DNA of 40,712 nucleotides from Bacteroidota bacterium. GTDB lineage: Bacteria; Bacteroidota; Bacteroidia; AKYH767-A; OLB10. Positions 1 to 40,712 of the stretch are shown here, piece after piece. The notes beneath the pieces were generated by a model. The model saw only the letters and a list, made by a program, of their open reading frames with translations, had not been told where the DNA came from and did no database searches. The stretch covers positions 1 through 40,712 of the forward strand of contig CANFIN010000013.1 of NCBI GenBank assembly GCA_947447155.1, read 5' to 3'. A program made the translations under genes and the position numbers. Position 1 is the first letter of the stretch; each line of letters opens with the position of its first letter.

Positions 1-3000
1 GGTCTAGCTGGAATACCCGAAGAAAATATTGATGGTCGCTCGGAAACTTGCGGCGCAGTGCTGTTACTTGAGAATCGGAATGTAATATCAGCCACAGGGA
101 AATTAGCAGCAGGGTTTTGAGGACCTGTTTTACCTATCATCCAATAACGATCTACTGCATTAGCTGCATTGGACGCAGTTGAGTTAAACATATCAATATG
201 TGATACTGTTGGGGGATCAGGCAAGGTGTTGCCTGACCAGTATTTAGTACCTGCTTTAAATATTCCCATGTCACCTTGTTTATGTAGGAATGTTAATGGG
301 ATATATGTAATTGCAGGAACTGCATTCGTTGTATCAACTCGATTTCCAAATGGAATAGTACGCAATGATGCAGGTGCAACGTACGAACCTATTGTCCAAT
401 TTACAATTGAATTTGCGTTTTCACTAATTAATAAACCTGTGCCTAATGTTGCTGTTCCTTGTACTAATCGTGAGAAAGCCGCTGGATTAGACCATGTCAT
501 GTTTAATTGTTTACCATTCATTACCATCTGGCCCGTTCCTAAAAAGAAGGTATCTTGGATAGAAACGGTATCGTTATTAAGATAAATAGCACGGTTAGCA
601 GCCGACTTAGCCATACTAAACGTATAAAAAGATACTGGCTTTGTTCCAGAGATGTATTGTGTTAGTGAACTATCCATCACAAACAAACTCTTCCCAGCGC
701 TAAAAATACCATTGTTGGTAAAACTACCTTGCACAACCACCTTCGGTTTACCATAGGTACGCTCCCATATAAAGGTTGCATTTGGGCGAAGGGTGTTGAA
801 GGCACTTACGGTGTTGGCCACGTTAGCAACTGGACTTCCATTAGCTGTAATATCTGTGGCAACTTGCCCAATAAAAGAACCGGCAACTGGAGCTGCAGCA
901 ACAGATGACGCCAATCTTCCTAATACCAATGTCGAATTTCTTCCCGTAGATTGCGTAATATCGATATAGTCATTATTTGATGTTCCGTTACCGCCAGCAT
1001 TGGAAAATGTGTATTGAATTACCAAATTACTGGTTCCATCCCATACAATCGGTGTTCCTAGGGTAAATGTATTTACTCCATAAACTATTGGCTGACTAGC
1101 ATTCGTATAGGCTGTTGTTACTCCATTAATAGGAACCGTACTGGTGAACGCTGTTGGAACAGCTCCACTACATATATATCCAATATTAAAGTTAGCATAA
1201 TAACGAATTGGAGTTGTTAAGTCGTTGTTTTTTACATTCAGTTGTATTGCAGTAATTTTATCTCCTCCCTGTAATCCTAATAATAACAGGTCGCTAGCAA
1301 GATAGATTATCTGCGATTGAGCAGCTTTATAGGTCTTTCCGCACAATGGTGTCATATTGTAGTTTAACAGCGTTCCTGTTGAGTTCGGGAATACGGCATT
1401 ATTGATTGGCGTTTTGGTACCCACTACATTAATATAACCACTGTTATTTAAGTTTCCTGCAATTTTTAAAGTGGTTGCATTAGGAAGTGGGGCATCAATG
1501 TATAATGAATCCTGGCTAGAAATAGTCAACGATTTACAATTTGCTGCAACACCAGATTTTATTATCGGATATATATAAGGTCTTGTACCTGGATTTACGA
1601 TTGATTTATCTATAACTGTAGAGTCCGTCATTGTTGGAACAGAAGGACACCAGTTTGCTGGGTTATTCCAATCACTTGTATTGCCTAACCATAATTTATA
1701 AGAAGCACTGCAATTAGGAATAATGGTTACCACAAAATCTTCACACTCCCCATAGGTGGCTGCGGTACATGGCGTCATAGTAGCTGCTGAGGATGCATAA
1801 ACTTCTCTTACACGCAAACGCGTTGATCCTTGAAAAGGAGCTGGAATAGATCCCGTTGAAGGTACAGTGAATGACCATGTTGCTGTACCATTGGCAAGTA
1901 AACTAGCAAATCCCAAGCGCTCACCTGTATACGAGCTCGCACCTGCAGTACCGGTCCATGTCATTGGTAAATTATCAAATACGCCATCGCGGTTAAAATC
2001 TATCCATGCAGAAATTCCATTATTACCAGACCATGTACCCACTTTAACAGTAATAGAATAAGTTATTCCCTGTTGTAGTGTAACACTATTACCAGCTAAT
2101 ACAGGATTACGATATTCATAATCGGGCGGGTGACTTGTAAATGGGCAAGCTGGAAAACAAGTCACGCTAGGAGGAAATGTTGTTTGCGTAGTAGGACTAT
2201 TAGGAACAGATGCTGTTGCTAAATTTACGCCATTACCAATGTTGGTTCCTCCATAACCAATTAAAGAAACCCCTGCTACATAATCATTATTTGTATAGGT
2301 CGCCCATGAAGTCCCAACCGTATAGCTTGGGAGGCAATAAGGGATATCTATCTGACAAGCTCCTGCCAATGTGAAAGTAGTAGTTAGTGCCGATGTACAT
2401 GTTGAAGCGTCTGCCCCTGAACTTGGACAACTATTAGGACCTCCTCCTACAACTGCTCCCCTAAAATCACCATCCAAATAATCACCTCCAACTGCCGCAG
2501 GTTTTAAATCATATACCAACCAGAAATAGGTAGTATCATATTCCAAATAGAAGCAGCTCCCTGACGCATTTTGAAAATCGAGATTGGTTCCTACTCCTGT
2601 TAATGTTGAGCCAAAAGTGCTTTTTGGGTAAGAAGCTCCAGCAATCCCTGTGGTACTCGGGAATGGAGTGACATAGGAGCTATTGAATTGCTCATATCCT
2701 CCTGTATAGTAAATTTTTGCATTTAATATGTCTGTTGAAGCATTACTCGAACCATTGGTATTGAATAAAAGAGAGTCTAATTTGACGGGGTTGTTGGTTC
2801 CTGCTGTTGTTAATGCTCCGCAACCTGAGTTACCCCCTACCACACAACGAACACCCAATATCCATTGGTTAGTTGCTCCAGCTGAGGTAGTCGCTGCATT
2901 TTGTTGTAATAAATCAAATTTAACATCTGTGGCAAGCATTGCTGCTGGATAAGTATTAACCGTAAAATTATCTAGATACATATTGTTACCAATCGCCGTA

Positions 3001-3656
3001 ATACCACGAATTATAAAGTAATTGCGTTTAGTATTGTAAGTCGCTGCAGGCAATGTGAATTTATATTCGTACCAATTACCAGTAGCAACACTAGGAGCCA
3101 TAGTAGATAAACGATTAATTACATTTGTCCCAGCTTGATGATTGATAGGTGTTAATGTTGCACCATTGCCAGGAGAAACACCCGACCAAAATACTTCTAA
3201 GCGATCATTATTGGAAGGAAAAACATTATCACGATAAACCCAGAAACTAAGGGTTGGATTCACTCCAGCATTATTACTAAAGTCGAATGATTTAGAAATA
3301 ATATATGCGGTATCTGTACTAGACACAAATGAGTTTAACATAATCACATTTGCTCCACCACCAACTCCCGAAATAGTAGTTGCTGAGAAAGAAGTACCAC
3401 TGGCTGGATAACCGACATTAAGGGCTGGTGCAACTGGATTTGCTGTAGTAGCCGCTGATATTCTTGTGAATTCGGCAACAATACCCTTTCGCGCTTTCCA
3501 ACCTGGCATTGGGAAAAATCCAGATTCGGCACTTTCAGTTTGAGTTACAACCTGTGCTCTAACATCCATTGTACCAAAAGAAATTAAAATCAAAAGGAGA
3601 ATCATAACGGAGTTCAATCCTTTTTTTAAATAGCTAAACTTGTAGTTGATTTTCAT
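1..3656 (-). CDS. Very large secreted GEVED-domain protein, probable T9SS cargo/adhesin (3' part outside window)
   Basis: The frame is open from an ATG at 3654-3656 to the window edge (at least 1217 residues, no stop); the ORF track misses it because it has no end here. Residues 1-35 form a signal peptide ending VRA-Q. Residues about 36-235 look like a jelly-roll (choice-of-anchor/cleaved-adhesin type) domain. Residues about 510-645 are a GEVED domain, with WIDFNRDGVF followed by YGECEDFVV. About 652-730 contains the NPANWCPSVP motif that begins many Bacteroidota beta-helical regions. About 762-885 is a domain with VWDGTSNLVIQY, which recurs in the PNGase-F-like protein of this window. The C-terminus is not visible, so the T9SS sorting domain is inferred from architecture only. 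A role in adhesion or a surface layer is likely but unproven; no catalytic motif was seen. A weak -7-like TAGTTTCG lies on the minus strand at 3692-3699. Confidence 0.85.
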   Translation of the reverse strand, partial: MKINYKFSYLKKGLNSVMILLLILISFGTMDVRAQVVTQTESAESGFFPMPGWKARKGIVAEFTRISAATTANPVAPALNVGYPASGTSFSATTISGVGGGANVIMLNSFVSSTDTAYIISKSFDFSNNAGVNPTLSFWVYRDNVFPSNNDRLEVFWSGVSPGNGATLTPINHQAGTNVINRLSTMAPSVATGNWYEYKFTLPAATYNTKRNYFIIRGITAIGNNMYLDNFTVNTYPAAMLATDVKFDLLQQNAATTSAGATNQWILGVRCVVGGNSGCGALTTAGTNNPVKLDSLLFNTNGSSNASTDILNAKIYYTGGYEQFNSSYVTPFPSTTGIAGASYPKSTFGSTLTGVGTNLDFQNASGSCFYLEYDTTYFWLVYDLKPAAVGGDYLDGDFRGAVVGGGPNSCPSSGADASTCTSALTTTFTLAGACQIDIPYCLPSYTVGTSWATYTNNDYVAGVSLIGYGGTNIGNGVNLATASVPNSPTTQTTFPPSVTCFPACPFTSHPPDYEYRNPVLAGNSVTLQQGITYSITVKVGTWSGNNGISAWIDFNRDGVFDNLPMTWTGTAGASSYTGERLGFASLLANGTATWSFTVPSTGSIPAPFQGSTRLRVREVYASSAATMTPCTAATYGECEDFVVTIIPNCSASYKLWLGNTSDWNNPANWCPSVPTMTDSTVIDKSIVNPGTRPYIYPIIKSGVAANCKSLTISSQDSLYIDAPLPNATTLKIAGNLNNSGYINVVGTKTPINNAVFPNSTGTLLNYNMTPLCGKTYKAAQSQIIYLASDLLLLGLQGGDKITAIQLNVKNNDLTTPIRYYANFNIGYICSGAVPTAFTSTVPINGVTTAYTNASQPIVYGVNTFTLGTPIVWDGTSNLVIQYTFSNAGGNGTSNNDYIDITQSTGRNSTLVLGRLASSVAAAPVAGSFIGQVATDITANGSPVANVANTVSAFNTLRPNATFIWERTYGKPKVVVQGSFTNNGIFSAGKSLFVMDSSLTQYISGTKPVSFYTFSMAKSAANRAIYLNNDTVSIQDTFFLGTGQMVMNGKQLNMTWSNPAAFSRLVQGTATLGTGLLISENANSIVNWTIGSYVAPASLRTIPFGNRVDTTNAVPAITYIPLTFLHKQGDMGIFKAGTKYWSGNTLPDPPTVSHIDMFNSTASNAANAVDRYWMIGKTGPQNPAANFPVADITFRFSSNSTAPQVSERPSIFSSGIPAR

Positions 3657-3741
3657 ACGCAATAATATTTTTTACTAGATAAACAATCAACCGAAACTAA
3701 ATAATTCAGATGATGGTTTGATGTTTTTATTTACTTAATTG

Positions 3742-3762
3742 TGAAATGTCGTTAACATTTCA
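3742..3762. repeat. Inverted repeat, 8-bp arms, 5-nt spacer
   Basis: TGAAATGT-CGTTA-ACATTTCA lies in the divergent intergenic region, about 86 bp upstream of the start codon of the large secreted protein. It could be an operator or a hairpin in a leader. There is no T-run, so it is not a typical terminator, and chance occurrence in AT-rich DNA is possible. Confidence 0.4.
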
Positions 3763-3998
3763 GTGGAAGTATTTATTCCAATTTGGAGGTAAATATAAAA
3801 ATCTGAGTTGTATTTATCAAGTGTTCTAATGAGTAAATGGTTAGTAATTTCTCCAAATCCCTTTATCAATTGGTCAAAGTACCGTTTCTATAGGCGAATC
3901 CCTGTTAACTAGGGTAATTTCTGAAATGATACAACAAGATTGTTTTTCAATTAATTAAGCTTATTATTGGATATTTTTCAGTTTATCTTATTTCGTTT

Positions 3999-4006
3999 TA
4001 CCTTCG
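3999..4006 (+). promoter_or_regulatory. Possible -7 box (TACCTTCG) of pabB-tilS
   Basis: TACCTTCG differs by one base from the Bacteroidota -7 consensus TAnnTTTG and ends 8 nt before the ATG at 4015. It lies inside the N-terminal extension of the track ORF (TTG at 3967), which supports the ATG as the real start. No clear -33 TTG is present. Confidence 0.35.
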
Positions 4007-4014
4007 CGAGTTCA

Positions 4015-5331
4015 ATGAAACCGATTTTCACAAAAAAAGTTACAATAGCTGAGCAAAAAGACATAGCTCTGCATTTAAATCAATTGGGCATTAACCAAAA
4101 CCACTTTTCTATATTTGAAACACAGCTTAATAATGACTCAAATAAAACATATGATTTAATCGCAGGATTAGGCGATAAAAAAACATTTAAGCTTAAACAT
4201 AAAAGTCTTAATTCTGTTGATGAATTCTTAAGTAATTCAGTAAACGATTGGAAATTTATTCAAATTAATTATAATTTGTATAAATCTATATATACCGAAT
4301 TGCCGTCTGACAAAAAAACATCTTTTGAGTTTGACCTAATCACAATTATTGTCCCAGAAACAGTTGTAACAATTAAAAATGATGAATTATCGATTTACAG
4401 TGAAGATGCGTCTGCTTTTGATCTAATTTTAAATGGTATCGACAATAAGCCAACGATAGGTAACAAACAAAATAATAAGCTTTTAAAATTTACAACTTTT
4501 CAAGAATACTTGCTTCAATTTAATAAAATACAAAATCACTTAAAGCGCGGGGATATTTACGAAGTTAATTATTGTATTCCTTTTATAATAAAAACCAATC
4601 AGCTTAACTTAATTGATATATATAACAAACAAAAAAACATCTCTCCTGCACCATTTACATCATTTGTAAAATGTGAAAACGATTTTATACTTTGTGCCAG
4701 CCCTGAGCGATTTATTCAAAAATCTGGTTCGAAAATTACTTGTCAGCCTATGAAAGGAACCATAAAAAAATCAGATAATGAAGAAGAAAATGAAGCACTA
4801 AAATCAAAGCTATCAATAAGTGAAAAAGAACGGGCCGAAAATGTAATGATTGTAGATTTAACGCGTAACGATCTAAGTAAAATTGCTGAAAAATCAAGTA
4901 TTACAGTTAAAGAATTGTTTGGCATCTATGAATTCCCACATGTATTTCAAATGATATCAACTATTGAAGCCAATATAAAGCAGAATACTCTATTTTCAGA
5001 GATATTAAAAGCTCTTTTCCCAATGGGATCTATGACTGGCGCCCCAAAAATGAATGCGATTAAAATAATTGATGAGGTTGAGAGCTTTTCGAGGGACTTA
5101 TTCAGTGGCTCCATCGGATATATAGACCCAAAAGGGGATTTTGATTTTAACGTTGTTATTAGAAGTATTTTATATAACCAAGAAAAACAAGAAGCGCTGG
5201 TTGCGGCAGGTGGAGCAATTACAATACACTGTAATGCTGAAGATGAGTATAAAGAATGCCTTCTTAAAGCAAACGCTAATTTAAAATTACTTGGCATTGA
5301 CCAATCTGACTTAAATTTGCAACAAGCATGA
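4015..5331 (+). CDS. pabB: Aminodeoxychorismate synthase component I
   Basis: It converts chorismate with glutamine-derived ammonia to 4-amino-4-deoxychorismate, a folate precursor, in the cytosol. The chorismate-binding fold covers the C-terminal two thirds: GDIYEVNYCIPF, SPERFI, QPMKGT, ENVMIVDLTRNDL, GSMTGAPK, and a GGAI signature near the end. The lysine of QPMKGT (residue 247 from this ATG) is the residue that in PabB forms the covalent intermediate; anthranilate synthases usually have alanine there, so PabB is preferred over TrpE. The N-terminal ~160 residues are divergent, as is common in Bacteroidota. The track start at 3967 is a TTG; the ATG at 4015 fits family length (438 aa) and the possible promoter. 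The stop overlaps the tilS start by 4 nt (ATGA), suggesting translational coupling. The pabA and pabC genes are not in the window. Confidence 0.93.
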   Translation: MKPIFTKKVTIAEQKDIALHLNQLGINQNHFSIFETQLNNDSNKTYDLIAGLGDKKTFKLKHKSLNSVDEFLSNSVNDWKFIQINYNLYKSIYTELPSDKKTSFEFDLITIIVPETVVTIKNDELSIYSEDASAFDLILNGIDNKPTIGNKQNNKLLKFTTFQEYLLQFNKIQNHLKRGDIYEVNYCIPFIIKTNQLNLIDIYNKQKNISPAPFTSFVKCENDFILCASPERFIQKSGSKITCQPMKGTIKKSDNEEENEALKSKLSISEKERAENVMIVDLTRNDLSKIAEKSSITVKELFGIYEFPHVFQMISTIEANIKQNTLFSEILKALFPMGSMTGAPKMNAIKIIDEVESFSRDLFSGSIGYIDPKGDFDFNVVIRSILYNQEKQEALVAAGGAITIHCNAEDEYKECLLKANANLKLLGIDQSDLNLQQA

Positions 5332-6668
5332 AGTCGGATTTAACAATAGAAAATGAAGTAGCCACTATTTTAAAGAGCGCAAGTTCTTCAAAAATAGTAT
5401 TGGCTGTCTCTGGCGGCATTGATTCAATGGTGTTGTTACATCTTTTAAAAAAGTTTTCTACAAAATTCGAAGTTGCTCATTGCAATTTTAATTTAAGAGG
5501 AGAAGAAAGTGAGAAAGATTATCTGTTTGTAAAAAAGATATCCCTTCAAAATGATATTGTTTTTAATGGGACAAAGTTCGAAACACAATCATTTGCAAAG
5601 CAAAACGGCATATCTATTCAGATGGCCGCTAGAGATCTTCGTTATAAATGGTTCAATGAAATAATTCAAAACAAAAAACTGGATTTATTAGTTACAGCAC
5701 ATCATAAAGACGATCAGATTGAAACACTTTTGTTGAATTTATTTAGAGGTAAAGGAAATTTTTCATGGGAAGGAATGCATGTATTCCAAAACAAAATTGT
5801 GCGACCATTATTGAATTTTTCTAAGCAGGAACTGATTGCTTATGCGATAGAAAACAAAATTGAATGGAGAGAGGACAGCAGTAATGAAAAATCGGAGTAT
5901 CAACGAAACTACCTTCGCAACGAGTTAATTCCACAACTTGCAAAACAATTTCCTTCTCTCGAGAACAACTTATTGCAATTTGCAGAAATAAACAAGTATA
6001 ACAATTCTATACTTCGTCGTTTTATCAATCAAAAGAAAAAAGAACTTTGTAAAATAGAAGGGGCTTTTCTAAAAATAAATTGCGACTTATTGAAACATGA
6101 AGATGATCCTGAAATGCTATTATTCCATCTGATTCATTCCTACGGTTTCAATCTTGAAAATTGCATACAATTGCTCCAATCTGTAAACAGCTCGGGGAAG
6201 AAATTTTTCAGTAAAAATTATATTGCATTGATTGACCGGAAAAATATTCTGATTAAAAAAAGTGAAGTAAAAAATAATCCATCTATAATTATTGGCGACA
6301 GCTTTAATAGCGTAACATATAACGACTATTTATTTCAATTTTCTGAAATAAAAAACCAACAAATAGAATTAAAAACAAATTTAAAATCGATTGCCCTAAT
6401 TGATAAGGCATTGATTACTGAACAGCTTGAAATAAGAACCTACAGAGAAGGCGATTATTTTCATCCTTTAGGTATGAGTGGAAAAAAACTACTGAGCGAT
6501 TTTTTTATTGATGAGAAAATAAACGATTTTTTAAAAACAGAAATTCCATTGCTTTGTTGTGACGGTAAAATTATTTGGGTTGCAGGCTTTCGACTAGATG
6601 ACCGATTTAAAGTTACTGAAAACACCACCTCAATATTGAGAGTAGAATTATCTGTAGCTAATTCATAG
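5328..6668 (+). CDS. tilS: tRNA(Ile)-lysidine synthase
   Basis: TilS ligates lysine to C34 of the CAU-anticodon tRNA-Ile using ATP, changing its decoding from AUG to AUA; it is essential in most bacteria. The PP-loop SGGIDS (residues 28-33) starts the N-terminal ATP-binding domain, followed by HCNFNLRGEES and AHHKDDQIETLLLNLFRG, all typical of TilS. The C-terminal TilS domain is seen at about residues 370-440 (RTYREGDYFHPLGMSGKKLLSDFFID). The length of 446 aa is usual for the full three-domain form. The ATG overlaps the end of pabB by 4 nt, so the two genes are very probably co-transcribed. Nothing is anomalous in the motifs. Confidence 0.97.
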   Translation: MKSDLTIENEVATILKSASSSKIVLAVSGGIDSMVLLHLLKKFSTKFEVAHCNFNLRGEESEKDYLFVKKISLQNDIVFNGTKFETQSFAKQNGISIQMAARDLRYKWFNEIIQNKKLDLLVTAHHKDDQIETLLLNLFRGKGNFSWEGMHVFQNKIVRPLLNFSKQELIAYAIENKIEWREDSSNEKSEYQRNYLRNELIPQLAKQFPSLENNLLQFAEINKYNNSILRRFINQKKKELCKIEGAFLKINCDLLKHEDDPEMLLFHLIHSYGFNLENCIQLLQSVNSSGKKFFSKNYIALIDRKNILIKKSEVKNNPSIIIGDSFNSVTYNDYLFQFSEIKNQQIELKTNLKSIALIDKALITEQLEIRTYREGDYFHPLGMSGKKLLSDFFIDEKINDFLKTEIPLLCCDGKIIWVAGFRLDDRFKVTENTTSILRVELSVANS

Positions 6669-6732
6669 ATTCAATTTCAACAATTAACCTCTTTTTAAAG
6701 CAACATCCTTTCGCTGAAAGGTATTAAATCCT

Positions 6733-6740
6733 TATTTTTG
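6733..6740 (+). promoter_or_regulatory. -7 box TATTTTTG upstream of the deoxyhypusine-synthase-like gene
   Basis: This is an exact match to TAnnTTTG in the 90-bp gap after tilS, 18 nt before the ATG at 6759. A TTTCG at 6709-6713, about 19 nt upstream, may act as a poor -33 element. It overlaps the TTG (6738) that the ORF track uses as start, which argues against that start. Confidence 0.55.
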
Positions 6741-6758
6741 CGCCTCAAACAATTAACT

Positions 6759-7733
6759 ATGCAAAGAGGACCTATTTCACAATTCATGGAGAAGCATTAC
6801 TTACATTTCAATGCTGCTGCCATGGTAGATGCTGCCAAAGGATATGAAACACACTTATTAGAAGGTGGGAAAATGATGATTACGCTAGCAGGTGCGATGA
6901 GCACTGCCGAGTTAGGAATATCGTTAGCCGATATGATTAGAGAAGGGAAATTAGACATTATATCATGCACAGGAGCGAATCTGGAGGAAGATATCATGAA
7001 TTTAGTAGCTCACTCACATTACAAGCGTGTTCCACATTATCGTGATTTAAGTCCGCAAGATGAATGGGAATTATTGGAAGGAGGTTATAATCGTGTAACA
7101 GACACCTGTATTCCTGAAGAAGAGGCTTTTCGCAGAATTCAAAAACATATTTTCAAGCAATGGAAAGATGCTCAAGATGCGGGTGAAAGATTTTTCCCTC
7201 ATGAATATATGTACAAGATGCTTTTAAGCAAAGAAATGGAGCAGTATTATGAAATTGATCCAAAAAATAGCTGGATGATTGCTGCTGCAGAAAGAAATTT
7301 GCCGATTATTGTTCCTGGTTGGGAAGATAGCACGATGGGAAATATTTTTGCGTCATACTGTATTAAAGGAATATTAAATCCATCCACCATGAAAAGTGGA
7401 ATTGAATACATGACATGGTTAGCAGATTGGTACATTAAAAATTCAGAAGGCAAAGGAGTAGGATTTTTCCAGATTGGTGGTGGTATTGCCGGCGACTTCC
7501 CTATTTGTGTTGTTCCAATGTTATATCAGGATATGGAGATGGAGAACATTCCATTCTGGAGTTATTTCTGTCAGATAAGTGATTCGACAACAAGTTATGG
7601 ATCTTATTCGGGAGCAGTTCCAAATGAAAAAATTACTTGGGGTAAATTAGACATACATACGCCAAAATTTATTGTTGAATCAGATGCTTCAATTGTTGCA
7701 CCCTTAATTTTTGCGTGGATATTAAAACAGTAA
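6759..7733 (+). CDS. Deoxyhypusine synthase family protein (bacterial homologue)
   Basis: It is homologous over its full length to deoxyhypusine synthase, the NAD-dependent enzyme that transfers the aminobutyl group of spermidine to a lysine. Visible family features are ITLAGAMSTAELG and ISCTGANLEED near the N-terminus, GWEDSTMGN mid-protein, and SGAVPNEKITWGKLD near the C-terminus. The lysine of WGK (K296 from this ATG) aligns with the catalytic lysine of eukaryotic DHS (SGARPDEAVSWGK). Bacteria lack eIF5A, so the acceptor must differ; some bacterial members make homospermidine, and that is the most economical guess here. The start is the ATG at 6759 (324 aa) rather than the track TTG at 6738, because the -7 box overlaps the latter. 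The glycosyltransferase gene follows after 21 nt, so co-transcription is likely though no functional link is evident. Confidence 0.88.
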   Translation: MQRGPISQFMEKHYLHFNAAAMVDAAKGYETHLLEGGKMMITLAGAMSTAELGISLADMIREGKLDIISCTGANLEEDIMNLVAHSHYKRVPHYRDLSPQDEWELLEGGYNRVTDTCIPEEEAFRRIQKHIFKQWKDAQDAGERFFPHEYMYKMLLSKEMEQYYEIDPKNSWMIAAAERNLPIIVPGWEDSTMGNIFASYCIKGILNPSTMKSGIEYMTWLADWYIKNSEGKGVGFFQIGGGIAGDFPICVVPMLYQDMEMENIPFWSYFCQISDSTTSYGSYSGAVPNEKITWGKLDIHTPKFIVESDASIVAPLIFAWILKQ

Positions 7734-7754
7734 TTTTTACGTTAGCTGCAAATC

Positions 7755-8492
7755 ATGTCTGATTCATTAATTATAATACCTACTTATAACGAGAAAGAAA
7801 ACATCGGTAGAATGTTAACTAACTTGATGTCGCTTCCGTTTGCGTTTGATGTATTAGTCATTGATGATAATTCCAAAGACGGAACAGCAACCATCGTAAA
7901 AGATCACATACAACAGTTCCCAAATCGAATTTTCATTGAAGAAAGAAGTGGGAAGTTAGGTTTGGGAACTGCTTATATACATGGTTTTAAATGGGCATTA
8001 CAAAAAAATTACGATTTTATTTTTGAAATGGATGCTGACTTTTCTCATAACCCGAATGATTTAATAAGACTTCGCGAAGCTTGCATAAACAACAAAGCTG
8101 ATATGAGTATTGGCTCTCGCTATATTACAGGCGTTAATGTTGTAAACTGGCCGATGGGAAGAGTGATGATGTCGTACTTCGCTTCAATGTATGTACGCAT
8201 TATAACGGGCATGTCTATACGCGATACAACAGCAGGATTTAAATGTTATAATCGAAAAGTATTGGAGTCGATCAACTTTGATAAAATCAGGTTTACTGGC
8301 TACGCTTTTCAGATTGAAATGAAATTTGCTGCCTGGAAATTAGGATTTAAAATTACAGAAGTGCCTATCATTTTTACGGATCGCAGTGAAGGTCAATCGA
8401 AGATGAGTGGTGGGATTTTTAAAGAAGCGATTTTTGGTGTTTTGTCAATCAAGATAAAATCCTGGTTTAGCAGCTATAAGAAAAAAGATTAA
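7755..8492 (+). CDS. Polyprenol monophosphomannose synthase-type glycosyltransferase (GT2, DPM1-like)
   Basis: The 245-aa family 2 glycosyltransferase begins with IIIPTYNEKENI and VLVIDDNSKDGT, carries the metal-binding EMDADFSHNP, and then GSRY, DTTAGFKCYNR and a C-terminal SEGQSKMSGG. This combination and length match the soluble DPM1-like enzymes that move mannose from GDP-mannose to a polyprenyl phosphate at the inner membrane. There is no C-terminal transmembrane segment, so it is the short form. The product would serve as donor for periplasmic O-mannosylation or surface glycans. A GDP-mannose synthesis gene lies nearby on the opposite strand (9650-10735). Its stop codon shares bases with the stop of convergent nhaA (TTAA). 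Substrate specificity is inferred; a glucosyl or other hexosyl donor cannot be excluded. Confidence 0.88.
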   Translation: MSDSLIIIPTYNEKENIGRMLTNLMSLPFAFDVLVIDDNSKDGTATIVKDHIQQFPNRIFIEERSGKLGLGTAYIHGFKWALQKNYDFIFEMDADFSHNPNDLIRLREACINNKADMSIGSRYITGVNVVNWPMGRVMMSYFASMYVRIITGMSIRDTTAGFKCYNRKVLESINFDKIRFTGYAFQIEMKFAAWKLGFKITEVPIIFTDRSEGQSKMSGGIFKEAIFGVLSIKIKSWFSSYKKKD

Positions 8493-9643
8493 GCAGCTTT
8501 AGACTTTCTAAGCGTAACAAAACCAGCAATACCCATTAATAATGATGCGAGCAAAATCACAAACTTAATTGAAGTTTGAAGTTCATGATTAGGGAAAGCT
8601 AGCATCAAAATAAAAATTGACATGGTAAATCCTATACCACCTAACATTCCTGCACCAGCAATTTTTCTGAAATCACAACCTTCTGGCAGTTTACCTATCC
8701 CCGATTTTACGATCATTTTTGTTGAATAATAAATCCCAACTGGCTTTCCAATTATTAAGCCCAAGAAAACACCAATTGTTGCAGTATTTATCCACTCGCT
8801 CAAAGAAGAGAACTCGAGCTTCATAGCAGTATTTGCAACAGCAAACAATGGCAAGATTAAATAATCAACAGGTATAGTAAGCGAATTCTGCAAACGCTCT
8901 AACGGCGACCCGATACCGCTGCGGTCTTTTAATGGAATAAATAATGCAGTCATAACACCTGCAATTGTTGCGTGAACGCCGGAACATAAAATAAAATACC
9001 ATGATATTAAACCAAGTAATAAATAATAGATTGTATTTTTAATTTTAAGAAAATTCATTGTTATCATCAAACAAAAAACAACTGCTGCATAAATTAAAAA
9101 ATTAAGCATTAATTGATGACTATAAAATATTGCAATGACAATTACAGCTCCTAGATCATCAATAATAGCCAATGACATTAGAAACAATTTTAATCCTGCC
9201 GGAATATTTTTACCTGCCAGACTCAGAATAGCAATTGCAAATGCAATATCAGTTGCCATAGGTATTCCCCATCCATTTGCCGTTGAACTATTGAAATTTA
9301 ATATTAGATAAATTGCTGCGGGCACAACCATCCCTCCTATTGCAGCTACGATAGGGGTTATTGATTTTTTAAATGAGGACAACTCTCCGATTACAAACTC
9401 CCTTTTAATTTCTAATCCTACATGCAAAAAGAAAATCGCCATTAAAAAATCATTAATAACAAAAAGAAGATTTTCTTGATGACCAGAAAAGGAAAATCGA
9501 TTTACATTCCAGAGATCAATATACTTTTCTGAATATGAAGAATTCGATAATATCAAAGATAAAATAGTAACTGCAAGTAACAAAACACCAGTAGAGCGAA
9601 AATAAGAACTCCACTTTATAAATGTATTTTTAATTGCAGTCAT
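8489..9643 (-). CDS. nhaA: Na+/H+ antiporter NhaA
   Basis: NhaA expels sodium in exchange for protons in the inner membrane, regulating pH and sodium. The 384 residues contain about 11-12 hydrophobic helices. Diagnostic segments are ATDIAFAIAILSLAGKNIP and LMSLAIIDDLGAVIVIAIFYS; the paired aspartates of IIDDLGA are the ion-binding residues and the aspartate of ATDIAFA is also conserved. GAGMLGGIGFTMSIFI near the C-terminus is a further family signature. The ATG lies 6 nt downstream of the manC stop, so both are probably on one transcript even though their functions are unrelated. The stop overlaps the convergent glycosyltransferase gene by 4 nt. Confidence 0.96.
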   Translation of the reverse strand: MTAIKNTFIKWSSYFRSTGVLLLAVTILSLILSNSSYSEKYIDLWNVNRFSFSGHQENLLFVINDFLMAIFFLHVGLEIKREFVIGELSSFKKSITPIVAAIGGMVVPAAIYLILNFNSSTANGWGIPMATDIAFAIAILSLAGKNIPAGLKLFLMSLAIIDDLGAVIVIAIFYSHQLMLNFLIYAAVVFCLMITMNFLKIKNTIYYLLLGLISWYFILCSGVHATIAGVMTALFIPLKDRSGIGSPLERLQNSLTIPVDYLILPLFAVANTAMKLEFSSLSEWINTATIGVFLGLIIGKPVGIYYSTKMIVKSGIGKLPEGCDFRKIAGAGMLGGIGFTMSIFILMLAFPNHELQTSIKFVILLASLLMGIAGFVTLRKSKAA

Positions 9644-9649
9644 AAGATG

Positions 9650-10735
9650 CTATACGAATTTATCGCCTCTTTTTAACTTGACATCATTAACAAACTGTCT
9701 AATTTGTTGCTCATCTGATTTTTTACAAACCAACAAAATAGAATCGGACTCCACAACAATATAATCATCGAGACCTTGCAATACAACTAATTTATCTTTT
9801 GGCACATTTACAATACAATTCTTAGTATCATAAGCCATGACATGCTTACCTACAATAGCATTATCATTTTCGTCATGCTTAATATGTTCGTATAAAGAGC
9901 CATAAGTACCGAGATCGCTCCATCCAAACTCGGCTCCCATTACATGTACATTTTTTGCTTTTTCCATCACGCCAAAATCGATAGAAATATTTGTTGCCTG
10001 ATGAAAGGCCTGATGAATAAACACTGCTTCATTTGCCGTATCGTAAGTGTTTTCTTCTGCTTCAAAAATTGAAAACATTTCAGGAAGATATGATTCAAAT
10101 GCTTTTAATATTGCATTTACATTCCAAAGAAAGATACCTGCGTTCCAAAGAAACTCTCCTGATTGCAAAAAGAATTTTGCCATTTCAAGATTAGGTTTTT
10201 CGGTGAAAGTTTTCACTTTAGAAATTTTATTTTCTGCTATTGATTTATCATCGATAAACTGAATATATCCATAGCCTGTATCTGGCCTGCTTGGTTGAAT
10301 ACCCAAAGTTAAAAGGACATCGTTTTCACATGTAAAATCTAAACCTTGTTTAATTGCACGAACAAAGGCCTCCTCTTTTAGAATCACATGATCGCTAGGT
10401 GCTACAACAATATTTGCGTTAGGATTACGCAATGCAATTTTTTTAGCAGCATACAAAATGCATGGCGCTGTATTCTTACGGAATGGCTCTGCTAAAATTT
10501 GATTTTCATTAATTTCTGGTAGTTGTTCTTTTACAAGATTTATATAATCAATATTTGTAACGATTATAATATTCTCTTTAGGACAAACATTTAAAAACCG
10601 TTTGAATGTTTGTTGCAATAATGACTTGCCCGTACCTAGAATATCCAAAAACTGCTTCGGGTGGGCATTACGACTCATAGGCCAAAATCTGCTACCTACG
10701 CCGCCTGCCATAATCACGCAATAATTATTTTCCAT
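9650..10735 (-). CDS. manC: Mannose-1-phosphate guanylyltransferase
   Basis: It makes GDP-mannose from mannose-1-phosphate and GTP. The nucleotidyltransferase signature is MAGGVGSRFWPMSRNAHPKQF (residues about 9-29), followed by a GKSLLQQTF helix, EPFRKNTAPCI, APSDHVI, a central FTEKPN and WNAGIFLWN, and GWSDLGTY. The 361-aa length corresponds to the single-function form without a fused phosphomannose isomerase domain. GDP-mannose would feed glycan assembly, including the polyprenyl-phosphate mannosyltransferase encoded at 7755-8492. It is 53 nt downstream of the aminotransferase gene and 6 nt upstream of nhaA on the same strand, with no -7 box seen in the 53-nt gap. Confidence 0.95.
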   Translation of the reverse strand: MENNYCVIMAGGVGSRFWPMSRNAHPKQFLDILGTGKSLLQQTFKRFLNVCPKENIIIVTNIDYINLVKEQLPEINENQILAEPFRKNTAPCILYAAKKIALRNPNANIVVAPSDHVILKEEAFVRAIKQGLDFTCENDVLLTLGIQPSRPDTGYGYIQFIDDKSIAENKISKVKTFTEKPNLEMAKFFLQSGEFLWNAGIFLWNVNAILKAFESYLPEMFSIFEAEENTYDTANEAVFIHQAFHQATNISIDFGVMEKAKNVHVMGAEFGWSDLGTYGSLYEHIKHDENDNAIVGKHVMAYDTKNCIVNVPKDKLVVLQGLDDYIVVESDSILLVCKKSDEQQIRQFVNDVKLKRGDKFV

Positions 10736-10788
10736 ACTAAAAATTTAATTCGCGTATTACGCTAATTATTAAGTTAAGTTGTTATTAA

Positions 10789-12069
10789 CTACTTTAATGA
10801 TGATAATGCTTTATGCAAAGCTTCCATCATCACTGGAATATTTTCTTTTTTACAGGTTCCAACTGATAATCTATACCATGTTGACTCCTTTGCTGCACCA
10901 AACGCTGAGAATGGAACTACCGCCATCTTTGCTTCATTCAAAATAAAGTCTGTGATATCATCTGTTGTTGCCAAGACTTTGCCTTGTTGCGTTGATTTAC
11001 CTTTAATTTCAAATTGTATCGTAAGATAGATTGCAGCCATGGGCTCTATACAATTTACCCCTAAACTCTTCATGGATTGAAATCCTTTATAAAACGATTC
11101 TAATCGTTCATACACCTCTTTTTTAAAAAACTCGATATACTTATCAAATTCCTGATGGTTAGCCATAAAACGAGCGGATGCTACTTGCTCTGCTTTAGGC
11201 GACCATGCACCAATATGAGAAAGGATCGATTTCATTTTATCAATGATAGCTGCTGGTCCAAACGCCCAACCAACACGAATCCCTGTAGCTGCAATTGACT
11301 TAGACAATCCATCAACAAAAATAGTATACGGTCTTAATTCAGGGAATAGCGTAACTGGATCATAATGCTTATTTGAACCAAATGTTAATGCAGAATAAAT
11401 TTGATCATACATTACATACAATGGTTTTTCATTATCGCCCCTTGATTTATTTTCTTCGATTACCAATTTGCAGATTTCACTTAACTGCTCCTTAGACATT
11501 ACAGTTCCTGTTGGATTTTGTGGAGAGCAAAGCGCCAATAAGCAAGCGCCTTTAATATGCGGGCGAAGATCATCTGCCGTTGGCATAAAATTATTTTCCG
11601 GAAAAACTTCAACAGCTATACCATTTGCTTGCATTAAATGACAATAGTGATTATTATTCCAGCTAGGCACTGGATAAACCACTTTGTCACAAGGATCAAC
11701 AATAGTTGAATAAATACCATAGATTACCGGACGAGCACCTCCCGCAATTAATACTTCTTCAGGAGAATAATTTAAATTTTGAAAACGATTGATAAATGAG
11801 GAGACTTCTTTCCGTAAATCAAGCATCCCATTTGCAACAGGATAATTAGTGTGACCTTCGGTATAAGCCTTGATTATTTCATCTCGTAATAGTGCAGGTA
11901 TTGGAAAAATTGCCGGATCAAAATCTCCAATTGTAAGATTAGCAATTGGCTCTCCTTTTTTAATTAGCTCATTTACTTCATTTGCAAGCTTTATAATTTC
12001 AGAGCCAATTAAATGCTCTGCCATATTTGAAACCTTCATTTTTTGCTGTTGTAATATTTCTACTGACAT
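10789..12069 (-). CDS. PLP-dependent class I/II aminotransferase
   Basis: A fold-type I aminotransferase of the aspartate aminotransferase superfamily, 426 aa. Recognisable elements are LTIGDFDPAIFPIP with YPVANGMLDLRKEV at the N-terminus, SPQNPTGTVM (cofactor-ring asparagine), YVMYDQIYSAL (Asp and Tyr contacting PLP), DGLSKSIAATGIRVGW (Schiff-base lysine), and YRLSVGTC near the C-terminus (carboxylate-binding arginine). All catalytic positions are present. The amino donor cannot be decided from sequence. Kynurenine-pathway genes lie 1.5 kb away but on a separate transcript, so a kynurenine aminotransferase role is only speculative. The ATG is preceded by a TAGGTTTG -7 box on the same strand. 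Confidence 0.92.
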   Translation of the reverse strand: MSVEILQQQKMKVSNMAEHLIGSEIIKLANEVNELIKKGEPIANLTIGDFDPAIFPIPALLRDEIIKAYTEGHTNYPVANGMLDLRKEVSSFINRFQNLNYSPEEVLIAGGARPVIYGIYSTIVDPCDKVVYPVPSWNNNHYCHLMQANGIAVEVFPENNFMPTADDLRPHIKGACLLALCSPQNPTGTVMSKEQLSEICKLVIEENKSRGDNEKPLYVMYDQIYSALTFGSNKHYDPVTLFPELRPYTIFVDGLSKSIAATGIRVGWAFGPAAIIDKMKSILSHIGAWSPKAEQVASARFMANHQEFDKYIEFFKKEVYERLESFYKGFQSMKSLGVNCIEPMAAIYLTIQFEIKGKSTQQGKVLATTDDITDFILNEAKMAVVPFSAFGAAKESTWYRLSVGTCKKENIPVMMEALHKALSSLK

Positions 12070-12088
12070 AGACTATATTGATAGTATG

Positions 12089-12096
12089 CAAACCTA
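12089..12096 (-). promoter_or_regulatory. -7 box TAGGTTTG of the aminotransferase-manC-nhaA unit
   Basis: On the minus strand TAGGTTTG matches TAnnTTTG exactly and ends 19 nt before the aminotransferase ATG. A TTG at the ideal -33 distance is not present (TGTTC at about that position). It probably drives all three minus-strand genes. Confidence 0.5.
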
Positions 12097-12264
12097 CATA
12101 TAATTTAAAATTAACTGAACAGAAAACATAAAATATTGTATTTCCGTTTACATCACAATAAAAGTAGTGACTTTTAATATTAAATTGCCTTTATCAATCA
12201 ATTTGTTAATTAAAATCAACGTTTAAAAACTATAAATTTTACATTATTCAATATCTTAGCACCT

Positions 12265-13380
12265 ATGTTTTCAAGAAAGATATTTTTAATTATCAGTTAT
12301 TTATTTTTTAGTAGTACAATATTCGCAGCTAAAGTCAGAATAGAGGGATTACAAACTGTTTCATTAAGTGTTACCGAATTAAACAATCAATATGAACGAG
12401 GTGTTAAATTTTGGGAAACTGGAGATGGCAGGAGTGCTTTTTTAGCGTTAGATAGCTTAAGGAAAATTGAATTGACAGGCGAGAATGCTATGATTAAAAG
12501 TAAAGGCATGATTTATCTTGCAAAGTGTTTTTACTCTCAAAAAAACTTCAGTTACGCTATTAATTATTCTACGCTCGCACTTGATTTTGGGAAAGATAGT
12601 TTACTTGTTGACCAACGCGCTAGTCTTTATGAAATGCTAATAACAAGTTTTCATGAGACGCACAACAATGTTCAAGAACTATTTTATTTCCAATTAAAAA
12701 AATCTTTAAACGATAGCATTGAATATTTAAAAATGCAACTTCAAGTTGATTCTTTGAAAAAAGAACTAGAAGTACAAAGAAAAATAATACCTACTGAAAA
12801 TACTGACTCCTCTGAAGATACTGCATCATTGTTTTACAAGGCATTTTGCAGCTTAACACCGCAAACCATAATCTATACTTTAATTGGATTTTTCACTTTT
12901 GTAATAGCTCTGTTTTTAGCTTTTAAAAAAAACAAAAACAAGCCAAAGAATAAAACATTATCGACTACTGAAACTCCAAAAATTGATACTAACGAAAATA
13001 AAAATGCGAACGCGCTTATTGAAAAAATCGCCAAAGTTGAACTAGTTTTTATTCGTGCAGATGTATTAGGGGAATATGGCAATAAGAAAACGGTTGTAAA
13101 AATTATTAATGATTACAATACACAGTTGCCATTAATAATAAAAAATTTAGACGAGGCTATAACATCAAATGATAATGAACCAATCATTACTGCATTATCT
13201 TATTTAAAGCCTTACTTAACTGCATTCGGAATGTCGGCCACCTTGGCCATGCTAAACGAAGTAGAGACTGAAGCAGCAACAGAAAAAACCACTAGACTAT
13301 TATCCAGAGTTTTTCAGATCCGAAATCATATTCGACGTGCGCACGATGAAACGATTGCGTTGATTGAGGTATTAGGCTAG
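12265..13380 (+). CDS. Unrecognised membrane protein: TPR-like periplasmic part, one TM helix, degenerate Hpt-like cytoplasmic domain
   Basis: I do not recognise a named family. Residues 1-21 are a signal peptide/first helix (IIFLIISYLFFSS-type core, ending IFAA). Residues about 38-130 are helical and look like degenerate TPRs. Residues 150-175 are a predicted coiled coil, 202-220 a strong transmembrane helix, then a Lys/Asn-rich linker. The C-terminal domain (about 262-365) has the helix pattern of a histidine phosphotransfer (Hpt) domain; the segment ALSYLKPYLTAFG sits where Hpt proteins have A-H-x-L-K-G, so the phospho-accepting histidine appears missing. The layout (TPR, coiled coil, TM, cytoplasmic signalling module) resembles TPR-type sensor kinases with the kinase replaced. 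A -7-like TATCTTAG at 12252-12259 ends 5 nt before the ATG. A palindromic repeat cluster follows the stop codon directly. Confidence 0.75.
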   Translation: MFSRKIFLIISYLFFSSTIFAAKVRIEGLQTVSLSVTELNNQYERGVKFWETGDGRSAFLALDSLRKIELTGENAMIKSKGMIYLAKCFYSQKNFSYAINYSTLALDFGKDSLLVDQRASLYEMLITSFHETHNNVQELFYFQLKKSLNDSIEYLKMQLQVDSLKKELEVQRKIIPTENTDSSEDTASLFYKAFCSLTPQTIIYTLIGFFTFVIALFLAFKKNKNKPKNKTLSTTETPKIDTNENKNANALIEKIAKVELVFIRADVLGEYGNKKTVVKIINDYNTQLPLIIKNLDEAITSNDNEPIITALSYLKPYLTAFGMSATLAMLNEVETEAATEKTTRLLSRVFQIRNHIRRAHDETIALIEVLG

Positions 13381-13568
13381 TTTACTTCGATCCCGAAGCC
13401 TCGGGACGCTCAGCAAACTACTTTATCGGCTGCGCTCAGCAAACTAATTATCTGAAGTGATTATTAAAAGAAATTTGACTAGGTTGCTTCGGCTACGCTC
13501 AGCAACCTAATTTATCCAATTAAATTAAAACGAACTTGACTAGGTTACTGAGCGTAGCTGAAGTAACC
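13380..13568. repeat. Cluster of REP-like imperfect palindromes (about 3.5 copies)
   Basis: Copies of a roughly 26-nt palindromic element share the core TTCGGCTACGCTCAGC. Copy A is 13380-13418, GTTTACTTCG...CGCTCAGCAAAC, with an extra TCCCGA/TCGGGA hairpin inside. Copy B is 13426-13446, right half only (ATCGGCTGCGCTCAGCAAAC). Copy C is 13482-13507, GGTTGC-TTCGGCTACGCTCA-GCAACC. Copy D is 13543-13568, the same element inverted, GGTTAC-TGAGCGTAGCTGAA-GTAACC. The cluster fills the gap between two convergent genes. Such elements are dispersed in many Bacteroidota genomes; a terminator or mRNA-end stabiliser role is plausible. Confidence 0.8.
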
Positions 13569-13575
13569 GTGATGA

Positions 13576-14916
13576 CTAATTTAAGGCAGACAAAATTTTA
13601 TTTTCAACCGCTTCGCTATTCCAGATTTGCTCGATATTATCCATTGCCATTACTGACTGCATAATTGATTCTTGCTTGGTTCCAATTCTTAATGCTTCAC
13701 TATAGCGTATTTGTGGGCTATAAGTAACCATCGTGTAAAGAGGGATCCATTTATCAGGATGTTTTTCATTAAACCATGCTTCAATTTTTTTCTGCAATAG
13801 GAAAGCAGGATTACCTACTCTATCGCGCATCTCAATAAAGTTGGCTAATGCTAATTCAGCAATTGCATCTGCATCTGGCTTTCTTAAATTTTGAAACTCC
13901 TCAAAAATAGCATCCCAATTTTCTCCGTGCATTTCCATTAATTCATTCAGCACAACACAATCTTCAAATCCGCAATTCATCCCTTGTCCGTAGAAAGGCA
14001 CAATTGCATGCGCAGCATCTCCCAACATAAGAACTTTATCCTGATAACGCCAAGGGAAACAACGAACAGTTACTAATGATGAAGATGGATTATTAAAGAA
14101 ATCTTGTTTAAGTGTGGGAACCAGGGGAATCAAATCAGCAAAATTATCTTCGAAGAACTTCATCATTTTTTCTTCGGTGTCAATTGCTTTAAATGACTCC
14201 TGACCATTCATAGGATAGAACAAGGTACACGTAAAGCTCTTATCCATATTAGGCAATGCAATTATCATAAACGAATTGCGTGGCCAGATATGCAACGCAC
14301 TTGGATCCATAGCAAACTCTCCATCAGCAGTTGGAGGAATAGTTAATTCCTTATAGCCATGCTCCAGATATGTTTGTGAATAATTAAACATATCCGTTGT
14401 TAACTGAAACTGTAAACGGCCTGATGAATATGCACCATCGGTAGAAAATATACGATTTGGATGCACTTCTACAATTTCGTTTGTTTCTGTGTTTTCAAAC
14501 TTTGCAGAACATGATTTTAAATTGACGTCCAAACAACGATGATTAAAAATAATTTTTACTCCATGCTCTTCGGCTAAATCCATCAAAACACAATTTAATC
14601 CACCACGCGAAACGGAATTGATTACCTGTCCATCTTTACCATATGCTTGATAAGTCAGTTCTCCTTTAACACTATGCATCATACGACCCGCCATTGGAAT
14701 TGCAACTTTTTTTATTTCATCAACAATTCCTACACCCGCTAATCCTCTCCAACCTCTATCGCTTAGTGCAAGATTAATCGAACGACCGGCACTGATTCTG
14801 TTTTTTCTTAGATCGGGACGACGTTCATAAACAGTAACATTATATCCACGTTTTGCTAAATAGATACTTAACAATGAACCAACAAGACCTGAACCGATAA
14901 CAGTAAAATTTTTCAT
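13576..14916 (-). CDS. kmo: Kynurenine 3-monooxygenase
   Basis: An FAD-dependent aromatic hydroxylase that converts L-kynurenine to 3-hydroxykynurenine with NADPH and oxygen. The Rossmann dinucleotide motif VIGSGLVGS is at residues 6-14, followed by VYERRPDLR (the acidic FAD-ribose residue) and RSINLALSDRGWRGL, a stretch characteristic of Kmo. The second FAD motif is MLGDAAHAIVPFYGQGMNCGFEDC. The track ORF begins at a TTG (14952); the ATG at 14914-14916 gives a natural N-terminus directly before the Rossmann strand (446 aa). Its partner kynureninase is 3.2 kb away on the same strand, with two unrelated plus-strand genes between. The pair can lead to 3-hydroxyanthranilate, either for NAD synthesis or tryptophan breakdown; haaO and nadC are not in the window. 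Confidence 0.95.
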   Translation of the reverse strand: MKNFTVIGSGLVGSLLSIYLAKRGYNVTVYERRPDLRKNRISAGRSINLALSDRGWRGLAGVGIVDEIKKVAIPMAGRMMHSVKGELTYQAYGKDGQVINSVSRGGLNCVLMDLAEEHGVKIIFNHRCLDVNLKSCSAKFENTETNEIVEVHPNRIFSTDGAYSSGRLQFQLTTDMFNYSQTYLEHGYKELTIPPTADGEFAMDPSALHIWPRNSFMIIALPNMDKSFTCTLFYPMNGQESFKAIDTEEKMMKFFEDNFADLIPLVPTLKQDFFNNPSSSLVTVRCFPWRYQDKVLMLGDAAHAIVPFYGQGMNCGFEDCVVLNELMEMHGENWDAIFEEFQNLRKPDADAIAELALANFIEMRDRVGNPAFLLQKKIEAWFNEKHPDKWIPLYTMVTYSPQIRYSEALRIGTKQESIMQSVMAMDNIEQIWNSEAVENKILSALN

Positions 14917-14972
14917 GATAGAAATATGATTTTCAAGCGCCAAATTAAACAAAACAGCTGTATTTATTTATT

Positions 14973-14980
14973 TAAATTTG
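14973..14980 (+). promoter_or_regulatory. -7 box TAAATTTG of the T9SS cargo gene at 15002
   Basis: It matches TAnnTTTG exactly. A transcript would start near 14986, so the in-frame ATG at 14987 would be essentially leaderless, whereas the ATG at 15002 would have a leader of about 15 nt. This, and the signal peptide, favour 15002. No -33 TTG is visible. Confidence 0.45.
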
Positions 14981-15001
14981 CAGTATATGAATAAGATCAA
15001 A

Positions 15002-16219
15002 ATGAGAAAAATATTATTACTTGTAATTACTCTTTTTACACTTGTTAAATCTGTCGATGCACAAATAAAAATTCTATTTGATGCGAGCAAGGCAGAAGCT
15101 GCCGGAAATGCAGATTGGGTAATAGATGCAGACTTAAATAATATTGGTTTTTTTAATGGGCCAGCACAAATTGGTGGCACAGAATCAAATGCTCAAAGAT
15201 TTCCAACGCCTTTGCAATCCACCATTACTAGCACATCGACTGAAAATACCTGGATGGGTGGAATTTCTGCATGGGGAATTGATTGTGTGAAGAAAGGATA
15301 TACGGTGGAGAGCTTACCTTATAATGGTCAAATTACATACGGTCAAAGTAGCAATGCACAAGACTTATCAAATTATAAAGTGTATATAGTTTGTGAGCCC
15401 AATATTTTATTTACCACTGCTCAAAAAACTGCAATGATGCAGTTCGTACAAAACGGTGGTGGTTTATTTATGATATGTGATCATGCTAATAGTGATCGTA
15501 ACGGAGATAATTATGATTCGCAAATGATATGGAACGATTTTATTTTAAACAATCCCGTACAAAATAATGCGTTCGGATTTAAATTCGATTCGGTTGATGT
15601 ATCACAGATAAGCACCAATATAGCTGCATTAGCAACAGATACATTATTACATGGACCATTTGGCAATGTAACATCGCTTGAATTTAATGGAGGAACTACA
15701 ATGACACTTACACCAGCTGCTAATGCAAATGTTAAAGGTATTATTTATAAAAATGGAAGCAACAACAATGGCAATACTAACGTGATGATGTTATGTTCGA
15801 GATATGGCTTAGGCAAAATAGCTGCTTTGGGTGATAGCTCTCCAGCTGATGATGGTACCGGTGACCCTAACGATGTGCTGTATGATGGTTATATTACAGG
15901 GGCGAATGGGAATCATAAAAAACTAATTATGAACACTACATTCTGGCTAGTAAACAATTTGGTGACTAGCATTGAAAACAACCAACCTAGTAGCTTTAAT
16001 ATTTTCCCGAATCCATTTTCTGATGAACTAACTATTTCGCTAGCTGAAAATAAAAATTCAGCATTTGAAATAATAAATTTATCCGGTCAAGTTGTTTATG
16101 GATTTACTGTAGGAGAAAAATTTTCAGCAACAATTGATTTAAGTTTTTTAACGCCCGGAATGTATATCCTTCAGAATAAAGAAAGCAAAGGTGATTGTCA
16201 GAAAATAATAAAGTTCTGA
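15002..16219 (+). CDS. Secreted T9SS cargo protein with amidotransferase-like (ThuA/DUF4350-like) core, function unknown
   Basis: Starting from the ATG at 15002 the protein begins MRKILLLVITLFTLVKSVDAQ, a clear signal peptide; the track start (14978) is a TTG. The core contains ILFDASKAEAAGNADWVIDAD, an SNYKVYIVCEPN strand and NGGGLFMICDHANSDRNGDN, which resembles the flavodoxin-like/class I amidotransferase fold of ThuA-type and DUF4350-type proteins, although no catalytic Cys-His pair is seen. Near the C-terminus NIFPNPFSDELTIS starts a T9SS type A sorting domain ending SKGDCQKIIKF. The mature protein is therefore expected outside the cell or on its surface. Similar proteins occur widely in Bacteroidota without known function. 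The last 27 coding bases are nearly duplicated after the next gene's stop. Confidence 0.85.
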   Translation: MRKILLLVITLFTLVKSVDAQIKILFDASKAEAAGNADWVIDADLNNIGFFNGPAQIGGTESNAQRFPTPLQSTITSTSTENTWMGGISAWGIDCVKKGYTVESLPYNGQITYGQSSNAQDLSNYKVYIVCEPNILFTTAQKTAMMQFVQNGGGLFMICDHANSDRNGDNYDSQMIWNDFILNNPVQNNAFGFKFDSVDVSQISTNIAALATDTLLHGPFGNVTSLEFNGGTTMTLTPAANANVKGIIYKNGSNNNGNTNVMMLCSRYGLGKIAALGDSSPADDGTGDPNDVLYDGYITGANGNHKKLIMNTTFWLVNNLVTSIENNQPSSFNIFPNPFSDELTISLAENKNSAFEIINLSGQVVYGFTVGEKFSATIDLSFLTPGMYILQNKESKGDCQKIIKF

Positions 16220-16410
16220 TTAACTCTATTCTAATAATAGAATAAGGTGTCAGTTAAAATCATTTCTACAATTTTATCTAGGCGCAATTCCTTTTCATGC
16301 TTTTGAAAGCAATGAATCTGCTAACATTTCCATTGAATTTAGTGCTTGGCAATTATGATAATCCTCATTAATTGATTTGTCATAATTTATTTGACTACAT
16401 TTAACAATTG

Positions 16411-16418
16411 TAAATTTG
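16411..16418 (+). promoter_or_regulatory. -7 box TAAATTTG abutting the LRR gene start
   Basis: An exact TAnnTTTG ends 2 nt before the ATG at 16421, with TTTG at 16390-16393 as a possible -33 element (17-nt spacing, slightly short). If functional, the transcript would be leaderless or start just inside the gene. Confidence 0.45.
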
Positions 16419-16420
16419 TT

Positions 16421-18034
16421 ATGAAAAAAATATTCATACTACTTTTTGTTACTTTTTATTTAAATACCAACGCACAGTACGTATCAATTCCCGATGCAAA
16501 TTTTGCAGCATACCTCCAGGGAATAATACCAGCAGCAATGAATGGCAATCAATTAGACACTTCTAGTACACTTGTTACAACAATTACTCATTCAATAAAT
16601 GTTAACAGCCTAAATATTTCGAATTTATATGGGGTTGAGTTTTTTAAAACTCTTACCTATATAGATTGTAGCATGAATCCTCCCTTAACAAGTCTTCCAA
16701 CTTTACCCAATACGCTAAAATATTTATTTTGTGTGGGAAATTTTAATCTATCAACTCTTCCAATTTTACCCAATTCAATAACCTATATTAATTGCTCTCA
16801 TAGCTCCCTAACAACTCTTCCTCCATTACCGAACTCACTCGACACTTTAAATTGCATGGCAAACCAATTAACAAGTTTACCAGCATTGCCAAATTCACTC
16901 ATCTATTTACACTGTGGAGATAACTCAATAAGTTCATTACCAACTTTACCTAATGACCTTACTTACTTGGACTGCTCTTTTTGTAGCTTAACTTCAATTC
17001 CACCGCTACCCAACGTATTACGATATTTAAATTGCTATACAAACAACATCAGTTGCTTCCCTCATTTCCCTAATTCGATAAACTATTTACTTTTAGATGG
17101 CAACTCCTATAATTGCTTGCCAAACTATATTTCTGCTATGAGTGTTGCTAATTTAGCAACTCCTCTATGTGGGCCTAGCAATACACATGGCTGTCCAATA
17201 TCAGCTCCAGAAATTTGTGTTGTTACAACAGACAGTATATCTGCCTTTAATTATAATATTATACAATGGGATAATACAATTTATCCGAATGTTGATAGCT
17301 TTTTAGTTTATCGCTTTGATGCTATTTCTTCTTCTTATTTACAAATTGGTTCTTTAAATGCTTCGTCAAATGAGTTTATTGATACAGCATTTAGCATTGG
17401 CGGTCCAAACGGTGGAAATCCTCAATATGCGAGTTGGAAATATAAATTAGCTATTAGAGATATCTCAGGCAACATTGGACAACAAAGTTATTATCACCAA
17501 ACAATGTTTGTTCAAGAAAGTGGTGCAAATTTTTCTTGGAACCCATACACAATAGAATCAGGACAAGGACAAATAAATCCGGTAACAGGATATTTATTTT
17601 TACGAGATGACAATAATAGCGGCAATTGGCATACTCTGGTAACTATCTCAAGCAATTCAACAACAGATCCAAATTATTCAAATTATCCAAATGGAAATTG
17701 GAGAATAGATGCATTAGGTTTTAATTGTACATCTAACCTAAAAAAATCTCGAAGCAATACAACCAAGCAAGTTCCCACTTCTACATCTTCAAATAATTAC
17801 AAGCAAATAAATATCTACCCAAACCCAACAAACGACCAATTCTTGATTGATGCAAATACTACAGAAAAAATAAATGTAGATTTATATGACATAAATGGAG
17901 GACACATTTTCAGGAAAAGCGTGAATGACAAATCAGGAATTGACGTATCGAGTTTAAATGGAGGCGTATATACAGCGAGAATTAAAACTTTAGACCAGAT
18001 TATTAGTAAAAAGCTAGTTATCATTCGAAGATAA
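16421..18034 (+). CDS. Secreted leucine-rich-repeat protein with T9SS sorting domain
   Basis: The ATG at 16421 gives MKKIFILLFVTFYLNTNAQ, a signal peptide; the track start at 16391 is a TTG. After a YVSIPDANFAAYLQ segment, typical of Bacteroidota LRR cargo, come about eight LRRs of 20-21 residues with the pattern YLxCxxNxLTSLPxLPNSL. The LPxLPNSL register is like the short LPX-type LRRs of YopM/IpaH. Seven of eight repeats have cysteine at the same position, giving an internal cysteine ladder. A fibronectin-like region follows, then a low-complexity linker and INIYPNPTNDQFLID...KKLVIIRR, a complete T9SS type A sorting domain. It is expected to be displayed or released outside the cell as a binding protein. 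The ligand is unknown. A remnant of another sorting-domain tail follows the stop codon. Confidence 0.9.
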   Translation: MKKIFILLFVTFYLNTNAQYVSIPDANFAAYLQGIIPAAMNGNQLDTSSTLVTTITHSINVNSLNISNLYGVEFFKTLTYIDCSMNPPLTSLPTLPNTLKYLFCVGNFNLSTLPILPNSITYINCSHSSLTTLPPLPNSLDTLNCMANQLTSLPALPNSLIYLHCGDNSISSLPTLPNDLTYLDCSFCSLTSIPPLPNVLRYLNCYTNNISCFPHFPNSINYLLLDGNSYNCLPNYISAMSVANLATPLCGPSNTHGCPISAPEICVVTTDSISAFNYNIIQWDNTIYPNVDSFLVYRFDAISSSYLQIGSLNASSNEFIDTAFSIGGPNGGNPQYASWKYKLAIRDISGNIGQQSYYHQTMFVQESGANFSWNPYTIESGQGQINPVTGYLFLRDDNNSGNWHTLVTISSNSTTDPNYSNYPNGNWRIDALGFNCTSNLKKSRSNTTKQVPTSTSSNNYKQINIYPNPTNDQFLIDANTTEKINVDLYDINGGHIFRKSVNDKSGIDVSSLNGGVYTARIKTLDQIISKKLVIIRR

Positions 18035-18065
18035 AGGTGATTGGCGGAAAATAATAAAAATATAA
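18033..18065 (+). pseudogene. Remnant of a T9SS sorting-domain tail after the LRR gene
   Basis: Overlapping and following the LRR stop, in another frame, the DNA reads KGDWRKIIKI-stop. It matches the last codons of the upstream cargo gene, KGDCQKIIKF-stop (16187-16219). Over 27 nt, AAAGGTGATTGGCGGAAAATAATAAAA versus AAAGGTGATTGTCAGAAAATAATAAAG, 24 bases are identical. It is most simply a leftover of a former or duplicated sorting-domain end. Confidence 0.55.
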
Positions 18066-18084
18066 ATCTACTGTTGAATTATTA

Positions 18085-19401
18085 TTACAAATTTTCTAAA
18101 GCATCTTTTAAAAACATGCCGAATCGATAAACATCACTAAAACTATTATATAACGGCACCGGAGCTACGCGAATAACGCCACTTCCTCTGCCCTCTTGAT
18201 CGGGTTCACGCCAATCGGAAATAACACCTTTACTTGTTAAGATATCGAAAATTCTTTTGCCATCCGTTTCAAACTGTAATGAAAGTTGACAACCCTGTTG
18301 TTGGTCAGCAAATGGGGTTATCACATTTACTAAATCACTTTTATTACAACTTGTAAGCACCTCTGCAATTACAAATTTAAGGTACGATGTAAGCGCATGA
18401 CTTTTTTTCACTAATCGATCCAAACCTGCTTCATCAAACAATTCGAAAGAAGCTCGCAATGCTGCCATTTCTAAAATAGGAGCATTACTTAATTGCCAGC
18501 TATCAGCAGTGAGTACAGGCGTAAACTGATGTGGCATTTTAAACCTTGTTGAAGGATCATTACCCCACCACCCCGCAAAGCGTGGAAGATGTGAATTCTT
18601 TACATGCTTTTCATTCACATAAATTCCTCCTACGGTTCCAGGGCCACCGTTTAAATATTTGTAAGAGCACCATGCAGCAAAATCAACATTCCATTTATGC
18701 AACTCAAGTTTTAAGTTTCCTGCTGCGTGAGCTAAATCAAAACCTGAGTAAGCACCTACTTCATGTGCTGCTTCTGTTATTTTTTTAAAGTCGAGTACTT
18801 GTCCTGTGAAATAATGAACCCCACCAAACATAACTAACGCTAACTCATCACCGCAATCATCAATTGCTTGTAAAATATCCTTTTCATTAATTAATTCAGA
18901 GCCTTCTGTTGGCTCTATTTCAATAATTGCATCATCTGGATCGAAGCCATGAAAGCGAGCTTGTGACTGAAGAGCATAGCGATCAGAAGGAAATGCGCCT
19001 GCTTCACATATAATCTTATATCGATCTTTAGTTGGTCTGTAAAAAGAGACTAAAAGTAAATGAAGGTTCACCGTTAAGTGATTCATTATTGCAACTTCAA
19101 TAGGCTTTGCACCTACAATTCGTGCTGCAGAATTACGAACTAATTCATGATAGGCAAACCAACCTGTATCTTTTTTAAAATGACCTTCTACTCCTAACTG
19201 CGCCCAATCTGTTAATTCCTGATTGACATAAATAACAGCATTCTTAGGCTGTAATCCTAATGAGTTACCACAAAAGTAAACGGTATCCTCTCCATTGTGT
19301 TGAGGAATATTAAAACGGTCACGCATATACGCTAACTCGTCATTGCTGTCTAATTTTTCGCCAAAGGCTTTTGTGTTTTCGAATGTGTTCGTCAAACTCA
19401 T
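18085..19401 (-). CDS. kynU: Kynureninase
   Basis: A PLP enzyme that cleaves kynurenine or 3-hydroxykynurenine to anthranilate or 3-hydroxyanthranilate plus alanine. Family features are YFCGNSLGLQP near the N-terminus, GAFPSDRYALQSQ, GFDLAHAAGNL, WCSYKYLNGGPG with the Schiff-base lysine, RFAGWWGNDP, and a C-terminal RVAPVPLYNSF. The track start (19425) is a TTG; the ATG at 19399-19401 gives 438 aa, the usual length. It lies just downstream of coxA on the same strand, but a strong hairpin terminator (19429-19450) separates them, so it is probably expressed separately or by read-through. No good -7 box was seen in the short gap. It works with the Kmo encoded at 13576-14916. Confidence 0.96.
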   Translation of the reverse strand: MSLTNTFENTKAFGEKLDSNDELAYMRDRFNIPQHNGEDTVYFCGNSLGLQPKNAVIYVNQELTDWAQLGVEGHFKKDTGWFAYHELVRNSAARIVGAKPIEVAIMNHLTVNLHLLLVSFYRPTKDRYKIICEAGAFPSDRYALQSQARFHGFDPDDAIIEIEPTEGSELINEKDILQAIDDCGDELALVMFGGVHYFTGQVLDFKKITEAAHEVGAYSGFDLAHAAGNLKLELHKWNVDFAAWCSYKYLNGGPGTVGGIYVNEKHVKNSHLPRFAGWWGNDPSTRFKMPHQFTPVLTADSWQLSNAPILEMAALRASFELFDEAGLDRLVKKSHALTSYLKFVIAEVLTSCNKSDLVNVITPFADQQQGCQLSLQFETDGKRIFDILTSKGVISDWREPDQEGRGSGVIRVAPVPLYNSFSDVYRFGMFLKDALENL

Positions 19402-19428
19402 TGTTTGAATTATTGATTTAAACAAAAG

Positions 19429-19450
19429 AAGGCACTCAAAAGAGTGCCTT
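19429..19450 (-). terminator. Rho-independent terminator of the act-cox operon
   Basis: A perfect 9-bp stem AAGGCACTC/GAGTGCCTT with a 4-nt loop is followed on the minus strand by CTTTTGTTT. It lies 20 nt after the coxA stop and 28 nt before the kynU ATG. Confidence 0.8.
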
Positions 19451-19469
19451 CGCTAATTATTATTTTTTA

Positions 19470-21311
19470 TTACTGATCATGCGGTGTATTACTCTCAGGT
19501 GTTTCAGAAAAAGGAACTGTTTGAGGAATGAAATCATCTGGAGCACCTGGCTTACCATAATCATATGGCCAACGGTGAACTTCAGGAATAGCTCCTGGCC
19601 AATTACCATGTAAATGCTCTATAGGGGCTGTCCACTCAAGCGTATTTGCTTTCCATGGATTTTGAACAGATTTTTTACCGTATTTAATACTATAATAGAA
19701 ATTAAATAAGAATATAAATTGAGCTAAACCACCGATTATTGCAAATACAGTTACAATATGATTAATATTTACTAAAGTATCAAACGCATCGTATGAAGTA
19801 AAAGCATAATAACGGCGAGGCAAACCCGCTAATCCTAAGAAATGCATTGGGAAGAAAGTACCATACAATCCGATTAATGTTAACCAGAAGTGAATGAAAC
19901 CTAATTTCATATTCATCATTCTTCCGTACATACGCGGGAACCAATGATAAACACCAGCAAACATTCCGAAGAAAGCAGAAGACCCCATTACGATATGGAA
20001 ATGAGCAACTACGAAATAAGTATCATGAACGTTTATATCTAATGCTGAATCACCTAAAATGATACCTGTTAATCCACCGGTAATGAACGTAGATACTAAG
20101 CCAATTGCAAACAACATCTGAGGGGTAAATTGAATATTACCTCTCCATAACGTTGTGATATAGTTGAACACTTTTACAGCGGAAGGAATCGCAACTAATA
20201 ATGTTGTAAATACGAATACTGAACCTAAGAACGGATTCATACCTGTTACGAACATATGGTGCCCCCATACAACGAACGATAAGAAAGCGATTACTAAAAT
20301 TGAACCTATCATGGCTTTATAACCAAAGATTGGCTTACGTGAATTTACAGATATTACTTCAGAAGTTAAACCAAGGGCTGGTAATAATACGATATAAACC
20401 TCTGGGTGACCTAAGAACCAGAATAAATGCTGATATAAAATTGGGGAACCACCCGCATGATCTAATGGAGCACCATCAATAAATATGTCACTCAAATAGA
20501 AACTAGTTCCAAAACTCCTATCAAATACTAGTAGTAATGCTGCAGCTAATAAAACAGGGAAAGATAATACTCCTAAAATCGCAGTAACAAAGAACGCCCA
20601 TATTGTTAATGGAAGGCGTGTCATCTTCATACCTTTGGTTCTTAAGTTAATAACTGTAGTGATATAGTTTATACCACCTAATAATGATGAGGCAATAAAG
20701 AAAACCATTGAAATCAGCCACAACGTCATACCTAAACCAGAGCCAGGTATTGCTTGTGGTAATGCGCTTAAAGGAGGATAAACTGTCCAACCACCAGATG
20801 CAGGACCTGATTCTATTCCTAAAGACACAAGCATTATAACACTTGATAAAGCAAAGAACCAAAATGACAAGGCATTCAAAAATCCTGATGCCATATCACG
20901 TGCTCCCACCTGAAGAGGAATGAGTAGATTAGAGAAGGTACCACTTAACCCCCCTGTTAATACAAAGAATACCATGATTGTTCCGTGGATGGTAACTAAT
21001 GCAAGATAAAATCCTGGATCTAGTTTACCATCTTTTCCCCACTTACCAATGATGTCTTGCAAGAAAGGAATTTTTGCATCAGGCCAAGCCAATTGCATAC
21101 GGAATATTAGCGACATAAACATCGCTATAAATGCCATGAGAATCGCAGTATTCAAATACTGCTTGGCAATCATTTTATGATCGGTTGAAAATATATATTT
21201 CGACCAGAAATTATCGTCGTGATCGTGATCATGATCATGATGATCATGAGTGTGACCATGTGCATCTGCGTGTGCACTATGAGCAATGTGTTTATTTGGA
21301 GTCACTTCCAT
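19470..21311 (-). CDS. coxA: Cytochrome c oxidase subunit I (aa3-type haem-copper oxidase)
   Basis: The catalytic subunit reduces oxygen to water and pumps protons in the inner membrane. The 613-aa protein has 12 or more hydrophobic helices. The haem a ligand is in LVTIHGTIMVFF (H109). LFWFLGHPEVYIVLLP contains the CuB histidine, the cross-linked tyrosine and the PEVY glutamate of A-type oxidases. VVWGHHMFVTGM supplies the two further CuB histidines, and VVAHFHIVMG the haem a3 and haem a histidines. The N-terminus is unusual: 11 histidines alternate with aspartates in the first 31 residues (HDHHDHDHDHDD), before the first helix. It is the last gene of the act-cox operon, 46 nt after coxB; subunits III and IV are not in the window. 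Confidence 0.98.
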   Translation of the reverse strand: MEVTPNKHIAHSAHADAHGHTHDHHDHDHDHDDNFWSKYIFSTDHKMIAKQYLNTAILMAFIAMFMSLIFRMQLAWPDAKIPFLQDIIGKWGKDGKLDPGFYLALVTIHGTIMVFFVLTGGLSGTFSNLLIPLQVGARDMASGFLNALSFWFFALSSVIMLVSLGIESGPASGGWTVYPPLSALPQAIPGSGLGMTLWLISMVFFIASSLLGGINYITTVINLRTKGMKMTRLPLTIWAFFVTAILGVLSFPVLLAAALLLVFDRSFGTSFYLSDIFIDGAPLDHAGGSPILYQHLFWFLGHPEVYIVLLPALGLTSEVISVNSRKPIFGYKAMIGSILVIAFLSFVVWGHHMFVTGMNPFLGSVFVFTTLLVAIPSAVKVFNYITTLWRGNIQFTPQMLFAIGLVSTFITGGLTGIILGDSALDINVHDTYFVVAHFHIVMGSSAFFGMFAGVYHWFPRMYGRMMNMKLGFIHFWLTLIGLYGTFFPMHFLGLAGLPRRYYAFTSYDAFDTLVNINHIVTVFAIIGGLAQFIFLFNFYYSIKYGKKSVQNPWKANTLEWTAPIEHLHGNWPGAIPEVHRWPYDYGKPGAPDDFIPQTVPFSETPESNTPHDQ

Positions 21312-21357
21312 GTGAAAGTTATTTTTCGTTTACTTGGTTAAACAATTATTTAATTAA

Positions 21358-22398
21358 CTAGTTTGTTCCGGTTGTTGAAGTTGACATCATTTCAGCTGTA
21401 GCAGAAGACGAAGCAGGAGCTATGGTGTCTGCTGCTGCAGGGAATACTAATGGTTGCGTTTTCAACCAATCCTGATATTCAGCCATTTCAACAACTCGAA
21501 CTGGCATTTTCATATTGTAATGCGCAACTCCGCAAACTTTATTACAAAGCATTACATACTCAAACTTTGGATTTTTCGTTTCTTTTTGCATTTCAGCAGT
21601 TGTCATCGTTGGCTTAAATGAGAAACGAGTTGTCATACCTGGAACTGCATTCATTTGTACTCGGAAGTGAGGTAGATAAACAGAGTGGATAACGTCACGT
21701 GAGTTAATTACCAACTCTATTTCAGCTCCTTTTGGCATTACTAATTCCTTCGCGATGATATCATCAGCTGAGGAATTATCAGATGAATCAACTCCTAAAG
21801 GATTTGCATCACTAATTAAACGGAAGTTCGTTTTAGCTAATGTTTTATCAGCACCAGCATAACGGGCAGTAAAATCAAATTGCTTTGCATAAATCTGAAT
21901 CTTCAATCCATCCATCTTATCAGATTTGTTGGTAATATCATTCCACTCACGCAATCCAGTTACAATTAATGAGGCTAAAACAATGGTTGGGATAATTGTC
22001 CAAACTGCTTCCAATTTATTATTATCATGAAAATAGAAGGATCTTCTATTTTTATTGAATTTGTATTTGAATGCAAAGAAGAACAATAGGATTTGTGTAA
22101 TCAGGAATGTGATAAATAACACGATCCAGTTTACTGACATTAAATTATCAATTGTAACACCATGCTCTGATGCAGAAACAGGCAGCATCAATGGAGAATA
22201 CGCATTAATAAGATAAAACATGGTAATTATTCCTACAATTAAGAATGTAAGCATACCGATACTGTTCCAGCGGTTTGCACTTTCCTGTTCTGCTTCTTCG
22301 TTTTCTTCCGAAAGCTTAGATGCTATTGCCGCTACATTGGCTAGGCGAACTAAAACAAGAGTTCCAAAAACGACTGCTAAGATGAGCAAGATGTTCAT
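21358..22398 (-). CDS. coxB: Cytochrome c oxidase subunit II
   Basis: It carries the CuA centre that accepts electrons from cytochrome c or the alternative complex III. N-terminal hydrophobic segments (residues about 1-20, 47-67, 90-115 and 130-150) precede a cupredoxin domain. The CuA ligands are visible: IHSVYLPHFRVQM for the first histidine and CNKVCGVAHYNM for two cysteines, histidine and methionine. The usual central glutamate of the CxExC loop, which binds through its backbone, is lysine here. There is no CxxCH motif, so this is an aa3-type rather than a caa3-type subunit, and the electron donor must be a separate haem domain such as ActE or the N-terminal domain of ActA. A short Ala/Ser/Thr-rich tail ends the protein (346 aa). 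Confidence 0.96.
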   Translation of the reverse strand: MNILLILAVVFGTLVLVRLANVAAIASKLSEENEEAEQESANRWNSIGMLTFLIVGIITMFYLINAYSPLMLPVSASEHGVTIDNLMSVNWIVLFITFLITQILLFFFAFKYKFNKNRRSFYFHDNNKLEAVWTIIPTIVLASLIVTGLREWNDITNKSDKMDGLKIQIYAKQFDFTARYAGADKTLAKTNFRLISDANPLGVDSSDNSSADDIIAKELVMPKGAEIELVINSRDVIHSVYLPHFRVQMNAVPGMTTRFSFKPTMTTAEMQKETKNPKFEYVMLCNKVCGVAHYNMKMPVRVVEMAEYQDWLKTQPLVFPAAADTIAPASSSATAEMMSTSTTGTN

Positions 22399-22447
22399 AT
22401 CGAGTGTTGGTTGAGGGGATATTGAATTATTAAATTATTTCTTTTAA

Positions 22448-23707
22448 TTAAATAGCGTGATGTAAACTCTCTTCAAGCATTGGGTGATTTTTGGCAATCA
22501 ATGGAGCCTTGCTTAAATGATGTTGAACAAGGTACATGAACAATCCGATAAACCCTAATGTAGTTCCAATTTCCATTAAGCCAACTGATCCTAACGTTAA
22601 TGAATGACCGTGGTGAGCACCTGCTTCAGCAGCATGGTGACCAGCAGTTAACATTGAACCAGGGATTACCATTACAAATGTATCTATCCAGTGACCGATG
22701 AAGATTACTATTGACATATACATTAGTAAGTATAATTTTCTTTTTGCATCTCTTGTCATTAAGATCACGAATGGTGCGATGAAGTTAATGAAGAAAGACC
22801 CTAACCACATTCCACGATAGTGATCCTGACGCAACATAAAGTAAGTTACTTCTTCTGGAATATTAGCATACCAGATTAACATAAATTGGCAGAACCATAA
22901 GTATGTCCAGAAAATACTGAAAGCAAACATAAACTTACCGATATCATGTAAATGATGTTCTGTAACTTCTTGTAAATATCCCTTAGACTTAAGATAAGTA
23001 ATTGTAAAAATTAATGCTGCAATTGAAGTAATGAACATACCCGCAAATGTATACCATGCGAATAGCGTGCTATACCAATGTGTATCAATACTCATGATAA
23101 AATCCCACGACATTATTGACTCAGTTGCTGCGAACAACACTAAGAACTTAGCTGCAGCTCCTCTGTTCTTTTTCCAATAACCTGCACCATCACCTTCATC
23201 GCTTAACAAAGAATTCTTTCTAAATAATTTTGCGAAATAAGTCCATATTGCAAAATAAGCAACAACACGAATCCAGAAGAAAGCTGGATTTAAAAATGCG
23301 CTTTTGCCTGCAATAATTGCATCATAATTTTCAGAGCCAGGAGTTGTAATTCCTGGAGCCATCCAATGATAAAGCGACTGACCTCCGAATGCAATTATTA
23401 AAATCATTATTATCCCTGCAACTGGCAATGCTTGACCCATTGCTTCTACTGGTCTTTTGATTACTGCGCTCCATCCTACCTCTGCAACATATTGTACTGC
23501 TAAGAAGAAAGTTGCACATAAAGCCATTCCCATGAACATAAAGTTGTTCATCAATAAGTTTGACCATGTTTGAGTGTGATGCGTTGCAAACTGTGAAATG
23601 ATTGCTATTAATCCAATAATAATCATTACGCCTGCAATCATTCTGTTTTTGCGGGTAAATTCGTATGGTTTCGTACTTGTTACCTCAATATGTTGATGGT
23701 GTCCCAT
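22448..23707 (-). CDS. actF: Alternative complex III subunit ActF (quinol:cytochrome c oxidoreductase membrane subunit)
   Basis: A 419-aa polytopic membrane protein with about ten hydrophobic helices, positioned between actE and coxB as in other Bacteroidota operons. ActF belongs to the NrfD-like superfamily, related to ActC, and sits in the inner membrane; in known ACIII structures it is a pseudo-symmetric partner of ActC. Characteristic stretches are FMGMALCATFFLAVQYVAEVGWSAVIKRP near the N-terminus and ESIMSWDFIMSIDTHWYSTLFAWY in the middle, the latter conserved in ActF proteins. The C-terminal region has a His-rich loop (HHAAEAGAHHGH). No haem or iron-sulfur motif is present, as expected. 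It starts 28 nt after the actE stop. Confidence 0.95.
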   Translation of the reverse strand: MGHHQHIEVTSTKPYEFTRKNRMIAGVMIIIGLIAIISQFATHHTQTWSNLLMNNFMFMGMALCATFFLAVQYVAEVGWSAVIKRPVEAMGQALPVAGIIMILIIAFGGQSLYHWMAPGITTPGSENYDAIIAGKSAFLNPAFFWIRVVAYFAIWTYFAKLFRKNSLLSDEGDGAGYWKKNRGAAAKFLVLFAATESIMSWDFIMSIDTHWYSTLFAWYTFAGMFITSIAALIFTITYLKSKGYLQEVTEHHLHDIGKFMFAFSIFWTYLWFCQFMLIWYANIPEEVTYFMLRQDHYRGMWLGSFFINFIAPFVILMTRDAKRKLYLLMYMSIVIFIGHWIDTFVMVIPGSMLTAGHHAAEAGAHHGHSLTLGSVGLMEIGTTLGFIGLFMYLVQHHLSKAPLIAKNHPMLEESLHHAI

Positions 23708-23735
23708 AATTAATCGTTGATCGGTATTGAAATGA

Positions 23736-24368
23736 TTAAGGCTTTACCTTGGTTGAATCGGTTGTAGTTGTAATAGAAGCGACAGGCTTGTTGTCGTTTT
23801 GTAATTGATGGATATACATTACAATTCTCCATCTGTCTTCTGGATTAATTTGAGATGCATGTGATCCCATTAAGTTAATTCCGTAAGTAATAGTATGGAA
23901 AATTTTTCCATCTGTTAAATCACGCATTGATCCTCCACGAGAAGAATTTCCTTTTGAATATGATGGAGGCGGTGGAAACTTACCCAATGCAACGATACTA
24001 CCATCTCCTTGACCAGAAGCACCATGACAATGCACGCAATAAATTTCATATTGACGCTTACCTTCACTCACATTCTGTTCTGTTAAAGGAAGCGGATTTT
24101 TAACATCTCTTCCAGCTGCTTCATATCCTTCGTTTGATGAAGGGTAATTGAAGAAAGTATAATTACGAGGAATAGTTCCTTTAACAGGAGCTTGCATCGT
24201 TAAACTATCTGGGAAGTTAGGGTTGTTAGTATACACTTCGTAAGAAGGAGAACGATACATGTCGGGCATGTATTCTAACCCTGTGCTTTTCGGATCTTTA
24301 CTACAAGAAGCAGCCAACATCACCACTGATGTTACTCCGACGTATAGAATTTTGGAAGTTATCTTCAT
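23736..24368 (-). CDS. actE: Alternative complex III subunit ActE, monohaem cytochrome c lipoprotein
   Basis: This 210-aa lipoprotein has a lipobox LAASC (Cys22) after a short hydrophobic signal, and a single haem-binding motif CVHCH (residues 111-115) followed by GASGQGDG. A methionine in GINLMGSHASQI is a plausible sixth ligand. In characterised ACIII the ActE haem is the exit point for electrons to the terminal oxidase, which fits the adjacent coxB/coxA genes. It is predicted to be anchored on the periplasmic side of the inner membrane. The spacing of 42 nt from actD and 28 nt to actF, all on the minus strand, supports one operon. Confidence 0.95.
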   Translation of the reverse strand: MKITSKILYVGVTSVVMLAASCSKDPKSTGLEYMPDMYRSPSYEVYTNNPNFPDSLTMQAPVKGTIPRNYTFFNYPSSNEGYEAAGRDVKNPLPLTEQNVSEGKRQYEIYCVHCHGASGQGDGSIVALGKFPPPPSYSKGNSSRGGSMRDLTDGKIFHTITYGINLMGSHASQINPEDRWRIVMYIHQLQNDNKPVASITTTTDSTKVKP

Positions 24369-24410
24369 ATCCTTGATTGCGATGGATTTTGAATAATCGC
24401 TATTTAATTA

Positions 24411-24938
24411 TTATGATTTAAATTCAACTGCACCCGCAGCTTTTACTAATGATTCAACTTTTGCGATATCTGTATCATCCTTTACCTGAATAGTCATTAC
24501 GAAATGATCATCAGCCATTCTTGGATGAATTACATGAGGCTCTACACCTGGAAGAATTTTACTTCTTAATAAGAATGTAATTACCATTCCGTGTGCAGCA
24601 CATAATACTGTACTTTCAAATGTTACAGGAATAAATGCTGGTAAGTTTTTATAAAATGCAAAACTTGGTTTACCGCCAATATCCATTGGCCAATCGAAGA
24701 TGTTCATATAATACATCATCAACAAGGCTAAGCTTAAACCTGTCATACCGTATAAGAATGCACAGATAGATATTCTTGTTCTTGCCAATCCTAATTCATG
24801 ATCTAATCCGTGAATTGGAAATGGGGAGATTACATCTTTTACTTTTAGTCCTTGACTACGCAATGTTCCAATAGCATTTACCACTACTTCATCATCATTG
24901 AAGATGCCGTAAACGAATTTTTTTTCTGCAGCGCTCAT
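24411..24938 (-). CDS. actD: Alternative complex III subunit ActD (DUF3341)
   Basis: A 175-aa protein of the DUF3341 family: a cytoplasmic N-terminal part (YGIFNDDEVVVNAIGTLRSQG), two hydrophobic helices (about residues 56-77 and 98-122), and a C-terminal ferredoxin-like segment ending VESLVKAAGAVEF. It is a structural membrane subunit of ACIII with no cofactor motif; the N- and C-terminal parts face the cytoplasm in known structures. It lies 12 nt downstream of actC and 42 nt upstream of actE. Confidence 0.94.
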   Translation of the reverse strand: MSAAEKKFVYGIFNDDEVVVNAIGTLRSQGLKVKDVISPFPIHGLDHELGLARTRISICAFLYGMTGLSLALLMMYYMNIFDWPMDIGGKPSFAFYKNLPAFIPVTFESTVLCAAHGMVITFLLRSKILPGVEPHVIHPRMADDHFVMTIQVKDDTDIAKVESLVKAAGAVEFKS

Positions 24939-24949
24939 ATGTGTTCGTC

Positions 24950-26335
24950 TTAGTGATTTGATTGATTTGATTTTTTCTTAGCTCCTTCGGAAGAAGACTT
25001 CACAATTGTTTTCAATTCACTCATTGCGATTACTGGGAATACACGAGCAAATAATAAGAAACAAGTGAAGAATAATCCGATTGAACCGATAAAGATCCCT
25101 GCTTCTACCCAAGTTGGATGATACATTGTCCAGCTTGAAGTAATATAGTCACGGTGCAAAGAGGTAACAATAATTACGAATCGCTCGAACCACATTCCGA
25201 TATTTACGAAAATCGAAATGATGAATGTTGCGAATACATTTTCACGAAGTTTAGAAGACCAGAACAATTGAGGCGTGATAACATTACATGTCATCATACT
25301 CCAATATGCCCACCAGTAAGGACCAGTAGCACGATTAATAAATGCATATTGTTCGTATTCAACTCCTGAATACCATGCAATGAAGAACTCTGTTAAATAT
25401 GCTACTCCTACAATTGAACCAGTAATTAAAATTACTCTGTTCATCATGTCGATGTGATAAATTGTGATATAATCTTCTAAGTTCAATACTTTACGAACGA
25501 TAATTAATAACGTCTGCACCATTGCGAATCCTGAGAAGATTGCACCAGCTACGAAGTAAGGAGGGAAAATTGTTGTATGCCATCCTGGAACTATCGATGT
25601 AGCAAAGTCCATTGATACGACCGAGTGAACTGACAATACAAGTGGAGTAGATAAACCAGCAAGTACCAGAGAGACCTCTTCGAAACGTTGCCAGTTTTTA
25701 GCTGTTCCTACCCATCCAAAACTTAAAATAGTATAAATTCTTTTTGACCATTTAGTTTTAGCACGGTCACGGATTGCCGCAAAATCAGGAATAAGACCTG
25801 TATACCAGAAAACGATAGAAACAGAGAAGTAAGTTGAGATTGCGAATACGTCCCATACAAGTGGTGAGTTAAAGTTTACCCATAACGAACCAAATTGATT
25901 TGCTAATGGTAAAGGCCAGTAACCAACCCACGGGCGCCCCATATGCGATAAGATAAACGTTGCAGCACAAATAACGGCGAAGATGGTCATCGCCTCTGCC
26001 GAACGGTTAATAGATAAACGCCATTTTTGACGGAACAACAATAAAATTGCTGAGATTAATGTACCAGCGTGACCAATACCTACCCACCATACGAAATTGG
26101 TGATATCCCACGCCCAACCTACTGTTTTATTTAATCCCCATACACCGAGACCTGTTCCCAATGTATATGATACAGAAATGATCCACCAAAGCAAACCGGC
26201 AACAGCTACTGTAAAAGCCATTTTCCACCATTTGTTTGCTTTCGACTCAACCGGGCGACAAACATCTTCTGTGATGTCGTGCCATGTTTTCTCTCCTAAA
26301 ATAAGAGGGGGTCTAAGTTCCGATTCTTTATGCAT
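24950..26335 (-). CDS. actC: Alternative complex III subunit ActC (NrfD/PsrC-like quinol-oxidising membrane subunit)
   Basis: A 461-aa NrfD-family membrane protein with about ten hydrophobic helices. Visible family features are TNFVWWVGIGHAGTLISAIL, INRSAEAMTIFAVICA, SHMGRPWVGYWPLP and VHSVVSMDFATSIVPGWH. These regions form the menaquinol-binding half of ACIII next to the iron-sulfur subunit ActB. The protein begins with a short cytoplasmic stretch (PLILGEKTWHDITEDV) typical of ActC. It is 43 nt downstream of actB and 11 nt upstream of actD, in the standard act gene order. Confidence 0.97.
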   Translation of the reverse strand: MHKESELRPPLILGEKTWHDITEDVCRPVESKANKWWKMAFTVAVAGLLWWIISVSYTLGTGLGVWGLNKTVGWAWDITNFVWWVGIGHAGTLISAILLLFRQKWRLSINRSAEAMTIFAVICAATFILSHMGRPWVGYWPLPLANQFGSLWVNFNSPLVWDVFAISTYFSVSIVFWYTGLIPDFAAIRDRAKTKWSKRIYTILSFGWVGTAKNWQRFEEVSLVLAGLSTPLVLSVHSVVSMDFATSIVPGWHTTIFPPYFVAGAIFSGFAMVQTLLIIVRKVLNLEDYITIYHIDMMNRVILITGSIVGVAYLTEFFIAWYSGVEYEQYAFINRATGPYWWAYWSMMTCNVITPQLFWSSKLRENVFATFIISIFVNIGMWFERFVIIVTSLHRDYITSSWTMYHPTWVEAGIFIGSIGLFFTCFLLFARVFPVIAMSELKTIVKSSSEGAKKKSNQSNH

Positions 26336-26378
26336 AGACGAATTATTACTTCGTTAATTAGTTTATTAGTTTTTGATA

Positions 26379-29300
26379 TTAGCTCTTATTACGAACTTTT
26401 GTTTGATAGAATACTGATGGTTGAACATCCAACTCTGCTAGTAAATGGTAGCTTCTAGGATCTTTAAACAAGTTACTTACTTCACTGTTCTTATCGTTGA
26501 AGTCGCCAAATACTATTGCATTTGTAGGACAAGCCTGAGCACAAGCAGTTTTGATTTCACCATCATTTGGACGACGACCAGCTTTCTTAGCTTCTAACTT
26601 ACCATATTGAATACGTTGAACGCACATTGAACATTTTTCCATTACCCCACGAGAACGAACCACAACATCTGGATTTAATACCATCTTGCCTAAGTTGTCT
26701 TGCATGTTATAAGGGAACTGATCATTATCGCTATACTTAAACCAGTTAAAGCGACGAACTTTATAAGGACAGTTGTTAGCACAATAACGAGTACCAACAC
26801 AACGGTTATATGCCATCATGTTTAAGCCTTCGCTGCTATGAGTTGTAGCTGCTACTGGACAAACTGTTTCACAAGGAGCATGATTACAATGCTGACACAT
26901 TACCGGTTGGAAGAATACCTCAGGATTATCTGCCCCTGGTTTTTCCATTTCACCGTACATGCTCAACTTACCTAATCCTTTCTCACCTGCATTTTCTTTT
27001 GTTGTATCACTGCTATAGTAACGGTCGATACGAATCCAATGCATTTCACGTGCACGTCCGATTTCATCCTTACCAACTACAGGAACATTATTTTCTGCAT
27101 TACAAGCAACAACGCAAGATCCGCAACCGATACATGCATTTAAGTCGATGCCTAATCCCCAACTATGGTTCGGACGATCAAATCCTGGATTTTCAGTAGT
27201 AGCCCAAAGGTTTAATTCTTCTGGCTTTTTCTTTCCATATGGAGAATCAATTAATTCTTGTTCGTTACCTGATTTATCATCTTTTAACCACTTGCTTAAA
27301 GTAGTTTCTTTCACGATTTCACGACCCATCATAGTATGATGTGTTTGTGTAGCCGCTAAAGTATGATCATCTTCTACTGTTTTCGTCACTGTTGCATTTG
27401 CTGCAATCATTGATAAAGAGCCATTAGTTAAAGTCACGAATGGATAAGCGTTAAAGCCTACTCCATTTCCAGCTTTACCAGCTGCTGTTCTTCCATATCC
27501 TACAGCTACAGCGATTGTATTATCTGCCATTGCTGGTTGTAAAAACACAGGACCTTTTATAGATGTATTACCAACTTTTACCTCGATAATATTTCCTTGA
27601 GCAACTTTTAATTTCTCAGCGTAGGAAGGAAGAATTGCAAAATAATTATCCCAACAAACTTTAGAGATTGGATCAGGTAATTCCTGTAACCAAGGATTGT
27701 TTGCCTGATTACCATTTGCAATACCTGTTTTCTCATATAACATAACATCAGTTCCTGCTGAAGGCTTCATTAATTTTGAAGCAGCATCGCTTACATTTCC
27801 AGCAAAAGTTGCTGATGTTGTAGCTGGAGTCGCAGCATCAAAAACTCCATCTTGTAAAGATTTTGTCCAAAATGCTTCGAACGATGTCATGCCCGATTGC
27901 TTTGGAAAAATATTAGCTTCCCAATTAGCACGAACATATGTATAATAATCTGCCACCTGAACACCTGCCCATTTCAATAAACTTTCAGCTGCCTGACGAG
28001 TACTGAATAAAGGACGAATTGTAGGTTGCATTAATGAGTAACGATTTGTGTAAGGCTCTACATCTCCCCAAGACTCAAGGTAGTGGTGATCAGGACATAC
28101 ATAATCACATTTAGAAGCTGTTTCATCATTACGATCTGAAAGGGAAATTTTGGTTCCTACTTTCGCAATTGCTTCAGACATTGAAGGCATTGTATAAACT
28201 GGATTCGTATTCCAGAAAATTACAGCACCTACCTGACCAGCATTCATTGATTGCATTAACTCAGCAACTGAAGCATCATTACTTGAACGAAGATTACAAG
28301 CTGAATCAAGACTGATTGTATTTCCGTAGCTACCAAGCATGTTATTGATAGCATTCACTAGTACTTGTTCATTAGGATCATTTGATCCGCTTACTACTAA
28401 TGCTTTTCCTTTAGCAGCCCATAATTCATGAGCAACCTTATCAGCAGCCTTATCAAACGATGAAGATCCTGCAGAAACAGAAGAACCACCCGCTAATGCT
28501 GCTACCTTATTATAAAGAGCTGCAACAGCAGAAGATAATTCACTAGGTTTTATTTTATAACGACTATCCGCATTAGAACCAGTTAAAGAAAGTGTTGATT
28601 CAACTTGAATATGGCGAGACATTGTTCTCTTTCCATTTCTCAATTTTCTACCAACACCATACTGACCAGCAAATTCAATTGGAGAAATCCAGTTTGATAA
28701 AAAGTCGGCAGCGAAACTTACAATGATTTCAGCCTTATCAAAACTATAAGAAGGAACGATTGCCTTTCCGAAAGACATTTCATTACCTTTTACAATTCCG
28801 TGGTAAGAAACAGCATCATAAGTAACTAATGAAGCAGTAGTATATTTTGCAGAAAAATCAGCGATTGCTTTTTTTGCTGAAGGACTTGCATTAGAAGATG
28901 CTACAATTGCAATTTTCTTTCCTGCACTTACAGCAGCAGTTAACTTAGCTGTAATATCCGCATCTATAGTTTTCCAATCTGATTTTTGTCCACCTTTTAA
29001 AGGAGTAGCTAATCGAGCGCTGTCATAAAGACTAAGAACAGACCCTTGAACACGTGCGTTTGTTCCACCTTTAGTAACACCAGATAAATCATTTCCTTCA
29101 ATTTTGATTGGGCGCCCTTCGCGTGTTTTTACTAAAACACTGCAATAATCAGTACCATCGTAATAAGAAGATGCATAATAATTAGGAATACCTAATGTAA
29201 TTTCTTCTGGCTTAGACACATAAGGAATTGCCTTTTTTACTGGCGCATCACAAGCCGCTAATGATGCGGCAGCAACACTAAATCCTAAGAATTTAAGGAA

Positions 29301-29450
29301 GTCCCTACGAGTTGTTGAAGAGTCAGATGCAGCCTTTTTATTAAGGACCTCATCCACCGGTAAGTGTTCAAAAAACTCGTTATCGCGTAAGCGTGTAAAC
29401 TCAGGAGTATTATTGAGCTCTTCTACACCTTTCCAATATCTTTTTTCCAT
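26379..29450 (-). CDS. actB: Alternative complex III subunit ActB (Tat-variant molybdopterin-oxidoreductase-like iron-sulfur protein)
   Basis: A 1023-aa fusion of a molybdopterin-oxidoreductase-like domain that has lost its cofactor function in this family and a C-terminal ferredoxin-like domain. The N-terminus carries an extended Tat signal, TRRDFLKFLG (residues 47-56), ending in a lipobox LAAC (Cys67), so it is a Tat-exported lipoprotein. Iron-sulfur ligands are seen near the C-terminus: CIGCGSCVVACNAEN, CQHCNHAPCETVCP, CVGTRYCANNCP and CSMC...CAQACP, matching three 4Fe-4S and one 3Fe-4S cluster in ACIII. It relays electrons from the quinol site in ActC to the haems of ActA. It starts 45 nt after the actA stop. 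Confidence 0.97.
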   Translation of the reverse strand: MEKRYWKGVEELNNTPEFTRLRDNEFFEHLPVDEVLNKKAASDSSTTRRDFLKFLGFSVAAASLAACDAPVKKAIPYVSKPEEITLGIPNYYASSYYDGTDYCSVLVKTREGRPIKIEGNDLSGVTKGGTNARVQGSVLSLYDSARLATPLKGGQKSDWKTIDADITAKLTAAVSAGKKIAIVASSNASPSAKKAIADFSAKYTTASLVTYDAVSYHGIVKGNEMSFGKAIVPSYSFDKAEIIVSFAADFLSNWISPIEFAGQYGVGRKLRNGKRTMSRHIQVESTLSLTGSNADSRYKIKPSELSSAVAALYNKVAALAGGSSVSAGSSSFDKAADKVAHELWAAKGKALVVSGSNDPNEQVLVNAINNMLGSYGNTISLDSACNLRSSNDASVAELMQSMNAGQVGAVIFWNTNPVYTMPSMSEAIAKVGTKISLSDRNDETASKCDYVCPDHHYLESWGDVEPYTNRYSLMQPTIRPLFSTRQAAESLLKWAGVQVADYYTYVRANWEANIFPKQSGMTSFEAFWTKSLQDGVFDAATPATTSATFAGNVSDAASKLMKPSAGTDVMLYEKTGIANGNQANNPWLQELPDPISKVCWDNYFAILPSYAEKLKVAQGNIIEVKVGNTSIKGPVFLQPAMADNTIAVAVGYGRTAAGKAGNGVGFNAYPFVTLTNGSLSMIAANATVTKTVEDDHTLAATQTHHTMMGREIVKETTLSKWLKDDKSGNEQELIDSPYGKKKPEELNLWATTENPGFDRPNHSWGLGIDLNACIGCGSCVVACNAENNVPVVGKDEIGRAREMHWIRIDRYYSSDTTKENAGEKGLGKLSMYGEMEKPGADNPEVFFQPVMCQHCNHAPCETVCPVAATTHSSEGLNMMAYNRCVGTRYCANNCPYKVRRFNWFKYSDNDQFPYNMQDNLGKMVLNPDVVVRSRGVMEKCSMCVQRIQYGKLEAKKAGRRPNDGEIKTACAQACPTNAIVFGDFNDKNSEVSNLFKDPRSYHLLAELDVQPSVFYQTKVRNKS

Positions 29451-29495
29451 ATCCGTGATTGGAGTATTTTTCAGATTAATTGATTACTTATATTA

Positions 29496-30731
29496 TTAAT
29501 AGTGACAACGTGCACACTCTAAACCACCAATTTTATCAACGGTAAGTTTAGCATCCGGTCCTAACTTTTGTTTTAATTTCTCGTGCAATTCTTTGTAGTA
29601 ACCATTGCCATCCATCTTAACTTCTGTTTGACGATGACAGTTAATACACCATCCCATTGTTAAAGGAGAAGCTTGCTTCATTTCTTCCATTTTTTCTACT
29701 TCGCCATGACAAGTCTGACAAGTAACTTGACCAACTTTAACGTGCTGAGCATGATTAAAGTAAGCTAAATCAGGAAGGTTATGAATTCTAACCCACTGAA
29801 TAGGTTGCGTTTTACCAGTATACACTTGCTTAACCTTATCCCAACCTACTGCTTTATAAATCTTTGCAATTTCTTCCGTTCCGTATTTTGGTCCTTGTTG
29901 CACATATTTATGGCAATTCATACATACCATTGGAGAAGGAATATTTGCATTTTTAGATTTCTCTGCACCTGAATGGCAATAGCGACAATCAATTTTATTT
30001 TGTCCTACGTGCAATGCATGCGAAAACTTAATTGGCTGATCTGGCTGATATCCTTCTTGAACACCGATACCTTTTAATGCGTACCATCCTTTTACACTTC
30101 CTACAACTACAAGGAAAATTACGATAACAGCGATTAGTTTCTTGTGCTCACGAACCCATGCCTTACCTTTATAAACTGGAGGTTCAGGCAATCCTTCTCT
30201 CTGACGAACAACTCTTTCAAGTCCTTTTTTAGCGCTATTTAAAATAAAGTATAAGGCAATTAAACCAATTGTAACTAGAATTAAAACAGTTGGACTGCCA
30301 TCTTCCTGATTTTCTTCTCCGGAAGCAGCATTTGCATCAGTTGTTCCTGGAGCAGCGGCTGCAGGAGCCTTTTCGCTTTCTGTTTTGATGTAAGCGATTA
30401 CTGACTTGATTTCATCTTCAGAAAGATTGAAAGCCGGCATTGCAATTTTGTTATTCTCTTCGAATAATTTATTTGCATCGGCATCTCCTGATTTGATTAA
30501 GGCGCTGGAATTTTTAATCCACTTAAGCAACCATTCTTCGCTCCTGCGTTGGTGAACATTTTTCAATCCCGGACCTACAACCTTATTGTCGCCTACCACG
30601 TGGCAGGAAGTACAATTAGCTTTGAAGATGGCTTCACCGTTTGGCTGAGCAGCAACTTGGGAAAGAGAAATTACGTTCAGGAACAACGCAAACATTGTGA
30701 TTGTCAAATACCTGGATACGTAACGAGACAT
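29496..30731 (-). CDS. actA: Alternative complex III subunit ActA, multihaem cytochrome c with fused N-terminal cytochrome c domain
   Basis: The first gene of the act-cox operon. The ATG at 30731 (411 aa) gives a signal peptide, SRYLTITMFALFLNVISLSQVAAQ; the track start at 30836 is a non-ATG codon well upstream. Residues about 30-120 form a class I cytochrome c (CTSCH, then KIAMPAFNLSEDEIKSVIAYI). Two transmembrane helices follow (VLILVTIGLIALYFIL and LIAVIVIFLVVVGSV). The C-terminal part has five CxxCH motifs: CRYCH, CMNCH, CQTCH, CINCH and CARCH, a cytochrome c7/c3-like pentahaem module. Six covalent haems are therefore expected here and one more in ActE. The fused N-terminal haem domain could be an extra electron exit. 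A -7-like TAAATTCG (minus strand, 30809-30816) would give a leader of about 75 nt. Confidence 0.93.
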   Translation of the reverse strand: MSRYVSRYLTITMFALFLNVISLSQVAAQPNGEAIFKANCTSCHVVGDNKVVGPGLKNVHQRRSEEWLLKWIKNSSALIKSGDADANKLFEENNKIAMPAFNLSEDEIKSVIAYIKTESEKAPAAAAPGTTDANAASGEENQEDGSPTVLILVTIGLIALYFILNSAKKGLERVVRQREGLPEPPVYKGKAWVREHKKLIAVIVIFLVVVGSVKGWYALKGIGVQEGYQPDQPIKFSHALHVGQNKIDCRYCHSGAEKSKNANIPSPMVCMNCHKYVQQGPKYGTEEIAKIYKAVGWDKVKQVYTGKTQPIQWVRIHNLPDLAYFNHAQHVKVGQVTCQTCHGEVEKMEEMKQASPLTMGWCINCHRQTEVKMDGNGYYKELHEKLKQKLGPDAKLTVDKIGGLECARCHY

Positions 30732-30942
30732 ATGAAGTCGTTTAAATTGTTTAATTTTTTTACTAAGATTTTTACCGAAATGCGACAAAAACCCATTTTT
30801 TTCAGCCGCGAATTTAACACAATCTAAGTATATCACGAAAAAAAATCAAAGATTTTATGAATTTAAAATCGTTCTAATTTGTTTATAAAATTTAAGTTTG
30901 ATTTTAAATCATGAGATTAGAGGTAATTGAATTGTATTTATC

Positions 30943-30950
30943 TAATTTTG
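30943..30950 (+). promoter_or_regulatory. -7 box TAATTTTG, 4 nt before the SPOR gene ATG
   Basis: It matches TAnnTTTG exactly and lies immediately before the ATG at 30955, implying a leaderless or nearly leaderless mRNA. No TTG at the ideal -33 position. Confidence 0.45.
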
Positions 30951-30954
30951 AAAA

Positions 30955-31701
30955 ATGAATTTTACCAGCAAATCAATTTTGTTTGTTTGTTTTTTAGGGA
31001 GTTTTTGTGTCTCATTAAAGGCACAAAATTCTAATCCCCTTGATGAAGAATTAGTAAAAGACCTGGTAGACCGCCATAAACGAATCGGACTTCTGAAACA
31101 AACTACTCAAGGTTACCGCATTCAACTTTACTTTGGCTCAGAACGAACTAAAGCAACTGAATTAAAATTAGATTTCACGAATAACTTTTCAAATACACCA
31201 GCCTACTTAATTTATCAGCAGCCAAATTTTAAAGTTAGGGTTGGGGATTTTAAAACACGGATGGAGGCTTTTGCCTTTTTAGAAAGCATCAAGGAATTTT
31301 ACACCACCTCCTTTATTGTCCCTGACGATATAAAATTGCCAAAACGCGATTTAAGTAACTCAGCTAAAGGGGCTTCGGGAAATTCGTCTGGACATTTTAC
31401 TTCATCTGAAGTAACGTCGATTACTGCAAATATAACGGAAAGGAGTATCCGCATACTGCCTCAGCTAAATGAACCAAATCAGGAAGAAGGTAAAATAGTT
31501 CTGGACATATCTGTAGATAGTAAAGGCAATGTTATTAAGGCAGAAGGTCCGACAAGAGGATCAACAACAACAAGCTCAGTTTTATTACAAAAGGCAAAAG
31601 AAATAGCTTTCAAAACAAAATTCTCAGAGGCTGAACTTCCAACGGATTCCGAAGAAATCTATCAAAAGGGTACCTTATCGGTTATTTTTAAAATCGAGTA
31701 A
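30955..31701 (+). CDS. Exported SPOR-domain protein with TonB-like C-terminal domain
   Basis: A 248-aa exported protein. Residues 1-23 are a signal peptide (CVSLKA-Q). Residues about 45-125 look like a SPOR domain, the peptidoglycan-binding fold for denuded glycan strands (GYRIQLYFGSERTKA, then FKVRVGDFKTRMEAFAFL). Residues about 178-248 (GKIVLDISVDSKGNVIKAEGPTRGSTTTSSVLLQKAKEIAFKTKFS...GTLSVIFKI) match the C-terminal domain of Bacteroidota TonB-type energy transducers, including the RGSTTTS motif. There is no transmembrane anchor other than the cleavable signal, and no Pro-rich spacer, so it cannot act as ordinary TonB. A role at the cell wall/periplasm is likely. Its stop codon directly abuts the stop of the convergent DUF421 gene. 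Confidence 0.82.
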   Translation: MNFTSKSILFVCFLGSFCVSLKAQNSNPLDEELVKDLVDRHKRIGLLKQTTQGYRIQLYFGSERTKATELKLDFTNNFSNTPAYLIYQQPNFKVRVGDFKTRMEAFAFLESIKEFYTTSFIVPDDIKLPKRDLSNSAKGASGNSSGHFTSSEVTSITANITERSIRILPQLNEPNQEEGKIVLDISVDSKGNVIKAEGPTRGSTTTSSVLLQKAKEIAFKTKFSEAELPTDSEEIYQKGTLSVIFKIE

Positions 31702-32205
31702 TTACTGTTTATGAACGATTTTATGCGGTCGTTTTTTTCTTGTTTGATGTTGAAAGTTACTTGATAAGATTGAAATATTACCGTCAGCTTCTAATACAGC
31801 TAGATTTACTTTATCAATTGACTCAACTCCGTGTTCACGTGCAGCTGCAAGTAGTTCTTCTTCAGTAATCATAACTTTATTTAAGTGCGCTTTGATTATT
31901 TTTCCTTCGTGAACTAACATCACAGGTTCGCCTTGTAACATAGCTGTAAATTTTTTAGACTTAAATGTTAAGCGCTTGATTAAATAATTTACCACAAATA
32001 AACTAAGTGCTGCAATTAATCCGCCCTGTAATGTTGTACTGCTTCCAACCATGGCATTCTGTACAGAGTTACTAATTAAAAGTATAAAAACTAGGTCAGT
32101 AACGCTTAGCTGTGCTAATTCTGTTTTGCCAAACATTCTTATTGCAATTACAATAAAAAGATAAACTGCAGATGATCGGAATATGATTTCTAAATATTCA
32201 TTCAT
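31702..32205 (-). CDS. DUF421 (YetF-like) membrane protein
   Basis: A 167-aa protein with three N-terminal hydrophobic helices (about residues 8-25, 36-55, 60-80) and a small soluble C-terminal domain. AIRMFGKTELAQLSVTDLVFILLISNSVQNAMVG is a highly characteristic DUF421 stretch, and GEPVMLVHEGKI with TEEELLAAAREHGVESIDKVNLAVLEADGNISIL belongs to the YetF C-terminal domain. The biochemical function of the family is not established. Transcription probably starts at a TACATTTG box 4 nt before the ATG. It is divergent from the DUF5706-like gene, with 234 bp between. Confidence 0.93.
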   Translation of the reverse strand: MNEYLEIIFRSSAVYLFIVIAIRMFGKTELAQLSVTDLVFILLISNSVQNAMVGSSTTLQGGLIAALSLFVVNYLIKRLTFKSKKFTAMLQGEPVMLVHEGKIIKAHLNKVMITEEELLAAAREHGVESIDKVNLAVLEADGNISILSSNFQHQTRKKRPHKIVHKQ

Positions 32206-32209
32206 TGTT

Positions 32210-32217
32210 CAAATGTA
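32210..32217 (-). promoter_or_regulatory. -7 box TACATTTG of the DUF421 gene
   Basis: On the minus strand TACATTTG matches TAnnTTTG and ends 4 nt before the ATG (32205); a TTG lies 17 nt upstream of it (32235-32237, minus strand). It implies a very short or absent leader. Confidence 0.5.
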
Positions 32218-32391
32218 TGAAACATTTTAAATAACAATTTTATCTAATCATGATATGCTTTAGACTCCTTTCAATAATTAAAATCTATTTAATAAAATCA
32301 TTCAGCGATTTATCTTAAGCCTTGTTGAATTAAACAGAGCAAATTGAAAAATAACACTTACATTAAATTAAAATTAAATTCCAATTTAAGC

Positions 32392-32422
32392 TTGGCATAA
32401 CTGCTTATAAACAATAATTTTG
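32392..32422 (+). promoter_or_regulatory. Promoter of the Pycsar-effector-like gene (TTG-N20-TAATTTTG)
   Basis: TTG at 32392-32394 and TAATTTTG at 32415-32422 are separated by 20 nt, the ideal Bacteroidota sigma-factor arrangement. The -7 box ends 17 nt before the ATG at 32440. It is the best complete promoter seen in the window. Confidence 0.65.
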
Positions 32423-32439
32423 GATACTAAATTTTAATT

Positions 32440-33012
32440 ATGCCTAGGCCATCGATTAATAGTGAATTAGATAATAAACAATTGGATGTATTTCATGAGA
32501 CTGGCATTAATGGATTCTTTCGTGTTTTAAGTAGTAATTTGAACAATCAAAACAATTTGGCAGACAACAAAGCCAGTACTTTGATTTCAATTAATACCAT
32601 TTTGCTTACGCTAATCATAAGTACATTAGTAAAGCAGGCGAACTATTTTGACAACTTTAAAACTCCAATTTTTCTGTTAATGGCTACAACTTTAGTTTCC
32701 ACAATATTTGCAATTTTAGTCACTCGACCTACAATAAAAAAATTTCAAGTAACTCAAGAATTCATTGATGAAAAAAAAACAACGTTCTTGTTTTTCGGAA
32801 ATTTCACAAGTCTTTCGCTTGAAGATTATGAAGAAACAATGTTAGGCATCATTAAAAATGATGAATATTTATTCAGGTCTATTATAGCCGATTTCTATGG
32901 CCAAGGCAAAGTGCTTGATAGAAAGTATCGATTGTTATCCTACGCTTACAATATCTTCCTTTATGGTATTGTTTTTTCTGTTGTTTTATTTTCGATTTTT
33001 ACATTTATTTAA
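32440..33012 (+). CDS. Stand-alone Pycsar effector-like (DUF5706-type) membrane protein
   Basis: A 190-aa protein with hydrophobic helices at about residues 47-64, 75-95 and 170-190. The segment LADNKASTLISINTILLTLIIST matches the conserved start of the DUF5706/Pycsar effector transmembrane family. The near C-terminal DFYGQGKVLDRKYRLLSYAYNIFLYG is its second signature. In pyrimidine cyclic nucleotide (Pycsar) defence systems such proteins damage the inner membrane after a cyclase signals infection. In other Bacteroidota this domain is fused to an HD phosphohydrolase domain; here it stands alone. No nucleotide cyclase gene is beside it: the neighbours are a DUF421 gene and a photolyase gene. 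Assignment is by motif recall and the defence role is inferred; it may be a housekeeping paralogue. Confidence 0.75.
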   Translation: MPRPSINSELDNKQLDVFHETGINGFFRVLSSNLNNQNNLADNKASTLISINTILLTLIISTLVKQANYFDNFKTPIFLLMATTLVSTIFAILVTRPTIKKFQVTQEFIDEKKTTFLFFGNFTSLSLEDYEETMLGIIKNDEYLFRSIIADFYGQGKVLDRKYRLLSYAYNIFLYGIVFSVVLFSIFTFI

Positions 33013-33096
33013 TGCTTAAAATAGCAAGCTAGCAATTTGAGACTTTCATTATCAGTAATAAATAATTTTTTATAAGTTTCTTCGTCAAAATCATCG

Positions 33097-33120
33097 TTTA
33101 GAAATAATACTATTTCTAAC
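33097..33120. repeat. Inverted repeat 1 upstream of the photolyase gene
   Basis: TTAGAAATA-ATAC-TATTTCTAA has perfect 9-bp arms (33098-33106 and 33111-33119). It is the first of two inverted repeats of the same TTTAGAAAT half-site in the 167-bp gap before the photolyase gene, so it is a candidate operator. Confidence 0.5.
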
Positions 33121-33139
33121 TATTCATTAATAAATCACA

Positions 33140-33167
33140 ATTTCTAAAACTTCTATTGTTTAGAAAT
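33140..33167. repeat. Inverted repeat 2 upstream of the photolyase gene
   Basis: ATTTCTAAAAC (33140-33150) and GTTTAGAAAT (33158-33167) repeat the half-site of inverted repeat 1 with one extra base in the left arm. It ends 13 nt before the photolyase ATG, a position where a bound repressor would block transcription. Confidence 0.45.
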
Positions 33168-33179
33168 GTTAAGTAAGGA

Positions 33180-34658
33180 ATGTTATCAGCATCAATATTA
33201 TTCCCCAATCAACTATTTGAAAACAACACTGCACTTTCACTGAATCGTGTTGTTTACTTAATTGAAGACGATTTGTTTTTTCAACAATATTCATTTCATA
33301 AAATAAAAATTGCTTATCACCGTGCCAGTATGAAATGGTATTGTGAATATTTAAAACAAAAAGGATACACAGTAATTTATATTGAAACAAAATCTAAAAA
33401 CTGTAACTTAGATATACTACTTCAAGAAATTGCAGAATCAGGTATTCAGACAATTTTCATTAACGATGTAAATGACTATTTGTTAAACAGACGTATTAAT
33501 CGATATTCAAAAAAACATTCTTTAAAAATTCAATGGTGCGACAATCCGAATTTCATTGTTACTAAAAACAATTCGGAAGACTTTTTAAAGTCGAAGAACA
33601 AGTTCCACCAAACTGATTTTTATATTCATTTCAGAAAACAGTTTTCAATTTTATTAGATAAAGAAAAACCTATAGGTGGCAAATGGACCTTTGATTCTGA
33701 GAACAGAAAAAAGATGCCAGCAGGAACTAACGTGTATCAATTACCGAAAATAAAAAGTTGTGAGTATATCGAAGAATCGCTAAAATATGCAAATACACAC
33801 TTCCCCAATAATCCTGGGAAAGCAGAATCTATTTTATATCCGATAACATTTGAAGAAAGTAAAAAATGGCTCGATACTTTTTTAAATGAACGCTTGAATA
33901 ATTATGGTATTTATCAAGATGCAATGGTTGAAGGAGAGTCGTTCTTATTTCACAGCATATTAACGCCAATGTTAAATGTCGGATTAATAAATCCTGATTA
34001 CATTTTAGATAGAACAATTGAAGAATTCAACAAAAGAAATTTACCAGTTAATTCAGTTGAAGGTTTTATCCGACAAATATTAGGCTGGCGTGAATTTATT
34101 CGCGTTGTGTATACGCACAAAGGAGTATTTCAGCGAACGAATAATCATTTTCAATATACAAGAAAAATTCCATCATCATTTTACAATGGAACAACCGGTA
34201 TAACACCTATTGATGATGTGATTAATAAAGTTAATGAGCATGGGTACGCACATCATATCGAGCGACTAATGATAGTGGGTAATTTTATGTTGCTATGTGA
34301 ATTTGATCCAGATGAAGTATACCGTTGGTTTATGGAATTATTTGTTGATGCGTATGACTGGGTAATGGTACCAAATGTATATGGCATGAGTCAGTATGCC
34401 GATGCAGGATTGATGAGTACAAAGCCTTACATCTCAGGATCTAATTACATATTAAAAATGAGCAACTATCCAAAAGGTCATTGGTGTGAGGTATGGGATG
34501 CGTTATATTGGTTGTTCATCATTAAACACAAAAACGCTTTTGCTAAAAATCCGCGTATGTCCATGATGGTTAGTTTAGCCAACAAACTACCAGAAGAAAA
34601 AATAGCGACTTATGAAAAAACTGCTTCGGAATGGTTTCGCAAAATAGATATAAAGTAA
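33180..34658 (+). CDS. Photolyase/cryptochrome of the bacterial FeS-BCP (PhrB-like) family, lacking the iron-sulfur cysteines
   Basis: The 492-aa protein begins with ASILFPNQLFENN, an alpha/beta antenna domain, as in PhrB-type (6-4) photolyases and related cryptochromes. The FAD domain contains EGFIRQILGWREFIRVVY, HGYAHHIERLMIVGNFMLL, DAYDWVMVPNVYGMSQYADAGLMSTKPYISGSNYI, all diagnostic for this family. Canonical members have four cysteines binding a 4Fe-4S cluster, two of them in a CKGC-type motif after MSxY. Here that segment reads MSNYPKGHWCE, and the cysteine expected before the YAHHI motif is also missing (GITPIDDVINKVNEHGYAHH). The protein therefore probably holds FAD but no cluster. Repair of UV lesions or a blue-light sensor role cannot be told apart from sequence. 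Two inverted repeats precede the gene, and a strong bidirectional terminator follows it. Confidence 0.9.
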   Translation: MLSASILFPNQLFENNTALSLNRVVYLIEDDLFFQQYSFHKIKIAYHRASMKWYCEYLKQKGYTVIYIETKSKNCNLDILLQEIAESGIQTIFINDVNDYLLNRRINRYSKKHSLKIQWCDNPNFIVTKNNSEDFLKSKNKFHQTDFYIHFRKQFSILLDKEKPIGGKWTFDSENRKKMPAGTNVYQLPKIKSCEYIEESLKYANTHFPNNPGKAESILYPITFEESKKWLDTFLNERLNNYGIYQDAMVEGESFLFHSILTPMLNVGLINPDYILDRTIEEFNKRNLPVNSVEGFIRQILGWREFIRVVYTHKGVFQRTNNHFQYTRKIPSSFYNGTTGITPIDDVINKVNEHGYAHHIERLMIVGNFMLLCEFDPDEVYRWFMELFVDAYDWVMVPNVYGMSQYADAGLMSTKPYISGSNYILKMSNYPKGHWCEVWDALYWLFIIKHKNAFAKNPRMSMMVSLANKLPEEKIATYEKTASEWFRKIDIK

Positions 34659-34684
34659 AAGGCTGCACTTTCATGCAGCCTTTT
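34657..34684. terminator. Bidirectional rho-independent terminator
   Basis: AAAAGGCTGCA-CTTTCA-TGCAGCCTTTT is an 11-bp perfect stem with A-run and T-run on either side. It sits between the convergent photolyase (+) and S46 peptidase (-) genes and can end both transcripts. Confidence 0.9.
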
Positions 34685-34704
34685 ACTTTAATGAGGTGTT
34701 GAAA

Positions 34705-36873
34705 TTATTTTATAATCTTCATTTCATTTAACAAATAACCTGCACCGCCGAATTTGTCCATGATAAATAACGTATAGCGAATATCTAAGGAAATTGTTCT
34801 TTGCAAATTAGCATCAAATCCAAAGTCACTTGCAATTGCTTCCCAGTTACCATCGAAAGCAGTTCCGATTAACTCTCCTCTACCATTAATTACAGGAGAT
34901 CCTGAATTGCCACCAGTAATATCATTATCTGTTAAGAAACAAGTATGTAATTCTCCATCCTTGTCAGCATACTGACCAAAGTCTTTAGCTTTTAGCAGGT
35001 CAACTAATTTCTTTGGTGCATCAAATTCAATATCGCCAGGAGTATATTTCTCTAGAATTCCTTTTGATGTAGTGAATTCTTTATAACTAACTGCATCTTT
35101 TGCATTGTACGGTAATACGCGACCGTAAGTAAGGCGCATTGTACCATTTGCATCAGGTGAGTATAATTTTTTGCTATCCATTTCTAACATTGCTGCCTGG
35201 AACAAACGATTTGCACGTCCAAGTTTATTATTGATATCCATTGTAATAGGACGCATTTCATTCATTTTATTCAAGTAAGCAGATGTGATTACATAAATCA
35301 TATCCTTATTCATTTTTTTTAATGAAGGATTAGCCAAGAAAGCTATCATTTTTTCTTTAGATGTCAAGAAAGATTTAGCATATAACTCAGTCGCCATCTT
35401 TGAATAATCCTTATTACACTTAACAGATATATCAACTAATTCTTTTGGAAGATTTGCATGATCCAAGTCTTCAGTCAAATGCATTAAAACAGTTGCTAAT
35501 ACTTTTATTTCAATTGGATCGAAATATTCTTTGTACTGTTCATCTAATTCTTTCGACATGTCTGCAGCAACTTTTTTGGCTTCTTCTGTCTTTGACTTAT
35601 CTTTTAGCAAAGCTTCTAACTTAGATAATCCCATAGCAAAAACCATAGGCTGAGAATTACTAATGCCGTCATCCATATAAACTTTGTACATTCCGTATTT
35701 GTCTAATTGAGCATAAGCCTGATCATATAAACTGAACATCTCATTATAAAGTGCGCCCTTATTATTAGCGGCAATCCAAGCTTTTAATTTATCTTCTTCT
35801 GCTTTTCTTTTCTCAAACAAATGCTGTTGTGGAAGTGCTGTCGATTCACCCATGAACTTCTTCCAATAATTACTCAATCCTGCGAATTTATCGGCATACA
35901 TTAATTTAATTTTTGGATCAGCATGCATAAACTCTTCATATACATCTAACACGTCGCGACGAACTTTAACACGCATTGGTCTTTCTTTAGAAGAATAATA
36001 TTTTATTCCCTGGCTATAAGTATAGCGTTGTGTTCTGCCAGGATAACCCATGATCATAGCAAAATCTTCAGGATTTTTACCTTGTAAATTAACAGGAAAA
36101 AAATGCTGAGGTGTATAAGGCTTATTGCTAGTATTATAATCAGATGGTTTATTTTCTGCGTTCACATAAATACGAAACATACTAAAGTCACATGTATGAC
36201 GAGGCCACATCCAGTTATCTGTTTCGCCACCAAATTTTCCAATATTTTCTGGAGGAGTTCCAACCAAGCGAATGTCTTTGTAAACTACATAGTACATTGC
36301 TAGATATTTATTTCCTGCGTAGAAAGGAACTACATCAACAACATAATTATCCTTATCGACACCAAGTCCCTCTTTCAATGATGCTTGTAATTTAGTAAGC
36401 TTATCTGCTACAGCTTTAGCACGTGATGTTTCATCCATTGTAAGACTAATACTATCTAAAATTTTTGATGTAACATCTTCTACTTTTGCTAACAAGCCGA
36501 TATTAAAATTTGCTTTTCTTTCTTCAGCTTTATTTTTTGCCCAAAAACCATTTGCAAGAATATTATCTTCATTGGTACTTAGTTCCTGTATAGATCCGTA
36601 ACCACAATGATGATTAGTTAAGAACAACCCTTCACCACTAATTATTTCGCCTGTACAAAACATTCTGTTTTGTTTAGTCATTAAACGCACAACCGCATCC
36701 TTTGCACATGCTTTATTGATATTATAAATATCATCTGCTGTTAGTTTTAATCCACGCGCCTGCATACTATCCTGCAATTGCTGAATCATAATAAGAGGCC
36801 ACATACCTTCGTCGGCCCGAAGTTGCCCTGTTAAAAGAAAAAATCCTAAGAATAGTACTGCTATCTTTTTCAT
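34705..36873 (-). CDS. S46 family dipeptidyl peptidase (DPP7-like)
   Basis: A 722-aa exported serine exopeptidase that releases dipeptides from the N-terminus of peptides, probably periplasmic. The signal peptide is FLGFFLLTGQLRA; EGMWPLIMI follows, the usual mature start of S46 enzymes. The catalytic triad is in place: LTNHHCGYG (H89), WMWPRHTCDFSMFR (Asp) and GGNSGSPV (S657). The residue 18 positions after the serine, which is Gly673 in DPP7 and Arg673 in DPP11 of Porphyromonas, is glycine (FDGNWEA), so a hydrophobic P1 preference (DPP7-like) is more likely than Asp/Glu (DPP11). It starts 22 nt after the PNGase-F-like gene and is almost certainly co-transcribed with it. There is no T9SS domain. 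Confidence 0.95.
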   Translation of the reverse strand: MKKIAVLFLGFFLLTGQLRADEGMWPLIMIQQLQDSMQARGLKLTADDIYNINKACAKDAVVRLMTKQNRMFCTGEIISGEGLFLTNHHCGYGSIQELSTNEDNILANGFWAKNKAEERKANFNIGLLAKVEDVTSKILDSISLTMDETSRAKAVADKLTKLQASLKEGLGVDKDNYVVDVVPFYAGNKYLAMYYVVYKDIRLVGTPPENIGKFGGETDNWMWPRHTCDFSMFRIYVNAENKPSDYNTSNKPYTPQHFFPVNLQGKNPEDFAMIMGYPGRTQRYTYSQGIKYYSSKERPMRVKVRRDVLDVYEEFMHADPKIKLMYADKFAGLSNYWKKFMGESTALPQQHLFEKRKAEEDKLKAWIAANNKGALYNEMFSLYDQAYAQLDKYGMYKVYMDDGISNSQPMVFAMGLSKLEALLKDKSKTEEAKKVAADMSKELDEQYKEYFDPIEIKVLATVLMHLTEDLDHANLPKELVDISVKCNKDYSKMATELYAKSFLTSKEKMIAFLANPSLKKMNKDMIYVITSAYLNKMNEMRPITMDINNKLGRANRLFQAAMLEMDSKKLYSPDANGTMRLTYGRVLPYNAKDAVSYKEFTTSKGILEKYTPGDIEFDAPKKLVDLLKAKDFGQYADKDGELHTCFLTDNDITGGNSGSPVINGRGELIGTAFDGNWEAIASDFGFDANLQRTISLDIRYTLFIMDKFGGAGYLLNEMKIIK

Positions 36874-36895
36874 ACTGTTTTTAATTTTATTGATT

Positions 36896-39800
36896 CTATT
36901 TTTTAATGATTAATTTTTTTGTCATTTGTTGATTTCCAGAAACTAAACGCACGAAGTAAACTCCATTGCTAAATTCAGACATATCGACTACTTTATTACC
37001 TGCCGTTACATTTTCATCTTTACTAGAATAGATTATTTTTCCCATCATATCTAGTACATCAATTGAAGCATCCGTACGATTCATTAAATTATAATCGATA
37101 TACACCAACGACTCTGAAGGATTTGGATAAACATTTAAGTTGGTAGTATTAGTTAAAATAAATTCATCTTGACCAGTTGCAATTCCAACTGTAAACTGTT
37201 TATAAGCCTGTCCCCCAAAATCTGAATTGAAATTATACATTACATTTCCCATTGTGTTTTTAAAACGAACATATCCGTTTCCTTGTGCTGTATTGGCCCA
37301 CCACGAAAGTCCATCTTCGCCTGCATCTAATAATTCAAATCGATAACAACCGTTTGGTAAATTAAGAGTATCGTTATAATATGTATTAGCCGAAAGATTG
37401 CTTCTTGAAAGGATGATGTTTCCATTTTCATCTTTCACAGTATAACTATTTTCTGAAGGAGCACTATTAGTTTTTAATTCAATTACAAATTGCGATGGAG
37501 TTGAACTTGGATAAACAAAATTTGTGCGCATCGTATCGTTATGTGCATACTGATCTTGTACACCATTTGGATTACTCACATACGCATAGAATTTTGTTGC
37601 TCCACCAATCCAATTAAAGTTTGGCAGATTCAACGTAGTAGTTTGCATAAAAGGTAAAGTGCCTGTCCAATTATATACTGTTGGAGTAGCACCTTGCAAG
37701 CCATATGTAATAGTAGCAGAAGTAAGTGTAGTTGATCCGGTATTTTTTATAATAATAGTAGGCGAGGAACAAACAGGATTTTTACGCATCCACATTTGAT
37801 TTGTAGTTGGAGCTAAAATATCATTGATTGCTACATCATTGCTAAAGTTAGGTGCGCCATAACTCACAAGCTGATCTTCAATTTGGTAATAATCCCAACC
37901 CGATGTTTGCGTATATGCCTGCACGTTATGATCTAATGAGAATGATGTTCCTGGGGTTATAAAATCAGAAATTTCCCAATCATACGTCCATACCTCAGCA
38001 CCCGGACACCAGTTAGAGCGATCGTACACCCATGTACCTCCTTGCGGATATAAAGGATTGTAGTCGCAGTTATCTCTCCAAACTAATTTTGCATAACGTT
38101 GAACCCCGTTTACTTTGTAATAATGGCTCTTTGGACAAAACTCTGCACAGTTACTTGGTGTATCCATGCCATGTCCTGTAACGCGTGACTTCCATCTTCC
38201 TTGCACTGCATTTGGTGCTAAGCTAACTGTTAATGCTGGCAAATGATTATCGATTGGATCGCTAGCTACACCATAATTAAAATTACCATTCCATAAATTT
38301 TGAATTCCTAATACATTTCGTGGAGGCGTTCCTTCAATAAATAAAAATTTCACATCTAATAATTCCTGCCAATTACCTGCAGCCATATCCACGCTATCAC
38401 GCAGTAACGTTCGGTAGTCACTCACATCAAAAGTCCATGTCCACCCACTACCTAAACTTAATCCGTTTCCATAAGGAGTGATATATCTACCCATCTCATA
38501 TCTTATTGTGTTAGGAGAATAAGTATAGTAAGTATAAACCTGTTGATTTATTGTTCCATCCGCAGGAGTCAATGTTGAGTCGATCATTTGACCTTGCGGC
38601 GTGTAAATAAAATTAGTGTATGAAAGCGGCCATACTACCATCGTATCAGTAGGCACTCCAATATTATTTATTGTATCCAAATATGCTACAATTTGTGTTG
38701 GTGGGTTCATCACTGAATCTAAAACAAATACAGAATCTAACTGTGAGGCATATACGCCCTGTTCAAATGTCAAGTTAGGCCGTAATGTTGTTTCTGTCCA
38801 TGCATAATTAATTTCGGCAGAGCTCTTAAGCGGATTATCAGCCCCGAGACTAAAGTAAGCAGGTCCATGATTCAATGGAGAGGCATCTGCGGCTGTAAAA
38901 TAATTGCCATCATCAAAATGATAATAGGCTACAAGGTTATTATAATAAGGATGTGACGAATCAATTTTCTTATTCATAAATTGCTGAATAGTTGCCTGTG
39001 ATAAATCAACATTAAACACTGCAAACTCATCTATTCTTCCATCATATGACAATGACCCGTTCCAAGTTCCTTTTGCAATTCGGAATTTATCAATTCCATT
39101 CATCAACTTTGTTTTACCTGCAGTTGTAAAAAATGTGGTTCCATTCAAATAAATTTTCATTGCACCCGTAGCACAATTTTTAGTGAATGTCCAATAATTC
39201 CACTGCCCTTTTATCTGAGTTGCTGTTGCAGCTTTTGATATGCGGTCATAGCTAGAACCATCTGTTCCAGCATCCCAGTAAACTTTTGAATCAGACCATG
39301 GCGTATGCGAATTTATTACGCGATTACCCGAAACACCAACAGCTTCGAAAGTTGTACCATCCATTGGTTGCAAAGCAGGATCTCCATAAGCCCAGAAAGA
39401 AACCGTTATAAAAGAATCGATTGCTGCCAAATCAGGATTAACAGGAACTTCTACGTAAGAAGCATAATGAGTTTTAAGCGCACGATCGTTAGATGCGTTG
39501 GTTACACCCGACTTAAATGTAGTTATATTTGATGTAACAATATTATCTACACCCGTATTGGCATTATCAAAAGATACTTCAATAATCAAGTTTGATACAC
39601 CATCCCAGTAAAAAGAATTTGTTAATTGAATATTCCTCCAACCTGCTGTATTAGGTAAGAAATTATGTGCTTTATTATAGACTGTAGTAAATCCAATCGG
39701 ACTTGTTGTTGCAGCTGTTAAAGTATCTGCTGTAACCGATTTCATACGAATTGTCAGTTTATTGAATGACGAACCTATTGATTGCAAAAAGAAGTTTAAT

Positions 39801-40339
39801 CCGGTGATGTTACCAGCACCCATACCCGCGGCCGTTAGTTCTGATGCGCGCCACAAATATTGCGACTTCGAAATGTTATTAGATGTTCCGAAAGGATGAT
39901 TTGAATTAGTAGTACCTGGAGCAACACTATATGTGTTTAAAGAAGTTGTTGTAAGGTGATTTATAAAATAATCCCAATGCGTATTATGTGTATAGGTAGG
40001 TGCATTCGAATAAGTATACGAAGAAAAATTACCTCCATTCACCAAATACAAATTTTGATTATGAATAGTGCTATCAATTAATCCTGTGTGCTTATAAACA
40101 TAAGTATTAGTTAAATAATCCCATTCTCCGCACTCTGGGAATTGTGCAGGATTACATTTCAAAGTATAAAGCATTATTATTTTTTCGACATTCATTGTGT
40201 CTGAAGGAAACACAAACCACGCTCGCTGGGGAGAATTAAAAGTAAATGCCTGTACAACGGTTGTATCGCCTGCACCAGCAAACATTTTAGAAACACCAAC
40301 AAAAAATAGAATTGCTACAATGAGTAATTTCTTTTTCAT
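36896..40339 (-). CDS. Giant secreted PNGase F-type glycoamidase homologue with inserted lectin-like domains and T9SS sorting domain
   Basis: This is an 1147-aa secreted protein; residues 1-23 are a signal peptide. The PNGase F catalytic core is present but split. Residues about 30-85 hold KCNPAQFPECGEWDYLTNTYVY (D74 aligns with catalytic Asp60). After an insertion of about 525 residues the core resumes with RYEMGRYITPYG (613) and runs to about 800. NCAEFCPKSH gives E733, aligning with Glu206, and DRSNWCPG gives R774 and W777, aligning with Arg248 and Trp251. Three disulfide pairs are conserved (C62-C70, C731-C735, C758-C778). The insertion contains a beta-rich domain (about 118-290) and a LamG-like lectin domain (about 305-455). 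The C-terminus (LNVYPNPSESLVYID...KKLIIKK) is a T9SS type A sorting domain. It probably removes N-glycans from glycoproteins outside the cell, though the Glu118 equivalent was not found. Confidence 0.88.
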   Translation of the reverse strand: MKKKLLIVAILFFVGVSKMFAGAGDTTVVQAFTFNSPQRAWFVFPSDTMNVEKIIMLYTLKCNPAQFPECGEWDYLTNTYVYKHTGLIDSTIHNQNLYLVNGGNFSSYTYSNAPTYTHNTHWDYFINHLTTTSLNTYSVAPGTTNSNHPFGTSNNISKSQYLWRASELTAAGMGAGNITGLNFFLQSIGSSFNKLTIRMKSVTADTLTAATTSPIGFTTVYNKAHNFLPNTAGWRNIQLTNSFYWDGVSNLIIEVSFDNANTGVDNIVTSNITTFKSGVTNASNDRALKTHYASYVEVPVNPDLAAIDSFITVSFWAYGDPALQPMDGTTFEAVGVSGNRVINSHTPWSDSKVYWDAGTDGSSYDRISKAATATQIKGQWNYWTFTKNCATGAMKIYLNGTTFFTTAGKTKLMNGIDKFRIAKGTWNGSLSYDGRIDEFAVFNVDLSQATIQQFMNKKIDSSHPYYNNLVAYYHFDDGNYFTAADASPLNHGPAYFSLGADNPLKSSAEINYAWTETTLRPNLTFEQGVYASQLDSVFVLDSVMNPPTQIVAYLDTINNIGVPTDTMVVWPLSYTNFIYTPQGQMIDSTLTPADGTINQQVYTYYTYSPNTIRYEMGRYITPYGNGLSLGSGWTWTFDVSDYRTLLRDSVDMAAGNWQELLDVKFLFIEGTPPRNVLGIQNLWNGNFNYGVASDPIDNHLPALTVSLAPNAVQGRWKSRVTGHGMDTPSNCAEFCPKSHYYKVNGVQRYAKLVWRDNCDYNPLYPQGGTWVYDRSNWCPGAEVWTYDWEISDFITPGTSFSLDHNVQAYTQTSGWDYYQIEDQLVSYGAPNFSNDVAINDILAPTTNQMWMRKNPVCSSPTIIIKNTGSTTLTSATITYGLQGATPTVYNWTGTLPFMQTTTLNLPNFNWIGGATKFYAYVSNPNGVQDQYAHNDTMRTNFVYPSSTPSQFVIELKTNSAPSENSYTVKDENGNIILSRSNLSANTYYNDTLNLPNGCYRFELLDAGEDGLSWWANTAQGNGYVRFKNTMGNVMYNFNSDFGGQAYKQFTVGIATGQDEFILTNTTNLNVYPNPSESLVYIDYNLMNRTDASIDVLDMMGKIIYSSKDENVTAGNKVVDMSEFSNGVYFVRLVSGNQQMTKKLIIKK

Positions 40340-40411
40340 AAACTTTGATTTTGTGGATTTAAATATAGTTACTACAAATTAGATTCGATTTGTTTTTACA
40401 TTAAAAAGAGA

Positions 40412-40437
40412 AAGCGTACTCAAAAAAGAATACGCCT
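40412..40437 (-). terminator. Rho-independent terminator of the infB transcript
   Basis: On the minus strand AAGGCGTATTC-TTTTTT-GAGTACGCTT forms a stem (one G-T pair) followed by TCTCTTTTT, 28 nt after the infB stop. Confidence 0.75.
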
Positions 40438-40464
40438 TATCTTTATTTTACCCAACACTCATGA

Positions 40465-40712
40465 TTATGCAAGTGTTCTCTTAATTGCTACATTTTCATA
40501 CCCCTCAATAATATCACCTTCCATAATGCCATTAAAGTTATTGATATTTAATCCGCACTCCATACCTGCCTGAACTTCTTTCGCATCATCTTTAAATCGT
40601 TTTAACGATGCAAGTTCACCACTATGAACTACAATGCCATCACGAATAATTCTGATTTTAGTATTTCTATTTATTTTTCCTTCTAACACCATACATCCTG
40701 CAATCGTACCCA
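40465..40712 (-). CDS. infB: Translation initiation factor IF-2, C-terminal fragment
   Basis: The open frame runs to the window edge (codons before the track ATG read GTIAGC). The sequence [25 protein letters not shown], then [37 protein letters not shown], is the C-terminal beta-barrel domain of IF-2, which binds the formyl-methionyl end of the initiator tRNA. Only the last 82 residues lie in this window; the GTPase domain is outside. The track start at 40692 is an internal methionine, not the gene start. A terminator follows, so the downstream PNGase-like gene is a separate transcription unit. Confidence 0.97.

What the first reader, a model, noticed from the sequence alone, without database searches (positions are those of the whole stretch)
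38504..40087. PNGase F catalytic domain split by about 525 inserted residues carrying a LamG-like lectin
In classical PNGase F the strand with EWDRYANVYVKN is joined by a short hairpin (NKTTGEW) to YEIGRFITPYW. Here the same two halves (EWDYLTNTYVYKHTG and RYEMGRYITPYG) are present, but a beta-rich domain and a LamG/ConA-like domain are inserted exactly at that hairpin. The insertion keeps three disulfides and most active-site residues of the core. An enzyme that grafts a carbohydrate-binding domain into a loop beside its active-site strand would be an unusual way to target glycoproteins.
Basis: partly seen in the sequence, partly recalled or inferred. Interest (0 to 1): 0.7.

Follow-up and report, generated by a model that had tools for sequence, protein, structure and literature searches.

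The report
PNGase F-like enzyme with inserted lectin-like arm
This secreted bacterial protein looks like an enzyme that cuts sugar chains off proteins, with a 520-residue lectin-like arm spliced into one hairpin of its core; the arrangement is real and shared by many Bacteroidota and relatives, so it is a widespread untested variant of a known enzyme family rather than a one-off.

Summary
ORF 36896-40339 (-), 1147 aa, is a T9SS-secreted PNGase F-superfamily protein. A profile of 55 homologues matches PNGase F (1pnf, E 1.9e-31) in two stretches, profile 23-89 to chain 4-71 and 608-821 to 74-300, so about 520 residues sit at PNGase F's 71/74 hairpin. D60, E206, R248, W59 and all six disulfide cysteines are present; W191 is His, as in most active relatives. 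E118 is Gly, as in type II PNGases that accept core alpha1,3-fucose. The insert is three modules: B1 (no Pfam or PDB relative), a LamG/pentraxin-like domain, and B2. AlphaFold folds it alone as one unit (pTM 0.81). It is not a local oddity: 48 of 198 genomes sampled in the class carry it, as do genomes elsewhere in the phylum and isolates. Sister proteins carry only B2 at the same hairpin, and a few members inside the clade lack the insert, suggesting stepwise gain and clean loss. I predict an extracellular PNGase with a rigid substrate-anchoring arm. Activity and sugar binding by the arm are untested. No solved structure or paper that I found describes the architecture. The insertion point is about 14 residues from the catalytic Asp, so 'beside the active site' is doubtful.

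The parts
36896..40339 (-). whole gene, 1147 aa, PNGase F-superfamily protein with inserted modules
   Evidence: ORF; Pfam; 55-member alignment
40277..40339 (-). signal peptide, residues 1-21
   Evidence: sequence MKKKLLIVAILFFVGVSKMFA; hydrophobic helix 2-19 in model
40079..40270 (-). N-terminal half of PNGase F core, residues 24-87, with C62/C70 and catalytic W73-D74-Y75 (PNGase F W59-D60-R61)
   Evidence: profile 23-89 aligned to 1pnf 4-71; W59 and D60 in 123/123 inserted relatives
38516..40078 (-). inserted segment, residues 88-608
   Evidence: gap between the two core halves; folds alone with pTM 0.81
39464..39892 (-). module B1, residues about 150-292, beta-rich, no Pfam family, module also found in other large secreted proteins
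38975..39463 (-). LamG/pentraxin-like domain, residues 293-455
   Evidence: Laminin_G_3 E 4.2e-12; pentraxin TM 0.6-0.7 normalised to target; 39 of 40 relatives match
38519..38797 (-). module B2, residues about 515-607, shared with the 740-aa sister proteins at the same hairpin
   Evidence: B2 profile hits lie between the core halves in 146/146 cases
37850..38515 (-). C-terminal half of PNGase F core, residues 609-830, with H723 (W191), E733 (E206), R774 (R248), G655 (E118), disulfides C731/C735 and C758/C778
37154..37849 (-). two C-terminal beta modules, residues 831-1062
   Evidence: model strands; conserved in alignment A1
36902..37132 (-). T9SS type A C-terminal sorting domain, residues 1070-1146
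   Evidence: PF18962 E 1.7e-19, TIGR04183 E 4.7e-14

Best explanation
A type IX-secreted peptide:N-glycosidase of the PNGase F superfamily. The two halves fold into the usual double jelly-roll and bring D74 (D60 of PNGase F) together with E733 (E206), R774 and H723 to hydrolyse the GlcNAc-Asn amide bond of glycoproteins outside the cell. Gly at the E118 position, as in type II PNGases, should leave room for a core alpha1,3-fucose, so plant, algal or invertebrate type N-glycans are likely substrates. The hairpin between strands 75-87 and 609-620 is extended into a rigid arm of three modules (B1, LamG, B2) that holds the enzyme on its substrate or on a surface rather than taking part in catalysis. 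Shown: fold family, split site, conservation of catalytic residues, insert as a folding unit (predicted), phyletic spread, stepwise architecture series. Inferred: enzyme activity, alpha1,3-fucose tolerance, glycan binding by the LamG domain, arm position away from the active site.
For: Profile match to PNGase F, E 1.9e-31, and to zebrafish Ngly2, a proven acid PNGase, E 4.6e-14 (PMC12753239). Fold search: 1png E 4.4e-12, probability 1.00. D60 and W59 in 123/123, E206, R248 and His at 191 in 131/131 inserted relatives; Asp and Glu are the two residues whose mutation abolishes Ngly2 activity, and aromatic-Asp-positive/aromatic plus His/Glu is the shared active-site pattern of characterised PNGases. 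Gly at 118 in 116/131 matches type II enzymes (PMC9522356). Insert alone pTM 0.81, pLDDT 89.7. Genome has 110 T9SS tail matches, two GH92 and one GH20. 48/198 class genomes carry the insert; isolates Taibaiella chishuiensis and Edaphocola flava too. LamG was also joined to PNGase F cores at the N-terminus, including the paralogue in this genome.
Against: No biochemical data for any member with the insert. The glutamate that replaces E118 in type II enzymes (E418 in EMTypeII) could not be aligned; invariant E659 is only a candidate. No neighbouring N-glycan genes seen; the S46 peptidase neighbour is kept only in the closest relative. LamG domains often bind proteins, not sugars. Whole-protein pTM is only 0.54, so the arm's position relative to the active site is unknown.
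Confidence: 0.62

Rival explanations
1. The core is an active amidase but the arm is only a spacer, oligomerisation or protein-binding element, with no sugar recognition.
For: LamG fold is closest to pentraxins and PAPP-A, which often bind proteins; B1 occurs in many other large secreted proteins; several members inside the clade lack the LamG part with the core kept; the NBL accessory domain of EMTypeII can be removed without effect.
Against: LamG residues H345, P347, W348, Y354, D356, D365 and R366 are invariant or nearly so in most relatives, suggesting a conserved site; LamG joined PNGase F cores at least twice by different routes.
Confidence: 0.35
2. The fold is PNGase F-like but the reaction is different or lost (another amidase, or a binding protein).
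For: E118 lost; QE at 658-659 is an invariant motif of this clade not seen in PNGase F; identity to PNGase F over the aligned core is about 25%.
Against: The residues shown to be required in Ngly2, and equivalent in PNGase F, are invariant in over 120 sequences; E118 is also Gly in active type II enzymes.
Confidence: 0.2
3. The insertion is an assembly or binning artefact.
For: The window is from a draft genome, 172 contigs, 84.5% complete.
Against: An independent MAG has an 87% identical full-length protein with the same neighbours; isolates and 48 of 198 class genomes carry the same arrangement.
Confidence: 0.01

Closest known systems
PNGase F (Elizabethkingia meningoseptica, 1PNF)
   Same: Double jelly-roll core, W59/D60/E206/R248, three disulfides, in-register alignment on both sides of the split
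   Different: Short hairpin where this protein has about 520 residues; E118 is Gly655; W191 is His723; no T9SS tail or accessory modules in the solved chain
Type II PNGases (PNGase F-II/EMTypeII 4R4X; B. massiliensis B035DRAFT_03341, 7ZGN)
   Same: Gly at the E118 position, bacterial enzymes of Bacteroidota
   Different: Their accessory NBL domain is N-terminal, not inserted; compensating Glu418 not identified here
Zebrafish Ngly2 acid PNGase (9LWG)
   Same: Best single-sequence PDB match (E 5.9e-7); same catalytic Asp and Glu
   Different: PA and thioredoxin-like domains outside the PNGase domain; lysosomal; no such insert
PNGaseL and PNGaseDo (PMC12381499)
   Same: T9SS-secreted PNGase F-superfamily enzymes with beta modules, shown active
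   Different: Accessory modules described as N- or C-terminal to the catalytic domain, none inserted in it
Pneumococcal sialidases NanA/NanB/NanC (PMC4646021)
   Same: Precedent for an accessory domain inserted in a glycan-processing catalytic domain
   Different: Beta-propeller GH33 enzymes; the CBM40 is N-terminal and the inserted domain is of unknown function

Membership tests
PNGase F superfamily (PF09112/PF09113) | C-terminal jelly-roll profile | tested here: met
   N-glycanase_C E 1.2e-16, 61.2 bits against cut-off 25
PNGase F superfamily (PF09112/PF09113) | N-terminal jelly-roll half | tested here: met
   PF09112 itself did not hit, but the family profile aligns residues 23-89 in register with 1pnf 4-71 including C51, C56, W59, D60; weak score on its own
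PNGase F superfamily (PF09112/PF09113) | Catalytic Asp (D60) and Glu (E206), plus R248 | tested here: met
   D74, E733, R774; invariant in relatives
PNGase F superfamily (PF09112/PF09113) | Fold match to solved PNGases | tested here: met
   1png E 4.4e-12; 9lwg, 4r4z, 3ks7 among top hits; about 240 of 310 residues aligned, which by its length is the C-half
PNGase F superfamily (PF09112/PF09113) | Both halves form one double jelly-roll | tested here: inconclusive
   Supported by residue conservation and by clade members without the insert; coordinates not available for superposition
PNGase F superfamily (PF09112/PF09113) | Hydrolysis of GlcNAc-Asn bond | not testable with these tools
   needs an assay
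Type I PNGase | Acidic residue at position 118 | tested here: not met
   Gly655; Gly in 116/131 inserted relatives
Type II PNGase | Gly at position 118 | tested here: met
   compared with PMC9522356
Type II PNGase | Compensating glutamate (E418 in EMTypeII) | tested here: inconclusive
   no in-register alignment to 4R4X; invariant E659 is a candidate only
LamG (PF13385) | Profile and fold match | tested here: met
   E 4.2e-12; pentraxin-like fold matches
T9SS type A cargo | C-terminal sorting domain | tested here: met

The most novel reading that the evidence does not exclude
The B1-LamG-B2 arm, rigidly continued from the catalytic strand, is a glycoprotein-recognition device that gives these enzymes selectivity for particular native glycoproteins or particles, making this a distinct, phylum-wide class of lectin-armed PNGases.
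Probability: 0.25. Interest if true: 0.55.

Novelty: new variant of a known kind. Interest (0 to 1): 0.42.

Why it matters
The characterised PNGases that I found carry accessory domains only outside the catalytic domain. A widespread lineage with a lectin-like arm spliced into the catalytic fold, with natural relatives holding no insert, only B2, or the whole arm, allows a direct test of what an inserted lectin does for deglycosylation of native proteins, and may give new glycoanalysis enzymes for core alpha1,3-fucosylated glycans.

Tried and rejected
Operon with the downstream S46 peptidase (22 bp gap): the neighbours are kept only in the closest relative L071 of the loci examined, so no conserved pairing. 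B1 and B2 against PDB by profile: no credible relatives. Insert as a whole against PDB: only the LamG part matches, best TM normalised to the query 0.33 among the rows shown. One strict clade for LamG-insert bearers: rejected, p-AU 8e-6, because some nested members lack it. A model of a clade member without the insert was not run, because such loci did not come from the allowed sources. PF04231 in the genome: no match, uninformative. No held paper found that describes the architecture.

Full report
What is there. The gene at 36896-40339 (-) encodes 1147 aa with a signal peptide and a type IX secretion C-terminal domain. Pfam sees N-glycanase_C at 706-802, Laminin_G_3 at 293-452 and Por_Secre_tail at 1070-1145. 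A profile from 55 full-length homologues finds solved PNGase F at E 1.9e-31 in two stretches, profile 23-89 to chain 4-71 and 608-821 to 74-300. Fold search with the AlphaFold model (mean pLDDT 87.6, pTM 0.54) ranks PNGase F first (E 4.4e-12), with Ngly2 and PNGF-II among the top hits; the 240 aligned columns correspond by length to the C-half, so co-folding of the two halves rests on conservation and on arm-less relatives rather than on a superposition.

Active site. The window has W73-D74-Y75, H723, E733 and R774 where PNGase F has W59-D60-R61, W191, E206 and R248. D60 and W59 are kept in 123 of 123 and E206, R248 and His at 191 in 131 of 131 relatives with the insert. Asp and Glu are the two residues whose loss abolishes zebrafish Ngly2 activity (PMC12753239), and the aromatic-Asp-positive/aromatic motif with His/Glu is the shared pattern in characterised PNGases (PMC12381499). 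E118 is Gly655, Gly in 116 of 131. In PNGase F E118 blocks a core alpha1,3-fucose, and type II enzymes have Gly there with another glutamate taking over its role (PMC9522356). An invariant or nearly invariant Q658-E659 pair is typical of this clade; whether E659 takes over is unknown. All six disulfide cysteines are present in the window; the C204-C208 pair is not universal in the family.

The insert. It contains a stalk, module B1 (about 150-292), the LamG domain (293-455) and module B2 (about 515-607). B1 and B2 have no Pfam or PDB relatives. LamG is pentraxin-like, and 39 of 40 relatives match Laminin_G_3. Folded alone, the insert gives pTM 0.81 and pLDDT 89.7, so its modules are predicted to pack as one unit. 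In the full model one strand runs from residue 76 to 96 and another from 601 to 620, so the core hairpin appears to continue into the arm. The exit point is 14 residues from D74, at the end of the strand; by beta geometry this is roughly 40 angstroms, which argues against a lid over the active site, but I had no coordinates to measure it.

Spread and history. In a sample of 198 genomes drawn evenly from the class, 104 have PF09113 and 48 have the full insert, in 21 of 39 family codes that have any such protein. The same insert occurs in other classes of the phylum sample and in isolates (L139 Taibaiella, L150 Edaphocola). About 740-aa sister proteins carry only B2 at the same hairpin (gap about 107 by profile; B2 hits lie between the two halves in 146 of 146 cases). 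On a tree of the core with the insert left out, proteins with the insert fall in one starred group (99, 63 rows; quick tree, SH-aLRT only), within which L060, the L018/L020/L023 group and L170 lack LamG. Four changes of state are needed and a strict single clade is rejected. The simplest reading is one gain of B1-LamG beside an older B2, then three losses; repeated gain is less likely but not excluded, and the tree itself is unrooted. B1 is a module shared with other large secreted proteins, including one in this window. The paralogue in the same genome (L151, 1180 aa) has LamG domains N-terminal to an uninterrupted core.

Interpretation. Most likely an extracellular PNGase with type II-like tolerance and a rigid anchoring arm. 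The genome supports glycoprotein foraging: 110 T9SS tail matches, two GH92 and one GH20. The gene is not in an evident N-glycan operon; most PNGase genes examined in PMC12381499 were orphans too. Activity and ligand of the arm remain untested. Finding the same arrangement across the phylum lowers the surprise but raises the weight of the architecture.

Noticed in passing
L151 (G000:C77) 5705-9247 (-): Second PNGase F-superfamily protein in the same genome, 1180 aa, with two N-terminal LamG-like stretches and an uninterrupted core (CDPWDQTGKVSIFKNGQEYELGRFITPYG): LamG joined to PNGase F by a different route.
   Followed up: partly
window 3-3662 (-), match at 981-1346: Open-ended 1220-aa ORF with a GEVED domain carries a B1-type module (E 3.4e-15), so B1 is a shared secreted-protein module.
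   Followed up: partly
window 32440-33012 (+): 190-aa PycTM-type membrane protein (Pycsar effector family) whose immediate neighbours scanned are not cyclase or defence genes; possibly an orphan effector or a relative with another role.
   Followed up: partly
window 34705-36873 (-): Peptidase S46 gene 22 bp downstream of the PNGase-like gene on the same strand; pairing not conserved beyond the nearest relative.
   Followed up: yes
L157: A relative whose gene is broken by an in-frame TAA inside the C-half of the core.
   Followed up: no
L018, L020, L023, L170, L060: Members nested in the inserted clade that lack LamG: natural arm-less controls.
   Followed up: partly
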